Positions 1-64,000 of a stretch of 64,000 nt of DNA are shown here, in pieces. Under the pieces are notes generated by a model. That model searched no databases, was not told where the DNA came from, and saw only the letters and a list, made by a program, of their open reading frames with translations. The translations under genes were made by a program, and so were the position numbers. Location of the stretch: assembly GCA_024103495.1 (NCBI GenBank), contig JAGFIQ010000085.1, positions 1 to 64,000 of the forward strand, given 5' to 3'. The stretch comes from Aridibacter famidurans (GTDB lineage: Bacteria; Acidobacteriota; Blastocatellia; Pyrinomonadales; Pyrinomonadaceae). How positions within the stretch are numbered: the first letter of the stretch is position 1; every line of letters starts with the position of its first letter.

Positions 1-96
1 TTCAGGATCTTCAGGATCTGGTTCTCACTGAATCTGCTTTTCCTCATTCTCGGTCTCCTTGGTTGTTCTCCATTGTGACCGAAAACTGTATTTATG

Positions 97-246
97 TCTG
101 GTACTGTTTTAGGGGAGGCTTACAGAAAGCCTGTCTGATTACGCCGCCATTTTCGGAGGTCCGGGCTGCCCGGACCCCGCGAGTTTGTATTATGCCTCAT
201 ATTGTACGCTAAGGAGGAGACGTAAGCTTCCCCAAAAAGTACACAG
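97..246. repeat. Imperfect inverted repeat, possible IS ends or MITE
   Basis: The arm at 97-123 and the arm at 222-246 are imperfect inverted copies: the left arm reverse-complemented reads GTAAGCCTCCCCTAAAACAG, and the right arm reads GTAAGCTTCCCCAAAAAGTA. They bracket about 98 bp with no coding potential. The right arm sits 40 bp beyond the stop codon of the transposase remnant at 286-405, where a terminal repeat of an insertion sequence would be expected. The facing arms could be ends of two insertion sequences lying end to end, or a small non-autonomous element. Confidence 0.5.
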
Positions 247-285
247 TTTAAAAGTAGAGGATTTCTGCCTGTAACCATCCCCGTT

Positions 286-405
286 TTAGTACCGCTGTAA
301 ATTCCAGTTTTCAGGCCGGTTCTTCTCCAGATACTCTACGGGCGTCAGACAGCCGTGGAAGTCTTTTGGTGGTGCCATTTCACTATCCGATCTTGAATTC
401 TGAAG
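286..405 (-). pseudogene. C-terminal remnant of a DDE (rve) transposase, IS481/IS3-like
   Basis: The minus strand encodes FHGCLTPVEYLEKNRPENW and a stop codon at 286-288. This resembles the C-terminal tail of integrase-core transposases, where a 'xRPHxxxxxLTPxEYL' segment is typical. Just upstream, a second frame reads QDRIVKWHHQKT, so the two halves join only through a frameshift near 350. Nothing further upstream continues the domain, because the receiver-domain gene begins to occupy the sequence at 424. This is a decayed fragment without function. The family assignment rests on a short segment. Confidence 0.5.
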
Positions 406-423
406 AAATACAGCCGGCAGGAT

Positions 424-810
424 TCAGATAAACATCCTCAGCATCGTCCGCAGCTGAGAAGACGTGAAAGGCTTCGGGAGAAATGCGACCGCGCCGGCGG
501 AAAAGCTGTCCGAGGAGAATTTCGGGTTCTGCTCGCCCGTCATCATTATCACGGGGATGTTCATCAAACGCTTCTCCGACTGCATATAACGCACGAGTTC
601 GGTGCCCTGAATGTACGGCATCACGACGTCGAAGATCGCAGCCGCGAACTTGTCGTCGGTCTGAAGGCACTGATAGGCCTCCTTGCCGTCCCTTGCGGAA
701 ACTGCGGCAAAGCCTTCCTTCTCGATGATCGCCTTGACCAGACGCAGAATCGCGGGGTCGTCGTCGGCGATCAGAATCTTTTTGGAGGAATCTTCCTTCT
801 CTTGATCCAT
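424..810 (-). CDS. Single-domain response regulator (receiver only)
   Basis: The 128-residue protein is a stand-alone CheY-like receiver domain with no output domain. The acidic pocket is D16-D17, the phospho-acceptor is D61 in the IFDVVMP segment, the switch threonine is T91 and the conserved lysine is K113 in LPKPF. It would be phosphorylated by a histidine kinase encoded elsewhere and act by protein-protein contact. It lies 31 bp downstream of pdxA on the same strand, so it may be cotranscribed as the last gene of the dcw-pdxA run. No cognate kinase lies in the window, so the pathway is unknown. Confidence 0.9.
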   Translation of the reverse strand: MDQEKEDSSKKILIADDDPAILRLVKAIIEKEGFAAVSARDGKEAYQCLQTDDKFAAAIFDVVMPYIQGTELVRYMQSEKRLMNIPVIMMTGEQNPKFSSDSFSAGAVAFLPKPFTSSQLRTMLRMFI

Positions 811-841
811 TTGTAAACGGCTAAAACGTAGTGTCAGTTTA

Positions 842-1870
842 TCAAACTTCGCCCACTGCTGCCGAATCCCGGCTTATGTTTACGAGGTCAGCCGCCATCG
901 AGACTGCGGCCAGCATACTTGCGTGGTCGGCCTCTCCTTTTCCCGCGATCTCGAACGCGGTCCCGTGGTCCACGGAAGTTCTTATCAGCGGAAGTCCTAG
1001 AGTGACATTTACGCCTTTTCCGAACGAAATGCACTTTACCGCGATCGTCGCCTGGTCGTGGTAGCACGCGATCACACCGTCAAACTCTCCCTTGTAACAG
1101 CGCAGAAAAACGGTGTCGGGCGAGAACGGCCCTTTCACGTCGATCTCGTGGACCATCTGACACGCCTCGACCGCCGGCTGGATCTCGTCCTGCTCCTCAT
1201 CACCGAACAAACCGTTTTCCGAAGCGTGGGGATTGAGGCCGGCTACGGCCAGGCTTACCTTCCTGCCGAGGAGTCTCGAAAGCTCGCGGTCGGTGAAACG
1301 GATCAACTCGACCAAGGCTTCCTTCTTTACCTTCCCTATCGCCTCCTTCAACGGCAGATGGGTCGAAAGAAGGACCACCCTCAGGTCGCCCGACATAAAG
1401 CTCATACGGAACTCTCGGGTGTTGGTAAGGTCCGCGAGAAACTCTGTGTGGCCCGGAAAATCGTAGCCTCCGAGATGCAGCGACGCCTTGTTGATCGGAG
1501 CGGTGCAAAGAGCTTCGACAACGCCCGACCTCCAGAGCTCGACGCCTTCCATTATGTACTCGGCGGAGGCGCGGCCCGCCTCCGGAGATTCCACCCCGGG
1601 CGAGATCGAGACGTCGAAGACGTTCGCCAGATCTCTGACGGCTATCGAATTCGAGGATACTTCCCGCTTGTCCGGATCAAAAGCCTCCAGCGTGACAGGA
1701 AGGCCAAACTTCCTCGCCTGTTCGCGGAGAAACTCCAGGTCGCCGATCACTACCGGATCACAAACCTTCGCCAATTCCGGATCGATCACGGACTTGAGCA
1801 CTATCTCGGGTCCGATGCCGGCGGGATCTCCCATAGTGATCCCTATGACGGGTCTTGAGCTTTCGTTCAT
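842..1870 (-). CDS. pdxA: 4-hydroxythreonine-4-phosphate dehydrogenase
   Basis: PdxA oxidises 4-phosphooxy-L-threonine with NAD(P)+ in the DXP-dependent pyridoxal phosphate pathway; it is a cytosolic homodimer with a divalent metal. The 342-residue length is normal for the family. The N-terminal signature ITMGDPAGIGPE is present at 11-22, and the three metal-binding histidines are recognisable in GHTEFLA (H141), YHDQ and SVDHGTAFEIAG. The ATG at 1870 precedes the signature directly. The gene lies about 450 bp downstream of ftsZ, beyond a probable terminator and palindromic repeats, so it probably has its own promoter in 1871-2110. Confidence 0.96.
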   Translation of the reverse strand: MNESSRPVIGITMGDPAGIGPEIVLKSVIDPELAKVCDPVVIGDLEFLREQARKFGLPVTLEAFDPDKREVSSNSIAVRDLANVFDVSISPGVESPEAGRASAEYIMEGVELWRSGVVEALCTAPINKASLHLGGYDFPGHTEFLADLTNTREFRMSFMSGDLRVVLLSTHLPLKEAIGKVKKEALVELIRFTDRELSRLLGRKVSLAVAGLNPHASENGLFGDEEQDEIQPAVEACQMVHEIDVKGPFSPDTVFLRCYKGEFDGVIACYHDQATIAVKCISFGKGVNVTLGLPLIRTSVDHGTAFEIAGKGEADHASMLAAVSMAADLVNISRDSAAVGEV

Positions 1871-2120
1871 CTGTCATTCACTGCGAGGACGTTGGTCAGG
1901 AAATACGATAGCAGAATTCCGGCCGATGCGCGCGGGCCGAGAGCACGTAGGGGACAAACGCGCCAACTCTTTGCCAAGGTGTTCGTGGAGCGGGAGTGTG
2001 GCCGCCTTCAGGGAGCTTTTTCGCACGGGAGAATTCAGAACGGCGTTTCTGAAAAGAACATCCAGGGAAAATCCCTTATTCCTTAAGCGGTCGTTCTAAG
2101 AAGTAGCGTCCATTAGTTTT

Positions 2121-2223
2121 CCCCCGCTTCAGCGGGGGGATCACAAGACATCTTAGATTCTCTGCCGGCTGAAGCCGGCGAAATAATATGTGGGCGCTCT
2201 CGTCCCCCCGCTGAAGCCGGGGG
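2121..2223. repeat. Three GC-rich palindromes with a CTGAAGC core
   Basis: Three perfect or near-perfect palindromes lie in a row: 2121-2138 (CCCCCGCTTCAGCGGGGG), 2164-2179 (GCCGGCTGAAGCCGGC) and 2204-2223. All share a GCTGAAGC-type centre, the lettering also found in the REP-like elements elsewhere in the window. They fill most of the ftsZ-pdxA gap; 1871-2112 shows no gene. Confidence 0.8.
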
Positions 2224-2269
2224 CAACTGATGCCGCCGCGATTTCTGAGAATCAAAACGCCAGGGCGCT

Positions 2270-2301
2270 GAAAGAGATGAAGCCGCCTTTTCAGGCGGCC
2301 T
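2270..2301 (-). terminator. Probable intrinsic terminator downstream of ftsZ
   Basis: On the minus strand a hairpin GCCGCC-TGAAAA-GGCGGC (2282-2299) begins 20 bp past the ftsZ stop codon and is followed by the pyrimidine-rich TTCATCTCTTTC. The stem is strong but the T-tract is interrupted, so termination may be partial. Confidence 0.5.
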
Positions 2302-2318
2302 CAATTCGCTTCCGGAGA

Positions 2319-3461
2319 CTAATCCGCCTGCCTCCTGATGAACGTCGGAACGTCCAGGTCCTCCTTGACCGGCTCGTCCTTCGGTTTCAGGCCGGGCTGA
2401 GGCTGGAATGTCTGGCCGACGGCCCGGACCTCTGTCTTAACCGGCGAAGGCAGTTCGACGCTTTTGACCGAGTGCTCAAACCCCGTCGCAATGACGGTGA
2501 TCTTGACCTCGTCGTTGTCATCTTCGCTGTAAACTGTTCCGAAGATTATGTTTGCCTCTTCGTGAGCTTCGTCGTGAACAAGCGCGATAGCCTGCTCGAT
2601 CTCGTTGAGCGGCATGTTCTCGGAGCCGGTGATATTGATCAAGGCTCCCTTAGCACCCTTGATCGAATTCTCTTCAAGGAGCTTGGAATCGATCGCGGAC
2701 TTCATCGCCTGGATCGCCGCGCCTTCGCCTTTTCCGTGGCCGATGCCCATCAGAGCGACGCCCATTCCCTTCATGATCGATTTGACGTCGGCGAAGTCGA
2801 GGTTGATGATCCCCGGCACGGTGATCAGGTCGCTGATGCCCTTCACGGCCTGGAGCAGCACATCGTCGGCACGCTGGAAAGCCTGTTTGATCGTCACCTG
2901 CTCCTCGACTTCCTTGAGCCTCGAGTTCGGGATCGTGATGATCGTGTCCACGCAGCCGCGCAGTTCCGCGAGGCCTTCCTCGGCCTGGCTCATCCTCTTC
3001 TTGCCTTCGACGCCGAACGGCTTGGTCACGACCGCGACAGTGAGCGCGCCCATCTCGATCGCGAGCGCCGCGATGACGGGAGCCGCTCCGGTTCCCGTGC
3101 CGCCGCCGAGCCCGGTCGTGACGAAGACCATGTCGGAGTCTTCGAGCACGTCCATTATCTTCTCCGTATCCTCGATCGCTGCCTCGCGGCCGATGGTCGG
3201 GTCCGCGCCCGCACCCAGTCCGCGGGTGAGGCGGCTTCCGAGCTGGATCTTGATCGGCGCCTTGGAATCGTTCAGAGCCTGAAGGTCCGTATTCGCGACG
3301 ATGAACTCGACGTTCTGCACGCCTGCATCGATCATCCGGTTGACTGCGTTTCCGCCGCCGCCGCCGACTCCTATGACCTTGATCTTCGCGCCCGTGATCG
3401 GAGGATCGTCAAGAAAAATTTCGAACTTGCGATTGGCAATATTAAGACCATCAGTATTCAT
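2319..3461 (-). CDS. ftsZ: Cell division protein FtsZ
   Basis: FtsZ is the tubulin-like GTPase that polymerises into the Z ring at mid-cell. The 380-residue protein shows the nucleotide-binding [13 protein letters not shown] near 31-43, the tubulin signature GGGTGTG at 119-125 and the T7 segment [11 protein letters not shown] that completes the GTPase site of the neighbouring subunit. After a linker it ends in the conserved C-terminal peptide [12 protein letters not shown], which docks onto FtsA. It has about 20 extra residues before the core. It is the last division gene of the cluster, 146 bp after ftsA, and is followed by a likely terminator. Confidence 0.98.
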
Positions 3462-3607
3462 GTTAGTCGCTTTCCTGTTTCAAATTTTGAGTAAGACTAG
3501 TGGCGCTAGTGAGAGTTGGAGCGGTTTGGCCGAATCAACAATATGTTGTGTCTATGGGCCCATAGCATACAACGATTAGCGGTCAAAAAGCTAGTCGAAT
3601 ATTAACT

Positions 3608-4849
3608 TTATTTGAACTTTCCGCGAAAATTTTCGAACCATTCCGCCACTTTTCTCCCGGCTGACCGCCCGGAGCCGCTTCCGCTTCCCGCGCCCGATCT
3701 CAGGGACGTCAGCGCAAGCCCAACAGCCACAGACCATTCGGGCGAATGAAGCCCGTCGAGAAGCCCCCCGAGAAGATCTTCGCGCGGATATCCGACACGC
3801 GTCGGGGCGTCGAAGACCTGTTCCGCAACCTCTACCATTCCGCGGATCGAGGACGTTCCTCCGGTGAGGATGACGCCGCTCGAGATCTGCTGGCCGGAGC
3901 CTGCGACTTCCTGAGCGATGTACTGAAGCAATTCTACGGCCCTCGGCTGAAGAATATCGGACAGGATCTCTTTCGAAAGCTCTCTTGTCTCGCTTCTTCC
4001 GACCGGAGTGATCTCTATCGCCTCGTTCCTTTCGTCGTCCGTGAGAAGAAAGCCGGCGACGCAGCCGTGGCGCCTCTTGATCTTCTCCGCGTCCGAGATC
4101 GAGACCCGCAGGCCGGTCGCGATATCCTTTGTGAACTGCATCCCGCCAAACGGGAAAACCGCCGTATGCTGAACCGCGCCGCGTCCGAAGATCATCATGC
4201 TTGTGATCTCGGACCCCATATTCACGAGTGCGCAGCCGTATTCCATGTCGTCGTCGGTAAGCGTTCCGGTCGATGCCGCGAGCGGCTCCAGGATCATCTG
4301 CTCGATCTCGATTCCTGCGTTGTTAACCGCCTTGATGATGTTCTGGCTTGCCGCGCTCGGGCTCGACACGACGTGGACAAGCGCCTCGAGGCGCGACCCG
4401 CGCATCCCTATCGGCTCGGTGATCCCGTCCTGGCCGTCGATGATGAATTCCTGCGGAAGCCGGTCGACGATCTCCCAACCAGCCGGAAGCTGCATCGCGC
4501 TCGCAGACTCGATCGCGCGTTCGACGTCGTCGTCGCTGATCTCCCTTCCTGCTCCCGCCACCGCAACGACGCCGCTCTTGCTCTCGCCCTGCAGGTGCTC
4601 CCCCGAGAGATTGACCGTCGCCGCCTGGATCTCGAGTCCGCTCACGCGTTCGGCCTCGTCGATGGCCTTGGAGATCGATTCGACCACGGCTTTCGCAGTG
4701 GTCACGATCCCGCTGCGGAGGCCTTTCGACTCCGCCTGGCCGATGCCGACGACGTTCATCTTGCCGTTCTCCGCCGGCTCGCCGATCACGCACCTCACAC
4801 GGCTCGTGCCGATGTCCAATCCGACTGCATGTCCTTGCTGGTTCAACAT
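3608..4849 (-). CDS. ftsA: Cell division protein FtsA
   Basis: FtsA is an actin-fold ATPase that tethers FtsZ polymers to the membrane. The phosphate-1 motif GLDIGTSRVRCVIGE is at the N-terminus, and the adenosine motif VILTGGTSSIRGM is in the C-terminal half. A Gly/Ser linker leads to a basic amphipathic tail (KVAEWFENFRGKF) that would insert into the membrane. I place the start at the ATG at 4849, which gives 413 residues; the longer reading frame opens with a TTG at 4891 inside ftsQ. With the ATG start, ftsA begins 19 bp after the ftsQ stop codon. Confidence 0.96.
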   Translation of the reverse strand: MLNQQGHAVGLDIGTSRVRCVIGEPAENGKMNVVGIGQAESKGLRSGIVTTAKAVVESISKAIDEAERVSGLEIQAATVNLSGEHLQGESKSGVVAVAGAGREISDDDVERAIESASAMQLPAGWEIVDRLPQEFIIDGQDGITEPIGMRGSRLEALVHVVSSPSAASQNIIKAVNNAGIEIEQMILEPLAASTGTLTDDDMEYGCALVNMGSEITSMMIFGRGAVQHTAVFPFGGMQFTKDIATGLRVSISDAEKIKRRHGCVAGFLLTDDERNEAIEITPVGRSETRELSKEILSDILQPRAVELLQYIAQEVAGSGQQISSGVILTGGTSSIRGMVEVAEQVFDAPTRVGYPREDLLGGLLDGLHSPEWSVAVGLALTSLRSGAGSGSGSGRSAGRKVAEWFENFRGKFK

Positions 4850-4868
4850 AGCTTTCCGGTCCTCCGGG

Positions 4869-5693
4869 TCAGGAGTTCCTGTATCCGACAACGGGATTCG
4901 GATCGTTCGGCGCGATCACGTACTTGATCTTTCCGCCTTTGCCGGCGATCGTTTCGAGTCCTTTCTGCAGGCCTTCTGCGTAGTCGCCTTCGCCGAGAGA
5001 GATAGTTACGGTCTCACCCGAATCTTCGACCTTTGCCTGCGGGTCCTTGATGTCCGAAAGGTCGAGCGAACGCACCCGTTTCGCGAGCCCGAACTTCCGC
5101 CATTCTTCGACAAGCCGGACATAGAGCTCCACCCGCTTGAGGTTCATCGCCGCCGCGGCCTCGCTGCGGCCGGCGTCCCATCCCGTCATAACGAACGGAG
5201 GGAGCGGCCCCTTCACGTCTTTGGTGATCTTCGCAAGCACCTTCGCATCCTCGTCGACAAGGTAGTCGGCTTCGCCGATCCGGACGACCGCAACGGGCCG
5301 CCTTTCCTCGATCGTGACGCGCACGGTGTCGGGAAGCACCCGTGAAACGCTCGCGTGGCGTACGAATGTCAGTTTTTCGATCTCGTCCCTGATGACCCCC
5401 AGGTCGGTGCTCCAGACGCCCGACTTGAAAGCCTCGGCACGGACGATCTGCTCCACCTTCTTCGAGGAGACCCGCTCGGCTCCGAGCGTCTCGACATTAC
5501 GAACGCGGAAGAAGTCAGACGACGCCGCGCTGCGGAACGCCGCTGAGAACAAGAGCCCCAGGCAGAAGAGTATGCAGGCGGCGAGGAAGAGCGGGACCGC
5601 GAAATTTATAAGCTTGCTTCCGCCGGTCTTTTTCCTCGTCCGGGGCGCCGCCTTTGCGCGCCGTGTCCTTGTCTTGGTTGTCTTTCTAGGCAT
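4869..5693 (-). CDS. ftsQ: Cell division protein FtsQ/DivIB
   Basis: FtsQ is a bitopic divisome scaffold. The 274-residue protein has a very basic cytoplasmic N-terminus (1-26), one membrane segment (about 28-48) and a POTRA domain beginning at [20 protein letters not shown]. The FtsQ domain follows, with [20 protein letters not shown]. It starts at the ATG at 5693, overlapping the end of murC by 8 bp, which indicates translational coupling. The order murC-ftsQ-ftsA-ftsZ is standard except that murB and ddl, often found between murC and ftsQ, are missing here. Confidence 0.93.
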
Positions 5694-7077
5694 TTGCGCT
5701 CCTGAGTTGTTCGAGTATCTCGTCGGAAAGTTTCGTGATGCTTCCCGCGCCGAGCGTGATCAGAAGGTCGTTCGGTTCCAGTTCGGAGGAGACCAATCCC
5801 GCGGCGGTGCCGATCTCGCCTATGTAATTCACACCGCGATGACCGAAGCCTTCGATCTTGTCGGCAAGCACTTCCGCCGTGATCCCCTCGATCGGCGCCT
5901 CGCTCGCCGGATAGATGTCGAGCAGGTAGACCTTGTCAGCGTTGTTGAACGAGGTCGCGAACTCTTCCATAAGGTCCTTGGTCCTCGTGTAGCGATGCGG
6001 CTGGAAGACAACGACGATCCGCCGGCCTCCGGCGCTGTTCTTCGCGGCCTCGAGCGTCGCGGTGATCTCGGTCGGGTGATGCCCGTAGTCGTCGAAGACG
6101 GCGATATCGTTGACGGTCCCCTTGTACTGGAACCTGCGGTCGGCGTTCTTGAATTCCGCGAACGCGTCGGAGATCTTCGGGAACTCGATGTCGAGCTCGA
6201 GCGCGACCGCGACCGCGGCGAGCGCGTTGTAGACGTTGTGTCTGCCGGGCACCGGAAGGTCGATCCTGCCGAGCTCCTGCTGACGGCTCATCACGGTAAA
6301 GCTGGATCCGAAATCCTCATTGAAAGAGATCTCTCTCGCGGAGACGTCCGCCTGCGTGCTCAGTCCGTAAGTGACTATCCGCCGGGTGACCTTCGGGATG
6401 ATCGACTGCACGTGCGGGTCGTCCATGCACAGGACTGCCGCACCGTAGAACGGCACCTTGTTGACGAAGTCCGTGAAGCATTGAAAGACGTCTTCCATTC
6501 CCGCGTATGATTCCATATGCTCGCGGTCGATGTTCGTCACGACGGCGATCGTCGGATAGAGCATAAGGAACGAGCGGTCGCTCTCGTCGGCTTCCGTCAC
6601 GAACCATTCGGAATCTCCGAGCTTCGCGTTCGAACCGAGCGTGTCCACTACGCCGCCGACGATGGTCGTCGGATCGATCCCCGCGTGCCCCAGGACAGTG
6701 GCAACCATCGAGGTCGTCGAGGTCTTGCCGTGCGATCCCGAAACCGCCACCGAGTAGGGCTTCAAGGTCATGAGCTCGGCGAGCATCTCTGCACGGGGAA
6801 TGACCGGGATCTTTTTTTCTCGCGCGGCGACGATCTCCGGATTGTCCTGCTTTACGGCGGACGAATAGACGACGACCTCCGCGTCGCCTATGTTCTCCGC
6901 GGAATGGCCTTCGAAGACGGTGACTCCGACGACCTTCTCGAGCCGCTCGGTGTTCTTCGAGCGGTTCAGGTCGGAGCCGGAGACATTGAACCCCAGGTTC
7001 GAGAGGACCTCGGCGATTCCGCTCATCCCGATACCGCCGATTCCTATGAAATGTATGTTTTTTACGTGACGAAACAT
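5686..7077 (-). CDS. murC: UDP-N-acetylmuramate--L-alanine ligase
   Basis: MurC adds L-alanine to UDP-MurNAc with ATP, the first step of stem-peptide assembly in the cytosol. The 463-residue protein starts with the nucleotide-binding [18 protein letters not shown] and carries the Mur-ligase ATP loop [14 protein letters not shown], followed by the [11 protein letters not shown] segment of the central domain typical of MurC. The ATG at 7077 abuts a heptamer repeat array (7085-7130) instead of the murG gene, so murC is cut off from the upstream cluster by 606 bp of repeats and may need its own promoter. Confidence 0.97.
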
Positions 7078-7084
7078 AAGAATT

Positions 7085-7720
7085 CAGGAGTCAGGAGTCA
7101 GGAGACAAGAGACAAGAGACAAGAGACAGGAAATATACGTCGTCTTCTGCTCTTGAATACATGACACCTGCTCTCTGCTCACTGCTCTCTGCTCACCGCT
7201 AACTGCTCACCGCTCACCGATCTGTTGTCGCTCCTCCGCCCCTCCAGGGCGTGGAAGATTTTTCCTGCCTATACCCCGGGTTTCGCTTCGCTCCACCCGG
7301 GGCTACCATCCGTAGCCCCTTCGGGGCATTCACCTTACAGATCAAGACCATCGGTGTCCGTTACAAACCTGAGTAACCCCACAGACGTCTGCTCATCTCT
7401 CACTGCTCACTGTTCACTGCTCTCTGCTCACCGTTAACTGCTCACCGCTCACCGATCTGTCGCCGCTCCTCCGCCCCTCGAGGGCGTGGAAGAGTTTTCC
7501 TGCCTATACCCCGGGTTTCGCTTCGCTCAACCCGGGGCTACCATCCGTAGCCCCTTCGGGGCATTCACCTTACAGATCAAGACCATCGGTGTACGGTACA
7601 AACCTGAGTAACCCCACAGACGTCTGCTCATCTCTCACTGCTCACCGCTCACCGCTCACTGCTCACCGCTTACTGCTCACCGCTCACTGCTCACCGCTCA
7701 CCGCTAACTGCTCTATCAAC
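7085..7720. repeat. Repeat island splitting murG from murC
   Basis: The 606 bp gap has no gene. It starts with 7-bp repeats CAGGAGT/CAAGAGA (7085-7130) and continues with 7-bp repeats of CTCACCG/CTCACTG/CTAACTG type (about 7155-7220, 7395-7455 and 7625-7720). Between them lies a tandem duplication of about 200 bp: the segment starting at 7216 (ACCGATCTGT...) recurs at 7451, an offset of 235 bp, with few substitutions. Each copy includes a GC-rich palindromic stretch around CCCCGGGTTTCGCTTCGCT. The last heptamers run into the final codons of murG. Confidence 0.9.
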
Positions 7721-8763
7721 TCCGCCGCCGCCTTCGCCGCGTCGCGTTTCGCGAGCTTTCTCGCTGCGTCGCTCATCTGAGCCAGACGCTGCCGGTCTCC
7801 CAGAAGCTCCCTGATCTCTCCCGCAAGCCTTTCGCCGGTTAGGTCCTTCTGCAGGATCATTCTCGCCGCGCCGGCGTCCTGCATCGCTTCGGCGTTCTTT
7901 CGCTGGTGGTCGTCCGCCGCCGTCGGCAGGGGGACCATTATCGCGGGCCGGCCGGCCGCCGCGAGCTCCGCGCAGGTGGTAGCGCCGGCGCGGGTGATCA
8001 GAAGATCGGCGTCGCGGAAGTTCGCGACGATCTCGTTGATGTACTCCGTCACGACCGCCTCGTCCCACCCGGCATTCGCATAGCCACGCCTGACGTTCTC
8101 CAGATCGGACGTCCCGGTCTGATGCGTAATGTTCAGGCGGCCCTTTACATCGGCGAGATGCGGCAATGCGGCGACCATCGCGTTGTTGATTCCGCGCGCG
8201 CCCTGCGATCCGCCGAACAGAAGTATGTTCAATCTTTCGCCTGCAATACGCGGCTCGATCTCAAAGAACTCCTCCCTCACGGGATTTCCTATGACTATGC
8301 CCTTCTTTCCGAAGTGCGGCAGCGCCTCTTCGAACGTCAGCGCCGCCTTGGTCACGAACGGAGCGAGCTGGCGGTTGGTGAATCCGGGAAGCGCGTTCGA
8401 ATCCATCACCAGCGTCGGCACCCTGAGGAAGCTCGCCATCAAAAGCACAGGGCCCGTAACGTAACCGCCGGCGCCTACCACAACGTCCGGCCTGAACTTC
8501 CTTATGATCCGGATCGAATCCAGGAAGCTCTTCGGCAGAAGCGCGAGCCCTTTCAGCTTGCCGGCGAGCCCCACGCTTTTGAGCCCTTTGCTGCTGATAG
8601 TCTCGATCCGGAATCCGTTGTCGGGCACTATCCGGGTTTCGATCCCGCCTCGGGCGCCGACGAACAGGACCTCGTTCCCGCCCCTCGAGAGGATCTCTTT
8701 CGCCACCGCGATTCCCGGATAGATGTGCCCGCCGGTTCCTCCGGCTGCGATGATCACCTTCAT
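7684..8763 (-). CDS. murG: UDP-GlcNAc:lipid I N-acetylglucosaminyltransferase
   Basis: MurG transfers GlcNAc to lipid I to make lipid II on the inner face of the membrane. The 359-residue, GT-B fold protein has the N-terminal loop AAGGTGGHIYPGIAVA, the motif LFGGSQGARGINNAM and the UDP-GlcNAc site ITRAGATTCAELAAAGRPAIMVPLP. It begins 19 bp after ftsW. Its last six codons (AVSGEQ and stop) are read from the heptamer repeat array, so the natural C-terminus seems to have been replaced by repeat sequence. The catalytic core is intact. Confidence 0.97.
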   Translation of the reverse strand: MKVIIAAGGTGGHIYPGIAVAKEILSRGGNEVLFVGARGGIETRIVPDNGFRIETISSKGLKSVGLAGKLKGLALLPKSFLDSIRIIRKFRPDVVVGAGGYVTGPVLLMASFLRVPTLVMDSNALPGFTNRQLAPFVTKAALTFEEALPHFGKKGIVIGNPVREEFFEIEPRIAGERLNILLFGGSQGARGINNAMVAALPHLADVKGRLNITHQTGTSDLENVRRGYANAGWDEAVVTEYINEIVANFRDADLLITRAGATTCAELAAAGRPAIMVPLPTAADDHQRKNAEAMQDAGAARMILQKDLTGERLAGEIRELLGDRQRLAQMSDAARKLAKRDAAKAAAELIEQLAVSGEQ

Positions 8764-8782
8764 TTCAAGATCGGAAAACGGG

Positions 8783-9997
8783 TCACGCGCCCATCTTCAC
8801 CTTGTTCTGGCCTTTGACCGGCCGTTTCCTCGCGAGCTTCCTTCCCTTCCGCTCCTTTCTGGGCGTTTGCGTCCTGTGGAGACCGTCCTCGAACGAAAGG
8901 AAGCCGGCGTACTGCGAGATGTTCAAAAGGATCCCGATCGAGACAAGCGTCACAAGGATCGACGATCCGCCGTACGAGATGAACGGCAGCGGGATCCCCT
9001 TCGGAGGCAGGATCGAGATCACGACACTTATATTAAAGAGCGCCTGCACGACGATCCCCGTGATCAGCCCGATCCCGAGCAGCATCCCGAAACGGTCCGG
9101 GGCCAGCAGGGCCGCCCGTGCGCCTCTCCAAAGCAGAAGGCCAAACGCCAGAAGCACGGCCATCGTCCCGATCAGCCCGAGCTCCTCGCCGACCACGGCG
9201 AAGATAAAATCCGAATGCGGGTACGGGAGATAGAAGAGCTTCTGCTGGCCCTGTGCAAAGCCCTCGCCGAGCACTCCCCCGGAACCCAGAGCATAGAGCG
9301 ACTGGACTACCTGGTAACCGGAGCTGTCGGACTTCTCGAACGGGTCCATGAACGCCACAAGGCGCTCCACCCGCCACGGCGCCAACACAACCGCCGCGAC
9401 CCCGACCGCGAGCAGGCACGCACCGACAGCGGCGATGTGCAGGAACTTCGCTCCGCCCGCGAAATAGACCGTGACGAAGACGGCGCAAAGAACGATCAAC
9501 GTACCGAGATCCGGCTCGAAATATATCAGCCCGCCCAACACCGCCAGCGCGAGCACGCACGGAAGCACGGTCTCCTTTATGCTGCCGACGCTGTCCACAT
9601 TCCTCGTCAGGAAATACGCTAGGAAGAGCGGCAGAGTGATCTTCGCGAGTTCCGACGGCTGGAACGAGAATCCCGCAACGCGGATCCACCTCTGTGCCCC
9701 GTTCACGGGCGGAAAGGCGAAGACCGCGGCGAGAAGCACCGCCGTGACAGCGAGCGCGGAATAGACGATCCAGGGCTTCATCAGCCACTTGTAATCGAAC
9801 TTCGAAGCGGCAACCATCAGCACAAGGCCGACGGCCGTAAAGATCAGCTGCTTGTTGAAGTACGCGAAGTACGTCTCGCCGCCCGTTTCCCTGTGCGAGA
9901 TCATCGCCGATGCGCTGTACACCATCACCGCGCCGAACAGCGCGAGCATCGCCGTGAGCACAAGCAGGAACCAGTCCATTCGAAGCTTCTTCGCCAT
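8783..9997 (-). CDS. ftsW: Septal peptidoglycan glycosyltransferase FtsW
   Basis: FtsW is the SEDS-family polymerase that works with the class B PBP FtsI at the septum. I start it at the ATG at 9997 (MAKKLRMDWFLL), 10 bp after the murD stop; the frame stays open upstream but only as a shadow of murD. The resulting 404 residues hold about ten membrane segments, the SEDS signature around HSDFIFAVVGEELGLIG, and the FISYGGSSI motif near the C-terminus. A basic tail rich in Lys/Arg follows. The position between murD and murG is the usual one for ftsW, not rodA. Confidence 0.95.
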   Translation of the reverse strand: MAKKLRMDWFLLVLTAMLALFGAVMVYSASAMISHRETGGETYFAYFNKQLIFTAVGLVLMVAASKFDYKWLMKPWIVYSALAVTAVLLAAVFAFPPVNGAQRWIRVAGFSFQPSELAKITLPLFLAYFLTRNVDSVGSIKETVLPCVLALAVLGGLIYFEPDLGTLIVLCAVFVTVYFAGGAKFLHIAAVGACLLAVGVAAVVLAPWRVERLVAFMDPFEKSDSSGYQVVQSLYALGSGGVLGEGFAQGQQKLFYLPYPHSDFIFAVVGEELGLIGTMAVLLAFGLLLWRGARAALLAPDRFGMLLGIGLITGIVVQALFNISVVISILPPKGIPLPFISYGGSSILVTLVSIGILLNISQYAGFLSFEDGLHRTQTPRKERKGRKLARKRPVKGQNKVKMGA

Positions 9998-10007
9998 ATC
10001 AGAAAAT

Positions 10008-11414
10008 TCAGCCGGCAGAGCCTTCGGCGAGAGACACGCCGAGTCTCGCCACCTCGTTCTTGAAATCGTCGCCCCTTTGCTCGAAACCGCGGTACATATC
10101 GAAGCTGGCGCACGCAGGCGCGAGCAGGACCGTGTCGCCTTTTTCCGCCGCTTCGAACGAGACACCGACCGCTTCAGCCATCGAATCCGCACGGACGGTG
10201 TCCGTCAGTCCGCCGAGCTGTTCGTCGATGTTCGCCGCGTCTTCTCCGATCAGGACCAGCGTCCTGACCCTCGACGCTACCAGATCTGCAAGAGGAGCAT
10301 ACGGCGCGTTCTTGCCGAGCCCGCCGAGTATCAGCACGATCTGCCCTTCGCTTTCGCCGGCGATCGCCTCGAGCGCCTTCAGCGTCGCGTCGACGGAGGT
10401 CGCCTTCGAATCGTTGTAAAAATCGACACCGTCGATCGAGGCGACAAACTCGAGCCTGTGCTCGACGGCGTTGAAATCGTTGACCGCTTCCCGCATCGAT
10501 TCCGGGTCGGCGCCGCAGGCGAGTCCCGCGGCCATCGCGGCAAGCACGTTCTGGACATTGTGGATACCGCGCAGTTTCATCCCGCTCCGGTGCCCGAGCA
10601 CCTTTTCACTCTTTCCCGATCTCGAGACAAGCGCATCGCCGCGAAGGAACAATCCTTCATCGAGTTCTTTCGCCGTCGAAAAGAGCACGGTGTGCGCCTT
10701 GAGGCCCTTTGCCCACGAAGCGGTCATCTCATCGTCCGCGTTCAGGATCGCGACGTCCTCCTGGGTCTGGTTCTCGAACAGCCTGTGCTTCGCGGCGGCG
10801 TAGTCCGTGAACAGGTCGTACCGGTCCATATGGTTCGGCGTCACGTTCAGGCAGATCCCCACGTTCGGGCGAAGATCGACGATCGTTTCGAGCTGGAAGC
10901 TGGAGAGCTCGGCGACGGTCCAGCATTCGTCGGAAGAGGACTCGGCAAGCGAAAGCAAGGGCACTCCGATGTTCCCTCCGACCTGGGTCTCGATCCCCGC
11001 GTTCTTCAGGATCGCCCCGACCAGGCTCGTAGTGGTCGTCTTCCCGTTCGATCCGGTGATCCCGACCAGCCTTCCCTTCAGAAAGCGGTAAGCGAGCTCG
11101 ACCTCGCCGATCACCTCGCCGTCCTTACGGTCCACATAACGCGCCGGCACGACGCTTTTCGGCACGCCCGGGCTGATGACCACCAGATCGATCTGGTCCA
11201 AAAGCCACGAAGGAATGTTCCCGTCGATCAGGCCCACGTTGTGAGAAGTTTTCAAAGAGCGCGCCTCTTCCGACCATTCGGCGAGAGGCTTCTTGTCGTG
11301 AAGCGCGACGACCGCGCCCCGCAAGGCAAGAAAAGCCGCTGAAGCGACACCGCTCTTGCCGGCGCCGAGGACCAGGGCTTTTCTTCCTTCGATCTCCATT
11401 CCCGAGGCGGGCAT
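10008..11414 (-). CDS. murD: UDP-N-acetylmuramoylalanine--D-glutamate ligase
   Basis: MurD adds D-glutamate to UDP-MurNAc-L-Ala. The N-terminal KALVLGAGKSGVASAAFL binds the UDP moiety, and the ATP loop is GITGSNGKTTTTSLVG. The central domain retains HRLEFV and the FYNDSKATSVDATLKAL segment typical of MurD. The length of 468 residues is normal. Two in-frame ATGs are possible, 11414 and 11399; the second lies nearer the conserved start. The gene begins 22 bp after mraY and ends 10 bp before ftsW. Confidence 0.97.
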   Translation of the reverse strand: MPASGMEIEGRKALVLGAGKSGVASAAFLALRGAVVALHDKKPLAEWSEEARSLKTSHNVGLIDGNIPSWLLDQIDLVVISPGVPKSVVPARYVDRKDGEVIGEVELAYRFLKGRLVGITGSNGKTTTTSLVGAILKNAGIETQVGGNIGVPLLSLAESSSDECWTVAELSSFQLETIVDLRPNVGICLNVTPNHMDRYDLFTDYAAAKHRLFENQTQEDVAILNADDEMTASWAKGLKAHTVLFSTAKELDEGLFLRGDALVSRSGKSEKVLGHRSGMKLRGIHNVQNVLAAMAAGLACGADPESMREAVNDFNAVEHRLEFVASIDGVDFYNDSKATSVDATLKALEAIAGESEGQIVLILGGLGKNAPYAPLADLVASRVRTLVLIGEDAANIDEQLGGLTDTVRADSMAEAVGVSFEAAEKGDTVLLAPACASFDMYRGFEQRGDDFKNEVARLGVSLAEGSAG

Positions 11415-11436
11415 TCGGCGCCCGCGAACCGCTTGT

Positions 11437-12579
11437 TTATCTGAGCTTCAATGTCGAAAGGCTCAGGAGCGCGAAAAGTATCGCGATGATGACGAATCTA
11501 AAAACGATCTTCGGCTCCTTCCATCCCACGTACTCGAAGTGATGGTGGAGCGGCGACATCTTGAAGATCCTCGTGCCGGGTCTTCCGCCGCGCTTGGTCA
11601 GTTTGAAAACCGAGACCTGGATCATCACCGAGAGCGCCTCGATGATGAACACGCCGCCGATGAACGGCAGCATGAATTCCTGCTTCGTAAGGATCGCCAC
11701 GGTGCCGAGCGCTCCTCCGATCGCGAGCGACCCCACGTCGCCCATAAAGACTTCCGCCTTTGGCGCGTTGAACCAGAGGAATCCAAGGCTTGCCCCGACC
11801 ATCGCCCCGCAAAAGACCGTCAGTTCGGCCGCCTCCGGCTTGTGCGTGATGTCGAGGTAATCCGCCCAGCGCCGGTCGCTCGCTACATAGGTCAAAGCGG
11901 TCAGAGCGGCCATCGCGATGAATGTAACGCTGATCGCCAGCCCGTCGAGCCCGTCCGTGAGGTTCACCGCGTTCGACGATCCCAGGAGAATGAACACGAT
12001 GAAACCGAGGTAGATCCAGGGGCCTATGTAGCTGATCCCGTCCACCGCCGCGGTCGCCTTAAAGAACGGAATGCTCAGGTTCCAGGGATAATTCGAGACC
12101 AGGTAGAGCCCCACCCAGACTCCGACTGCAACGATCACTTGGCCGAGCAGCTTCTGTTTTCCCGTCAGCCCGAGGTTGCGCTTCTTGACGATCTTTATGT
12201 AATCGTCGGCGAAGCCTATCGATGCAAAGAGCGTTGTCGCGCCAAGCGCGATCCAAAGGTAAATACTGTCAAGCCTTGCCCAAAGCAAGGTCGAAATAAA
12301 CACCGAGCCGATGATCAGGATACCGCCCATCGTGGGCGTTCCGCGCTTCTCCTGATGCATCTCCGGGCCTTCTTCCCGGATCTCCTGGCCGAACTTCATC
12401 TCGGCGAGCTTGCGGATGACCTTTCCGCCGAGAAGGAGCGAGATCAGAAGAGCGGTGATCGTCGCCCAGGTAGTCCGGAACGTGATGTACTGGATCACGT
12501 TCAGGCCTTTGAACACGTACGACTCGCTGGCCGCGCCGTATTCCCTGTAGATAAGTTGATAAAGGAAGAAGTAGAGCAT
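11437..12579 (-). CDS. mraY: Phospho-N-acetylmuramoyl-pentapeptide transferase
   Basis: MraY links phospho-MurNAc-pentapeptide to undecaprenyl phosphate, forming lipid I at the membrane. The 380-residue polytopic protein has the family motifs [13 protein letters not shown], the catalytic [13 protein letters not shown] and the C-terminal [11 protein letters not shown]. About ten membrane segments are visible. It lies 40 bp after murF and 22 bp before murD, in the classic order. Confidence 0.97.
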
Positions 12580-12619
12580 TCTCAGCCTCTCGGATCAGAT
12601 CCCACACTTTCGCGCGGCA

Positions 12620-14080
12620 CTATCCGCCGCTCCGGCCGTGCTCGGCCAGAAGGCGTTCTATCACGCGCTCGGTCCGCACACCTCGTGAACCTTTAACCAA
12701 CACTACATCGCCTTCCCTTACAAGTTCAGAAACGATCCCGCCGGCGGTCTCGGAATCCTCTGCAAAAGAAACATCCGTGAGACCCGCCTCTCTGGCAGCT
12801 TCGACCATTTCTCCGGCGAGCCCGCGCACGCCGATCAGCTTGTCTATTCCCGATCCGGCGAGCCTGCGGCCCGTCTCTCGATGGATCTGCGCCTCTTCGC
12901 TGCCAAGCTCGAGCATCTCTCCGGCGACCACGATCCGCCGCGCCGCATCAGGCGCACCCTCGACAAGTGTCGCGACCATTTTCATTAGCGCGTCGGGATT
13001 CGAGTTGTACGAATCGTTGATCACCGTGAATCCCTCGGCAAACCGGATCACCTCGCCTCTCTGCGGCGGCGGAGCGACGGTGCCAAGGGCTTCCGCGATC
13101 TCGTCCGGCTTCATTCCTAAACAATGTCCCGCCGCGGCCGCGGCAAGCGCGTTCAACACGTTGTGCTTTCCCGACAATGCTAGAGCAACTCTTGCCTCTC
13201 CGTCCGGGGTCTTAAGCGTGAATGCCGTCTCGCCGAAGCGCTTCATTTCCAGATCCCTTGCGGAAACATCCCCAGGGTTGTCGATCCCGTAGGTCAAGAC
13301 CTTGCCGTCGTGCCTTTCGCGCATCCCGATCACGAGCGGATCGTCGGCGTTCAGGATTGCGGTTCCGCCCGGCTTGAGGCCTTCGACAAGTTCCGCTTTC
13401 GCGTCCCGGATCCTCTCGATCGTCCCCAGGTGCTCGATGTGAACCGGAAGCACGTTCAGCTCGATCGCAACGTCGGGCGGAGTGATCGTGCAAAGCCTTG
13501 CGATCTCGCGGTTCGGCGTGGACATTCCCATCTCCAGCACGGCGGCGTCGAATTCCGGATCTTTGGCGAGCTGAAGCACGGTCATAGGGTGGCCCAACCC
13601 GTTGTTCAAATTCTTCGTGTTCTTCAGGATCCGGCGGCCGGAATGCGAAAGCACGTGCGCGGTGAGTTCCTTCGCAGTCGTCTTGCCGGCGCTTCCCGTC
13701 ACGGCGACGACCGGCCTGCCCCAGCCTCTGTAGACTTCCCTCGCCAATGCCTGGAAAGCCGCGATCGCGTCGTCTGCAAAGATCAGCCTGTCCTCGAAAC
13801 GCGAGAGCTCCTCCCCGTGCTCTTCAAACCTGTCCTTCCGGACCACGCAGGCGACGGCGCCTTTTTCAAATGCCGACGGGACGAAACGCGTCGCGTCCAG
13901 AAACTCCCCGTTGAAGCAGTTGTTCGCGAACTCCGGTTGCGAGAACGCAAAAAACAAGTCACCCGCTTTTACTTCCCGTGAATCCGTCGCGAAGGAATTC
14001 ACTTCGATGTCGAGCAAAGCGGGGTTGAATTCTGACGCAGGGGCTGCGTTCATATGATCGATTGCTGTCGAGAGTTTCAA
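12620..14080 (-). CDS. murF: UDP-MurNAc-tripeptide--D-Ala-D-Ala ligase
   Basis: MurF adds D-Ala-D-Ala to the UDP-MurNAc-tripeptide. The ATP loop VTGSAGKTTAKELTAHVL and the segment NDSYNSNPDALMKMV are clear, and the 486-residue length fits. The N-terminus LKLSTAIDHMNAA matches MurF proteins if a TTG at 14080 is used, and this TTG overlaps the ftsI stop by 4 bp (TTGA). An ATG at 14053 would drop nine residues. murE normally sits between ftsI and murF, but here the two touch, so murE must be elsewhere. Confidence 0.96.
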   Translation of the reverse strand: MKLSTAIDHMNAAPASEFNPALLDIEVNSFATDSREVKAGDLFFAFSQPEFANNCFNGEFLDATRFVPSAFEKGAVACVVRKDRFEEHGEELSRFEDRLIFADDAIAAFQALAREVYRGWGRPVVAVTGSAGKTTAKELTAHVLSHSGRRILKNTKNLNNGLGHPMTVLQLAKDPEFDAAVLEMGMSTPNREIARLCTITPPDVAIELNVLPVHIEHLGTIERIRDAKAELVEGLKPGGTAILNADDPLVIGMRERHDGKVLTYGIDNPGDVSARDLEMKRFGETAFTLKTPDGEARVALALSGKHNVLNALAAAAAGHCLGMKPDEIAEALGTVAPPPQRGEVIRFAEGFTVINDSYNSNPDALMKMVATLVEGAPDAARRIVVAGEMLELGSEEAQIHRETGRRLAGSGIDKLIGVRGLAGEMVEAAREAGLTDVSFAEDSETAGGIVSELVREGDVVLVKGSRGVRTERVIERLLAEHGRSGG

Positions 14081-16080
14081 GTCTTGTTCTTTTCAGGGAG
14101 CGCCTTTTCCTTCGGCCTCCTCGCGGCGGTCTTCTCCGTATCGGATTCCTTCTTCAACTGCTTCTCAGGTTTGCGCCCGTTCTCTGCGGCATCGGTCTTC
14201 TTCCGCTCCGGCGCATCCTCGACCGAGTTCTCTTCTTCGCGTACAGGCGCTTCCGGTTCGGTCACGGCAAGCATAGGCGCCTCGGAAGGATCGTCGAACA
14301 AGGGCACATTCTCAGGCACTGTCCCATCGCGAAGAACCTTCAGCTCCGGGAGAACCTGCTGTGCGATCTGTTTGAACACCGGCGCGGCGACCTGGCCGCC
14401 GTAGCGGAGCGCGCCGTTCGGCTCGTCGATCGTAATAGCGATGACGACGCGTGAATCGTTCGCGGGCGCGAATCCCACGAACGACGAGATGTACTTTTCG
14501 CGATTTATTCTTCCCAACTTAGGGTCGTATTTCCACGCCGTCCCGGTCTTTCCGGCCGAGGAATATCCGTGAAGCTGAGCCTGTTTAGCGGTCCCGTTCA
14601 ATACGACCTCGCGCAGCATTCTGCGAAGCTCGCGAGCGGTTTGTTCGCTTACGACGCGTTCGGTAATGGGTTTGACCGCCGAAACCGGTTTTCCATCAGA
14701 TTGTCGAATTTCTTTGAGAATGTGCGGCTGGACTTTCACACCGTCATTGGCAATAGTCGCAAAAGCCACCGCGGTTTGCAACGACGTAACCCCGATTTCA
14801 TAGCCTATCGACATCGAAGCGAGCGTCATCCCGCCCCATTTGTCCGGACCGCTTAAGAGGCCGTCCGCTTCGGCGGGAAGTTCGATCCCGGTCCGCTTCC
14901 CGAAACCGAATTTCCTTACATATTCATAGAAGTCATCCTGGCCGAGCTTCTGCGCGGTGCGGATCGCCCCGACGTTGCTCGACTGTGCGAACGCCTTCGT
15001 GTACGACACCGAACCGATCGCGTGCGAATCGCTGAACGTGTAACCGCCGACTGTAAGGCGTCCGTCGCCGCAGTTCACAAGCGCTTCGGGAGCGATCCTG
15101 CCGGTCTCAAGCGCCCCGCCGTAGGTCACCATCTTCATCACCGACCCCGGCGAGAAATTGTCCTCGACGGCGCGGTTGCGGCGATTGTCGGGATCGACCG
15201 ACGAATACTCGTTCGGATCGAATGTCGGGTAGTTCGCCATCGCAAGTATCTCTCCCGTTTTCGGATCGAGCACGATCGCCTTGCCCGACTTCGCATTCGC
15301 AGCCTTCACTCCCGCCGCGAGAGCCTCTTCCGTCTTGAACTGGATCGAGTGGCTGATCGTCAAAAAGATGTCTTTCGGAGGCTCGCGCTCGGCGCCGGAC
15401 TCGTCATAGACGCGGCCCAAACGGTCGCGCTGAAGGATCTTCTTCACGATCTCGCCCTTCAGCACGTCTTCCTGCGAGAGTTCGATCCCGGACTGGCCCT
15501 TGTCGTCCGCGTTGCTGAATCCGATCACGTGCGAGGCGAGCTGTCCGTACGGATACTCGCGCTTCTGCTCTTTCCTCCATCCGAGCCCGGGATGCGAAAC
15601 GGTCGAAGGTTCCTCATCGGGGTTCTTTGCGAACGCCTTGTTCACCGCCCGGAACGTGCTTTCATCGAGTTTCCGCGCGATCCACAGAAACCGGCGGCCG
15701 TTCTCTTTACCTTCCTTTATCTGAGCGGCAAGCGGGCGCACCTCCAACTTGAGCACCTCAGCGAGCTTCTTCGCGACATCGTCGGCGTCTTCGATCATCT
15801 TCGGATCGGCGAACAGAGAGTTCGCGCGGACGCTCATAGCCAGCACGCGGCCCGTACGATCGAAGATCGTCCCGCGGAGCATCTTGCTCTTGCGCTCGGT
15901 CGTCTGGACCGATTCCGCCTGCGACTTGAGCCAATCCGCCTGAGTTATCTGAAGATGAACGAGCCTTACCCCGATGACCCCGATCCAAAGCATCAGGAAC
16001 GCCACGATGAACATGTAGCGGAGGAATGCGGTCCGCATCGGATCTTTCCGGGTTTTTCGGGCGGCTCGTTTTTTCGGCAT
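14077..16080 (-). CDS. ftsI: Class B penicillin-binding protein, septal transpeptidase FtsI (PBP3)
   Basis: FtsI cross-links septal peptidoglycan together with FtsW. The 667-residue protein has a basic cytoplasmic tail, one membrane segment (about 19-40), the PBP dimerisation domain beginning at LRGTIFDRTGRVLA, and a transpeptidase domain with all three motifs: S313-VMK (SxxK), S367-S-N369 (SxN) and K511-TG. There is no PASTA domain. The last 90 or so residues form a charged Glu/Lys/Arg-rich tail (EEENSVEDAPERKK and onward) that is likely disordered. It starts 6 bp after ftsL. Confidence 0.96.
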   Translation of the reverse strand: MPKKRAARKTRKDPMRTAFLRYMFIVAFLMLWIGVIGVRLVHLQITQADWLKSQAESVQTTERKSKMLRGTIFDRTGRVLAMSVRANSLFADPKMIEDADDVAKKLAEVLKLEVRPLAAQIKEGKENGRRFLWIARKLDESTFRAVNKAFAKNPDEEPSTVSHPGLGWRKEQKREYPYGQLASHVIGFSNADDKGQSGIELSQEDVLKGEIVKKILQRDRLGRVYDESGAEREPPKDIFLTISHSIQFKTEEALAAGVKAANAKSGKAIVLDPKTGEILAMANYPTFDPNEYSSVDPDNRRNRAVEDNFSPGSVMKMVTYGGALETGRIAPEALVNCGDGRLTVGGYTFSDSHAIGSVSYTKAFAQSSNVGAIRTAQKLGQDDFYEYVRKFGFGKRTGIELPAEADGLLSGPDKWGGMTLASMSIGYEIGVTSLQTAVAFATIANDGVKVQPHILKEIRQSDGKPVSAVKPITERVVSEQTARELRRMLREVVLNGTAKQAQLHGYSSAGKTGTAWKYDPKLGRINREKYISSFVGFAPANDSRVVIAITIDEPNGALRYGGQVAAPVFKQIAQQVLPELKVLRDGTVPENVPLFDDPSEAPMLAVTEPEAPVREEENSVEDAPERKKTDAAENGRKPEKQLKKESDTEKTAARRPKEKALPEKNKT

Positions 16081-16086
16081 ATTCGT

Positions 16087-16659
16087 TTATCGGCGTGCGG
16101 CTTCGTCGATGATCCTGCTTCGGGTTCCCTTCGCCGGCTCGGCCTCGTCTGCTTCGGCGGGTTTCGACAATTTCGACGGTGCTGTCTTTACGGTCTTCAC
16201 CACTCGCGGCTTGTCCGCGACCGCGGCGGAAGAAGGCAGACTCTTCTTATCGCCCCGCGCAGCATAGGTCCGGACCGCGGCCGAATCATCCGGCTGATCC
16301 GTTTCGACCGAAGCTAGTGTCGATTCGGGCAATTCGCCGAGCGGCTGCAGGTTGTGAACCGTAGTCCCGCGGAAACCGAGCTTCATCGCGGCCTGCTTGA
16401 TCTCGTACGGCGAAAGCGCGCCTTCTTTCCGAAGCTTTAGCCTCCGGTTGCGGCTTTTAAGGTCCTCGATCTGCGAACGGAGCCGCGAGTTCTCGATCCC
16501 GTAGTCCATCGAGTAGAAGTGCTGCTGCGCGGCAAAGAAGAATCCCGCGGCGACAACGGCCGCGCAGAGGATCGTTGCAAGGCAGAATTTCCAGGGCAGG
16601 GGTTCTTTCTGACGCCTCACGCGGGGAACGGAGGGTTTGGTGAACTTCTTTTTTCTCAT
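16087..16659 (-). CDS. ftsL: FtsL-like cell division protein
   Basis: This protein has a short basic cytoplasmic segment, one membrane helix (FCLATILCAAVVAAGFFFAA) and a leucine-zipper-like coiled coil (ENSRLRSQIEDLKSRNRRLKL). That architecture and its place between rsmH and ftsI identify it as the FtsL component of the FtsQLB complex, though the sequence itself is poorly conserved. I use the ATG at 16659 (MRKKKFTKP), 16 bp after rsmH, giving 190 residues; the frame is open further upstream into rsmH. A Ser/Ala/Lys-rich tail of about 80 residues after the coiled coil is longer than in model FtsL proteins. Confidence 0.85.
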   Translation of the reverse strand: MRKKKFTKPSVPRVRRQKEPLPWKFCLATILCAAVVAAGFFFAAQQHFYSMDYGIENSRLRSQIEDLKSRNRRLKLRKEGALSPYEIKQAAMKLGFRGTTVHNLQPLGELPESTLASVETDQPDDSAAVRTYAARGDKKSLPSSAAVADKPRVVKTVKTAPSKLSKPAEADEAEPAKGTRSRIIDEAARR

Positions 16660-16675
16660 TTTGGTTTTACCGGGG

Positions 16676-17641
16676 CTAAACTGCTTGTTTCTTCTGACAT
16701 GCTCGAAGCTTTGCGCTTCGGGCACGGGGATTTTCAGAAATTTCCTCTTCCGATGGGATCGTCGGTTTGCGGGTCAGGATCGCGACCTGCTCGGTCATTC
16801 CGCAAACGCACTTCGGGAACTTCGGAGGGCAGAAACACCGGCCGGCGGCCTTCTGCATCGACTGCTTGACCACCCTGTCCTCGAGCGAGTGAAAGGTGAT
16901 CACTGCCAGCCTGCCTCCTGCAGACAAAAGACTGATCGAATCGGCGATGAAACCCTCGATGATCTCGATCTCGCGGTTGACCGCTATCCGGAGCGCCTGG
17001 AACGTTCGCGTCGCGGGATGGATCCTGTCTCCGGGCTTTTTTCTGACCGCTCCGGCAACCAGTTCGGCAAGTTCCCCGGTCGTTGTGACCGGTTCGCCTC
17101 TCTCGCGTCTCTCGACGATCCTGCGCGCGATCCGCCTCGAATGCCTTTCCTCGCCGAACCTGTAGATCACGTTCGCGAGGTCCTGTTCGGAAAGCCTTTC
17201 GAGAAGCTCCGCGGCGGTCTCGTCGTCTGAGTCAGGGTCCATCCGCATATCGAGCGGCGCGTCGTACCTGAAACTGAACCCGCGCGTTTCGCTGTCCAGC
17301 TGGAGCGAGGAGATCCCGAGGTCTGCGAGAATGCCGTCGACCTCGTTCCTGCCGGCTTCGCGAACGACCTCGCGTATGTCGGAGAAGTTCGCGTGAAAGT
17401 ACTGCACGCGGTCGGAATAGGCCCGAAGCCTCTCTTTCGCAAGTTCGATCGCCTCGCGGTCGCGGTCGATCGCGATTATCTCAAGCGTTTCGGAGGCCCG
17501 GAGTATCGCTTCGGTATGGCCTCCAAGACCGAGGGTCGCATCGACGATCACCCGCCGGGAAGCGGGTTCGAGGCCCGCGAGCACCTCGTCCGGCATCACC
17601 GGCCGGTGCAGGGTCTCAGATTTGTCTGCTTCGTCTTTCAA
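16676..17641 (-). CDS. rsmH: 16S rRNA (cytosine-1402-N4)-methyltransferase
   Basis: RsmH (MraW) methylates C1402 of 16S rRNA and is a regular member of the dcw cluster. The N-terminal HRPVMPDEVLAGL and the AdoMet-binding DATLGLGGHTEAIL are conserved, as are LADLGISSLQLD and the C-terminal RSAKLRACQK. The frame opens with TTG at 17641; no ATG or GTG lies close enough to include the conserved HRPV start, so TTG is the likely initiator. It is the first gene of the cluster. mraZ, which usually precedes it, is not found upstream. Confidence 0.95.
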   Translation of the reverse strand: MKDEADKSETLHRPVMPDEVLAGLEPASRRVIVDATLGLGGHTEAILRASETLEIIAIDRDREAIELAKERLRAYSDRVQYFHANFSDIREVVREAGRNEVDGILADLGISSLQLDSETRGFSFRYDAPLDMRMDPDSDDETAAELLERLSEQDLANVIYRFGEERHSRRIARRIVERRERGEPVTTTGELAELVAGAVRKKPGDRIHPATRTFQALRIAVNREIEIIEGFIADSISLLSAGGRLAVITFHSLEDRVVKQSMQKAAGRCFCPPKFPKCVCGMTEQVAILTRKPTIPSEEEISENPRARSAKLRACQKKQAV

Positions 17642-17992
17642 AGAACAGAACCCGAGTGAAAGTTATTGTTTTTATTGTGGAAAAGGCGCCTTGAGTTCCG
17701 GGGGTTCGAACCTCATCGGGATGAGAGAGCGCGATTTTCGTTACCGACCGTCCTGTTGCCGTGTAACCAAGACCTTTTCCGCTTTCAATTTATTTGGGGA
17801 AGTGCTTAAAACGTCCTCTGTCTTAAACACATTGTCGGAGTGGCTTTTGTTTGTCTAATTCCTCTTTTTAGACTGCTTCCAACGAATTACGGGCAATTCT
17901 ACGCTCGAAGGTTAAGCAATGTCAAGATAATTGAGCCTGATTTTTAATCAACTGCTTAATATTTTGAGGAATTTCGCGTTTGTTCGGCGGAT
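17642..17992. other. Intergenic region upstream of rsmH; no mraZ
   Basis: This gap between the divergent rsmH and ZIP genes holds no convincing reading frame on either strand. In particular no MraZ (SpoVT-AbrB fold) is encoded, and I see no array of GTGGG-type MraZ boxes. It probably carries the dcw promoter on the minus strand, but no -35/-10 pair stands out there. Confidence 0.6.
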
Positions 17993-18019
17993 TTCACATT
18001 GCCGGCTTCAATGTATAAT
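17993..18019 (+). promoter_or_regulatory. Candidate promoter for the ZIP transporter gene
   Basis: A consensus TATAAT (18014-18019), preceded by TG, lies 44 bp upstream of the ATG at 18064. A TTCACA (17993-17998) matches the -35 at five of six positions, but the spacer is only 15 bp. Confidence 0.45.
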
Positions 18020-18063
18020 GTCCTTCGCTCCGGACAAGCCGCTCCGGCACGGCCTATTCAGAT

Positions 18064-18870
18064 ATGGAGATCCCCCTGTATCAGCTGATCCTTTTCGGGA
18101 TCGCAGTCGCGCTCGCGAACGTCCTCGGCGGGCTCATCCTTTTTCCCAAAGGGATCCACAAATATTACAAGAGCCTCTTGAAATACCTGCTCGCGCTAGG
18201 GGCGGGATTCATGCTCGCCGTTTCGTTCGTCGAGGTGCTTCCGAAGACGATCGGGCTTTGGCAGAACGGCCAAACGGTTGATGTGGCTGGGGATTACCTC
18301 TACGTGCCGATGGTCCTGTTTCTCGCCGGCTACCTGCTTACACAGTTCTTCGAACACACGATCGCTCCGCACTTCCATCTGGGAGAGGAGGTCCACTCAG
18401 ACCACCTTATCCCGCCGTCTTCGGCATACACCGCGATCGGCGGGCTTCTGATCCACGCGTTCTTCGACGGCGTATCCATCTCTGCCGCGTCGCAGGTCGA
18501 TTTCCGGCTCGGCGTACTGATGTTCATCGCGGTCTTCCTTCACAAGTTCCCGGAAGGGTTCACGATCGGCTCGATGATGCTCGCCGCCGGCAAAGAACGC
18601 CGCGAGGTCCTCATATCAACCGCATTTGTCGGCGCGACCACTCTGATCGGCGTGCTCGGGTTTTACGCCATAGGTTCGAGCCTGGATTCCGCGGTGGCTT
18701 ATGCTCTTCCTCTCGCGGGCGGCGTGACGCTGTACGTCGCGGCGTCGGACCTGATCCCAGAGGTGAACCACCACGGAGGCAAGAACCCGCTTGTCTCGCT
18801 TTCCGTTTTCGCGGGCGTCGCGCTTTTCTTCGCGCTTCACTTCCTTCTTCACGAGGCCGTTGGAGGCTGA
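18064..18870 (+). CDS. ZIP family metal transporter
   Basis: ZIP proteins import Zn2+, Fe2+ or other divalent metals across the cytoplasmic membrane. The 268-residue protein has about eight hydrophobic segments and the two metal-site motifs of the family in consecutive helices: HAFFDGVSIS and HKFPEGFTIGSMM. A His-rich loop (HTIAPHFHLGEEVHSDH) lies between helices 3 and 4, as often in ZIPs. It is followed after 6 bp by the TPM-domain gene. The metal cannot be told from sequence. Confidence 0.93.
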   Translation: MEIPLYQLILFGIAVALANVLGGLILFPKGIHKYYKSLLKYLLALGAGFMLAVSFVEVLPKTIGLWQNGQTVDVAGDYLYVPMVLFLAGYLLTQFFEHTIAPHFHLGEEVHSDHLIPPSSAYTAIGGLLIHAFFDGVSISAASQVDFRLGVLMFIAVFLHKFPEGFTIGSMMLAAGKERREVLISTAFVGATTLIGVLGFYAIGSSLDSAVAYALPLAGGVTLYVAASDLIPEVNHHGGKNPLVSLSVFAGVALFFALHFLLHEAVGG

Positions 18871-18876
18871 TACCTG

Positions 18877-19827
18877 ATGGGCGAACTTTGGCGGCGGCGA
18901 TTCCTTTGGCACAATACATCCGTGCGGAAAAATCTATATCGTGCTTTCGCGGGCGCCCTGGTCGTCTTCGCTCTTGCCGCTTCCCTGTCGGCACAGGAAG
19001 GTCAGTTCGACATAAACGTCTCGCCGCTTCCCGAGCCTACGAGCCCGGTGATGGACTATGCCGGCGTGATGGACGAGGCGACCAGGCAAAGGATCGCCGA
19101 CAAGATCATCGCCTTTAGCGAGTCTTCGAACCCGAAGGTCGAGATGGGCGTCGCCGTGGTCAAGACCACAGAGGGCCGCGACATCTTCGAGTACTCGCTT
19201 GCGGTGGCGCGAGGATGGGGGATCGGAACCACCGCGGAAGACAATCCGGGTTTGTTGCTGCTGGTCGCGATCGACGACAGAAAGTACTTCACACAGGTCA
19301 GCGACGATCTCGGGGACGAACTTCCCGACGGTTTGGTCGGATCGCTTCAAAGACAGTATCTCGTCCCCGAGTTCCGGGCCGGCAATTACGGCAAGGGCAT
19401 CGAAGACACGATCGACGCGTATATCGAAAGGATCAAGGCGGCGCAGAGCGGGATCGCCCTGCCGACTCCGACGCCGGAGCGCGTTTACGAGAAAGACTTC
19501 GTCGACAGCGCGTTCGACCTGATCCCGAACTGGCTTTGCCGTGCGATCTGCTGCCTCGCCGTACTCCTGTTCTTCATCTCGCTGGCATCTTCAGGTAAGA
19601 ACCGGGGCGGTGGAAGCGGCGGAGGAGGAGGATCGGGCTGGGGAGGCGATCTTCTTGCCGCATTCCTGGCCGGACTCGCGACAAGCGGAAGCAGTTCCTC
19701 GGGATGGAGTTCGGGATCTTCAGGATGGAGTTCCGGCGGATCGTCCGGCTGGAGCGGAGGCGGCGGCTTCGGAGGCTTCAGCGGAGGCGGCGGATTCGGC
19801 GGAGGCGGCGCGGGAGGCGGCTGGTAG
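18877..19827 (+). CDS. TPM-domain (YgcG/Psb32-like) membrane protein
   Basis: The protein has a signal peptide (FAGALVVFALAASLSAQ), a TPM domain with the typical VMDYAGVMDEATRQRI start, LGIGTTAEDNPGLLLLVAIDDRK-like segment and LVPEFRAGNYGKGIEDTIDA end, then one membrane helix (AICCLAVLLFFISLA) and a long Gly/Ser-rich tail. Known TPM proteins pair with LemA, whose gene is two ORFs downstream. An ATG at 18877 follows a GGAGG, but a GTG at 18922 (RKNLYRAFAGAL) would give a neater signal peptide. The tail is low complexity and probably lies in the cytoplasm or at the surface. Confidence 0.85.
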   Translation: MGELWRRRFLWHNTSVRKNLYRAFAGALVVFALAASLSAQEGQFDINVSPLPEPTSPVMDYAGVMDEATRQRIADKIIAFSESSNPKVEMGVAVVKTTEGRDIFEYSLAVARGWGIGTTAEDNPGLLLLVAIDDRKYFTQVSDDLGDELPDGLVGSLQRQYLVPEFRAGNYGKGIEDTIDAYIERIKAAQSGIALPTPTPERVYEKDFVDSAFDLIPNWLCRAICCLAVLLFFISLASSGKNRGGGSGGGGGSGWGGDLLAAFLAGLATSGSSSSGWSSGSSGWSSGGSSGWSGGGGFGGFSGGGGFGGGGAGGGW

Positions 19828-19833
19828 GATTTT

Positions 19834-20547
19834 ATGAAACAGCATTTCGAAGACTTTATTGAGGATCTGAAAAAGACACACGGCGAGAACCTTCGGTCGG
19901 TGATCCTATACGGATCGGCGGCGACGGGCGAGTTCAAGCCGTTCGAATCGAACTACAATCTGCTTGTCGCGCTCGAAAGGATCACACCGGAGGACCTTCG
20001 GAACGCGCACAGCTCGGTGCGCGAATGGGTGCGCCTCGGCCATCCCGTGCCGACGTATTTCACTGTAAATGAGCTGATCGATTCGGGAGACGTGTTCCCG
20101 ATCGAGCTCCATTTTATGGAGCGCGCGCGGAAGGTTTTGTACGGCGAGGACGTTCTGGCGCACGTCGAGATCTCGGACGAGAACCTCCGGCACCAGCTGG
20201 AATATGAGCTCAGGAGCAATCTGCTACGCCTGAGAAAACGCTATATCGAGGTCTCGACCGACGGCGAGAGGCTCGCCGAACTGATGGGCGCCAGCATCGC
20301 GAGCTTCGCCGCTGACTTCCGCGCGATGCTGCTATTGAAAGGGATGGAACCGCCTGTCGCAAAAAAGGCGATCCTGGAAGAGACCTCGAAGACCGTCGGA
20401 ATCGGAGGGGATTCGTTTGAAAAAGTGCTCGCCATTCGTGAGAATGAAGCAAAGGAAAAGATGGACGTGATCGCGGCGAACGAACTGTTTGCCGAATACC
20501 TTGAGGACATCGAGTCGGTCATAGCCGCCGTGAATGTCCTGGAATAG
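19834..20547 (+). CDS. Nucleotidyltransferase-fold protein with Asn in place of both catalytic Asp
   Basis: Residues 22-47 resemble the polymerase-beta superfamily nucleotidyltransferase core, with the GS motif at G27-S28. In active members the metal-binding segment reads SDxD; here it is S39-N40-Y41-N42, so both aspartates are asparagine. The remaining part is helical and carries no motif I recognise. The 237-residue gene lies 6 bp after the TPM gene and 12 bp before lemA, so the three are surely one transcript. The likely role is binding or regulation, not nucleotide transfer; this is inference. Confidence 0.7.
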   Translation: MKQHFEDFIEDLKKTHGENLRSVILYGSAATGEFKPFESNYNLLVALERITPEDLRNAHSSVREWVRLGHPVPTYFTVNELIDSGDVFPIELHFMERARKVLYGEDVLAHVEISDENLRHQLEYELRSNLLRLRKRYIEVSTDGERLAELMGASIASFAADFRAMLLLKGMEPPVAKKAILEETSKTVGIGGDSFEKVLAIRENEAKEKMDVIAANELFAEYLEDIESVIAAVNVLE

Positions 20548-20559
20548 AAGGAGACCCTT

Positions 20560-21162
20560 ATGAAAAGATTTTGGTTACTTGTGATCGTTCTCGCGGCCGC
20601 CGCGCTTTCGGGATGCAGCTACAACGAGCTGACCGCGAAACAGCAGAACGTAAAGGGCAAATGGGCGAACGTGGAGAGCGCGATGCAGAGGCGTGCCGAC
20701 CTTTTGCCGAACCTGTTCGAGGCGGCGAAGGCGGCCGGATTCAATGAACAGGAGGTCTTCAACAATATCGCTGCAGCACGTGCGAAGCTCGGGGGCCTAC
20801 AGGAGCAGCCTCCGGCCGGCGAGGGCGGAGCGAGGACTCCGGAACAGAAACAGGAAATAATGCAGGCGAACTCGGCTCTGAGCCGTCTGCTTGTCGTTTT
20901 CGAGAACTATCCCGTGCTGAGATCGAACGAGGGATTCCTGAAGATACAGGACCAGGTCGAGGGAACGGAGAACCGCCTGGATGTCGCCCGCAAGGATTAC
21001 AACGCGGCGGTCCAGGATTACAACACGACGCGGAACCAGTTCCCGGCGGTGATCACGGCCTCGCTTGTGGGATTCGCGGAAGAGCCATTCTTCGAGGCGG
21101 ACGAGGGAGCTTCGGAGGTCCCGAGGATGGACGCGAGCGATATGAAGAGCAATTCTGAGTAA
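20560..21162 (+). CDS. lemA: LemA family lipoprotein
   Basis: The 200-residue protein starts with a lipoprotein signal (LAAAALSGCSYNEL, lipobox Cys19 or so) and has the LemA core of long antiparallel helices: LTAKQQNVKGKWANVESAMQ, RRADLLPNLFEA, and YNAAVQDYNTTRNQFP. LemA proteins are membrane-anchored and usually pair with TPM-domain or M48 partners; their biochemical role is not settled. A clear GGAG precedes the ATG. The gene ends just before a repeat block. Confidence 0.92.
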   Translation: MKRFWLLVIVLAAAALSGCSYNELTAKQQNVKGKWANVESAMQRRADLLPNLFEAAKAAGFNEQEVFNNIAAARAKLGGLQEQPPAGEGGARTPEQKQEIMQANSALSRLLVVFENYPVLRSNEGFLKIQDQVEGTENRLDVARKDYNAAVQDYNTTRNQFPAVITASLVGFAEEPFFEADEGASEVPRMDASDMKSNSE

Positions 21163-21167
21163 GAGAG

Positions 21168-21494
21168 CTAACCGCGGAGAACGCAGAGGGCGCAGAGATT
21201 TTGGGGGATTCCCCCTGGAAGAATTTAACCGCGGAGATCGCAGAGGGCGCAGAGATTTTGGGGGATTCCCGATGGTTTCTGCGCCCTCGTTCTCTCTGTG
21301 TTCTCCGTGGTCTCTGTGGTTTTTTCCCCAGCCTCCGTCCCGTCCCGTTTAGAGCAGCGCAATGTCCGATAGCCTTCAGCTTGTCGTACAGCGCGAGGAA
21401 TCTTTCTATCTCGCGTATCCCCTCTGTCGTCACTGCGTGCTCTGCGGTTAAATTCTTCGGGCCTTCGGCCCGCGACAAGCTGAAGCTTATCGTA
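21168..21494. repeat. Repeat block after lemA
   Basis: This gap has no gene. Two direct copies of an AACCGCGGAGA...GGGCGCAGAGATTTTGGGGGATTCCC unit begin at about 21169 and 21227, and a related stretch reads in the other direction around 21276-21320. Two REP-like elements follow, a divergent one at 21361-21390 and a good one at 21461-21494 with the ACAAGCTGAAGCTTATCG core. It lies between the convergent lemA and microcompartment genes. Confidence 0.85.
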
Positions 21495-21499
21495 CCTCG

Positions 21500-21829
21500 C
21501 TAAAACCCTCTCGAGCTGCACATCGAGCAGTGGTCGCAGGTCCGTCCGTGAGGCTCGAAAGTACAGAGCTTCTCATCGGCGACGTTCGCTGCTGCGCCGT
21601 TCGCTTCCGCCGCTTCCAGGACGGCGTATTTTTCGAGGCTGGGATGGCGTGTGATCACACGCGATGAGGTCGAGGCGGCAGATGTGTAGGAGGAAACGGC
21701 CCGTTCGACAGCTTCCAGACGGCGCCCGATTTCGTCGATCGCCTTCCAGATCTGCTCGTTTCCTTCCGAGTCGTCCTGCAGGACCGAGGCGATCTTCTCC
21801 GCAAGCATCTGTTTCTGTTCGTCGCGCAT
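21500..21829 (-). CDS. Cys-rich small protein of the microcompartment locus
   Basis: The 109-residue protein is not one I can name. Residues 1-50 are helical and start with an amphipathic stretch (MRDEQKQMLAEKIASVLQ), the middle is Ala/Ser-rich and likely a linker, and the C-terminus holds four cysteines: C89, C98, C101 and C104, as CTFEPHGRTCDHCSMCSSRGF with the spacing CxxCxxC. This could bind zinc or an iron-sulfur centre. It starts 3 bp after the last BMC-P gene, so it belongs to the same transcript and probably to the compartment. Confidence 0.75.
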   Translation of the reverse strand: MRDEQKQMLAEKIASVLQDDSEGNEQIWKAIDEIGRRLEAVERAVSSYTSAASTSSRVITRHPSLEKYAVLEAAEANGAAANVADEKLCTFEPHGRTCDHCSMCSSRGF

Positions 21830-21832
21830 TGA

Positions 21833-22129
21833 TCAGCTCTTCGCCGCGGAGTCCTCCGGAAGCAGGTCGACATAGTCGATCACGCCGACGATCGCCGAAT
21901 CGATCGCCGCGCCGGGCATTCCGGTGGCGGCGGTCGAGGCCGAGTACCCTTCCCTCGCGATCAGCACGATGTCGCCTTCGCCAGCGTCGACGCCGTCAAG
22001 GGCGAGCAAAGTGAAGCTCGTGTCCTCATACTCCGGAGTCAGTTGGCGACAGAGCATTATCCTGCTGCCTTCGTAGCGCTGGTTCTTCTGGGTGGCAACG
22101 ACGTTGCCTATGACACGCGCGATGATCAT
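21833..22129 (-). CDS. BMC-P shell vertex protein (EutN/CcmL family), copy 3
   Basis: BMC-P proteins form pentamers that cap the vertices of bacterial microcompartment shells. This 98-residue copy begins MIIARVIGNVVATQKNQRYEGSRIMLC and ends with AIVGVIDYVDLL, the two conserved beta-rich ends of the family. The frame is open further upstream, but the ATG at 22129 matches the family start and overlaps the preceding BMC-P stop by 4 bp (ATGA). The loop containing REGYSASTAATGMPGAAID is slightly longer than in its neighbours. It is the third of three paralogues in a row. Confidence 0.93.
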   Translation of the reverse strand: MIIARVIGNVVATQKNQRYEGSRIMLCRQLTPEYEDTSFTLLALDGVDAGEGDIVLIAREGYSASTAATGMPGAAIDSAIVGVIDYVDLLPEDSAAKS

Positions 22130-22407
22130 CGCTCTTTGTTGTAAACGTGAGATTCGGAGTCCACGATCGCGACTATCGTGCAATCGGTCGGGGTCGCGTC
22201 TCGCTTGAACGGGAATGCCGCTTCTTTTCCCCGGCACCAGAAAACCAGCTCGCCGACGCCGGCGCCGATCGCGTCGAGGGCGACCAGAGGCTCGCCGACG
22301 GGCGTCAGGTCTTCCCTGAGGTTCTGGACGATCAGGATCTTCCGGCCTCGAAGCGAATCGTTCTTGACCGTGCACACGACGTTACCGATGACCCTGGCGA
22401 GCTGCAT
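22126..22407 (-). CDS. BMC-P shell vertex protein (EutN/CcmL family), copy 2
   Basis: The 93-residue protein has the family start MQLARVIGNVVCTVKNDSLRG and the ending DCTIVAIVDSESHV. It is the most divergent of the three: it has a Cys in the first strand and the segment LVFWCRGKEAAFPF where the others have a hydrophobic strand followed by a small-residue loop. It lies 12 bp after copy 1 and overlaps copy 3 by 4 bp. Three different BMC-P proteins are usual in shells of the Planctomycetes/Verrucomicrobia type, where they occupy vertices. Confidence 0.92.
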   Translation of the reverse strand: MQLARVIGNVVCTVKNDSLRGRKILIVQNLREDLTPVGEPLVALDAIGAGVGELVFWCRGKEAAFPFKRDATPTDCTIVAIVDSESHVYNKER

Positions 22408-22419
22408 CTGGTGAGCGGA

Positions 22420-22698
22420 CTATTTCTCGGGGACCACAAAATCGATCGTATCGATCACGCCGACGATGGCGGTATCCACAGGACAATCCTTGTTGCCTTC
22501 GGCCATCCTGGCGGACGACCCGCCGACGATCAGGACCTTCTCGTGGAAGCCCGCGCCGACCGTATCGACAGCGACGACGTAATCGTCGCGGTCGGAACCG
22601 TCGAGGTTGATCGGCTTCACGACAAGCAGTTTCTTGCCCCGCAGACGCTCGTCCTTCTGGGTCGATACGACGGTGCCCAAGATCCTTGCGATTCGCAT
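22420..22698 (-). CDS. BMC-P shell vertex protein (EutN/CcmL family), copy 1
   Basis: The 92-residue protein begins MRIARILGTVVSTQKDERLRGKKL and ends VDTAIVGVIDTIDFVVPEK, as expected for EutN/CcmL. The middle strand reads YVVAVDTVGAGFHEKVLIV with the conserved GAG turn. It lies 49 bp after the BMC-H gene and 12 bp before copy 2. Confidence 0.94.
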   Translation of the reverse strand: MRIARILGTVVSTQKDERLRGKKLLVVKPINLDGSDRDDYVVAVDTVGAGFHEKVLIVGGSSARMAEGNKDCPVDTAIVGVIDTIDFVVPEK

Positions 22699-22747
22699 AA
22701 GAAACGAAAAGGCCCGGCGAGGCGGACTGCCGGGCCCGGTTACGGAG

Positions 22748-23026
22748 TTACTTCAGTACAACGGGAAGGTTCTCGTCGACACTGCTGTGCGGACGCGGGA
22801 TCACGTGGACGCTGACCAGCTCGCCGACCCTTCGGGCCGCGGCGGCGCCTGCGTCGGTCGCGGCTTTCACGGCGGCGACATCGCCACGGACGATCGCGGT
22901 CACGAACCCGGCTCCGATCTTTTCGTAGCCCACGAGGTGGACGTTGGCGGCTTTGACCATCGCGTCGGACGCCTCGATCATCGCCACAAGCCCTTTCGTT
23001 TCAACCATTCCTAGTGCTTCTTGCAT
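22748..23026 (-). CDS. BMC-H shell hexamer protein
   Basis: BMC-H proteins form the hexagonal tiles of the shell, with a central pore for metabolites. The 92-residue protein has the full Pfam BMC fold: [21 protein letters not shown], the pore-side segment [22 protein letters not shown], and the C-terminal [13 protein letters not shown]. It is the only hexamer-forming gene in the locus; known complete shells generally have two or more BMC-H/T paralogues, so others may be encoded elsewhere. It starts 84 bp after the aldolase gene. Confidence 0.96.
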
Positions 23027-23110
23027 TTAGTCTCAAGCTCCTGGTTAGTTTGCAGAATGAAGTAAGAATTTACAGCCTTTTGAAGAATTTCGCCAACCGC
23101 GCGCTTGGTC

Positions 23111-23911
23111 TCAGCGGCTTGACACTGCTTTGTTCAGCAATTCGATCAACTCATCCCTCGAAAGCGAGATCTTCGCGCCGTTCGCCTCGCGGCCGGCATC
23201 GAGCTCGCAAACGACGTTCGTCTCGTGAAGATACCCGCACGCCTGGCATCTGGCGGATTCGTCCAAGTACCCCGCCCGTTCGCGTATGTTGATCAGCTTC
23301 TCGATCGATTCCGGAGGAAGATCGTTCGCGCCTCCGAGCGCACGCGAGAGGATCGCGATCTTCGCCGTGTGCTCGAGCGTCTCCATACGATCGAACGCTT
23401 CCCAAAGGTCCCTTCCGTACGCGACCGCCCCGTGATTCGCCATCAGAAGCGCATTGTGATGCGCGACGAACGGCCGCATTGCATCGGTCAGTTCATCGGT
23501 TGAAGGCGTCCCGTAATCGGTCAGAGGCACGCAGCCCAGCGTCAGGATCACTTCCGAAAGTATCGGTTTGTCGATCGCGAGCCCCGCCACTGCGAAGGCG
23601 GTTCCGTGCGGAGGATGCGCGTGGCAGACCGCGCGTATCTCGGGCCGGTTCTTATAGATCAGGATGTGCATCGCCAGTTCGGACGACGCGCGTTTGTCGC
23701 TGAGAGGATTCCCGTCTAGATCGGTGACCGCGAGCGAATCGACCGTCATACGGCCCTTCGAGGTCATCGTCGGAGTCGCCAGAATGCGGTCTTCGCCGAG
23801 GCGTATGCTGACATTCCCGTCGGACGAGACTACATAGCCGCGCTCGTACATTATGCGTCCCACTTCGACGATCAGCTCGCGGGCTTCGGATTCGTTGATC
23901 GGTTCCGGCAT
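23111..23911 (-). CDS. Class II aldolase (fuculose-phosphate-aldolase-like), likely microcompartment cargo
   Basis: The protein resembles L-fuculose-1-phosphate aldolase, which splits the sugar phosphate into dihydroxyacetone phosphate and lactaldehyde. The zinc and catalytic residues are present: E78 in SSELAMH, H97 and H99 in CHAHPPH, and H160 in MANHGAVAYG. At 266 residues it is about 50 longer than standalone FucA. The extra C-terminus holds a CxxC (RCQACGYLHE), a linker and an amphipathic helix (LSRDELIELLNKAV) that looks like an encapsulation peptide. It is upstream of the shell genes on the same strand. The precise sugar substrate is inferred from family only. Confidence 0.87.
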   Translation of the reverse strand: MPEPINESEARELIVEVGRIMYERGYVVSSDGNVSIRLGEDRILATPTMTSKGRMTVDSLAVTDLDGNPLSDKRASSELAMHILIYKNRPEIRAVCHAHPPHGTAFAVAGLAIDKPILSEVILTLGCVPLTDYGTPSTDELTDAMRPFVAHHNALLMANHGAVAYGRDLWEAFDRMETLEHTAKIAILSRALGGANDLPPESIEKLINIRERAGYLDESARCQACGYLHETNVVCELDAGREANGAKISLSRDELIELLNKAVSSR

Positions 23912-24065
23912 TGTAAACGGAAGGTTCCCTTAAAAGGCGGAACCCGGTCTGACCGGGCCGGGCTCTCAAAAAAATTAAGCCACAGAGTAACACAACTGAA
24001 CGGCTTTGTGGAGATAAGCGCCGTCAGCGTGCCGCTCTGCGGCTTCGTGCTGAATTGAACCTCGT

Positions 24066-24416
24066 CTAGCGGTTGGTCCTGTGGACCGGGGCAGCCGGCG
24101 GGGGAGGCGGCGGCGGTGCCAGAGGCGCCTCGGGAGCGACCGGTGCGACCGGCGGTATCGGAGGCATCGGCGGCTCGGGAACGGTCAGCTCGCGATCGAA
24201 CATTGTCGAACGCTCGAGCCTTCTCATCTTCCACTTCATCCGGCAGTTCTCTTTTCTCAGCCTCTCGTTCTCCGTCCTGAGTTCGGAATCGTAGTTGTAC
24301 TCCTCAGCCGGCTCGTCGTAAGTTACAGCCGAGGCGAAAGGCAGCGCCAGCAAAACACCGATAATAAGGGCGATCCCGAAAGGAACAACCCGCTTTGCAA
24401 CTTCAAAAAACTTCAT
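24066..24416 (-). CDS. Membrane-anchored coiled-coil protein with Pro-rich tail
   Basis: I do not recognise this family. The 116-residue protein has a hydrophobic N-terminal segment (VVPFGIALIIGVLLALPFA), a short charged coiled coil (RTENERLRKENCRMKWKMRRLER), and a tail rich in Pro and Ala (PEPPMPPIPPVAPVAPEAP and onward). A good Shine-Dalgarno (GGGGAG) precedes the ATG. It lies between rex and the aldolase gene on the same strand, 154 bp before the latter. Whether it takes part in the compartment is not shown by the sequence. Downstream 23912-24065 has no gene. Confidence 0.7.
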   Translation of the reverse strand: MKFFEVAKRVVPFGIALIIGVLLALPFASAVTYDEPAEEYNYDSELRTENERLRKENCRMKWKMRRLERSTMFDRELTVPEPPMPPIPPVAPVAPEAPLAPPPPPPPAAPVHRTNR

Positions 24417-24481
24417 TTTCGATCTCCCCTTGAGTGTATTTGGTATCTGTTACGGTAATGATAGCAGATCGGATTCAATTT

Positions 24482-25126
24482 TTATTCCCGGCCGTTCTTA
24501 CCGGGCCTCGCCAGGAAGTAAGAAAGGCTTTCGAGCGAGATGGTCAGGTCGATGGTCTTCAGCTTGATATCGTCGTCCGCGAGCAGGGGCGTCGGGGCGA
24601 AGTTCATCACCGCTTTTATACCTGCATCGACGATCTCCTCAAGCACCTTCTGGGCGTATTCGGCGGGGACAGCGATCACCGCGACGTCGATCCCCTCTTT
24701 CTTCACGATCTTCGCGAAGTCCTTTACGTCGAAGACCCTCACGTCGCTGATCAACGATCCGATCTTGTCCGGATCGGCGTCGAAGAGCGCCGCAACTTCG
24801 AAGTTCGTCTGCCGGAAACCGTAGTAATCCGTCAGCGCGGCGCCGAGCCGGCCGGCGCCTATGATCGCCACCCGGTGGTGGTGGTCAAGCCCCAGGATCC
24901 TCGTGATCTGCTCGCGCAGGTCCTCTATGTAATAGCCTACGCCCCGGACCCCGAACTCGCCGAAACACGCTAGGTCCTTGCGGATCTGCGCCGAGTTCAG
25001 GTGGAATCGCTTCGCGAGCCTGTCCGATGAAACGGTCTTGCGGCCCTCGTGGGCCAGTTCGTTTAGGCAGCGCAGATAGATGCTCAGGCGGTTGGTCGTG
25101 AGTTCGGAGATCTTGTCGGCTTTCAT
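24482..25126 (-). CDS. rex: Redox-sensing transcriptional repressor Rex
   Basis: Rex senses the NADH/NAD+ ratio and represses fermentation and respiratory genes when NADH is low. The winged helix (LSIYLRCLNELAHEG, SDRLAKRFHLNSAQIRKDLA, FGEFGVRGVGYYIEDL) is typical, and the Rossmann domain has VAIIGAGRLGAALTDY. I use the ATG at 25126; a GTG lies two codons upstream. The promoter at 25138-25166 overlaps a Rex-type operator, which implies autoregulation. With that promoter the transcript would start only a few bases before the start codon, so rex may be translated almost leaderless. It heads the strand that carries the microcompartment genes. Confidence 0.94.
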   Translation of the reverse strand: MKADKISELTTNRLSIYLRCLNELAHEGRKTVSSDRLAKRFHLNSAQIRKDLACFGEFGVRGVGYYIEDLREQITRILGLDHHHRVAIIGAGRLGAALTDYYGFRQTNFEVAALFDADPDKIGSLISDVRVFDVKDFAKIVKKEGIDVAVIAVPAEYAQKVLEEIVDAGIKAVMNFAPTPLLADDDIKLKTIDLTISLESLSYFLARPGKNGRE

Positions 25127-25137
25127 CGGCACGGGAG

Positions 25138-25166
25138 ATTATAAGCCATCGTCCCGATTATGTGAA
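25138..25166 (-). promoter_or_regulatory. rex promoter
   Basis: On the minus strand the -35 is TTCACA (25161-25166), the spacer is exactly 17 bp and the -10 is a perfect TATAAT (25138-25143). Transcription should start near 25131, about 5 bp before the rex ATG. Confidence 0.7.
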
Positions 25167-25177
25167 AAAGGTAACAA
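25160..25177 (-). promoter_or_regulatory. Candidate Rex operator overlapping the rex -35
   Basis: The minus strand reads TTGTTACCTTTTTCACAT. The known Rex operator is the inverted repeat TTGTGAAAnnTTTCACAA; the match is 5 of 8 in the first half and 7 of 8 in the second. The second half contains the -35 element of the rex promoter, so bound Rex would block RNA polymerase. Confidence 0.55.
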
Positions 25178-25226
25178 GTTCCGCCGGGATTGCTTTGAAA
25201 TGGAGTCTGTAATAAATTACTCGCGG

Positions 25227-25244
25227 TGTTTCACACTTGAAACA
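25227..25244. promoter_or_regulatory. Perfect 18-bp inverted repeat at the ruvA start
   Basis: TGTTTCACACTTGAAACA is a perfect palindrome of 7-bp arms around CACT, ending 2 bp before the ruvA ATG and occupying the place of a Shine-Dalgarno, which is absent. It could be an operator or, in RNA, a small hairpin at the start codon. It is not a match to the Rex consensus, since its half sites point the other way. Confidence 0.45.
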
Positions 25245-25246
25245 AT

Positions 25247-25858
25247 ATGATCGCGGCGCTCACCGGCAAACTAATCGAAAAGGACGCGAACAGCGTGGTC
25301 ATCGACGCGGGCGGCGTCGGCTACGAGGTGACGATCCCGCTGTCGACCTTCTACCTTCTGGGCGAACCCGGCGCGGATGTGTCGCTGAGGATCTACACCT
25401 ACGTCCGCGAGGACACTCTTCAGCTTTTCGGTTTCAGCTCCGCCGCCGAGCGAGCTCTGTTCCTGAAGCTGATCGCCGTTTCCGGCATCGGGCCGAGGCT
25501 GGCTGTCTCGATGCTTTCGGGAATGTCGCCCGACGAGATCGTGTCCGCGATCCGTTCCGACGATCTCGCCGCGCTGACCTCGATCCCGGGGGTCGGCAAG
25601 AAGACTGCCGAAAGGATGGTGATCGAACTCCGCGACAAGATCTCGGACATCGCCCCGGCGGAGACGGCAAAAGCAGCCACCGCTTCCGGATCGGACGCGG
25701 ACCCCGACGCTTTTGAGGACGCGCTCTCGGCGCTGATAAACCTGGGCTACAAACCGAAGGCCGCGGAACGCGAACTCCGGAAGGCGATGCGCGAAGGGAC
25801 CGATATGTCGGTCCAGAAGCTTTTGAAGAGGAGCCTTCAGCTGCTTGCGGGGAGTTAG
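25247..25858 (+). CDS. ruvA: Holliday junction branch migration protein RuvA
   Basis: RuvA binds four-way junctions and loads the RuvB helicase. The 203-residue protein has the OB-fold N-terminus MIAALTGKLIEKDANSVVID, the tandem helix-hairpin-helix region (ISGIGPRLAVSMLS-like and SIPGVGKKTAERMVIELRDK) and the C-terminal RuvB-binding domain (ALINLGYKPKAAERELRKA). It is divergent from rex and sits 12 bp upstream of ruvB. No Shine-Dalgarno is visible; a palindrome covers that position. Confidence 0.96.
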   Translation: MIAALTGKLIEKDANSVVIDAGGVGYEVTIPLSTFYLLGEPGADVSLRIYTYVREDTLQLFGFSSAAERALFLKLIAVSGIGPRLAVSMLSGMSPDEIVSAIRSDDLAALTSIPGVGKKTAERMVIELRDKISDIAPAETAKAATASGSDADPDAFEDALSALINLGYKPKAAERELRKAMREGTDMSVQKLLKRSLQLLAGS

Positions 25859-25870
25859 TCCACACAACCC

Positions 25871-26917
25871 ATGAACGAGACATTCGAGATCACCGACATA
25901 AGGTCCGCCGCTCCCGTCAGCGAGGAAGAGCGAAGGTTCGAGCAGACGCTCCGGCCCTCGCACCTCGGCGAGTACATCGGCCAGAAGAAGGTCAAGGACA
26001 ACCTGCGGATCTATATGAAGGCCGCACTGAAGCGGCGCGAGGCTCTCGATCACATCCTTCTCACCGGGCCCCCGGGCACCGGAAAGACCACGCTCGCCGG
26101 GATTACCTCGAACGAGATGGGAGCCGAGTTCCGATCCACCGCGGCGCCGATCATCGAGAAGGCCGGCGACCTTGCCGCGCTGCTCACGAACCTTGAAGAA
26201 GGCGACGTCCTTTTCATCGACGAGATACACCGCCTGAATCCCGCGATCGAGGAAGTGCTCTATCCCGCGATGGAGGACTACAACCTCGATATAATGATCG
26301 GCCAGGGGACAGCGGCCCGTTCGATCAAGCTCGAGCTTCCGAAGTTCACGCTCGTCGGCGCGACAACAAGGCCCGGGCTGATCACTGCGCCGCTTCGAGG
26401 CAGGTTCGGGATCATTTTCAATCTCGATTTCTATTCGTTCGAGGACCTGCAGGTCATCGTCGAGCGATCGGCGGGTATCCTGAACGTCGAAATAGATACC
26501 GCGGGAGCGAGGGCGATCGCCCGCCGTTCGCGCGGGACGCCGAGGATCGCGAACCGCCTTCTAAGGCGCGTCCGCGATTTCGCCGAGGTCGATTACGACG
26601 GAGTGATCACGGAAGAGGTCGCGCGGGACGCGCTGAACCGGATGGAGGTCGACACATACGGCCTGGACGAGATCGACCGCAAGATGCTTCTGACGATCAT
26701 CCAGAAGTTCGACGGAGGCCCGGTCGGTCTTGGCACGATCTCCGCCTCGATCAACGAGGAAAAGGATTCGATCGAGGAGATGATCGAGCCTTATCTCCTC
26801 CAGATAGGCTTCCTCGATCGCACTCCCCGCGGCCGGTGCGCCACCCGTCTAGCGTACGAGCATTTCAAGATCGAATTCCTCGCCGCCGAGGGCCGTTCGC
26901 CGGGCCTCTTCGAATAG
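25871..26917 (+). CDS. ruvB: Holliday junction branch migration ATPase RuvB
   Basis: RuvB is the AAA+ motor that drives branch migration with RuvA. The 348-residue protein has Walker [13 protein letters not shown], Walker [10 protein letters not shown], sensor [19 protein letters not shown], and the C-terminal winged helix ending [16 protein letters not shown]. It follows ruvA by 12 bp as an operon. ruvC is not in the window. Confidence 0.98.
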
Positions 26918-26948
26918 CCTCCCTTTTCCCTCCCGGACGCGCCGCCTG

Positions 26949-26954
26949 TATAAT
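26949..26954 (+). promoter_or_regulatory. Candidate -10 element
   Basis: TATAAT lies 42 bp upstream of the ATG at 26996, in the 78 bp between ruvB and the lyase gene. No convincing -35 is seen at the right distance. Confidence 0.3.
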
Positions 26955-26995
26955 CTGATCACAGACCACGACAGGATCTCTCTCCGGACAGAATT

Positions 26996-28672
26996 ATGAA
27001 ATCAATGAGAATTGCTTCGGCGATCGTGTTCGCCGTGTCGCTTGCAGGCGCCGTGTTCGCGCAGCAGAACAAGTTCGAGGGCTACAACATCATCCTCGAC
27101 GTCCCGGAAACGCAGACCGCAGCGGCCTGCGCTCTCAGGTACTCCCCGGCGACGACCGCTGTTACGGTAACGGATCTGGACAACTCAACGCCGATGCAGA
27201 TCAGATCGTGCGCGGGCACCGGGACCAACGTTTCGTCTGTCGCCAACGGACAGGCGACCCTGCGTTCCGGGAGCGCGAACACGTATTGGTGTTTCGAAGG
27301 CGAGGACGATTCGTACAGGATCAGCTTCGCGGGCGATCAGTATTCCGGCCCTGTCAGCTACATCTGGCCGGCTGTCCCGGAAAGGAGCGAATCGGGGTTC
27401 TACAACGTCCGGGATTTCGGGGCGAAAGGCGACGGGATGACCGACGACACCCTCGCGATCAGAAGCGCGTTGGCTTTCCTTGCGAGCCGGAATGGCGGTG
27501 TGCTGAAGTTCCCGGAGGGTGATTACGTCGTCGGTGCCACGGGCAGCTACCGGCCGCTCGTGATTCCCTCGGGAGTTACGATCGAAGGCATCAGCGGCCT
27601 GCATTCGGGCGCTTCGACGAACAACATGAAGCGCGAGAATCCGAGCCGGATCCGGCTCAAAGGGACGAACCGCGCGCTTTTCCGGATCGGCGAATGCACC
27701 GAGGCGGTCGTCCTGAAGGATATCGAGCTGATCTCGGACAGCCCTGTCGGCACGTACGGGATAGAGGCCCTCGGCGCGTATCTTTCGACGCAGAGCATAA
27801 GCCTCGAACGGGTCGTGTTCCACAGCTTCTACCGCGGCTTTTCCGTGTACGGCCTGCCGCAGACCAGCCTCAACTGGCAGGTCGACTACGTGAAGGTGAA
27901 GGAGTGCAGGTTCATCTTCAATGCCGACGCGGGTATCCACACGAATGTGAGGAACTCGAACTGGAGGGTCGAGGGATCGCTATTCATCAATCCCGCGAGG
28001 ACCTCGTCACGAGCGGCGGATTCGATGAACTTCGAGCGCGTCGGCGCGGTTCTGATCGAGGATACGTTCGGAGGCGGCTTTCCTTCGGCTCTCGGCGGGA
28101 CATTCATAAAGATGCTCGACACGGGGCCCCTGACGGTGATCGGATCGGAAACCGAGGCGATGACCGAGTCGTTCGTCTATAACGCCGAAGAGAACCCTCT
28201 TGCGGGCGATTATTCTTACCCGATCACGTTTGTGAATTCGGTTTTCGGAGATCCGATCGTCTTCAAGGCGCGCCGAACGTTCGTCTCGACGGGCACTCTC
28301 TACGGCCCCGACACGTTCCGGGCGGATCCGCGGGTAAGGGTCTATTCGACCGGAGACCGCTTCTGTTATGACGGGAACATTCTCGCCTGCAGGGGAGCAA
28401 CTAAGGAGAACTTCGGTAACGCCTCGGTCATGTTCATCACGGGGCAGCCTTCGGAAGGCCAGGTCCAGGGGCACCCGACGTATTTCGGGACCGATGTGGA
28501 ATTCGGCCAGCCTGTGAAGATGCCTTCTGTTCCGTTCAGGTCATTGCCGAGGGACAAGGGAGACGGCTCGATGGTCTTCTGTCCCGACTGCAGGCGCGAT
28601 ACGGAACCCTGCCAGGGCGGCGGTTCGGGAGCGCCTGCGATGGTGGTGAACGGAAGATGGAGTTGTTTGTGA
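26996..28672 (+). CDS. Secreted pectate-lyase-fold protein
   Basis: The 558-residue protein has a signal peptide (IASAIVFAVSLAGAVFAQ) and, from about residue 138, the start typical of pectate lyase superfamily 3: YNVRDFGAKGDGMTDDTLAI, then GGVLKFPEGDYVVG. The rest fits a right-handed beta-helix. Such proteins bind or cleave polysaccharides; catalytic residues cannot be assigned reliably. The C-terminal 30 residues hold a CPDCRRDTEPC cluster. It stands alone, followed by a long repeat block. The substrate is unknown. Confidence 0.8.
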   Translation: MKSMRIASAIVFAVSLAGAVFAQQNKFEGYNIILDVPETQTAAACALRYSPATTAVTVTDLDNSTPMQIRSCAGTGTNVSSVANGQATLRSGSANTYWCFEGEDDSYRISFAGDQYSGPVSYIWPAVPERSESGFYNVRDFGAKGDGMTDDTLAIRSALAFLASRNGGVLKFPEGDYVVGATGSYRPLVIPSGVTIEGISGLHSGASTNNMKRENPSRIRLKGTNRALFRIGECTEAVVLKDIELISDSPVGTYGIEALGAYLSTQSISLERVVFHSFYRGFSVYGLPQTSLNWQVDYVKVKECRFIFNADAGIHTNVRNSNWRVEGSLFINPARTSSRAADSMNFERVGAVLIEDTFGGGFPSALGGTFIKMLDTGPLTVIGSETEAMTESFVYNAEENPLAGDYSYPITFVNSVFGDPIVFKARRTFVSTGTLYGPDTFRADPRVRVYSTGDRFCYDGNILACRGATKENFGNASVMFITGQPSEGQVQGHPTYFGTDVEFGQPVKMPSVPFRSLPRDKGDGSMVFCPDCRRDTEPCQGGGSGAPAMVVNGRWSCL

Positions 28673-29456
28673 GATCCGTAGGGGCGGGACCTGTGCCCGC
28701 CCTCAACCGTCGAGGACCGAGGTACGATAGGCTTCAGCCTGTCGTTTTTGGACCGCGGATGTCCCCGCCCGCCAATCCTCGTTTAGAGCAGCGCTTCGCG
28801 CTGCATTGAGCGCGAAGCGCGAACCCCGGGAGGCGTCGTAAACGGAGGCGGAACCCTGAGCATCAGCGAGAGGGGCGGACTCGAGCTCCAAGTTCCAGAT
28901 TCCAAGGAAGGAGGCAGACGGTATACCGGTCTGAATCACGCAATCGCATCGCGATGCGCGGATTACGCGACGTATCCCGTGGGCTGCGCGCTGACGCGCT
29001 TGCCCACGGCTAAAGGCAGATCGTCGCTGCGCGACTCTTCATTGATCAATGCTCATCGGGCAATGGTCAATAAACAGAGGAGTGCCTGCTCCATCTCCGC
29101 GTTCTCCGCGCGCTCTGCGGATAAATTCTCCGGGCCTGCGGCCGGCGACAAGCTAAAGCTTATCGGACAATCCAGCCCGGAAGGCTGCTCTAAACGGGAC
29201 GTGTTTGACGGGCTTTCGGGGCCTGCGGCCCGCGACAAGCTGAAGCTTATCGGACAGCGGAGAGTTCTTCTTCCCGATCGCGGCTGCGCCGTCGTGGTGT
29301 GCGGTAAGCCTTCGGCTTACCGGGCGAGCGGCTAATTTGATCTGATCGGGCTGCGCCCGATCAATGCAGCGCATAGCGCTGCTCTAAACGGGGGATGTCG
29401 CTCCAACGGCAATTCGCTTCGCTCAATGCAGGCGAGGCCGCCTGAGCTCAAGTCCG
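28673..29456. repeat. 784 bp repeat block between convergent genes
   Basis: No gene is supported here. The block is a patchwork: a GGCGGG-type palindrome (28683-28706), a REP-variant (28721-28745), a TGTCCCCGCCCGCC unit (28757-28778), GAGCGCGAAGCGC hairpins (28791-28820), a unit with GCTTGCCCACGGCTAAA (28975-29040) that recurs near 57950, 58550 and 63820, and two REP-like elements with ACAAGCTGAAGCTTATCG or close variants (29131-29170 and 29219-29258). It separates the lyase gene from gyrA. Confidence 0.88.
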
Positions 29457-32015
29457 TTACTCTACATCGTTCCCGGTCTCATCTTCCCCGTTCACATCCA
29501 GGAGCGAAGCGCTCGTCACGCGGTCGACTTCGCTGGTTTTGATAAGCGTTACGCCCTGCGCGGAGCGTCCCGTCTCGCGGATCTTGTTCACGCCGATCCG
29601 GATCAGCTTCGCCTGCTGGGTTATGATCATGATCTCCGAGTCGTCCTCGACCGGGAACGACGAAACTACCTTGCCGGTCTTGTCCGTCGTCTTCATATTG
29701 ATCACGCCCTTCCCGCCGCGCTTCGTAAGCCGGTAGTTGCTGACCTCGGTCCGCTTGCCAAATCCGTTTTCCGATACCGTTAGTATTTTTTCCGACTCGT
29801 CCGAGACGGCGCACACGCCGATCACGTAATCGCCCTTGTTCAGCTTGATCCCGCGGACACCGCGCGCCACGCGGCCCATCGGCCGGACGTCCTCTTCGTT
29901 GAAGCGGATCGCCATCCCATCGCGGGTCGCGATTATAATCTCGCGCATACCGTCGGTCTCGATGATATCGAGAAGTTCGTCGTCCTTGTCGATATTGATC
30001 GCGTTAATGCCGTTGACGCGTATGTGCTGATAGTCCGAAAGAGCAGTCTTCTTGATCGTCCCCTTCTTGGTGACCATCGTTACGAACTTGTCCTCCGAGA
30101 AATCCCGGACCGGCAAAACGCCGACCAAACGTCTAGCGTTCGGAATGCTGACGAGGTTCACGATCGCCTTGCCGCGCGCCGAAGGCAGCGCATCCGGGAT
30201 CTCGTGCACTCGCAATTTGTACACCTGGCCGTCATCAGTGAAGACCATCAGGTAGTCGTGCGTGGACGCGATGAACAGATGCCGGACAAAGTCCTCGTTC
30301 TTCGCGGTCGCTCCGAACCGGCCCTTGCCGCCCCTTCCCTGCCGAGAATACGTCGCGATCGGCGTGCGTTTTACGTAGCCCGCCTTCGTGACCGTGATCG
30401 CCACTTCTTCATCGGGGATCAGGTCCTCGATGTTCAGCTCGGCGCCTGCGTCGACGATCGTCGTCCGGCGGATGTCCCCGAATTCCTTCTTGACCTCTTC
30501 CAGCTCGTCGATGATCAACTGCCGAAGCACGCTTTCGTTGGCGAGGATGTTCTCGAGCTCGGCGATCAGCTTTATGATCGCTTCGTACTCCTCGATGATC
30601 TTCTGCCTTTCAAGTGCCGAGAGCCTTCTCAGCTGGAGGTCGAGGATCGCTTGCGCCTGGATCTCCGAGAACTCGAGGCTGCCGATGACCTTCTCCAGCT
30701 GGTCCAGGAACTTCGCTTCCGTAGCGTCGCCCGGGATCCCGCGCCACTTCTTCACTTCGCGGAGCTCCGCGAAATTGCCGGTCAGCCAGTTCTTCGCCTC
30801 TTCGACCGAACGCGAGTTCCGGATAAGCGGAATGATGTAATCGAGCGCGTCGATGGCCTTGTTCAGGCCTTCCAAAATGTGCGCCCTCGCCTGCGCCTTT
30901 TTCAGCTCGAACTCGGTCCGGCGTTTTACGACCTCCTTCCGGAAATCGATGAAAGCCTCAAGCATCTCCTTGAGGTTAAGGACCTTCGGCTGCCCGTCGA
31001 CGATCGCGAGATTGATGATCCCGAACGAAGTCTGCAGAGGGGTCAGTTTGTAAAGGTTGTTGAGAATCACCTCCGGGACCGCGTCTCGTTTGAGCTCGAT
31101 GACGATCCGCATTCCCTCGCGGCTGGATTCGTCGCGGATCTCGGAAATGCCGTCAAGCTTTTTCGCGTTCACAAGCTCTGCGATCTTCTCGATCAGCCGC
31201 GCCTTGTTCAGCTGGTAGGGGATCTCCGTGATGATTATCGCATTCCGCTCGCTCTTTCCGCGGCCGATAAGGTCGATGTTCGCCTTCGCACGGAGCCTGA
31301 GAATGCCCCTGCCCTCAGTGTATGCTTTCCGGATCTCCTCGCGGCCGTACATGAAGCCGCCGGTCGGAAAATCGGGGCCGGGCACGAGCTTGATCAGGTC
31401 CTTTATCGCGGTCGAGGGATCCTTCAGAAGAACGACTGCGGCGTCGACGATCTCGCCGAGGTTGTGCGGCGGTATTTTGGTGGCCATTCCGACGGCGATA
31501 CCTTCGGAGCCGTTGATCAGGAGGTTCGGGATGCGCGTCGGAAGAACGGTCGGCTCTGAAAGCGACTCGTCGTAGTTGGGCTGAAAATCGACGGTCTCTT
31601 TCTCGATGTCGGCGAGCACCGAGTCCGTCATTTTCTGCATGCGGACTTCCGTGTACCTCATCGCCGCCGCCGAATCCCCGTCGATCGACCCGAAGTTGCC
31701 CTGGCCGTCGACGAGCGGGTATCGCATCGAGAAATCCTGCGCGAGACGGACGACCGTGTCGTAAACGGCCGAATCGCCGTGAGGGTGGTACTTGCCGATA
31801 ACGTCACCAACAACTCTGGCGGACTTTTTATACGGTCTGTTATAATAGTTGCCTAGTTCCTGCATCGCCCACAGTACGCGGCGATGCACGGGCTTGAGGC
31901 CATCCCTCACATCCGGCAGAGCGCGGCCGATGATCACGCTCATCGCGTAATCCAGATACGACCGCTTCATCTCGTCTTCAATATTGATCTGGTCTCTATC
32001 CGACAGTGAATCCAT
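29457..32015 (-). CDS. gyrA: DNA gyrase subunit A
   Basis: GyrA is the DNA-cleaving subunit that, with GyrB, introduces negative supercoils. The 852-residue protein has the active-site tyrosine Y121 in [11 protein letters not shown] and an intact quinolone-binding region [10 protein letters not shown] with S82 and D86, the residues of quinolone-sensitive enzymes. The C-terminal beta-pinwheel includes a GyrA-box-like QGRGGKG. gyrB is not in the window. Initiation is at the ATG at 32015, with a roughly 100 bp leader from the shared promoter region. Confidence 0.97.
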
Positions 32016-32111
32016 TTGTGTTGTACCTGACTGTTAAAGGGTCTCTATAAAGGGGTTCCGGAAAAGAAGGCGTGACAGCGGAAAAAGCTGAAAAAAATGC
32101 CGTTTGAATAA

Positions 32112-32165
32112 GGTATAATTATACCGTCGATCGCACGCTCCCGCAAGCGGTCAAACCATTATAAT
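32112..32165. promoter_or_regulatory. Divergent gyrA / PilZ promoter region
   Basis: The 14-bp palindrome GGTATAATTATACC (32112-32125) presents a TATAAT to both strands, in the 230 bp between the divergent gyrA and PilZ genes. A second TATAAT lies on the plus strand at 32160-32165. No clean -35 can be paired with either, so the assignment rests on the -10 elements only. Confidence 0.45.
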
Positions 32166-32245
32166 ATCTGGCTTTAACGCCCATTCCACCGTGCCGCCGA
32201 ACTCTTGGCGGATTCCCGCCGGCCCCTTCCCCCGGAGGTCACTAG

Positions 32246-33019
32246 ATGCGAATCGCAGAAGGCGAAAAACCCGCCGCCAAAGATGCCCGTAGAGTCCAGA
32301 GGATAGGCCTCTCGCTTCCCGTGAAGGTCGAGGGCAAGGACACCCGTGCCGAAGGCTGGGAAGAGATAACCCGCCTGAAGGATATTTCGGCGTTTGGCGC
32401 CGGCTTCACGCTCAAGCGCCCTGTGAAGCGAGGCAGGCTGATCCTGCTCACACTTCCCATGCCGCGGAAGATGCGGTGTTTCGATTACCTGGAAGCTCAG
32501 TACAGGATCTGGGCGATCGTCAGGCGCTGCATCAAGGCTGAGGGCCGGGCCGATGCCGGAAAGTTCTTCATCGGTGCAGCCTTTATCGGCCGCGTGCCTC
32601 CGAAGAGCTATCTGGATGATCCCTCAATAATCTACGAGATCGCCGACCGCGGCGGAGATGACGGAATGTGGCAGATCACGGCCGCCGAGAGCGAACCGGT
32701 CGAAGACCACCTGCCTTCCGAGGACCGACGGCATTCGCGTTACGACATCCCGATAAACGTATCTGTCGAGGTCATCGACGCGGAAGGCCACCTGCTCAAG
32801 CGCGAGGAAACCGTAACGGAGAACATAAGCCTCAGCGGTGCGGCCGTTTTCTCCTCGATCGAGATCGAGATCGGGTCGTTCATAAGGATCAGCTGTCCCC
32901 AGTACAGCACGTCTATCAAAGCCGTGGTCCGCGGGAAACGACTGGGACCAGACGGAATTCCCAGGCTTCACATCGAATTCATCGACGGTTTCTTCCCCCT
33001 CGAGGGTATCGAGTCCTGA
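32246..33019 (+). CDS. Tandem PilZ-domain protein
   Basis: PilZ domains bind cyclic di-GMP through RxxxR and (D/N)xSxxG motifs. Two copies are visible in this 257-residue protein. The first has RRVQRIGLSLP and KDISAFGAGF; the second (from about 160) has RRHSRYDIPINV and ENISLSGAAVF. No other domain is present, so it is probably an adaptor that changes conformation on binding c-di-GMP. A good GGAGG precedes the ATG. It lies 84 bp upstream of the acyltransferase gene on the same strand. The target is unknown. Confidence 0.87.
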   Translation: MRIAEGEKPAAKDARRVQRIGLSLPVKVEGKDTRAEGWEEITRLKDISAFGAGFTLKRPVKRGRLILLTLPMPRKMRCFDYLEAQYRIWAIVRRCIKAEGRADAGKFFIGAAFIGRVPPKSYLDDPSIIYEIADRGGDDGMWQITAAESEPVEDHLPSEDRRHSRYDIPINVSVEVIDAEGHLLKREETVTENISLSGAAVFSSIEIEIGSFIRISCPQYSTSIKAVVRGKRLGPDGIPRLHIEFIDGFFPLEGIES

Positions 33020-33103
33020 TACGGCGTGGGTTCCGGCTTTTTGAATCCGGCTGAGAATGCCTTTAGAATCTTCCGGATATAAGTCTGCAGTCCTCTCGTG
33101 CCG

Positions 33104-33766
33104 ATGCCCCCGGAAAACAACAATTCGGACGCATTCGAAGCGCCGTCGCCGGCGCTGGTCGCAGGCCTGAGGCTTGTCGGCTGGGTTATCGGAAAGGTCG
33201 CCTGGCGGATCAGCCACAAGGACGTCCGACACATTCCCAGAGATGACGGCCGCGGCCTTCTGATCGCCGCGAACCACCAGACCTATCTCGATCCGTACTG
33301 GATCTGTCTACCCGTAAAACGCGAGCCTCTCAGGTTTATGGCGTGGGACAAGGCCTTCAAATGGTTTTTCGTCGGCCCGTTCATACGCAGGCTTGGAGCG
33401 TATCCCGTGAACATCGAGCAGGGCTCGGTTTCCTCGATGAAAAAGTCGCTCAAGGTCCTCGAACGCGGATCCACTCTGGTGGTGTTCCCCGAAGGGGCGA
33501 GATGCTTCGGCAACGGCGAAATGCTCGAATTCAAGCAAGGCGCGGCGCGCCTTGCGCTGCAGGCGAAAGTGCCTGTGCTGCCTGTGACGATTATTGGCGG
33601 AAACAGGGTGTGGCCGAGAGGTGCAAGATTCCCGAGGCCCGGAAAGGTCGAGGTCGTATATCACGAACCGATCGAAACCGAAGGGTTTCTGCCGAATGAC
33701 GAAGACAGGAAAAGGGCCGAAGCATTAAATTCAAAACTTAGAGAGGTCATCGCTTCGGCTCTCTGA
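33104..33766 (+). CDS. 1-acyl-sn-glycerol-3-phosphate acyltransferase (PlsC-like)
   Basis: PlsC enzymes acylate lysophosphatidic acid to phosphatidic acid at the inner membrane face. The catalytic HX4D is H58-QTYL-D63, and the phosphate-binding motif is FPEGARCFG; the PVLPVTIIGG block IV is also present. The 220-residue length is normal. An ATG at 33104 is preferred, with a GTG two codons upstream as the alternative. It ends exactly where the convergent kinase gene ends, with no gap. Confidence 0.9.
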   Translation: MPPENNNSDAFEAPSPALVAGLRLVGWVIGKVAWRISHKDVRHIPRDDGRGLLIAANHQTYLDPYWICLPVKREPLRFMAWDKAFKWFFVGPFIRRLGAYPVNIEQGSVSSMKKSLKVLERGSTLVVFPEGARCFGNGEMLEFKQGAARLALQAKVPVLPVTIIGGNRVWPRGARFPRPGKVEVVYHEPIETEGFLPNDEDRKRAEALNSKLREVIASAL

Positions 33767-35479
33767 TCAAGGCTCCTGGTTGCTGTTCGCCGGCGGCGGG
33801 GTCGGAGGCGGGGGCACCGGTTTCGGAACGGTCATTCTCCGTATCCTCTCGTCCGCAAGCCTCCGCTGTTCAAGCGCGTTTCTGATCCTTCGCTTTTGAG
33901 CCGGCGAGAGGTTCCGCAGTTCTTCTTCTGTCGACGGGATCCTCACCGGCGTCTGACCCGGCTTGACGGGCCGCACGACGATCCCGCTTTCGTCGATTAT
34001 CAGGCTCTCGCTGAAGATCTTTCCGTCCTTGAACCTCCACTCCATATCGGTCCCCAATTCCCTTTCGAGCGCCTTCAACTCCTCGAGTTCCTTTGCCGAG
34101 GGCCCGACAGCAACCGTGGTGGAGTTTCCTCCGCTGCCGGAAGTGGCCTGCGGAGCCCTCGGGGAAGCCGGGGCGGATGCGGTCTCAGGTGCACTCTCAG
34201 CGGTCTGATCCGGAACATCCGTTCTGCCGGCGTTCGCCGGATCGGCCGCCGCGGCTCTGCCCTGTTCTCCGTCCGCGGGCTCGTTAGAAACATTTGCAGA
34301 AGGAAGTGCGGCTTCCGCCGGCCGGGCGGGGCCCGTCCAGTTGCCGTAATACACGAAAGCCACTACCGTACCCGCCACAAGAAGGACGAGCGCACCGACC
34401 GCGGCCATGACGCGGTAGCGGCCGAACGAGCCCTCCGAGGCCGTAGTGCCGATCAGCGTCGCGGCCGCCCCGGCCTGTTCGGTGTTTGCCGCTGCCTCCG
34501 CTGGATCGGAAGAAGCGCGTCTTCCCATCACCTTGGTTCGAAGTTCGGAAGTCTCCGCGCCGCCTTCCGGAAGGACCTTTGTGATCTGAGTAGTAAACGC
34601 GCTTATCGCAGAGGGGTCTTCGACGGCACGGGTCTGCTGGGGAACGATCGTCTTTTCCTCGTCGAAAAGCAGTTCGAACATTTCCCGGGCCGACTGCGGC
34701 CGCAGATTGGCGTTGAGCGACATGCACTGCGAAAGCGCCAAAGCGAAATGATCGTCGACCTGCTCGTGAATGAGGTTCGCGGGCTGAAGCGGATCGCGCT
34801 CCTCGTTCATCACGTTCATCACGCGCGTTAAGGCATCGGCAGGCGGTTTCCCGGTCACAAGATGGTAAAGAGTCGCCGCCAGCGAGTAGATGTCGCTGCG
34901 GGGATCGGTTCCGGTCCCCTGGATCTGTTCCAGAGAGGCATAGTGCCTCGAGTATCCGAAAATGCTGTTCGCGGCGGTCTTGTGGTTTGCGTCCGTAGGA
35001 TTTCCCTTGGCAAGCCCGAAATCGAGCAGGATTATCTGCCCCTGCGGCGTCAGCTTCAGATTCTGCGGTTTGATATCTCTGTGGATGATCGGATTTTCCT
35101 GGCCGTGGAGATACTCGAGCGCGTCGAGCAGCTGTTCGGTCCAGACAAGAACGTCGCCGATCGGGAACGCCTTTCCGGAACGTTCCATCATCTCGTACAG
35201 GTCCTCGCCCGTGATGTACTCCATCACGATGTACTGGCCGTTGTCCTCGACGAAATGGTCGCTTACCTTCGGAAGTGCCACGTGTTTGAGGCTGTTCAGA
35301 AGCCTGGCCTCGCGCATCAGCGCCTTCCGAAAGTTATCATCGGCGATCAGAGTTTCTTTTACCGCGACGGTGCTGTTAAACCTCGTGTCGGTCGCGAGAT
35401 AGACGGAGCCCATTCCGCCCTGGCCTATCTGGCGTTCGACGCGATACCGCTCCTGAAGTACTTTTCCTGACTCGAGCAT
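33767..35479 (-). CDS. Transmembrane Ser/Thr protein kinase (PknB-like)
   Basis: The 570-residue protein starts at the ATG at 35479. The N-terminal kinase domain has the glycine loop IGQGGMGSVY, K41, the catalytic loop HRDIKPQN (D135) and DFG at 153-155, so it should be active. One membrane helix (VMAAVGALVLLVAGTVVAFVYYG) follows a Ser/Thr/Ala-rich linker. The outer part is Ala/Pro-rich and then forms a small domain with EWRFKDGKIFSESLII that I do not recognise, and ends in a Pro-rich tail. It has no PASTA repeats. It stands alone on its strand, convergent with plsC. Confidence 0.92.
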   Translation of the reverse strand: MLESGKVLQERYRVERQIGQGGMGSVYLATDTRFNSTVAVKETLIADDNFRKALMREARLLNSLKHVALPKVSDHFVEDNGQYIVMEYITGEDLYEMMERSGKAFPIGDVLVWTEQLLDALEYLHGQENPIIHRDIKPQNLKLTPQGQIILLDFGLAKGNPTDANHKTAANSIFGYSRHYASLEQIQGTGTDPRSDIYSLAATLYHLVTGKPPADALTRVMNVMNEERDPLQPANLIHEQVDDHFALALSQCMSLNANLRPQSAREMFELLFDEEKTIVPQQTRAVEDPSAISAFTTQITKVLPEGGAETSELRTKVMGRRASSDPAEAAANTEQAGAAATLIGTTASEGSFGRYRVMAAVGALVLLVAGTVVAFVYYGNWTGPARPAEAALPSANVSNEPADGEQGRAAAADPANAGRTDVPDQTAESAPETASAPASPRAPQATSGSGGNSTTVAVGPSAKELEELKALERELGTDMEWRFKDGKIFSESLIIDESGIVVRPVKPGQTPVRIPSTEEELRNLSPAQKRRIRNALEQRRLADERIRRMTVPKPVPPPPTPPPANSNQEP

Positions 35480-35676
35480 TATCAAAACTCCCGTTGAAAA
35501 GGCGCGAACATTTCGTTCCGCGCCGCCTTCACGGCGACCTCTAGAGGATACTCCAAACGTTAGAGGGATTAAAGAACGAAGGTCTAAAACTCGGCTCTGA
35601 TGCTCCCCCCGCCGGGATGGTTCGAATCGGAACCGGCTTCTGCGACACAGGCACGCTAATGAGGAAACAGGGTTTT

Positions 35677-36567
35677 CTACTCGCCGCACATATCGAACCA
35701 CATAACGAGGCCCTTCCATTCCCCGAACGGCTCATAGTGCTTCTCGATCACCGAATCGGGGCATTTTTCGCCATCATTGTGCCTCTTGTAGAACTCCGAG
35801 CGCAGAAAAGAATCCAGCGCCAGCGTGTCGTATCTGCCGAGCAGCTTCAGAACGCTCTCGGCAGCATACTTCCCCACACCCTTTACCGATAGAAGTTCCT
35901 TCGTGAGCTCGTCCGTGGACAAGGGCGAGTCAAGCCACGATTCCGGATCGATCTTCCCTGCCGCGACGTTCTCCGCGAACTCGTGTAGATATTCCGAACG
36001 GTATCCTGCCCTGATAGTAGTCCGGTAAAAGTCCGGTCCCTTCGAGGCCATCGCTTCGGGAGTCGGGAATGCCTTGTTTCCCGAGGGCGATTCTTCACCG
36101 AATTCCTCGACAAGCCTCGAGACCATCAGCTTTGTGAGGCTCCACGAGCAGTTTGTCGTACACATCGTCTTGACGATGTCCTCGAAGACCGAAGGCGAGC
36201 GCAGGAGCCGGCCGGAGCCGGTGTCCGCTATCCAGCGAAGATCCCCGGACTCCCAGACGGCCGAGCGAAGTCCTTCCAGGTCGGTATCGAGCCGAAGCAC
36301 CCGTCCGACCGTTCTGCGAAGTTGTCCGGTGGTTCCGTTTTCTGCGGATTCACATACGAAGGATATCGAGCTTTTCGAAGGCGCCTCGCTCACGGTCACC
36401 GTTACGGGACGATCTGCCCATTCGGCCAAAAAGGTAAACGTCAGAGCGGGAGGCTCGTTCACGGCCGAGAACGGGGCGAGCGCCGACCAGCCGTGTGATT
36501 CGATCACACGCTGCAGGCTGAAGTCGCGAGGTACCTCGATCGTAGAAGTCTGTGTTTCCTTTCCCAT
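35677..36567 (-). CDS. HhH-GPD family DNA glycosylase
   Basis: Members of this superfamily (OGG1, AlkA, MutY) excise damaged bases. Residues 130-290 have the HhH-GPD core: helix-hairpin-helix LLSVKGVGKYAAESVLKLLG (about 225-244) and the catalytic Asp D252 in TLALDSFLR. The N-terminal 120 residues are a divergent AlkA/OGG1-like beta domain. There is no C-terminal FeS cysteine cluster, which excludes EndoIII/MutY. I start at the ATG at 36567, giving 296 residues; the frame is open a little further upstream. The lesion is not predictable. Confidence 0.85.
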   Translation of the reverse strand: MGKETQTSTIEVPRDFSLQRVIESHGWSALAPFSAVNEPPALTFTFLAEWADRPVTVTVSEAPSKSSISFVCESAENGTTGQLRRTVGRVLRLDTDLEGLRSAVWESGDLRWIADTGSGRLLRSPSVFEDIVKTMCTTNCSWSLTKLMVSRLVEEFGEESPSGNKAFPTPEAMASKGPDFYRTTIRAGYRSEYLHEFAENVAAGKIDPESWLDSPLSTDELTKELLSVKGVGKYAAESVLKLLGRYDTLALDSFLRSEFYKRHNDGEKCPDSVIEKHYEPFGEWKGLVMWFDMCGE

Positions 36568-36758
36568 CGCTGTGCTCGTTCTCGCCAGGCGGCGTCCCGC
36601 GGGCCTCCATCGAGGAACTGTCGCATTTTCCGTTAGCTGGACGACCGACACTGATCGCCGCAGAAATTAGCATTGAAGGACCTTTAACACACTAGCTAGC
36701 CGGTCCTTAGAATACCCAAGACAGCCGGCAGGCGCGAAACCTGAATAGAAAGATAGAA

Positions 36759-37757
36759 ATGAAGACCCCGAGATCCGCCCTTTTGATCACTGCCGCGACG
36801 ATGCTGGCCTTCCTGTCGTCTACGATCTGCAGCCAGACACCTCCCGAGATTCCGATGCCTGTCGGCACGCCTGCCGAAGCTGAGGTGAGGTTCGCCGCGC
36901 TCGGAGACGCCGGCACCGGAGGAGGGAGCCAGCAGAGGCTCGCTGACCGGCTCGCAGAGGTCCAGAGAATGTCGCATTTCGAGATCGTGATCTTTCTCGG
37001 CGACAACGTGTACCCGTCCGGTTCGCCAAGCGGCTTTGAGGACAAGTTCCTGCGGCCTTACGCTCCTCTGCTTCTTGCCGGGGTTGAGTTTCGGGGCGCG
37101 ATCGGCAATCACGACGCCCGCGACCGCTACGGTGTCTTACTTCAGCAGATGGTCTTCGGCGCGGGACCACTGCCTTACTACTCATTTACCGAGGGCGAAG
37201 GGCTTGTTGAGTTCTTCGGCCTCGACACTACGAAACTGTCGGATCCGGAGGACGACATCGCGGCGCGGCTCCAGGTCGCATGGCTCGACAAGAAACTCGC
37301 CGCTTCGGATGCCGAATGGCAGATCGCCTTTATGCATCACCCGCTCTATTCTTCTTCGAAAAAGCACGGCGAAGGCTCCGGAGACATGGACGAGCTGCTC
37401 CGCGTGAGGAACCTGCTCGAACCGGTGTTCGTCCGCAACGGCTTGGAGATCTCACTCAGCGGTCACGATCACGTCTACGAACGGACAAAGCCGATCAAGG
37501 GAATCCAGTATTTCATCAGCGGCGCCGGAGGCAAGCTGCGGGAGGACAATCTGCAAAGGGATACGCCCTATTTCGCGGCCGGGTACGACACTGAAAGAAG
37601 TTTCGTCCTCGTTTCGGTCATGCCCGATTCGGTCAGTTTCTGGTCGATCAACGAAGCCGGCACGGTTGTGGACAGCGGCACGATCCGTAAGGGCTGCGGC
37701 GATGACGACGCGGGATCTGTGATCAGGCTCTGCGCGGGCAGCGAACGGGACCTGTAA
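36759..37757 (+). CDS. Secreted metallophosphoesterase (acid phosphatase-like)
   Basis: The 332-residue protein has a signal peptide (LLITAATMLAFLSSTICSQ) and the full set of calcineurin-like phosphoesterase motifs: GDAGTG, GDNVYPSG, GNHDARD, MHHPLYSS and SGHDHVYER. The GDxG/GDNxY spacing and the HHPxYS form resemble purple acid phosphatases of the tartrate-resistant type. It would act outside the cytoplasm on phosphate esters. It is a single gene, divergent from the glycosylase and convergent with the TPR gene. Confidence 0.9.
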   Translation: MKTPRSALLITAATMLAFLSSTICSQTPPEIPMPVGTPAEAEVRFAALGDAGTGGGSQQRLADRLAEVQRMSHFEIVIFLGDNVYPSGSPSGFEDKFLRPYAPLLLAGVEFRGAIGNHDARDRYGVLLQQMVFGAGPLPYYSFTEGEGLVEFFGLDTTKLSDPEDDIAARLQVAWLDKKLAASDAEWQIAFMHHPLYSSSKKHGEGSGDMDELLRVRNLLEPVFVRNGLEISLSGHDHVYERTKPIKGIQYFISGAGGKLREDNLQRDTPYFAAGYDTERSFVLVSVMPDSVSFWSINEAGTVVDSGTIRKGCGDDDAGSVIRLCAGSERDL

Positions 37758-37856
37758 CGAGACCGCCCTGTCGCTGCTTAAAAGGATAGATTTCGCGCCT
37801 GTCGAGCTCCTTACAGGCGAATTGCCTTTCTTCCTTGCTTTCCTAAACACAAGAAC

Positions 37857-37887
37857 GCCGCGGCCCTTCTGAACCGGGGACCGCGGC
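37857..37887. terminator. GC-rich hairpin between convergent genes
   Basis: A 7-bp stem GCCGCGG/CCGCGGC encloses a 17-base loop between the stop codons of the convergent phosphoesterase and TPR genes. There is no T-tract on either side, so it is at best a weak terminator. Confidence 0.4.
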
Positions 37888-37917
37888 GAATGTGTTCAAC
37901 GGCGTATCGCCTTCCGG

Positions 37918-39303
37918 CTACTGGTCTATCACTTCCTGCAGACGCTTCGCGAGCTGCGCGTCAATGCCCTGCAGAGCTGTCGCCTGCTCGCTTGCTTTAG
38001 CTCTTTCTCCTTCGCGAAGGTATATGACGCCGAGATTGAAACGCGAACGCGCGAACAAAGGCGCGATCTCGAGGCTCGCCAGATATGCCCCGATCGCTTT
38101 TTCGTTCTGCTCCGTCACCGAGTAAGCGTTGCCAAGCAGATAATATGCGTCAGCGTAGTTCGGGTTCGCGACCGCGAACTCTTCGAGTCCGGTCACCGCT
38201 TTGTTGTAGTAATCAAACGCCTTGTCCGTGTCGCCTTTCAGCTGATAGGTCCTTCCCAGATAGAAATTCGTCTCGCCGTCGCCCGGCCTCAAACGGAGGG
38301 CGCTTTCGCAGTTCTGCATCGCAAGGTCCAGCTTGCCGGTGTCGTTGTACGCGCGGCAGAGGTTCGTGTACCCGAGATACTGGTCCGGAGCGATCTCGGT
38401 CGCCTTCTTCGCGTGAAGGATCGCAAGCGGATGGCGGTCCGAAAGGCTGTAGTACCAGCTTATGTTGATGTGCAGCGTCGCGTCGTTCTCGAATTTCTGA
38501 AGGCCTTCCTGAGCAACCGCGATCGCTTCACGTAGACGGTTCTGGACGCGGTGCGTCTCGGCCAGATTGATGTAAATGCCGTAAAGGTCCGGATTCACGC
38601 TTTTTGCATTTTCGTAAGACCGGATCGCATCCTCGTACTTCCTTAGCCTTTGCTGGGCGTCACCCAGCAGGAACCAGGCCATGTCCGGCATCGATGTCGC
38701 GGACTTGAGCGCCTTATCGGCAAGTTCCTCCTGCTTCTGCCAGTTCCCCAGGCCGTTGTGGCTGAGCGCCATCAGATAACTGATGTTCGTGTTCTTCGTA
38801 CCCAGATCAACCGCCCTCTGATAAGAGTTGAGAGCGTTCTGAAACTCGCGCCGCTCGTGAAGGATCTGTCCTTCCGCAATATAGAAATAATCGTTGTTGG
38901 GGAACTTCCCAAGAGCAGCTCTGACATCGCTCATCGCCTCGTCGAACTGCTTCATCGCGAAATGGGCCCGCCACCTTATCGAGTAAATGCTCTCAGAGTC
39001 ATACCCCTGGTCGAGCGCGATACTGAACTCGCGAACGGACTCGGAATACTGCTGAAGGTTGAAGTGGGCGCGCCCCTTGTTGTAGTGGGCAAGCGGATAC
39101 TGCGGCACGATGGCGAGCGCCCGGGCGTAACTCAGGATCGCGTTGTCGTAGTTCCTCTGCTGATAGAACCTGTCGCCTTCGATCACCAGCTGCTCCGCCC
39201 TCTGGCGGTCGCGGCGGCTCTGGCCTTCGGAAGCCGCGGGAAACGCGGCAAACGAGAATAAAACAACCGAAACAGTGACAAGTTGCAGAACTGTTCTCTT
39301 CAT
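37918..39303 (-). CDS. Secreted or periplasmic TPR-repeat protein
   Basis: The protein starts at the ATG at 39303 with a signal peptide (VTVSVVLFSFAAFPAASEG); 461 residues. It consists of about ten tetratricopeptide repeats, for example YDNAILSYARALAIVPQYPLAHYNKG and DKAFDYYNKAVTGLEEFAVANPNYADAYYLLG in part, each with the W/Y-A-Y-A-P spacing of the family. It begins 13 bp after kinase 2, so it is cotranscribed and may be a scaffold or substrate of that kinase. It has no catalytic domain. Confidence 0.88.
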   Translation of the reverse strand: MKRTVLQLVTVSVVLFSFAAFPAASEGQSRRDRQRAEQLVIEGDRFYQQRNYDNAILSYARALAIVPQYPLAHYNKGRAHFNLQQYSESVREFSIALDQGYDSESIYSIRWRAHFAMKQFDEAMSDVRAALGKFPNNDYFYIAEGQILHERREFQNALNSYQRAVDLGTKNTNISYLMALSHNGLGNWQKQEELADKALKSATSMPDMAWFLLGDAQQRLRKYEDAIRSYENAKSVNPDLYGIYINLAETHRVQNRLREAIAVAQEGLQKFENDATLHINISWYYSLSDRHPLAILHAKKATEIAPDQYLGYTNLCRAYNDTGKLDLAMQNCESALRLRPGDGETNFYLGRTYQLKGDTDKAFDYYNKAVTGLEEFAVANPNYADAYYLLGNAYSVTEQNEKAIGAYLASLEIAPLFARSRFNLGVIYLREGERAKASEQATALQGIDAQLAKRLQEVIDQ

Positions 39304-39316
39304 TCGATCAAATGCC

Positions 39317-41245
39317 TCACTGAAGTATCGTCGGAAGCGTCTTTGGCGGCTTCCGTGTTGGTGGCGGTGGCGAGGGCGGGCCCGTTCTCGGCGGCGTTCT
39401 CGGTGGAGTTCGGGTCGTCGTCCTGGTTGGAGTCCTCCGAGTTCCAGGCGTCGGCGTGGCCGCTCCGGGGCTCGATTCTGCTTCCGGTGAAGGAAGATCC
39501 TCAGGTGAAATCTGGGGTTCCTCGAAAGGAGTGCTTTCGGGAGAAGCGAAGTCAGGCGTCGCATCCTGCTCTGGTGTCACCGCCGGAGTGGGATCGGTTG
39601 TCTGCCCGCTGCCCGAAGAGCCTCCGAGCATGTACCAGCCGACACCCAGCGCCGTACCGAACACAAGTACAAGTACCGCTCCAAGCCCCAGAAGGATCGC
39701 CACATACTTTCCGGTCGAGCTTTTTTTATGCGCCGGAGCAACTTCCGCAGCCTGGGCGGCCGCAACGGAGACCGGAGCCGCAGAATCTACGTCGTCTTCG
39801 TCGTCGTCACCCGCAACATCCGACGGCGAATATTGTTCTGTGAAGCCGAAATCCTCGACATCTCCGGCGCCGGCGTCTGCCGAGAACTCGCTTGCGTCGG
39901 CGCTTTCCCGAAGAGATTCGGCGGCGCCGATACCGGCGACTGTCTTGTCGAGTCCCTGATCCTCGCCTGCTTCTTCTTCCGAATAAAAACCGTCGGCACC
40001 GAAATCCTCGTTCGTGGCGAACTCCTGCGCCTCGCTTCCGGCCTGCTGCAGGTCCTCGTTGGTCTCGTAGACGGTCATCTCCGGCGGAGTGGACGGCACA
40101 TCCTCTGAGCCAGCGTCTTCGGAACCGGAATAAGGCATATCGGCCATTACTTCGGTCTTGTCGAACGTTGCCTGTTCCGAACCGGAGTCGTACTCGCTCG
40201 TTCCGGAAGTCCCCGTCAGCTCCCGCATCTGATCGGCATCGATCACTTCCGTCTTGTCGCCTTCCGGGATCGACTCCCCGACCGGTTCCGGAACCCCGGG
40301 TATCGTGCCTGTGATCACCTCCGTCTTGTCGCCGGCGATGCCTTCATCGGCGCCGGCAAGGTCGGCGACATTGAACGCGACAGTCTCGGCGGACATCGAC
40401 TGCTGAAGCTCGCTATATGCTTTCCGGAGACACTTCTGCATCTCGCGGGCGGTCCTGAAACGGTTGTCCTGGTTCAGTTCCATCCCTTTGAGGATGGTGT
40501 CGGAGATGACCTCGCTTATCTCGCCGTTCAGCTCCGTCAGTGGCCTCAGGGGATCCGGCTGTCCGCCGAGCATGGCGTCGGCCCTGGTTAGCGCGTCGGG
40601 CGGAATTCGGTTCGTCAGAAGATGGTAAAGCGTTGCCGACAGCGCATAGATGTCGCTAAGCGCGCTCGTCCCGGTCCCGCGGATCTGTTCCATCGGTGCG
40701 TAATGAGGCGTGTAGCCGACGACGCTGCCGGAAGTGGTGATCTTGGTGTGTCCGACTGAATGCTTAGACAAACCGAAATCGAGCAGGACGATGTGGTTGT
40801 CGGAAGTCAGCTTCAGGTTCTGCGGCTTGATATCCCTATGAATGATCGGGGGATTGTGGGTATGGAGATAGCTCAGCGTCTCCAACAGTTCATCCGCCCA
40901 GAAAAGGACCCAGTTCAGAGGGAATGCACGGTCGATACCCTTCAGCCTCTGCGAAAGATCGTCGCCCGCTATGTATTCCATCACTAGAAACTGCTCGTCT
41001 TCCTCGATGAAATGGTCCGACACCTTCGGCAGGAAAGGATGCCTTAGCTGGGCCAAGGTCCGTGCCTCGTTCTCGAACGCGTCCGCAAGAGAAGGATCCT
41101 CAGCGACCGTCGTTCGCTTGAGCGCAACGGAGTGACCGAGACGTTGGTCGACGGCAAGATAGACCTGTCCCATGCCGCCCTTTCCGATCAGTTCCTTGAT
41201 CCGGTAACGTCCCTGAATAACTGTTTCAGGCTGTAATGCTCTCAT
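39317..41245 (-). CDS. Transmembrane Ser/Thr protein kinase with DKTEV repeats
   Basis: The 642-residue protein has an N-terminal kinase domain with IGKGGMGQVY, K43, HRDIKPQN (D138) and DFG at 156-158. The juxtamembrane region (about 285-500) is very acidic and carries the motif DKTEV at 306-310, 330-334 and 362-366, with a fourth DKTV at 433-436. A membrane helix (YVAILLGLGAVLVLVFGTALG) follows, then a Pro/Thr-rich outer tail with TPTRTTTRTPPRTPP-like repeats. The threonines look like autophosphorylation sites that FHA domains could read, but this is inference. Neighbours: the zinc-ribbon gene 39 bp upstream and the TPR gene 13 bp downstream. Confidence 0.92.
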   Translation of the reverse strand: MRALQPETVIQGRYRIKELIGKGGMGQVYLAVDQRLGHSVALKRTTVAEDPSLADAFENEARTLAQLRHPFLPKVSDHFIEEDEQFLVMEYIAGDDLSQRLKGIDRAFPLNWVLFWADELLETLSYLHTHNPPIIHRDIKPQNLKLTSDNHIVLLDFGLSKHSVGHTKITTSGSVVGYTPHYAPMEQIRGTGTSALSDIYALSATLYHLLTNRIPPDALTRADAMLGGQPDPLRPLTELNGEISEVISDTILKGMELNQDNRFRTAREMQKCLRKAYSELQQSMSAETVAFNVADLAGADEGIAGDKTEVITGTIPGVPEPVGESIPEGDKTEVIDADQMRELTGTSGTSEYDSGSEQATFDKTEVMADMPYSGSEDAGSEDVPSTPPEMTVYETNEDLQQAGSEAQEFATNEDFGADGFYSEEEAGEDQGLDKTVAGIGAAESLRESADASEFSADAGAGDVEDFGFTEQYSPSDVAGDDDEDDVDSAAPVSVAAAQAAEVAPAHKKSSTGKYVAILLGLGAVLVLVFGTALGVGWYMLGGSSGSGQTTDPTPAVTPEQDATPDFASPESTPFEEPQISPEDLPSPEAESSPGAATPTPGTRRTPTRTTTRTPPRTPPRTGPPSPPPPTRKPPKTLPTILQ

Positions 41246-41284
41246 TCCAAAGCTCTTGTCTCTGACCGCCGCCCGGCGGCGGCA

Positions 41285-41821
41285 TTATTTAGCGGCCGTG
41301 TCCGCCGGCTCAAGTTCCGGGACAAACAATTCCTTCCCGATATGCTGCCAGCACCTGCCTCCGCCCTTCACCTTTCTTGTGCAGGCCGTGCCTTTCTTCG
41401 TTTCCGCTCCGCAAAGAACTGCCGGTCCCTCCGGAGGAGGCGGAGCGGGATCGCGATCCCGAGTCCTATCCAAACGCAATCCGGGAGGATCGGCGGCCGG
41501 CCCTACTTCACCGGTCCCGGCATCCGCCTGTCGTTCAATCTTATCAGCCGGACGCCCGGCCGGAGCGCGTTCCGCGCGTTCCAGGGCAAGTTCCGCAGGC
41601 GCGAATTTCAGATCGGAACTTCCGCTTCCGCGTCCGATCAGCGTACCGATGCCGAAGAGGCCGACGAGCAAAAAAAATCCGCCAGTGATCCTCGGGAGCC
41701 ATTCATCGAGCCGGTGCTCGTATTGGCATAGCTCACAGAATCGGCGGCTTGTCCAAAAGTGCCATTCGATCCTGTCGATCTTTTCGCCGCAGGAGCAGCA
41801 AAAATTCGGCCTCTTAAGCAT
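41285..41821 (-). CDS. Membrane protein with N- and C-terminal zinc-ribbon motifs
   Basis: The 178-residue protein is not a named family to me. It begins with a four-Cys cluster (FCCSCGEKI and FCELCQYEH), then one membrane helix (ITGGFFLLVGLFGIGTLIG), a charged linker, and a C-terminal motif CGAETKKGTACTRKV followed by GGGRCWQH. The latter resembles small C-C-C-H knuckles found at the end of various bacterial proteins. It is the first gene of an operon with kinase 2 and the TPR gene, so it may be an adaptor of that kinase. Confidence 0.78.
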   Translation of the reverse strand: MLKRPNFCCSCGEKIDRIEWHFWTSRRFCELCQYEHRLDEWLPRITGGFFLLVGLFGIGTLIGRGSGSSDLKFAPAELALERAERAPAGRPADKIERQADAGTGEVGPAADPPGLRLDRTRDRDPAPPPPEGPAVLCGAETKKGTACTRKVKGGGRCWQHIGKELFVPELEPADTAAK

Positions 41822-42008
41822 AGATTATCAATCTCCACAGGTGAGGTATGGAAGGATTCCCCGAAAGGAAGCCTGAAAGGACGTAGAAATGGGCCCTTTG
41901 AAAACGCGTGCATTATAACTTAAATGATTTCTGATGTTAAAATTTTTGTGTTCGGACAAAGGTACAACCGGCCATACGGCAAGGGCGTCAGACTCTGAAA
42001 TTTGCATT

Positions 42009-43004
42009 ATGAGATTGTTAAAGGGCTTTATAATTCCCGCCATTATCGCATTGTCTCTCTGCGCCGCCGTCTTTGCGCAGGACCCCGACGACGTGATCAA
42101 CGTCGATACTTCGCTTGTGAGACTGAACGTCGGCGTCGTCAGCACCGCCGGCACTCCCGTTAGAACATTGACCAAGAACGACTTTCGACTTTTCGAGGAC
42201 GGAGTCGAGCAGGAGATCGTGCGCTTTGAACCGACCCAGGCGCCGTTCTCGCTCGTGATGATCCTCGATATGAGCGGATCGACGCTCAGCTTCCGGCAGA
42301 CGATCAGGACCTCGGCTGTGCGGTTCCTTGATGCCCTGGCTCCGGATGATCGGGTAGCCATCATCGAGTTCTACGACAAGGTCAACGTTCTCAACGACTT
42401 CACTTCGGATAGGCGCAAGCTAGTTCATTCGATCAGCGTCGCCGACGGACGCGGAAAGACGCAGCTCTACAAATCGCTGGAACTTGCGCTTCAGAAACTT
42501 GCGAGGGAGGGCGGCCGCCGGAAAGCGATCATCGTTCTGACGGACGGAGTGGACACCGAAGTCCGCAATCTGGACCGCGAGATCCTGAGCGACGCGCCAG
42601 AAGAGAAGATGAAGGATCGCATCGATCCTGAATCGAGCGCCGCCCTCAAGAAGGTGGTCGACAAAGCATCCGACCAGGGAGTCACGATCTATCCGTTGGC
42701 TCTCCCCACCGGTGACCCTTCCAAGCTCGTCGACCCGTCCCCGATCCAGTTCGCTATGTTCTCCGCCGCACGAGAACGCCTGAACATTCTCGCCAACCGC
42801 ACGGGCGGAACGCTGAACACCATCAACCGGCTCGAAGAAATGGGCAGGCTGTATGCCCAGGTCGCGGGCGATATACGTTCACTTTACACGATCGAGTACC
42901 AGCCGCAGAACGAGAAGCGCGATGGCAAGTGGCGTGAGATCAAGATCGAACTGGCCCGTCCGGAATTGATCTCAAGGACGAAACCCGGATATTTCGCGAA
43001 CTAG
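42009..43004 (+). CDS. Secreted VWA-domain protein (Acidobacteria VWFA-related type)
   Basis: The 331-residue protein starts at the ATG at 42009 with a signal peptide (FIIPAIIALSLCAAVFAQ). A beta domain with NVGVVSTAGTPVRTLTKNDFRLFEDGVEQEI precedes a von Willebrand A domain with a complete metal site: DMSGS, the Thr of GKTQLY, and TDGVD. This arrangement matches a VWFA-related family that is strongly expanded in Acidobacteriota. Metal-dependent adhesion or scaffolding outside the cell is likely. Heptamer repeats start immediately at its stop codon. Confidence 0.9.
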   Translation: MRLLKGFIIPAIIALSLCAAVFAQDPDDVINVDTSLVRLNVGVVSTAGTPVRTLTKNDFRLFEDGVEQEIVRFEPTQAPFSLVMILDMSGSTLSFRQTIRTSAVRFLDALAPDDRVAIIEFYDKVNVLNDFTSDRRKLVHSISVADGRGKTQLYKSLELALQKLAREGGRRKAIIVLTDGVDTEVRNLDREILSDAPEEKMKDRIDPESSAALKKVVDKASDQGVTIYPLALPTGDPSKLVDPSPIQFAMFSAARERLNILANRTGGTLNTINRLEEMGRLYAQVAGDIRSLYTIEYQPQNEKRDGKWREIKIELARPELISRTKPGYFAN

Positions 43005-43245
43005 TGAGCGTTGAGCAGTGAGCGGTGGGACCGCGGGCGTCCCCGCCCGCCCCTGTTTACAGTACTGAGTGCTTCGATGAGTGGCGAGATCGTCTCTTCC
43101 AACGAGATCGTGTCTTCCAAAATGCAGGGGGCCGCTTGGACCGCGGGCGTCCCCGCCCGCCCTGTCCGATAAGCTTCAGCTTGTCGCCCGCCCTCCCGGC
43201 TCTTCGTACTGCTATGTCCGATAAGCTTCAGCTTGTCGTCCGCCT
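43005..43245. repeat. Heptamers, GC palindromes and two REP-like elements
   Basis: Directly after the VWA stop codon come 7-bp repeats (GTGAGCG, TTGAGCA, GTGAGCG). Then two GCGGGCGTCCCCGCCCGC palindromes (near 43032 and 43142) and two REP-like elements in inverted orientation (43162-43190 and 43215-43243) follow. The rest of the gap to 43580 has no repeat or gene I can support, apart from a candidate promoter. Confidence 0.85.
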
Positions 43246-43346
43246 TGCTCTTGGTACCGTGTGCTGAGAGATGAGTATTGAGATCGGCGAGGCGCAGCAA
43301 TTTCAGCCCCTGGCTTTGACCCAAACCGCAAGGAGCTCCCGCGATT

Positions 43347-43375
43347 CTGGCATCGGTCGGCAAATCGGATATAAT
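43347..43375 (+). promoter_or_regulatory. Candidate promoter of the zinc-ribbon/M48-like operon
   Basis: A perfect TATAAT (43370-43375) is 17 bp downstream of CTGGCA (43347-43352, four of six matches to TTGACA). It lies about 200 bp upstream of the first gene at 43581. Confidence 0.4.
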
Positions 43376-43580
43376 GCACGCAAATTTCTGACACAAGCTC
43401 GCGATCCGGGCCAAATTCCAGGAGCTTTCGCCCGTGTTCTTACGCACGATCGGAGACCTATGCGGGCCCGCGAAACGATTCGCGATCGCACTTCGGAACC
43501 CGGCTGGAAACCTCTTTCTTGGTCGGGCCTTCGATCGGTTGGCATTTTTCCGCGGCAATTTGCACCTATTAAGTAAGTAG

Positions 43581-44036
43581 ATGGAAAAGATCTGTCAAAA
43601 CTGTAACCGCCCAAATTCGGCCGATGCGGCCTTCTGCAGGCATTGTGCTTCGCCTTTAGTCGATGCGCCCGGCGGGCCCCAAAACGCCGGGGAACCTCCT
43701 CCGACACAGAACCGGCAATGGAACCCGCCACAGAGCGCAGGCGGTCAAGCACGGCCGGCGGCACAGTCTTCCGGCGGCACAAGTCAGAGAGGAATGCTCG
43801 CGGTCGGCCTCGTTGCCCTCGGCCTGGTCTGCTGCGGTCCGTTCACAGGAATTCCCGCGGCCATCGTGGGCTGGCTCGAGATGAACGCGATCAAGGAAGG
43901 CCGTGCGCCGAGCGAAGGGATGTGGATGGCCCAGGTCGGGCTTTGGGGCGGGATCGCCGTTTCGATCATAGGGACCATCGCGTGGTTCTTTATGATGCTG
44001 CTCTCGATGGCCTCATCCGGGCCCGCGTACTACTAG
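43581..44036 (+). CDS. Zinc-ribbon membrane protein, DUF4190-like
   Basis: The 151-residue protein opens with a zinc ribbon (KICQNCNRPNSADAAFCRHC), has a Pro/Gln-rich linker, and two membrane helices around VGLVALGLVCCGPFTGIPAAIVGWLEM and a second one near the C-terminus, in the style of DUF4190. It precedes the M48-like gene by 3 bp, so it is cotranscribed. No enzymatic role is suggested. Confidence 0.78.
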   Translation: MEKICQNCNRPNSADAAFCRHCASPLVDAPGGPQNAGEPPPTQNRQWNPPQSAGGQARPAAQSSGGTSQRGMLAVGLVALGLVCCGPFTGIPAAIVGWLEMNAIKEGRAPSEGMWMAQVGLWGGIAVSIIGTIAWFFMMLLSMASSGPAYY

Positions 44037-44039
44037 AGA

Positions 44040-45407
44040 ATGAGCGAACAAGGCAGTGCATCGATAATCTGCGGCAACGGTCACAGGCTTCCGCTTGACG
44101 ACTCGAAGTTCTGCAGTGTCTGCGGGATCCCGCTTCGCGGAGGAGCCGGGTCCGCGCAAGGGTCAATTGCCCCCGGAGCCCCCGGCCCGGGAAGCGGACA
44201 GGCACAACAGGCCGTTCGTCAGCCGGTGCCCCAAAACGTCTGCCGCGCCTGCGGAGGAGGCGGAAAGGAACTGGACGAACAGGTCGCGGTGTGCCCCGGC
44301 TGCAGATGGCTCAGGCCGATGGCCGACGGTTACGGGATCGACGTTTCGGCGTTCCAGTGGGCTGAGGACGGGCGGGCGATGAACGCGCTGCGGAAGATCA
44401 CCCCGCTTAACGCGGCGGCGAGATCTATCTCGGAGAAGGTCGGAAGGCGGTGGATAGAGAGCACCTTCAACGGGGTCCTTCTGGGCGAGAACCAGCTTCC
44501 GCACATCTACGGCGAGGCCGTCCAGGCCGCCCGGATCCTCGGGATGAACAAGATGCCGGACGTATATCTTTCCGGCGAACGCCCCTGGGACTGCATGACG
44601 TTCGGCAGCGACAACGATTCGTTCATCGTGATCGGATCCGCGCTGGCGGCGAGCTTTCGAGGCCACGAGATCCGGTTTCTGATGGCCCGCGAGATGGGAC
44701 ATTGCAGGGCCGGGCACGCGCTTTGGAAATCCGTGATCCAGTTCTTCCTCGGCGAACAGGGGCCGAAGAAGGGCTTTATGGCCGGCGGTGTATTCTCGGC
44801 TTTGAGCCCCTCGGCGCTGATCGGCGGGGCGATCGAGCTTCCGCTCCTGGCCTGGGCGAGGCAGGCGGAGATCACCGCCGACAGGGCGGGGATCCTGGCG
44901 CTCGGTGACGAGAATATCGCGAGAAAGGTCCTGCTCTCGTGGTCGCTGAAATCGGCATTCATCTTCCAGCAGATCAATGTGGAACAATGGCTGAAGCAGC
45001 AGTCCGCCACGGATGACGACTTCGCGAGGCTCTCGGAATTGACGACCACCTCGACGCCCTACATCACGAGGCGGCTCAAGCTGCTTTCGGAATACGCTCT
45101 TACACAGGATTTCGAACGCTGGAAGGGGCTTATCGCAGGCCTTCTGGAAAAGGAACAGGAGCGGGAGTCCGAAAGGCGCAGAAAGGTGATCGAGAAGGAG
45201 ACGCTGAAGATCAACTGCTCGGCCTGCGGGATCGCTATACGCGTCCCTCTGAAGGTACTCGAAGGCAAATCGGAACTTCCGGTCAGATGTCCGGAAGCCA
45301 AGTGCCGGGCGATCACCCGGCTTAAGAAATCGGTTAAGAAGACCAAAGAAGCCGAATCGGCTGTCAGATCAGAAACAGCAGGGAGGAACCTGAACTATGG
45401 CGAATGA
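44040..45407 (+). CDS. M48-peptidase-like protein lacking the first zinc-binding His
   Basis: The 455-residue protein has two N-terminal zinc ribbons (C11/H15/C25/C28 and C68/C71/C85/C88), a central M48-like domain and a C-terminal ribbon (NCSACGIAI and RCPEAKCR). In M48 proteases the active motif is HExxH; here the aligned residues are R217-E218-M-G-H221, and the downstream ExxxD (E277-ITA-D281) is kept. Losing the first His should abolish zinc catalysis, so I regard it as a pseudoprotease, perhaps a binding module. It overlaps the next gene by 11 bp. Confidence 0.75.
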   Translation: MSEQGSASIICGNGHRLPLDDSKFCSVCGIPLRGGAGSAQGSIAPGAPGPGSGQAQQAVRQPVPQNVCRACGGGGKELDEQVAVCPGCRWLRPMADGYGIDVSAFQWAEDGRAMNALRKITPLNAAARSISEKVGRRWIESTFNGVLLGENQLPHIYGEAVQAARILGMNKMPDVYLSGERPWDCMTFGSDNDSFIVIGSALAASFRGHEIRFLMAREMGHCRAGHALWKSVIQFFLGEQGPKKGFMAGGVFSALSPSALIGGAIELPLLAWARQAEITADRAGILALGDENIARKVLLSWSLKSAFIFQQINVEQWLKQQSATDDDFARLSELTTTSTPYITRRLKLLSEYALTQDFERWKGLIAGLLEKEQERESERRRKVIEKETLKINCSACGIAIRVPLKVLEGKSELPVRCPEAKCRAITRLKKSVKKTKEAESAVRSETAGRNLNYGE

Positions 45408-46476
45408 AGAAAGCATAACGATCACCGAAACAGACGCGGAAGGTAACGAGACCACGATCGAGATCACAACCACCAAGGCCGACGACCTCTCTGCCGATGG
45501 AGACGGCGAATCGCTGGTCGAGGAGGTTGTCGAAGCATTGTTCGATGTGGAGATAGGGGACTCCGAAGATTCTTCGGACCTTACGGTCGAAGAAACTCCC
45601 GAAGCCGACGCCGCGGCGGAAGACCTTGCGGCGCCGGACCTTGAAGCTGCGACCTTCGATTCCGGAACGTACGACCTGGATTCGCTGGGAGTCGATCCCG
45701 TGGACTCCGGCACGGACGCTACTGTCGAAGCAGAGGCGGGTCTTGGTACCGATGCGACCTTTGGGGAATCGACCGGCTATTCGGAACTCGACGCCCAGGC
45801 CGAAGCGGAAGAGCTCGAGCAGAACATGCACGGCGAGGCCGCGCGGGAAGCGCAGGAAGCCGCGGACCAGTTCGTAGAAGAAGGCGATTACGCGGCGGCG
45901 GCCCAGGCGCGCGAGGTGGCCGAGAACGAGGCGTTCGAAGCCGGCGACGAAAGCATGCTTTCGGGCAGCGACGCGATCGAGCTCGAGGCGGCGGCCGAAA
46001 AACAGGCGGAGGCCGCTGAGATACAGCAGCAGCAGGCCGAGAACGCCCAGGCGGGCGATTACGAAGCGGCGCTGGAAGATTCGAGGAACGCCGAACAGGC
46101 GGTGCAGGACGCTGATTATCTTGCCGGCGGATCGGATCACAGCGGACAGGCCGCGGCGGAAAAGGGCGAGATGGAATGGGCGGTCTGGGAACAGGACATC
46201 GCTGACGACAACGCTCGCGATGCGGCGGCGTATGCGGCCGAAGGCGATATGGATGCTGCCGAGATCTACGGCGACGCGGCGGCCGACGCTCAGGCAGCTG
46301 CGGATCACCACGGCGACCTTGGAGAGCACGGCGGCGACGTTTCCGTTTACGATCCTTCGTCGGACGTGGCTTCGGGAGGAGTGTACGATCCTTCTGCGGG
46401 AGTAGATACCGGACTCGATGCGGCGGATACGTCTATGGACACGGACATCGACACGACGCCGGACTTTACGGAATAG
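45397..46476 (+). CDS. Very acidic, Ala-rich low-complexity protein
   Basis: The 359-residue protein is dominated by Asp, Glu and Ala, with few hydrophobic residues and almost no Lys. The first 100 residues are Thr/Asp/Glu-rich; residues 130-300 form long Ala/Glu helices such as AEAEELEQNMHGEAAREAQE and contain loosely repeated GDYxAAxxxxxxAE units (EEGDYAAAAQAREVAE, QAGDYEAALEDSRNAE) reminiscent of degenerate TPRs. No signal peptide or membrane helix is present. It is translationally coupled to the M48-like gene, with GGGAGG before the ATG. I do not know its function. Confidence 0.72.
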   Translation: MANEESITITETDAEGNETTIEITTTKADDLSADGDGESLVEEVVEALFDVEIGDSEDSSDLTVEETPEADAAAEDLAAPDLEAATFDSGTYDLDSLGVDPVDSGTDATVEAEAGLGTDATFGESTGYSELDAQAEAEELEQNMHGEAAREAQEAADQFVEEGDYAAAAQAREVAENEAFEAGDESMLSGSDAIELEAAAEKQAEAAEIQQQQAENAQAGDYEAALEDSRNAEQAVQDADYLAGGSDHSGQAAAEKGEMEWAVWEQDIADDNARDAAAYAAEGDMDAAEIYGDAAADAQAAADHHGDLGEHGGDVSVYDPSSDVASGGVYDPSAGVDTGLDAADTSMDTDIDTTPDFTE

Positions 46477-46489
46477 AAAGTTAAGTTCG

Positions 46490-47320
46490 AGGTACGATAG
46501 GCTTCAGCCTGTCGACTGGAGTGCAGGGGTCCTGGGACCGCAGGCGTCCTGGGACCGCGGGCGTCCCCGCCCGCCCGGTTTCAAGTACTGTGTGCTGAGA
46601 GACGAGTGCCGAGATCGTCCCTTCTGAAATGCAGGGATCCGCTTGGACCGCGGGCGTCCCCGCCCGCCGGGTTTCAAGTACTGAGTGCTGAGAGACGAGT
46701 ACTGAGATCGTCCCTTCTGAAATGCAGGGATCCGCTTGGACCGCGGGCGTCCCCGCCCGCCCGTTTTCAAGTACTGAGTGCTGAGAGACGAGTACTGAGA
46801 TCTTCCCGTCTGAAACAGGGGATCCTCGCCTGGACCGTGGGCGTACTGACTGGAGCGCAGGCGGCCCGCCTGCTTTGTTCGATTAGTTTTAGCCTGTCGT
46901 CTTGACCCCTGCCGACACCGCCCGCTTTTTCCGATAAGCTTCAGTTTGTCGCCCGCTTTGTCCGATAAGCTTCAGCTTGTCGCCAGCCGACAGGCGGGAA
47001 CAAATACGTGACAAATCACCGCTGATTCCTGCAGCACTCTCCGCCAGAAATGAGCTTGGTCCGGCGTCGGTCACTTACAGCCGAAGCCGGAAGAGGGACA
47101 AGCTGAAGCTCGTCGCACATCGCCAGAATGTCTCTTGTTCTACTGCTCACCGCCCCCTGCTCACCGCTCACCGCTCTCCGCTCACCGCTTACTGCTTCCG
47201 GCTCACTGCTCACCGCCCCCTGCTCACCGCTCACGGCTCACCCCCCCCTGCTCACCGCCCCCTGCCCACCGCTCACCGCTCTCCGCTCACTGCCCACCGC
47301 TCACCTCTCAGGGATCACCA
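46490..47320. repeat. Repeat island with a 93-bp tandem array, REP elements and heptamers
   Basis: No gene is supported in 46477-47388. The unit starting GACCGCGGGCGTCC recurs at 46553, 46646 and 46739, exactly 93 bp apart, each with a GCGGGCGTCCCCGCCCGC palindrome followed by AAGTACTGAGTGCTGAGAG. A fourth, degenerate copy follows near 46830. REP-like elements lie at 46493-46515 (variant), 46870-46895 (variant), 46928-46952 and 46957-46983. From 47140 to 47310 runs a long array of 7-bp units (CTCACCG, CTCTCCG, CCCCCTG, CTTACTG). Confidence 0.9.
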
Positions 47321-47388
47321 ATTTTCTTTGAACCTGGAACCTGGAACCTTGAACTGGGCCAGCCAAATCTGTACTCTTATACCTTCGT

Positions 47389-47465
47389 GCACCCGTAGCT
47401 CAGCTGGATAGAGTGCTTGACTACGAATCAAGAGGTCATAGGTTCGAATCCTGTCGGGTGCACCA
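47389..47465 (+). tRNA. tRNA-Arg (anticodon ACG)
   Basis: The 77-nt sequence folds as a complete tRNA. The acceptor stem GCACCCG pairs with CGGGTGC, the D-arm contains GCTCAGCTGGATAGAGT, the anticodon stem CTTGA/TCAAG holds the loop CTACGAA with anticodon ACG, and the T-loop is TTCGAAT. The discriminator is A and the CCA is encoded. The A34 would be deaminated to inosine to read CGU, CGC and CGA codons. Confidence 0.96.
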
Positions 47466-47476
47466 TATCAATTCTC

Positions 47477-47510
47477 AGGGCTCATTGGTCAATGATCAAT
47501 GGGCCCTTTG
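47477..47510 (+). terminator. Hairpin terminator after tRNA-Arg
   Basis: AGGGCTCATTG (47477-47487) pairs with CAATGGGCCCT (47497-47507) across a 9-base loop with one G-T pair, 11 bp after the tRNA. The following TTGTCTC is only weakly T-rich. Confidence 0.55.
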
Positions 47511-47647
47511 TCTCGGGCTCTTGAACAGGGATTCGTTGGGCCGATCTGGTTTCCCTGCATAACCCTGTGCGGTTTCCGTCTCGGGTCGGGTGGAGAAATC
47601 TCCCTTCGGAAGGTAAACTTCTCTTCTGTAAACATCTAGCCAGGATC

Positions 47648-48085
47648 ATGCCAAGCACACGAGAATTCTCGAAAACTTTGAACGTATACCTTCCCTACCT
47701 AGCGTGGGTCGTGGCCCTGATCGGGCTGGTGGGGAGTCTGTTCTTCAGCGTCGTGATGGAGCTTCCTCCGTGCGACCTGTGCTGGTACCAGAGGATCGCG
47801 ATGTACCCGCTTGTCCCGATCCTCGCCACAGGGATCATCCTGCGCGACCGTCGGATGAAGACCTACGCGCTGCCCTTCGGCATTGTCGGCCTCGCGATCT
47901 CGGTTTACCACAACCTGCTTTATTACGGCGTTATCACACAAGCGCTGACACCCTGCTCGCAGGGGGTCCCGTGCACCGCAAAGCAACTTGAATTGTTCGG
48001 GTTCATCACGATCCCGCTGATGACGCTCGCCGCTTTTGTCGTCATACTCCTGTCCTTATTGATATACAAACCCGGGGAAGAATAG
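47648..48085 (+). CDS. Disulfide bond formation protein DsbB/BdbC
   Basis: DsbB-type proteins reoxidise a DsbA partner and pass electrons to quinone. The 145-residue protein starts at the ATG at 47648 and has four membrane helices. The first redox pair is C42-DL-C45 in PPCDLCWYQRI, the second C103 and C109 in TPCSQGVPC. These two pairs and the short length match BdbC. The partner gene begins 3 bp after its stop codon. Confidence 0.95.
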   Translation: MPSTREFSKTLNVYLPYLAWVVALIGLVGSLFFSVVMELPPCDLCWYQRIAMYPLVPILATGIILRDRRMKTYALPFGIVGLAISVYHNLLYYGVITQALTPCSQGVPCTAKQLELFGFITIPLMTLAAFVVILLSLLIYKPGEE

Positions 48086-48088
48086 AAA

Positions 48089-48763
48089 ATGAAGAAGGAA
48101 ACCGTACTGTTGGGAATCATCGCGATCCTTGTGGTCGTCATTGCCATTATCGGAGCGAGCTATTACCGCAATTCGACGCAGCCCGCACCCGCAACCGGAT
48201 CCGGCCCGGCCCCTGTCAATGAGGCGCTGATACGGCCCGACAGCCCATCCGTCGGCCCGGCGGACGCTCCCGTAACGATCGTCGAGTTCTATGATCCGGA
48301 GTGCGAATCCTGTGCGGCGTTCCATTCTTCGATCAAGACGGTCATGAAGGAACACGAAGGCAAGGTCCGGCTGGTGTCGCGTTTAATGCCGCTTCATCCG
48401 AACTCGGCCCTCGCGGCGACGTTCATCGAGCTCGCCGGCGAAAAGGGAAAGTACTACGAGGCCCAGGAGTTCGTTTTCAAGAAACAGCCCGAATGGGGAA
48501 CTGTCCACGGGCCCGCCTCGACCGTCCAGCCGGATGCACCGGCGATGTTCGACAAGTACGTCGTCGAGTTCGGCCTGGACCCCGCCGAGTTCAAGGCGGC
48601 GTTAAGCGAGAACCGCTACGCGAAGAGACTCGAGCGGGACATGACTGACGGCCGAAGCCTCGGAGTCAGCAGGACCCCGACGATCTTCGTCAACGGCCGG
48701 GTGCTGATGAGGCTTTCCGAGCCCGATCTGAGATACCTGGTCTCGCAGGAATTGAGCAAGTAG
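48089..48763 (+). CDS. DsbA-family thiol oxidase, membrane anchored
   Basis: The 224-residue protein has an N-terminal membrane anchor (VLLGIIAILVVVIAIIGASYY) and an extracytoplasmic thioredoxin fold of the DsbA/BdbD type. The active site is C72-ES-C75 in DPECESCAAFH and the cis-proline segment is SRTPTIFVNGRV. It oxidises cysteines in exported proteins and is regenerated by the adjacent DsbB. An excellent terminator follows 50 bp downstream. Confidence 0.94.
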   Translation: MKKETVLLGIIAILVVVIAIIGASYYRNSTQPAPATGSGPAPVNEALIRPDSPSVGPADAPVTIVEFYDPECESCAAFHSSIKTVMKEHEGKVRLVSRLMPLHPNSALAATFIELAGEKGKYYEAQEFVFKKQPEWGTVHGPASTVQPDAPAMFDKYVVEFGLDPAEFKAALSENRYAKRLERDMTDGRSLGVSRTPTIFVNGRVLMRLSEPDLRYLVSQELSK

Positions 48764-48813
48764 GTCGCAAAAACGTACGGAGATCCCGGCATCTGCCGGA
48801 GCGCGTTTTGAAG

Positions 48814-48850
48814 AGCCCCTCGGATGCCTTTCGAGGGGCTTTTTGTTTTA
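48814..48850 (+). terminator. Intrinsic terminator after dsbA
   Basis: A perfect 9-bp stem AGCCCCTCG/CGAGGGGCT with a 9-base loop is followed by TTTTGTTTTA. It lies between the convergent DsbA and membrane protein genes. Confidence 0.9.
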
Positions 48851-49237
48851 GACGGGCGGTTCGGCCTCGCCAACGGCTGCGCGGAGAAACAGCCATCCGG
48901 CAATGCCGAAGGCGACTACGAAGAAGCCCGTCAGGCCGAGGATCTCTAGCGGAGGGCTGTACGGCATCCCGAGCCCCATGGCGATCGCATAGACGCCGAT
49001 CACTGCCATCACAAATGCCATCGCGAACATCGCCGGCGCCATCGCTCCTGCCCTTAAACGGCCGACAGCGGCGAAGATCATCCCTACCGCGATAACCCAG
49101 AAGTACATGCGGTTGGAAGGATCTCCGTCGGCTCCGATGATCCCGACCCCGAGGCTCATCCAGATAAGCAGGAGCGAAGTGAGTAACGCGATGACGGTTG
49201 CGATCCTGTACGCAAAGGAGCTTGTTAGTTTCAGCAT
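48848..49237 (-). CDS. Small four-helix membrane protein
   Basis: The 129-residue protein has four hydrophobic segments: ATVIALLTSLLLIWMSLGVG, YFWVIAVGMIFAAVG, MFAMAFVMAVIGVYAIAMGLG and LGLTGFFVVAFGIAGWLFLR. No conserved functional motif is seen and I cannot name the family. It is monocistronic. The 224 bp between it and the transporter gene at 49462 shows nothing. Confidence 0.75.
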   Translation of the reverse strand: MLKLTSSFAYRIATVIALLTSLLLIWMSLGVGIIGADGDPSNRMYFWVIAVGMIFAAVGRLRAGAMAPAMFAMAFVMAVIGVYAIAMGLGMPYSPPLEILGLTGFFVVAFGIAGWLFLRAAVGEAEPPV

Positions 49238-49461
49238 TCTATCGACTCTAAAGGTAGTGATGAGGTTACCAGGTGGATCAAAATCGAGGTTCCTTTCAAA
49301 GGCCTAAAACGGCACGGCCGCTGGTCACCTCGCACGAGTTCACTTTTTTAGTTCGATCGGCAGGGACTGGTTTTGGAACGGTCATTGAACGGCAGATCCT
49401 CGCTACGCGGTCCGTAATTCGACAACTCCGAGCTTCGATCTACGCTTCACCGATGTACCGC

Positions 49462-51693
49462 TCAGGCAAGCGCGTTCTCTTCTCCCGAATCGCGGACAAA
49501 GATGCAGCTTGAGCGGGATCTTTCCACCATACGGCGCACGAAATCGAAATCGACTTCCTCCGGCAGCCCGAACACGCTCAGGTCCGCCGTTTCCACGTCG
49601 CGGATCAGCGGCTCCAGCTCGCTGTGGCGGACGACGACCTCCGCGTCGGGGATCCTTGCAAGGACGATAAGGTTCTCGAGATACTCCCGGGCCTCATCGA
49701 CATTTTCCGCCGCTTCGATCGCGGACACCAGGTTGATCTGCCCCTTCCAGTCGCGGTTTATCTGATACGAGATCAGCAGGGCGAGGTCAAGTGTCCCGAG
49801 CTCCATACGGACCTCCCAGTCCGGGCTCTGGTCGCTTGTCCAGACGTTGATCAGGCGCTTTCTTCCGAGGCGCGCCTTGGGATGCTCGGCGTAAAGCATT
49901 ACGCCAAGCCGGTTCTCCCTTGCCTTGCCGATTACCAGCTTCAGATCCTCCTCTCGCTCCTTGTCCCCTTCAGGCGGCAAGGTCAAGAGCAGGACGTTCG
50001 GGCGGAAGAACACGCCGCTCAGGGTCTGCATTCCGGTGAGGACCCCCTGCCCGAAGTCGGACGAATCGATTATCGTGGCAGTGGAGAAGACGTTCTCGTC
50101 ACGGAATGCCTGGGCGAGCTTGGCGAGGACCGATTTTAGTATCTCGCGGTCTTCCGCATCGTCGCCGGCCAGCCCCATTAGTTTGATCGATCCCTTCGGA
50201 CTCGCGACCTCGCGCACAAAGCTGAAAGTGCCGCGCATTTCCCTTGGGTCCTCGACGGGGATAAGAAGATTCGGACGCCACGCCCTTTCCTGCCCGCTCG
50301 GCATCTCCGCCACGCGCTTTGCCGCCCACTCTGCAACAGAAACGAAAAGGCCGCTTCGCACGTCCTGGAACGGGTTTGCAAGCTGGCGCCGGATCAGGAT
50401 GCCGTAGAAGATGACGACGATGATTATCGCGGCGAGGCTGAAGGCCGGATTGATAATGAACATCGCGAAAAGGCAGCCCAAAGCGCCGAAAAGCGGGACG
50501 ATCCGGGGGATCTTCAGCAGCGGACGAAAGCTCACAAGACCGAGACTCTGTTCGATAAGCACCACGACATTGATCATTAGATAGGTGATCAAGAAGAACA
50601 TCGTGATGAGTGGTGCGATCGCGTTCAGGTCGCGCAGCAATAGAGCCGCGAGCGCGATCCCGCCGGTCAGCCACATCGCTCTCCGGGGCTCGCCGGTGGG
50701 AGTCACCTGCGAGATCCATTCTCCGCCTGGAAGGATCTTGTTCTCGCCGAGAGCCTGCAGTATGCGCGGGCCGCCGACAAGCGAAGACAGTCCGGATGAG
50801 AACGTCGCCCCGAGGATCCCGGCTACGACGATCGGCCCCCACAACGCGCGATCGACCATTATCGTGTAGTTGCTGGCAAGTTCTTCAGTCGTCGCTACGG
50901 CAGAGAGCCAGTACGCGAGTGCAAGGTAAATGACGAGGCTGACGACGATCGCGCCCATCGTGCCTACCGGAATGCTGCGGCGGGGGTTCTCGAGGTCGCC
51001 GGACATGTTCGCGCCGGCCATGATCCCGGTCGCCGCGGGGAAGAAAACTGCGAAAATTATCCAGAAGTTCGCTCCCTGAAAGTTGTTCTCCGGGGCGCCG
51101 GGATATTCCCCCCACCACGTAACGGGCTGGATCGCGTCGATCGTAAGCAGGCCGCCGAATACTGAAAGCAGCGAGGCGAAGATTATCGCCATGATCACGT
51201 ACTGGATCCTGAACGCGAATCCGGTACTGATGTTGGCGATGATGAAAAGCAGCAGGAACGTAACGAAATCGACGGCGATGGCGGGATGCTCCGGAAAGAC
51301 ATAGAGCCAGCCCTCGCGGAAGCCGAAGATGTACATCGTGACGGCCAGGGCCTGCGAAACGAAGAGTGGAATGCCGAGACTTCCGCCGATCTCGATTCCC
51401 AGCGACTGGGAGATGATCGAATACGCTCCGCCCGCGCCGATGCGTATATTGGTCGTGATGGACGACATCGAGAGGCCGGTGAAGATAGTGATCGCGAAGG
51501 CGAGAAGTATCACCAGCCATCCCCCGAGAAGCCCGGCGTTACCCACGACCCAGCCGGACCGAAGGTACATGATAACGCCGAGCACCGTCAAAAGGGTCGG
51601 CGTGAAGACGCCCGCGAACATGCCGAATTTCTTTCGCTTCGGTTCTTCCTGTTCGTCGATCTGCTCCTGAAGCTCGCCTTTCTGTTCCGGCAT
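49462..51693 (-). CDS. SLC12-like cation-chloride cotransporter / APC permease
   Basis: The 743-residue protein has about twelve membrane helices of the APC fold, opening with GVFTPTLLTVLGVIMYLRSGWVVG, which strongly resembles eukaryotic Na-K-2Cl and K-Cl cotransporters. About 280 C-terminal residues form a cytosolic domain similar in position to the SLC12 C-terminal domain, with two Rossmann-like halves (VLLLTLPPEGDKEREEDLKLV). Likely substrates are K+, Na+ and Cl- or amino acids; sequence alone does not decide. It has a long untranslated region upstream. Confidence 0.88.
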   Translation of the reverse strand: MPEQKGELQEQIDEQEEPKRKKFGMFAGVFTPTLLTVLGVIMYLRSGWVVGNAGLLGGWLVILLAFAITIFTGLSMSSITTNIRIGAGGAYSIISQSLGIEIGGSLGIPLFVSQALAVTMYIFGFREGWLYVFPEHPAIAVDFVTFLLLFIIANISTGFAFRIQYVIMAIIFASLLSVFGGLLTIDAIQPVTWWGEYPGAPENNFQGANFWIIFAVFFPAATGIMAGANMSGDLENPRRSIPVGTMGAIVVSLVIYLALAYWLSAVATTEELASNYTIMVDRALWGPIVVAGILGATFSSGLSSLVGGPRILQALGENKILPGGEWISQVTPTGEPRRAMWLTGGIALAALLLRDLNAIAPLITMFFLITYLMINVVVLIEQSLGLVSFRPLLKIPRIVPLFGALGCLFAMFIINPAFSLAAIIIVVIFYGILIRRQLANPFQDVRSGLFVSVAEWAAKRVAEMPSGQERAWRPNLLIPVEDPREMRGTFSFVREVASPKGSIKLMGLAGDDAEDREILKSVLAKLAQAFRDENVFSTATIIDSSDFGQGVLTGMQTLSGVFFRPNVLLLTLPPEGDKEREEDLKLVIGKARENRLGVMLYAEHPKARLGRKRLINVWTSDQSPDWEVRMELGTLDLALLISYQINRDWKGQINLVSAIEAAENVDEAREYLENLIVLARIPDAEVVVRHSELEPLIRDVETADLSVFGLPEEVDFDFVRRMVERSRSSCIFVRDSGEENALA

Positions 51694-52109
51694 AATGACT
51701 TTGAATGAGCATAGATCAACGGATCCCGGCCTGCTGTCAGCCAGCGCACAATTCTCTGGTACCGGTCCTATCCGAAATGAAATGGGGCGGGAAGATCTGA
51801 GCGGTCAGACGGTCCTATGGAAGAGCAGGTCTGAAGCAGCGAAGAGGCCAACATGAGTCCGGTCAGGCTATAGGATCTCAAGGCGAGGACCGTAGTGCAT
51901 TCCCGGTCCCGCCGCGATCACCTGTAGGAGCAAAGGGTTGGCGGGATCGCGGGCCACGCATATGGTCCCGCGCCGAGGCTTATCCTGGCGAGAACAAGGG
52001 ACCGGAAGATCGCCCCGGTAAAGACGTTTCTTTAGGCTGTCTTACCCGCGCGTCAGCGTACTGTTTCCCCGAAGGAAATCGATCAGGGGGATGTATGTCA
52101 GGGAGCCGG
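51694..52109. other. 416 bp non-coding region upstream of the transporter
   Basis: No gene is seen on either strand. On the minus strand, about 240 nt before the transporter ATG, a hairpin of CCCGCGATC with GATCGCGGCGGG is possible, and several direct TAGGACCG/TAGGACCGT words occur (near 51765 and 51812). This could be a structured leader, but I could not match it to a known riboswitch class; in particular the conserved c-di-AMP (ydaO) core is not there. Confidence 0.4.
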
Positions 52110-52532
52110 CTAGGACAGCCAGCCCTTTTTGACACCCTGCAGGCTCATAAACACAAGCCCTATCGAGACGACCAATACGATTCCCTGCACTGCATAGACC
52201 GCCGGTCCTGCCAGGCCACCGGCTCCGCCGAGAACAAACAGCGAGAAGTCCTGAACGATCACGCCCGCGAGAGAAAGCGCAAGGACAGGCAAAGACCAGC
52301 GCTTTTTCAGAACGAGGCCGACACAGCCGAGCGCGCCGAACCACACGGCTACAGCGGTCGCGGCAACCGACCAGGCCGGACGCGAGGCGTAAAGCGCCTG
52401 CTCCGCCGCGCTTAGTTTTGCGATTTCTTCGGGCGACATCATCACGTCGAAAAGATATGCGACGCAGCCAAGCAAATTCCAGATGAGCGCTACAACGGCA
52501 ACTGGAACGAACCATTTCGGGGCTCTATTCAT
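52110..52532 (-). CDS. Small four-helix membrane protein
   Basis: The 140-residue protein has four membrane helices (VPVAVVALIWNLLGCVAYLF, VAATAVAVWFGALGCVGLVL, LPVLALSLAGVIVQDFSLFVL and AVYAVQGIVLVVSIGLVFMSL) with a short cytoplasmic loop MSPEEIAKLSAAEQALYASRP between the first two. Homologues of this pattern are common in proteobacteria and often labelled as sugar transporters without evidence. I leave the function open. Confidence 0.78.
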   Translation of the reverse strand: MNRAPKWFVPVAVVALIWNLLGCVAYLFDVMMSPEEIAKLSAAEQALYASRPAWSVAATAVAVWFGALGCVGLVLKKRWSLPVLALSLAGVIVQDFSLFVLGGAGGLAGPAVYAVQGIVLVVSIGLVFMSLQGVKKGWLS

Positions 52533-52628
52533 TTTGTCTCTCCTATGCAGTCTGTGTGATGAAAACGACGAAGCGCGCCGGGAACTGCATTTACCTGGCA
52601 GTCGCTCGCGTTCCGGGTACTTAACCTG

Positions 52629-53321
52629 TTATCTACCCTTTTGCCGAGCGTAAGCGATCGCGGAAGGCGTCTTGCAGCCGACTATCGCGGGCGCCTCGTG
52701 AACAAGCTCGTCATTCGTCAACGCCTCGACCATAAAGAGCGCGAAGTCGACACGCCTCGTCAGGTTGCTTTCGAGTATCGGATCCCCAACGTGACGACTC
52801 CACACAGGAAGCCCCTCGCTTTCGCCTTCCTCGAGATCGCTTCCGCGGACGACGGTCCAGAGTTTGTCGCTTTCAAATATGCGCCGGCACGCCTCGATCT
52901 GATCGTCGAGGTCGGCAAATCGGAGAAGCCTCGCGATTAAGCCGAAGACCTTGACGAATGTCCTCAGTTTCAAGCTGTAGACGTCCTTGCCGTCCCTTGT
53001 AATATGCCAGCCGCAGGAAAATATCAAATGCGCGTCGGGCTCGGCGCTGTCGAGCACAGCCTGTGCGGTCCCGGTTGCGTACTGCTGAACTCCCCAGGGA
53101 ACCAGCACCGTGAGCACCCCTTCGCAGCCTTTGACGGCTTCCTTGATCACCTCGCGGTCGTTCGTTGCACCGGGGACGATCCTGATACGGTCTTTGAACT
53201 CGTCGAGCTTATCGACGCTCTGCTTGCGACAGACACCTGTGACGTCGTAGCCGCGATCCAGACAATGCCGGACCATGTGTTTTCCGAGCTTTCCGGAAGC
53301 ACCGATTATGCAGACTTTCAT
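52629..53321 (-). CDS. NAD(P)-binding Rossmann protein (atypical SDR, NmrA-like)
   Basis: The protein begins at the ATG at 53321 with the dinucleotide-binding motif VCIIGASGKLGKHMV (GxxGxxG). The following segments (GVCRKQSVDKL, IVPGATNDREVIKEAVKGCEGVLTVL) fit an atypical short-chain dehydrogenase fold of about 230 residues. The catalytic YxxxK of classical SDRs is not seen. The substrate is unknown. It stands alone between a membrane protein and the Cys-rich gene. Confidence 0.82.
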   Translation of the reverse strand: MKVCIIGASGKLGKHMVRHCLDRGYDVTGVCRKQSVDKLDEFKDRIRIVPGATNDREVIKEAVKGCEGVLTVLVPWGVQQYATGTAQAVLDSAEPDAHLIFSCGWHITRDGKDVYSLKLRTFVKVFGLIARLLRFADLDDQIEACRRIFESDKLWTVVRGSDLEEGESEGLPVWSRHVGDPILESNLTRRVDFALFMVEALTNDELVHEAPAIVGCKTPSAIAYARQKGR

Positions 53322-53464
53322 TTTGAAACGGAGGAAAACGTTACAGGATCGACAGGATAAAAAAGATAACCGCATCACACGGTCATCTTCCTAAGTTACT
53401 CTTCAAGGCAGGCAGAAGCACTCATCCTTCTGATCCTGTCTATCCTGTTATTTTCCCCAAATTT

Positions 53465-53505
53465 CGGGCCTTGCGGCCCGCGACAAGCTGAAGCTTATCG
53501 GACAA
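53465..53505 (+). repeat. REP-like element
   Basis: A GGCCTTGCGGCCCGCG hairpin is joined to ACAAGCTGAAGCTTATCG, the same composite found at 21461, 29219 and 54168. Confidence 0.85.
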
Positions 53506-53644
53506 AGCTGATTCGACGAACTTACGAACCCCTCTCAGAAGTTGAAGGCGTATCGGAACCTCTGAGTTCTCGGTCATCGGGACCTGATCAACATCGGAAC
53601 GGTGAAGGGCCTGCGCGGCAGCGCGAGTCTTTGGGTCACACCGG

Positions 53645-54100
53645 TTATTGAATCGGCGGAGGAACGTCGATCCTGGAACAATCTTCGCAGAAATAGTCCC
53701 CTTTAGAAATGACGTATCCACCGTCGGCAAGGGGAATCACTTCCTTGCAGCCGGCGCACAATGTAGGCTCGAATGAAGGCGGATTCTTTAAAACCTCGAA
53801 ATTGTATTCATTTGTACCGTACCAGACGTACATTTCCGTCGGGCACATCCCGAGGCATTCCTTGCATTCCTTCCAGCCGCCTTCGTGACCCTCGTTGTGG
53901 TGTGCCGCGCAAAGTGTATACCGGTCGTGATTACGGTTGCAGCTGTTGTGAGCATAGGAAAACATCACATACTGGTCGTAATCGTCGCAGACCGTATTTC
54001 CGCAACACTCGGTTTTTGTCACTTTCCCCGGTTTGCCGCACAGGCCGCATACGGACCGATTCCTCAACTTTCGTCTTTGTCGGTGTAATTTCTTATTCAC
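53645..54100 (-). CDS. Cys-rich zinc-finger protein
   Basis: The 151-residue protein holds at least fourteen cysteines in CxxC pairs: CGLCGKPG, ECCGNTVC, CKECLGMC, LCAGCKEV and FCEDCSRID, with several His between them (NRNHDRYTLCAAHHNEGH). This points to several zinc knuckles. I cannot assign it to a named family. The frame opens with GTG at 54100; an ATG just upstream is out of frame. It has no membrane segment. Neighbours on both sides are REP-like elements. Confidence 0.72.
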   Translation of the reverse strand: MNKKLHRQRRKLRNRSVCGLCGKPGKVTKTECCGNTVCDDYDQYVMFSYAHNSCNRNHDRYTLCAAHHNEGHEGGWKECKECLGMCPTEMYVWYGTNEYNFEVLKNPPSFEPTLCAGCKEVIPLADGGYVISKGDYFCEDCSRIDVPPPIQ

Positions 54101-54167
54101 TTCATTTATGGCAGGCGAGCCAAAAATTTTGCCCGCAGATATTGCCGTCAGGGTTGATCAGCGGCTT

Positions 54168-54207
54168 CGGGCCTTGCGGCCCGCGACAAGCTGAAGCTTA
54201 TCGGACA
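54168..54207 (+). repeat. REP-like element overlapping a gene end
   Basis: Same composite as at 53465: GGCCTTGCGGCCCGCG followed by ACAAGCTGAAGCTTATCG. Its TTATCG supplies the stop codon (TAA on the minus strand, 54198-54200) of the DUF1801 gene. Confidence 0.85.
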
Positions 54208-54572
54208 CTCGTATTCTGCGCGACTGCCTCCCGGATCAGGGACTTGAACGCGTTCGCTTCGATCTCTTCGCCTTCGCGGATGTCGATCGCGCGGCGCACA
54301 TTCCCTTTCAGGCTCGCGTTGAAAAGGCCCGAGGGATCTATCAGCGATGCGCCTTTCGGAAATGTGATCTTTACCTTGTCCTTGTACGTCTCGCCGGTGC
54401 AGATGATCCCTTCGTGACACCAGACGGGCACGCCGGCAGGATTGGTCGGTTTGCGCCATTTGATCTCTTCGACCGCATCCGGATCGGCAGCGAGGATCAG
54501 CTTCCGGACCCGGGAGAGGGTTTCGCCTCGCCAGTCCCCAAGACCTTTAATGATCGCGTCGATTTCGTTCAT
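54198..54572 (-). CDS. DUF1801 (YdhG/YdeI-like) protein 1
   Basis: The 124-residue protein starts at the ATG at 54572 (MNEIDAIIKGLGDWR). Typical DUF1801 features are the short N-terminal helix, EIKWRKPTNPAGVPVWCH and the KVKITFPKGASL strand. The fold is related to small intracellular proteins linked in some species to iron or stress, but the biochemical role is unknown. The stop codon lies in a REP-like element, so the last residues may differ from relatives. It is the first of three DUF1801 genes on this strand. Confidence 0.85.
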   Translation of the reverse strand: MNEIDAIIKGLGDWRGETLSRVRKLILAADPDAVEEIKWRKPTNPAGVPVWCHEGIICTGETYKDKVKITFPKGASLIDPSGLFNASLKGNVRRAIDIREGEEIEANAFKSLIREAVAQNTSVR

Positions 54573-54617
54573 AGCCGACAACTCTCCGTGTCACTCTAGG
54601 CTCCGCTTGGCTCTCGA

Positions 54618-55040
54618 TCAGAAAAGGTCCTCGCCGGGAATGTCCGACGCCTGCCCGATCCAGTCAGCCATCTGCACTTCGTCGATCTCGTCGTCCTCGT
54701 GAATGTGGAAGTACCAGACATCCTCGTGCTTTGACTTAACCGGCGGAGGAGGATCGAGCGACGAACCATTCAGGAATGTGATCTTTACGTACTTCGTGAA
54801 GCAATGAATGCTTAGGAACCAGCCTCGACCCTCGATCCCGTAAAAAGGAGAGTTCCAGCGGACCGCCTTTCGGACACGGGGGACGGTCTTTTCGATCAGT
54901 TCGTCGAGTTTCTTGCCGACATCGCGTTTCCAGCCGGGCATCGCGGCGATGTATTCCTGAACGGGCTCGTCGCCGTCGGCTTTGGCGATCTGCGGATTGC
55001 CGCCGGAAAGGAGGACGGGTTTTTTCTTGTTGGCTGGCAT
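54618..55040 (-). CDS. DUF1801 protein 2
   Basis: The 140-residue protein starts at the ATG at 55040; the open frame upstream is repeat sequence. It has a Lys-rich start, then VQEYIAAMPGWKRDVGKKLDELI, VRKAVRWNSPFYGIEG and FTKYVKITFLNGSSL, the main DUF1801 blocks, and an acidic tail HIHEDDEIDEVQMADWI. It is 45 bp upstream of DUF1801 protein 1. The start codon abuts a 58-bp tandem array. Confidence 0.86.
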   Translation of the reverse strand: MPANKKKPVLLSGGNPQIAKADGDEPVQEYIAAMPGWKRDVGKKLDELIEKTVPRVRKAVRWNSPFYGIEGRGWFLSIHCFTKYVKITFLNGSSLDPPPPVKSKHEDVWYFHIHEDDEIDEVQMADWIGQASDIPGEDLF

Positions 55041-55348
55041 CTCTCTGGACCGCGGGCGTCCCCGCCCGCATCGGTTCGACAAAAGCGGCACGCCTCCAGC
55101 GTTTGGACCGCGGGCGTCCCCGCCCGCATCGGTTCGACAAAAGCGGCACGCCTCCGGCGTTTGGACCGCGGGCGTCCCCGCCCGCATCGGTTCGACAAGA
55201 GCGGCACGCCTCCGGCGTGCGGCAACGTTTGCGATCCTTACCCCGGGCTGCGCCTTCGGCTTGCCCGGGGCTAACTTCCGTCGCCCCTCCGGGGCGAAGC
55301 TGACTCCTGTCTCCTGTCTCCTGTCTCCAGTCTCCTGTCTTCTGACTT
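55041..55348. repeat. 58-bp tandem array, palindromes and heptamers
   Basis: Three copies of a unit GGACCGCGGGCGTCCCCG...GGCACGCCTCC start at 55047, 55105 and 55163, exactly 58 bp apart and nearly identical. They are followed by a GGCACGCCTCCGGCGTGC palindrome, a CCCCGGGCTGCGCC... and ...CGCCCCTCCGGGGCG pair (55238-55295) and 7-bp CTGTCTC repeats (55303-55345). The heptamers end at the stop codon of the DUF1801 gene at 55349. Confidence 0.9.
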
Positions 55349-55738
55349 CTACTTCAGCCTCTCCAGCTTGCCCTTCCGCTTGATCAGGTTCTTGTAATCC
55401 CACTGGATCTCGCGCGACTTCGCCAGCCAGCGCTCGAGGTCGTCGAGATCGACTTGAACGACCGACGTGTAGAAGATCGAGGCGTCTTTGAACTTGCTCT
55501 TCCCTGCCAGACCTTCCTCTTCAAACGACTGACCGCTCCAGAACATAAGCCGCAGGCCCGCCTTTTGCTTGCTGTACCCTACGATCGGATTCCCGTCCAG
55601 GAACCAGACCGGATGCCGATGCCAAATCTTGTTCTCGGCCTCGGGAAGATGCTTGTCTATCTCCGTCGCGAGCAGATCGCAGATCTTGCGGTCGGAAGGA
55701 GACTGGGAAACGTTGTATTTTTTGGTGTCGGCGTGCAT
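55349..55738 (-). CDS. DUF1801 protein 3
   Basis: The 129-residue protein has ICDLLATEIDKHLPEAENKIWHRHPVWFLDGNPIVGYSKQKAGL in segments typical of DUF1801, with the RLMFWSGQSFEEEGL variant strand. The ATG at 55738 is clear. Its stop codon is followed at once by heptamer repeats (AAGTCAG, AAGACAG, GAGACAG). The function is unknown. Confidence 0.86.
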   Translation of the reverse strand: MHADTKKYNVSQSPSDRKICDLLATEIDKHLPEAENKIWHRHPVWFLDGNPIVGYSKQKAGLRLMFWSGQSFEEEGLAGKSKFKDASIFYTSVVQVDLDDLERWLAKSREIQWDYKNLIKRKGKLERLK

Positions 55739-55812
55739 ATTCTCAGCGTTCTCGGCTAGATCTTACGTATCGCCATCCTGAACCGATTCCCGAAATCGCG
55801 GACGTTCATAAT

Positions 55813-56274
55813 TCAATCGTCCCGCTCGTAGTCTATGCCGTGTTCCTCAAGCCAATCGACCGCTATCTTTTCAAACGCCTTCTTCCGATATGCGTACCAG
55901 TCGTCCAGGAGCCCCTGGCGATGAAGCTCGTCTTTGAAACGGCGGAACGCGCCGCCGCCGTGGAGCGCCCGAAGCAAATGCGCCGACGCCTCGGGGTCCG
56001 TGACCGAGTTCGCGAAGTCGCGCATGATCTCCCATTCATGAATCTCGAGACTTGAGGGCAATTCGAGGTAGTCTTCCGATTCGACGGCCTCCCGGACCTC
56101 GGGAAGAATTTCTTCCATCCAGTCCGGAAGATCGTCCGTATCCTCCGCTTCAAGGGCGTCCATCTCCTCTTCCGACACGGAGACGAATTTTCCGGTCTTC
56201 GGGTTCAGGTAGGCCGCGAACTCGGGACCCGGAAGGTCCATCTCGTTGACGACATCGCTGACTTTGATCTTCAT
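55813..56274 (-). CDS. UPF0158 family protein
   Basis: The 153-residue protein starts at the ATG at 56274 (MKIKVSDVVNEMDL). UPF0158 markers are the AYLNPKTGKFVSVSEEEMD start, the central IHEWEIMRDFANSV and ALHGGGAFRRFKDELHRQGLLDDWYAYR near the C-terminus. It is acidic and cytosolic, and its role is unknown. The open frame upstream of 56274 is not coding. The gap 56275-56472 shows nothing. Confidence 0.86.
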   Translation of the reverse strand: MKIKVSDVVNEMDLPGPEFAAYLNPKTGKFVSVSEEEMDALEAEDTDDLPDWMEEILPEVREAVESEDYLELPSSLEIHEWEIMRDFANSVTDPEASAHLLRALHGGGAFRRFKDELHRQGLLDDWYAYRKKAFEKIAVDWLEEHGIDYERDD

Positions 56275-56472
56275 AAGTTCCCTCACCACCGATACATGCT
56301 CTTCCGATTCCCAAAAGCTTCGGAAGGCTAAAGCACCACGGCCTCCAGTTTCAGGATTTGGAGACGCTTGGTCGGAACAGCTCCTTTCCGAAGTGCGGAA
56401 CACCACGATAGCGTCCAAATGCCTTTTGAGACAGCTTGAGTATGCCGAGAATTCGACTCAACACCCATTGGG

Positions 56473-56994
56473 TCACGTGCCTGGTGACAGTTCGTCGCCG
56501 GAATCGCCGGCTTCCGGCAGATCATCTCGTTCTGTTCCATAGCTCGCAAACTGATCGCCCGTCCGGCAGAACCTTGCTGTCGCCTCGGAATACTCCCGAG
56601 TGCCGGGGAGAGGCGAATTCAATACTGCCTTGACGAACTCCTTTGGAGGACGGTATCTGTGGTTCTCGACATAGTGCGAGATCATCTCGGGTGCAACGTA
56701 TAGGACTTCACCCGCGGGAACTCCGAAATTAAGCCCCGAAGAAAACTTTTCGCACAGCTCGCAAGTGTGTTGACCGAAGAAAACGCCCCAACCCAGGGAG
56801 AACGTCGAGTTTGAAGCGCTCTCCGAGAATTTACGCAGTTTCTCACGGAACTCGACCGCCGTCCGGCCTTTGCGAAATCGATGCTTCTTGTCGAGCCAGC
56901 CGATCGAACGGACGTGCGGTCCCGATGCGGCCATACACTTCGTCGAGTTGTCTCTGTAGTAGGTCATCCTCGCCGCCGCGGCATCTGGAATCAT
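56473..56994 (-). CDS. Hypothetical protein, coupled to the secreted protein upstream
   Basis: I do not recognise this family. The 173-residue protein has a central block with a CxxC (FGQHTCELCEKFSSGLNFGV) and YVAPEMISHYVENHRYRPP, which looks like a conserved functional core. The ATG at 56994 overlaps the upstream stop codon as TGATG, a strong sign of translational coupling; an ATG at 56967 (MTYYRDNST) is an alternative. Cytosolic by sequence. Confidence 0.68.
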   Translation of the reverse strand: MIPDAAAARMTYYRDNSTKCMAASGPHVRSIGWLDKKHRFRKGRTAVEFREKLRKFSESASNSTFSLGWGVFFGQHTCELCEKFSSGLNFGVPAGEVLYVAPEMISHYVENHRYRPPKEFVKAVLNSPLPGTREYSEATARFCRTGDQFASYGTERDDLPEAGDSGDELSPGT

Positions 56995-57800
56995 CACCGG
57001 TTTTCCACTGATTTCCGGAAGGCCTCAGAGGTCATCAGGTACAAGATCGATCCGTCCGTTGCTACTCGGTAAACGTACTTGTCGGTCATTATCAGCTCCG
57101 GCACCTTGGGCTTCCTCGTCAATACGTGAAAGACGTCGGTGTCTTCCGGGACGTCATCAAGTATGGCCGTGTGGAAGCCGGTTTCCGGGACCATGCCTTC
57201 GGGCACCTTGAATTCGATCACAGCATTGTGAAGCTGTCGTTTGCGGATGATTTTCTTGCCATCCCCGGAGATCAGGTACCTCGCATCCCCGCCCAGAGGA
57301 AAAACTCGGGCATCGGTTTGCGCAGGGACCAAATACACGTGCAACTGATCGTCCTTTGCCGGGAGCACCGCAACATTGTAGGGCCTGGATGCAGATCCGA
57401 ATTCTTTCAGAGCGATATCGATCGCGTGAGCCGCCGCAAGGAAGAAGTCCGTGTCTTCCTTCGGTTCCTTAGGCTTTTCAACATCGAATTCCGTCGGCGC
57501 CTTGCCCTGCCTTGCCTCATAAACCACAAGGAACTTATCGCGTGTCTCATTCAGCCTGCCGTAGACCACGACCCAACCCGCCCCTTCTTTGCGGGCGATA
57601 TACCGCTCAATGCTTCCTTCCGGTGGCGAAAGTGCCATTACGGCGTCCGTCGAATGCCAGGCAGCGACATCGTAGTCGTACAGCATTCGGCCACGAGCGG
57701 TGATCTCCGCGAGCTCCTCTTTTGAAGCCGGCTCGGTCCTCTGAGGGAATGTGGCGAGGGAAAGCGAAAGGACCAAAGAGACAGCAAGTACAAATTTCAT
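56994..57800 (-). CDS. Secreted hypothetical protein
   Basis: The 268-residue protein starts at the ATG at 57800 with a signal peptide (FVLAVSLVLSLSLATFPQ). The mature part is a mixed alpha/beta protein with GWVVVYGRLNETRDKFLVVYEA and YNVAVLPAKDDQLHVYLVPAQ; the pattern suggests a single globular domain of the periplasm or cell surface. No motif I know. Its stop codon overlaps the next start (TGATG). Confidence 0.72.
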   Translation of the reverse strand: MKFVLAVSLVLSLSLATFPQRTEPASKEELAEITARGRMLYDYDVAAWHSTDAVMALSPPEGSIERYIARKEGAGWVVVYGRLNETRDKFLVVYEARQGKAPTEFDVEKPKEPKEDTDFFLAAAHAIDIALKEFGSASRPYNVAVLPAKDDQLHVYLVPAQTDARVFPLGGDARYLISGDGKKIIRKRQLHNAVIEFKVPEGMVPETGFHTAILDDVPEDTDVFHVLTRKPKVPELIMTDKYVYRVATDGSILYLMTSEAFRKSVENR

Positions 57801-57879
57801 GTTGTTTAGTTCGTGCGTTTCCCGGTGAATGCCTTCGAAAGATGGCTTTTCGCTTTCCAAACGAAGGTAATCCCTTATC

Positions 57880-58053
57880 GAAAACTCAGGCCGTCGCTAC
57901 GCGACTCAAACGATCACAGCGACGGGACCGTGGGCTGCGCGCTGCTGCGCTTGCCCACGGCTAAACGCAGGTCGTCGCTATGCGACTCTTTTATGACGTT
58001 TCCCTTGCCCGAGCTGTAACGGGCAGGGACGAGCCCTGCCTCTACAAACGACA
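57880..58053. repeat. Palindromic repeat block
   Basis: A CCGTGGGCTGCGCGC... GCTTGCCCACGGCTAAA unit (57928-57966) with flanking CGTCGCTACGCGACTC-like arms recurs from 28975. No gene is seen in 57801-58053. Confidence 0.75.
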
Positions 58054-58431
58054 TTACCCGTCGACGTTGAAGACCTTGCTCACGATCCACCAGCGGCCCT
58101 CGATCTTCAGGAGGTTAAAGAAGTCGGTGAAGTCGTGGCCCATGTATGACTTCTCGGTGACCTTCGCCGATGCGACGGTGCCGGCGACCTCGATCGCTTC
58201 CACCGAACCTTCGAACGGCTCGCCGCTTTCCGCCGGTGCGGGATTCGAGGTCACAAAATCGTAGAGGCCCTGGATCGGGACGATCAAAAGCTCGTCGCCA
58301 AAGTGCCCGCACATCGTCGCGGCTTCGTGAAACGCTTCTTTGAGCGTATCCACATTTCCTTCGCGGATGCCTTCAAAATAGTAATTGATCGCCTGGCGGA
58401 TTCCCTCTTGTTCGTTTACTGCTGCTTCCAT
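58054..58431 (-). CDS. NTF2-fold protein (lumazine-binding/SnoaL-like)
   Basis: The 125-residue protein starts at the ATG at 58431. The pattern EGIRQAINYYFEGIREGN, LKEAFHEAATMCGHFG, and the C-terminal FFNLLKIEGRWWIVSKVF is typical of NTF2-like proteins of the putative lumazine-binding group. Such proteins have a cone-shaped pocket and vary widely in function, so no substrate is proposed. It is flanked by palindromic repeats on both sides. Confidence 0.85.
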   Translation of the reverse strand: MEAAVNEQEGIRQAINYYFEGIREGNVDTLKEAFHEAATMCGHFGDELLIVPIQGLYDFVTSNPAPAESGEPFEGSVEAIEVAGTVASAKVTEKSYMGHDFTDFFNLLKIEGRWWIVSKVFNVDG

Positions 58432-58499
58432 AGTTGATTTTCTCCTTAAAGTAGTAAGTTGTTCGTCACCGATGCGGTAAGAATGGCACGCTCCCTGGT

Positions 58500-58836
58500 A
58501 CGCCGCTGACGCGGCTGGATATTTGGAGGTGCCTCCATACCGTGGGTGGCGCCCTTCGGGCTTACCCACGGCTAAATGCATATGACCGCTACGCGGTCGG
58601 CTTTTTCCGATCCCTGTCTCCTGTCTCCGCCGCCTAAGGACCAGGCAGCACGCCTCCGGCGTGCGGATCGTCGGCGGTCTTTTACCCCGGGCTGCGCCTT
58701 CGGCTAGCCCGGGGCTAACATCCGTCGCCCCTTCGGGGCGGGAGAGTCTCCTAACTGCTGTCTCCCGTTTCCCGTCTCCTGTCTCCTGCTATGCCCGTCG
58801 CTCGCGCTCCGGGTTCCGATCTCTGTCTCCTGTCTC
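58500..58836. repeat. Repeat block between fabH and the NTF2 gene
   Basis: The 405 bp gap has no gene. It carries a CCGTGGGTGGCGCCCTTCGG...CCCACGGCTAAAT unit (58541-58578) identical in design to 63811-63848, CTGTCTC heptamers (58612-58628, 58745-58789 and 58820-58838), a GGCACGCCTCCGGCGTGC palindrome (near 58653) and a CCCCGGGCTGCGCC... GCCCCTTCGGGGC pair (58684-58740). The final heptamers run into the fabH stop codon. Confidence 0.9.
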
Positions 58837-59895
58837 CTAGAACCCATACACCACCGCGTTGCAATGCATCCCGGCGCCGACCGAGGCGAAGACCACCGTG
58901 TCGCCTTCGTCGATCGAGTAGCCATCGAGCTTTCCCTTCAGGATCAGGTCCAGCATAGTCGGGATAGTCGCAACCGACGTGTTCCCAAGGAACTGGATCG
59001 TCATCGGGAGCTTTCCTTCGAGGCTCTCCGGCTCGACTCCGTACAGCTCGGCCAAATGATTCCCGACTGCCTCGATCAGCTTTTCGTTTGCCTGATGAAA
59101 AAGGAACATTCCGATGTCCGCGAGCCCGAGTCCCGCGCGGTCCAGGGCCTTCTTCACAACCTTCGGGACCCACGTCGTCGCGTAACGGTAAACTTCCCTG
59201 CCGTTCATCTTGAACCAGCAGCTTCCGGGCACGCCTTCCTTGTTCGATCTGCCCAGGTAAATGTTCTCGAGGTCCTTGTTCGCGTGCGAGAATGTCGCGT
59301 GCGAGATCACGCCCTGTCCCGATCCGTCTTTCGAGAAAACCGCCGCGCCGCATCCGTCACCCAGGATCATCGAGTCTACATCGTGCGGATCGAGCATTCT
59401 CGAAGCTACCTCGATTCCGACGACCAGCACGTTCTCCGCGTCGCCGGACTCGATCGACTGGTGAGCTTGGATCACCCCTTGAAGCCAGCCCGGGCAGGCA
59501 AACAGAATATCGTACGCGAAGCATTCGTGGTTCGTGACGTCGAGGGCGTTCTTCAGATAGGCCGCCATGTTCGGGACAGTGTGAAAGGCCTGTTCGCCGA
59601 TGAGGATGTTCCCGGCATTGTGCGCGACGATGATCCCGTCAAGATCGTCCGGAGCGAGCCCCGAATCCGCGACCGCCTTCCTCGCCGCATCGGTCATCAA
59701 GGGCCTGGAGTCCTGATCGAACGGAACGTACCGGCGTTCGCGTATGCCGGAGATCGACTCGAGCTTCGCGGCGGCTTCTTTGCCCGATACAGGCAAGGCT
59801 GCCCCGCTTTTGTCGTAAAAGATATTCTCGTGGAACTCGCTGTTTGGAACGACGAGCTCCGGAAGGGCGCTTCCCGTCCCTTTGATAGCGCTCAT
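58837..59895 (-). CDS. 3-oxoacyl-ACP synthase III (KAS III/FabH family)
   Basis: KAS III condenses acyl-CoA with malonyl-ACP to start fatty acid chains. The 352-residue protein starts at the ATG at 59895 and has the catalytic triad C134 (FACPGW), H267 (FLFHQAN) and N305 (FLGNTSVATIP). At 352 residues it is about 30 longer than FabH of Escherichia coli, and it could be a FabH-like enzyme of secondary metabolism or long-chain condensation. It is not in a fab cluster. The stop codon abuts a heptamer array. Confidence 0.86.
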   Translation of the reverse strand: MSAIKGTGSALPELVVPNSEFHENIFYDKSGAALPVSGKEAAAKLESISGIRERRYVPFDQDSRPLMTDAARKAVADSGLAPDDLDGIIVAHNAGNILIGEQAFHTVPNMAAYLKNALDVTNHECFAYDILFACPGWLQGVIQAHQSIESGDAENVLVVGIEVASRMLDPHDVDSMILGDGCGAAVFSKDGSGQGVISHATFSHANKDLENIYLGRSNKEGVPGSCWFKMNGREVYRYATTWVPKVVKKALDRAGLGLADIGMFLFHQANEKLIEAVGNHLAELYGVEPESLEGKLPMTIQFLGNTSVATIPTMLDLILKGKLDGYSIDEGDTVVFASVGAGMHCNAVVYGF

Positions 59896-60073
59896 ATGAA
59901 CAGGGATTCTAACACTATACGGCCCGAATCCCGCGACCCGGATTCCATCCTTGCGCGCCTGAACCAAGCCCATTCCAGGTCGCCTGCCTTGCATTCGTAA
60001 GCCCCAACGTATATTCCTTCGCCAAGGCTTTTCCGTTCATAGCCCGGTTTCTTGGCGTTCGTTCTCATGTCTT

Positions 60074-61087
60074 ATGGGAAAGGTATCTTCACTGTTTGTC
60101 AGAAAAGTGCTTTCGACGGTGGACGATTCCGTCGACAGCGCAGGCCTGTTGACGTCCCTGGGCATTGATCCCGATTCGGATACCAACCCGAAGCTGATGA
60201 TCCCCGACACCGAGTACTACACGTTCCTGGAAACGCTGGCAGGGCTCGAAAGTGATCCGATATCGATCCCTCTGAAGGCAGGCGAATCTATGCGGTGCGA
60301 CGACTATGGGGCCTTCGGTCTCGCGTTCAAATCCGCTTCAACTCTCGCCGGTTCTTACAGACGGGCCGAAAGATACGCCCGCGTACTGACCAGCGTTTCG
60401 ACCTATCGTTTGGAGATGACGCCGCGTGGCGGCTTCATACATCTTCATCGCGAAGGAGAACGACGGCTGGGGATGCGGCTTTCGAACGAGGCGACGATCG
60501 CAAGCATCGCGAGCATCAGCAGGGAGGTCTGTGCCGAAAAGTTCAGTGCCCTCGAAGTACATTTCAAACACGCAGCACCCCCATCGACAGCCGCTCACGA
60601 GGACTACTTTGGCTGTCCCGTGCGTTTCGGTTCCGACCGCGACGCCCTGTTCGTTTCCCGAGAAGTTCTTGAGAGTCCAAACAGGGTCGCCGACAGAGGA
60701 ATTTCTCGGTTTTTCGAGTCCCATCTTGAGAACGAGATCTCGGAGATGGAAGAAGTCCGGGAACTGGAAGAGGAAGTACGCGACCATATCTCAGACACGC
60801 TCAGCGAAGGCGTGCCTTCGATCGGCGAAGTGTCGAAGCGTTTCGGAATGAGCGATAGGACTCTTCAACGGAGGCTCTCGGATCGGGGTCATTCGTTCCG
60901 GGAGCTCGTCGACTCCGCAAGAAGGATGCTCGCTGAAAGGCTCTTGCGCGACTCCGGCTTCTCGCTAGCCGAGATCTCTTTTATGACCGGCTTTTCCGAC
61001 CAAAGCGCGTTCAACCGCGCTTTCAAGCGCTGGGCCGGCAGGACGCCGCGGTCTTACCGGATCTCTTCCGTATCGGGATCGGACTAG
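60074..61087 (+). CDS. AraC-family transcriptional regulator (arabinose-binding-like sensor domain)
   Basis: The 337-residue protein has an N-terminal OruR/ArgR-type sensory domain (about 20-210) with YGAFGLAFKSASTLAGSYRRAERY and a C-terminal AraC DNA-binding domain: SIGEVSKRFGMSDRTLQRRL, then FSLAEISFMTGFSDQSAFNRAFKRWAG. It likely activates the NmrA/DUF1772 genes that start 105 bp downstream on the same strand. The inducer is unknown. Confidence 0.9.
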   Translation: MGKVSSLFVRKVLSTVDDSVDSAGLLTSLGIDPDSDTNPKLMIPDTEYYTFLETLAGLESDPISIPLKAGESMRCDDYGAFGLAFKSASTLAGSYRRAERYARVLTSVSTYRLEMTPRGGFIHLHREGERRLGMRLSNEATIASIASISREVCAEKFSALEVHFKHAAPPSTAAHEDYFGCPVRFGSDRDALFVSREVLESPNRVADRGISRFFESHLENEISEMEEVRELEEEVRDHISDTLSEGVPSIGEVSKRFGMSDRTLQRRLSDRGHSFRELVDSARRMLAERLLRDSGFSLAEISFMTGFSDQSAFNRAFKRWAGRTPRSYRISSVSGSD

Positions 61088-61192
61088 ATCGCGCCGTGGC
61101 GGATTCGGTCAAAAGGTTGGCGCGGTCTGCCAAGACCGAGGCCTACCCGTTTCGATATCGTTTCTCCAACAAAACAAAAGAAGGAGAAAACG

Positions 61193-62050
61193 ATGACCGA
61201 TAAAATGAACAATGGAACAGAGAGTGACGGCTTGGTATTTGTGACCGGAGGGACGGGAAAAACCGGACGCCGGATCGTGGAGCTGTTAGAAGAAAAGGGG
61301 GTCCCGGTCCGGATCGGGTCCAGGTCTGCAAGACCGCCGTTCGAGTGGGACAACCCGAAAGGCTGGAACGACTGCCTTGAGGGCGTTAACTCGATCTACG
61401 TAAGTTATTCGCCCGACCTTGCGATCCCGGGCGCTAAGGAATCGATAAGCACATTGCTCGACCTGGCGCAGCGATCCGGGGTTGAAAGGGTCGTCCTTTT
61501 GTCCGGCAGAGGCGAATCGGAAGCCCAGGCGTGTGAAGAACTCGTCCGGAACAGCGGTTTGGAATGGACCGTGGTCCGGGCGAGCTGGTTCAACCAGAAT
61601 TTCTCGGAAGGGGCCTTTACTGAAATGGTCCTTTCGGGACAGATAACGCTGCCCGCCGGTGAAGCGCAGGAGCCATTTGTCGACGTGGACGACATCGCCG
61701 AGGTCGCGGTCGCCGCACTGACCGAAGTAGGCCACGACGGCGAGGTATACGAGGTGACGGGCCCCAGGCTGATGTCCTTCGACGAAGTCGCTTCAGACCT
61801 TTCCAAGGCCACCGGACGTGAGATCGAGTACGCCGACATTCCCCACGAGGCGTTCGTGGAACACGTTAAGGGAAGCGGAGCACCCAAGGACGTTGTGTGG
61901 CTGATGGATTATCTGTTCTCCACGGTACTCGACGGAAGAAATTCCGTTCTCGCGGACGGCGTCGAGCGGGCTCTCGGACGGCCGCCCAGGGACTTTTCCG
62001 AATATGCGCACAACACTGCGGCTTCAGGTGTCTGGGAGACTTCCGGCTGA
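61193..62050 (+). CDS. NmrA-like NAD(P)H-binding protein
   Basis: The 285-residue protein has a Rossmann start FVTGGTGKTGRRIVELLEE (GxxGxxG) and an NmrA-like course: RIGSRSARPPFEW, YVSYSPDLAIPGAKESI, VERVVLLSGRG, WTVVRASWFNQNFSEG. The substrate-binding part is SDR-atypical. GGAG precedes the ATG. It is placed between AraC and DUF1772; AraC regulators next to an NmrA-type oxidoreductase suggest a response to quinones or reactive small molecules, which is inference. Confidence 0.85.
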   Translation: MTDKMNNGTESDGLVFVTGGTGKTGRRIVELLEEKGVPVRIGSRSARPPFEWDNPKGWNDCLEGVNSIYVSYSPDLAIPGAKESISTLLDLAQRSGVERVVLLSGRGESEAQACEELVRNSGLEWTVVRASWFNQNFSEGAFTEMVLSGQITLPAGEAQEPFVDVDDIAEVAVAALTEVGHDGEVYEVTGPRLMSFDEVASDLSKATGREIEYADIPHEAFVEHVKGSGAPKDVVWLMDYLFSTVLDGRNSVLADGVERALGRPPRDFSEYAHNTAASGVWETSG

Positions 62051-62093
62051 TCCGCGGAAGGAACGGAAGCTTTGAAATTGAGTAAGGAGACTT

Positions 62094-62588
62094 ATGCTTG
62101 ATCTGATACTGATCATCACCGCTCTTTTTGTGTCCCTGGTTGCCGGATTCCTGTTCGCGTTCGCGGTGGTCGTGATGCCGGGGATCGGAAAGATGGATGA
62201 CCTGCGGTTCGCCGAGTCCTTCAAGGCCATCGACAGTGTCATTCAGGACAACAACCCTTTGTTCATCCTTGTCTGGGTCGGTTCAGGAGTCGGTGCGGTA
62301 GCATCTGCGGTCGCGGGATTCCTGTACCTTCAAGGCCCGGTACTCGCGCTGGTTTCAGCCGCTTGCGCACTTGTCATCCTGGCAGTGCACGTGCCGACGG
62401 TGGTGGTCAACGTGCCTTTGAACAACCGGCTCCAGGGGATGGATCTCGGGCAGGCTTCGGATTCCAAACTCGGCGAGATCCGGAGCTTGTTCGAGCGCCG
62501 ATGGCTCTTCTGGAACAATGTTCGAACGCTCGCCTCAATCGCGGCCGCTATTTTGCTGATGGCAGGGATCGCCTGGGCTGAGCAGTGA
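62094..62588 (+). CDS. DUF1772 membrane protein
   Basis: The 164-residue protein has four membrane helices and the DUF1772 pattern VVVMPGIGKMDDLRFAES near the first helix and VVNVPLNNRL between helices three and four. Members include anthrone oxygenases of polyketide pathways, but most are uncharacterised. It lies 43 bp after the NmrA gene with a good GGAG and is part of that operon. Confidence 0.82.
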   Translation: MLDLILIITALFVSLVAGFLFAFAVVVMPGIGKMDDLRFAESFKAIDSVIQDNNPLFILVWVGSGVGAVASAVAGFLYLQGPVLALVSAACALVILAVHVPTVVVNVPLNNRLQGMDLGQASDSKLGEIRSLFERRWLFWNNVRTLASIAAAILLMAGIAWAEQ

Positions 62589-62673
62589 ACGAGCGCGATC
62601 TTGATCGTCGGGATTCACTTACATATCCAACGGAAGGTTGCTAGCTGGTTCGGCCGCGAGGGCGATCTGTTGT

Positions 62674-63108
62674 TCAGGACGCCGAGCAATCGGTATCGAT
62701 CGGCTCAACGGAGAACTCCCTCTCGTCGCTCCAGTCGCGCCACTTGCCGTCTACGAGCGCACGAACCTTCCATTTCCATCCCGTTGCGTTGTGCGGGGCG
62801 ATGAACGCTATGTTCTTTCGGGTATAACTCGTCTTATTCAGACCCTGTGCATTGATCACCGGGTACTTCGCTCCCTCGCCTTTAACATAAAGATGATACG
62901 CCTTGGCACCGCTCACTTTTGACCATTCGAAGCGCCATTCGACAAAGTCCGCCTGAGTGCTGCAGCCGTTGTCCATCATCTCGAATTCTTCGGGGGACAG
63001 CAGTTCCGGCACGTCGTTCTTACCGCCGGCTTGCGAATTGGCCGTCGCCGCGGCGAAAAGCACGATGGAGACGGTCAGCATCGAGCGGAAGAGTATCTGG
63101 CCTCGCAT
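62674..63108 (-). CDS. Secreted protein with a fibronectin-III-like domain
   Basis: The 144-residue protein has a signal peptide (LTVSIVLFAAATANSQ) and a beta-sandwich pattern typical of a degenerate FN3 domain: RFEWSKVSGAKAYHLYVKG, YTRKNIAFIAP, GWKWKVRALVDGKWRDWS. A single Cys-rich element (NGCSTQ and TDCSAS) may form a disulfide. It probably mediates carbohydrate or protein binding outside the cell. Confidence 0.75.
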   Translation of the reverse strand: MRGQILFRSMLTVSIVLFAAATANSQAGGKNDVPELLSPEEFEMMDNGCSTQADFVEWRFEWSKVSGAKAYHLYVKGEGAKYPVINAQGLNKTSYTRKNIAFIAPHNATGWKWKVRALVDGKWRDWSDEREFSVEPIDTDCSAS

Positions 63109-63155
63109 AATCTCATTCTCCTTTATTCAGGCACTCCCGGCGATCGTGCTTCGGT

Positions 63156-63710
63156 TCACCGATCGTACGAGAGGTACTCTTTTGGGATAGGGTTCTCGGG
63201 ACGCTCGGAGTCGTAGATCCAGCTCACGATCCACCACCTTTTGCCGTCGTGGAATAGCTGAATGTTGTTGATCCCGCGCATGAACGGCTTCCCGCCGGGC
63301 TTGTCGCTGGCGGCGTAGGTGCTCCAGACATTCGCAATATTGCCGAATCGTTCGGTCCTGCGGTGGACCTCCCATTCATAGAATCCCGTTCGCCTGACAC
63401 CGCCGAAGCGGTCATAGAATCCCCTCAAAGACATCGTCGCAAGCTGAGGCTTCCCTTCGCCGTTGACGGAAGCGACGGAGATAAGCGCGCTCGGGTGGTG
63501 CAGCGATGAGTCGCGCTCGTAGTCCGGCGCTTCCCCGGCGGGTCCGGACACGACTTCATAGTACGCCTTGATGATCGAGTCGAGCGTCACGACATCATCG
63601 GGTGTTTCGGCTTTGAGCGTCTGGGCGAACACATTGGCGCCCAACGCAAGGAAGGCCAGCAAGACGATCAGTCTCGTGATCTTTCGCGGCAATCTGGACA
63701 CAGTGATCAT
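63156..63710 (-). CDS. Secreted NTF2-fold protein
   Basis: The 184-residue protein starts at the ATG at 63710 with a signal peptide (LIVLLAFLALGANVFAQ). The mature part has the NTF2-like sequence LDSIIKAYYEVVSGPAGE, LRGFYDRFGGVRRTGFYEWEVHRR and the C-terminal FHDGKRWWIVSWIYDSE. It is a distant relative of the protein at 58054. A pocket for a small ligand is likely; function unknown. It lies 47 bp upstream of the FN3 gene, so the two may be cotranscribed. Confidence 0.82.
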   Translation of the reverse strand: MITVSRLPRKITRLIVLLAFLALGANVFAQTLKAETPDDVVTLDSIIKAYYEVVSGPAGEAPDYERDSSLHHPSALISVASVNGEGKPQLATMSLRGFYDRFGGVRRTGFYEWEVHRRTERFGNIANVWSTYAASDKPGGKPFMRGINNIQLFHDGKRWWIVSWIYDSERPENPIPKEYLSYDR

Positions 63711-63767
63711 TCTCCTGTTGTTCGAATTTCGACGAGACACTTTTTCACACAAAACCAACGTCATCAA

Positions 63768-64000
63768 GTGCCGTCGCTAACGCGACAATAGGTTCACGGA
63801 GCTGCGCCTTACCGTGGGTGGCGCCCTTCGGGCTTACCCACGGCTAAATGCATATGACCGCTGCGCGGTCGCGAATCCCCGGTCTCCCGTCTCCTGTCTC
63901 ATGCGGCACGCCTCCGGCGTGCGTGTCGACGGCGGTCTCTTACCCGGGGCTAACTTCCGTAGCCCCTTCGGGGCGGGAGAGTCTCCCGTCTCCTGTCTCC
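63768..64000. repeat. Repeat block at the right edge
   Basis: This region lacks genes and repeats the design of 58500-58836: a CCGTGGGTGGCGCCCTTCGG...CCCACGGCTAAAT unit (63811-63848) followed by GACCGCTGCGCGGTC, heptamers CTCCTGT/CTCCCGT (63882-63900 and 63980-64000), a GGCACGCCTCCGGCGTGC palindrome (63903-63921), and a CCCCTTCGGGGC hairpin. It continues past the window. Confidence 0.9.

Follow-up and report, generated by a model that had tools for sequence, protein, structure and literature searches.

The window analysed here is a 64,000-nt stretch of Aridibacter famidurans DNA (contig JAGFIQ010000085.1, positions 1 to 64,000). The source genome is 4.38 Mb in 188 contigs and Pyrinomonadaceae-like (Acidobacteriota); its murG shares 79% identity with the gene of Acidobacteria bacterium LA_ACB_2 and about 60-69% with those of many Pyrinomonadaceae genomes. 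Tandem arrays of 7-nt units lie beside several genes of the window, listed here with the arrays (strand in parentheses):

5686-7077 (-): murC, a Mur ligase gene (Pfam PF01225/PF08245/PF02875)
7084-7131 (+): CAGGAGA/GAGTCAG array ending 6 nt before the murC start codon and reading outward from murC
7165-7219 (-): GAGCAGT-family array inside the murG-murC gap
7389-7454 (-): GAGCAGT-family array, second copy within a 235-bp direct duplication
7624-7713 (-): GAGCAGT-family array covering the last 30 nt of murG and providing its TGA stop
7684-8763 (-): murG (Pfam PF04101/PF03033)
41934-43004 (+): VWA-domain gene (Pfam PF13519 VWA_2, 5e-13) whose stop touches an array; the C-terminus RPGYFA[KN]-stop is kept in relatives
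43004-43024 (+): three heptamers, GTGAGCG TTGAGCA GTGAGCG, the first sharing the G of the VWA stop TAG (43002-43004)
47145-47310 (-): GAGCAGT-family array that lies about 79 nt upstream of tRNA-Arg (47389-47465) and reads outward from it
47330-47354 (-): CAGGTTC array 34 nt upstream of tRNA-Arg
55300-55348 (-): GAGACAG/GAGTCAG/AAGTCAG array whose first base directly follows the DUF1801 stop TAG (55349-55351)
55349-55738 (-): DUF1801 gene (Pfam PF08818, 3e-7)
58613-58628 (-): GAGACAG array in a gap interior
58746-58788 (-): GAGACAG-family array 48 nt after the fabH-like stop, which is the nearest stop
58823-58836 (-): GAGACAG GAGACAG, directly 3′ of the fabH-like stop TAG (58837-58839); the orthologous stop is conserved
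58837-59994 (-): 3-oxoacyl-ACP synthase III-like (fabH-like) gene (Pfam PF08545/PF08541)

The VWA array matches its unit pattern without mismatch (0 such matches expected by chance), and with up to two mismatches the pattern has 34 matches in the window and none in 100 dinucleotide shuffles. The initial annotation had proposed that heptamer arrays begin exactly at stop codons, and all four contacts it named are real: the three VWA units begin at the stop, the DUF1801 array starts at the base after its stop, GAGACAGGAGACAG places its first unit on the base right after the FabH-like stop, and the final murG codons are array-encoded, so that the protein ends in ...AVSGEQ before the stop at 7684-7686 (- strand). 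Its tally of four out of four arrays at gene ends left out the arrays at 7084-7131, close to the murC start, and at 58746-58788, 48 nt from a stop.

Other repeats accompany the heptamers. In the murG-murC gap, a 235-bp segment bounded by heptamers on either side is directly duplicated at 7168-7687 (94% identity). Larger tandem repeats (93 bp x3 and 58 bp x3) at 46552-46844 and 55046-55218 centre on the palindrome GGACCGCGGGCGTCCCCGCCCGC, of which a single copy also lies next to the VWA array. Two adjacent DUF1801 genes (54618-55040 and 55349-55738) are separated by the 58-bp tandem repeat and the heptamer array. Relatives of the VWA-domain gene (41934-43004) give roughly 20-45 matches per related genome.

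The arrays were surveyed in 1.35 Mb of the genome (about 31%), taken as stretches from contigs that were partly picked for heptamer matches, a choice that alters array density and should not bias position within gaps. Genes were called with a purpose-written codon model, for which stops are reliable and starts less certain; period-7 arrays were found with TRF, and expected contacts were obtained by random placement of the arrays within the same intergenic gaps. In the first 822 kb, where the intergenic share is 16%, 152 of 170 period-7 arrays are mainly intergenic and so qualify as intergenic heptamer SSRs. They belong to about ten unrelated families, with the outward-reading units GAGCAGT, ACTGAGG, ACAGGAG, CCAGGTT, GACCATT, AATCGTG, GATGAGT, AAAAAGT, ACCAGGG and AAAGTTC. 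G050, a genome from the same class but more distantly related, was run through the pipeline as a negative control and yielded two intergenic heptamer arrays in 400 kb, and only 2 of its 18 period-7 arrays were intergenic. Searches with reversed patterns are an unclean control, as reversed heptamers can look like other families.

The initial annotation had set beforehand, as its refuting test, a comparison of stop contact with random intergenic placement. An excess was found: 59 of 261 array-to-stop distances are at most 3 nt, overlaps included, against 25±4.3 expected, and 15 start 0-3 nt after an intact stop, against 3.8. TGA accounts for 34 of the 44 stops that are overlapped by arrays. The excess is repeated in a second genome of the same genus (G002; 35 vs 10.1) and is not significant in a genome of another genus (G008; 14 vs 11.9, P 0.24). 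The supposed specificity for 3′ ends did not hold, however, since arrays within 10 nt of start codons are equally in excess (29 vs 8.8 expected) and read outward from both gene ends. At 28 of these 29 start-adjacent sites an SD-like motif is absent, compared with 663 of 1072 other genes; start-adjacent arrays have thus replaced the usual translation-initiation signal, the Shine-Dalgarno region. Among gaps of 100-600 nt, arrays occur in 7 of 108 divergent gaps, as opposed to 23 of 80 convergent and 92 of 328 codirectional ones, an avoidance that promoter-bearing DNA would require. Promoters in the cores between arrays were not significantly enriched (13 vs 10.5±2.4 in shuffles). Termination, also suggested at the outset, is not supported in its intrinsic form: signals consisting of a hairpin and a U-tract are found at 2 of 77 array stops and at 58 of 585 other stops, and arrays lie inside essential operons such as murG-murC.

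The strand check that had been called for gave a near-uniform answer. With R as the outward-reading strand, Y as its complement, and orientation scored for arrays within 30 nt of a gene, leave-one-out prediction by family finds the outward orientation in 77 of 77 arrays at stops and 33 of 38 at starts, and in G002 in 40 of 42 and 11 of 12, respectively. Orientation at starts is also predicted by the stop-side arrays of the same family (33/36 here, 10/11 in G002). Most outward units have more G than C (68 vs 8 at stops and 33 vs 3 at starts), as do those of the relatives (46 vs 9 and 37 vs 10). An apparent whole-contig strand bias in the G002 match list was not borne out, the sampled stretches holding both orientations.

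Gaps with several arrays run R...R Y...Y. Neighbouring pairs are RY rather than YR in a ratio of 35:0 here, 12:0 in G002 and 5:2 in G008, although the absence of YR is partly implied by the outward rule for gene-adjacent pairs, and independent support comes only from pairs with a distant member; where one or both arrays lie more than 60 nt from any gene, the source genome has 16 and 2 RY pairs, respectively, and no YR pair. R and Y arrays of one gap come from one family in 13 of 28 cases (4.9 expected, P 2e-4), and in a second count of RY pairs in 17 of 35, so about half of the pairs join different families. The cores between R and Y are almost never common to several sites and consist mostly of unshared sequence. 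In the source genome, unit variants of the two arms stand in mirror order no more than in the control (mean rank 0.48); such an order seems present in some relatives (L046, L095), where it is suggestive only.

Several causes of this arrangement were considered and set aside. An RNA hairpin does not account for the orientation, as RY pairs of different, non-complementary families follow the rule too; nor does stop-codon content, as stop-free families comply and the relatives have the opposite strand bias at starts; nor does a G-quadruplex, as GGG is present in only 5 of 83 stop-side and 1 of 39 start-side units. A conserved mobile core was likewise rejected on the rarity of shared cores, and fold-back copying on the arm mirror order in the source genome.

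Comparison of orthologous junctions reveals how the gaps differ among species. In about 20 array-free relatives the murG-murC gap is about -8 to +16 nt, that is, the genes overlap or nearly touch, often with ATGTTTAG in common. The gap measures 44-347 nt in 36 of 63 relatives, a tandem array of period 6-12 was detected at 28 of the 63 junctions, the unit differs from species to species, and the insert often consists of inverted tandem repeats. For example, the junction of L118 reads TAG-(TGGTTGG)3-TATCAAGAGG-(CCAACCA)4-CT-ATG, and L047, L048, L095 and L105 have further inverted-pair inserts, some of them nested. Inserts are also found at other tight dcw junctions (mraY-murD, 18/60; murD-ftsW, 16/63) and are rare at ftsA-ftsZ (5/59), where the gap is long and conserved. 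With one masked gap left out, 26 of 128 inserted gaps contain inverted arms scoring at least 30, against 0.33 expected from other species' gaps. That tightly packed genes in array-free relatives are split by inserts in others explains why contact is so common.

The stops beyond which arrays lie are themselves stable. The VWA stop is conserved, with four different heptamer families directly 3′ of it in four species and no array in three others, and the FabH-like stop, likewise conserved, has an array in three of six species; hence gene ends are fixed and the DNA beyond them is exchanged. The proposal of targeted insertion or amplification at 3′ ends survives in part, in that different units have been inserted recurrently at orthologous junctions, and fails in its restriction to 3′ ends. 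In the three array-less VWA orthologues a short gap is followed by a tRNA, the start of which matches the window's tRNA-Arg, here 4.4 kb away. At murG-murC, the last residues of MurG are apparently heptamer-encoded in L090, L097, L099 and L083 (e.g. ...SGQWSVVSGQ before the stop), so that repeats appear to rewrite the C-terminus of this essential enzyme.

Heptamer repeats are over-represented in many bacteria, with origin and role unexplained (PMC4692102). Rehm et al. (2015) described the G-rich heptamers GGGAATC in Xanthomonas and GGGGA(C/T)T in Nostoc as mainly intergenic and near ORFs: past stops (within 0-50 bp, some stops being overlapped) they lie on the coding strand, ahead of starts on the non-coding one, and they are under-represented between divergent genes (PMC4692102). 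The arrays described here share with them the period of 7, the outward rule and the scarcity in divergent gaps. They differ in that Xanthomonas and Nostoc each have one G4-forming family, whereas here there are about ten, nearly all without GGG. The creation of gaps and the R-then-Y order are described here and go beyond the published account. The TAACTGA repeats of Beggiatoaceae, cyanobacteria and Bacteroidetes are intergenic, mostly just before start codons and in one orientation (Table 1 gives 147 toward a start and 12 toward a stop for BOGUAY); in some relatives the gaps are shorter and repeat-free, and the repeats were read as binding sites of a translational regulator (MacGregor 2015; PMC4679880). 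They constitute a single family that has its start-side orientation in common with the heptamers here. TAACTGA is not among the families in the 1.35 Mb sampled from the source genome; it does occur in Acidobacteriota, in the murG-murC gap of relatives L069 and L077.

The STRR heptanucleotide repeats of heterocystous cyanobacteria (Calothrix), as cited in PMC4692102, also comprise several tandem 7-mers per genome, as here, in a different phylum. REP and REPIN elements are associated with RAYT transposases (e.g. PMC3116915, PMC2817692), and REPs are described as 20-40 bp palindromes (PMC3733652). Heptamer arrays resemble REP/REPIN elements in being intergenic, inverted and present in many copies, in a genome with Y1_Tnp genes. 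Going by that description of REP palindromes, they differ from these in being tandem tracts without a common core. The inverted terminal arms expected of a REPIN or MITE are found in the relatives' inserts, whereas a whole conserved element at many sites is not, the R-Y cores being rarely shared. A literature search on Acidobacteria heptamers found no earlier description.

With about ten families in one genome obeying a single orientation rule, explanations tied to a particular unit, G-quadruplexes among them, fall away, and the rule published for Xanthomonas and Nostoc would seem to be a general one. The account we favour, and would give about an even chance of being right, is that the arrays are inserted intergenic DNA, which accounts for much of the sequence separating their flanking genes and is halted by gene edges, rather than devices of 3′ ends. 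A DNA-level process would place tracts of 7-mers, and of related 9-mers, between genes, in many cases as inverted pairs whose R strand reads outward from both flanking genes; the tracts would afterwards lengthen and shorten through slippage. Purifying selection would bound them, tolerating a tract up to the first base after a stop and to about 4-10 nt before a start, and a tract that entered a dispensable C-terminus would supply its own TGA, TAG or TAA as a new stop. Contact with stops and starts would thus follow from purifying selection at gene edges, and exact contact is most simply explained if the insert itself makes up the intergenic DNA and is stopped by selection at the gene edge. Contact at two edges, the outward rule, the R-then-Y order, inverted arms, gap creation and units that differ between species at one junction are direct observations. 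From these we infer that replication or repair, through slippage and template switching, gave rise to the tracts, which would then not be selected functional elements, and that families spread within the genome by copying; the most conventional source would be slippage with template switching at inverted repeats. Three results tell against this account of edge-limited inserts: R-Y cores are mostly unshared and a simple model of one inserted palindrome misses some gaps, the contact excess is not significant in G008, and the mirror order of the arms is not above control in the source genome.

The outward rule would follow with no extra assumption if the arrays were mobile inverted-repeat elements, REPIN- or MITE-like and perhaps moved by RAYT-type Y1 transposases, with each copy built as R-loop-Y, R always left and Y right. 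The 16 Y1_Tnp genes (PF01797) of the genome, the inverted arms of the relatives' inserts, the REP-like GTTTAG hairpins within arrays (18 of 94 right after GTGAGCC) and the avoidance of divergent gaps speak for such elements. We consider them unlikely all the same, as the near absence of shared cores speaks against a classical mobile element, RY pairs mix families about half of the time, the unit at one junction differs among species, and adjacent copies would yield Y-R neighbours, which are nearly absent. Insertion in either orientation, with transcript-level selection keeping the outward arrays, is another account that we rate as improbable. The strand retained in the sense direction would be free of SD-like motifs and spurious GTG starts before start codons, and would provide extra stop codons after stops. 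In the source genome all orientation exceptions lie at starts (5/38, and 0/77 at stops), start-adjacent arrays lack an SD-like motif in 28 of 29 cases, and the outward unit contains a stop codon in 57 of 83 stop-side cases, against 12 of 83 for the inward unit. Such selection would not, however, orient CCAGGTT and ACAGGAG, which are stop-free in both directions and equally strictly oriented; start-side arrays in the relatives carry stops mostly inward (30, vs 15 outward), pairs with one or both arrays more than 60 nt from any gene are still never Y-R, and no pressure is obvious against Y arrays a few bases past an intact stop.

A functional 3′-end element that serves termination or mRNA stability and is recruited to stop codons, or amplified there, was the reading from which the analysis started and is now very unlikely. 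Starts are equally crowded with orientation mirrored, terminator-like signals are rarer at array stops than elsewhere, arrays lie within essential operons and many orthologues are array-free; moreover, RY pairs of different families cannot pair mutually, so that a hairpin function cannot set the orientation. These results outweigh the reality of stop contact, the repeated gain of arrays at orthologous VWA and fabH-like stops, and the report that transcript starts and ends in Xanthomonas were more frequent at heptamer repeats capable of G4 formation than at control repeats (PMC4692102). Also very unlikely is an undescribed telomere-like DNA end-extension activity that would append heptamers in the 5′ to 3′ direction, outward on either side of intergenic breaks. 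If real, it would explain why arrays face outward at both gene ends, why R precedes Y and why pairs so often belong to one family, and its reach would include the published heptamers of Xanthomonas, Nostoc and Beggiatoa; against its simplest form stand the many R-Y pairs with unshared cores.

The dcw operon offers dozens of before-and-after comparisons, overlapping genes on one side and genes split by inverted arrays on the other, which makes the origin of the repeats testable across close strains. A warning for annotation also follows: the repeats can overwrite C-termini, stop codons and Shine-Dalgarno regions. Two further kinds of repeat were noted at similar sites. REP-like hairpins tagged GTTTAG lie inside heptamer arrays with fixed orientation (L003-L042, L123-L142; e.g. 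C48:42285, C183:77463, C91:38990), and nonamer arrays (CGCAAAGNN and similar) show a heptamer-like inverted arrangement at gene edges (L056, L047, L110, C98:51472-51716).
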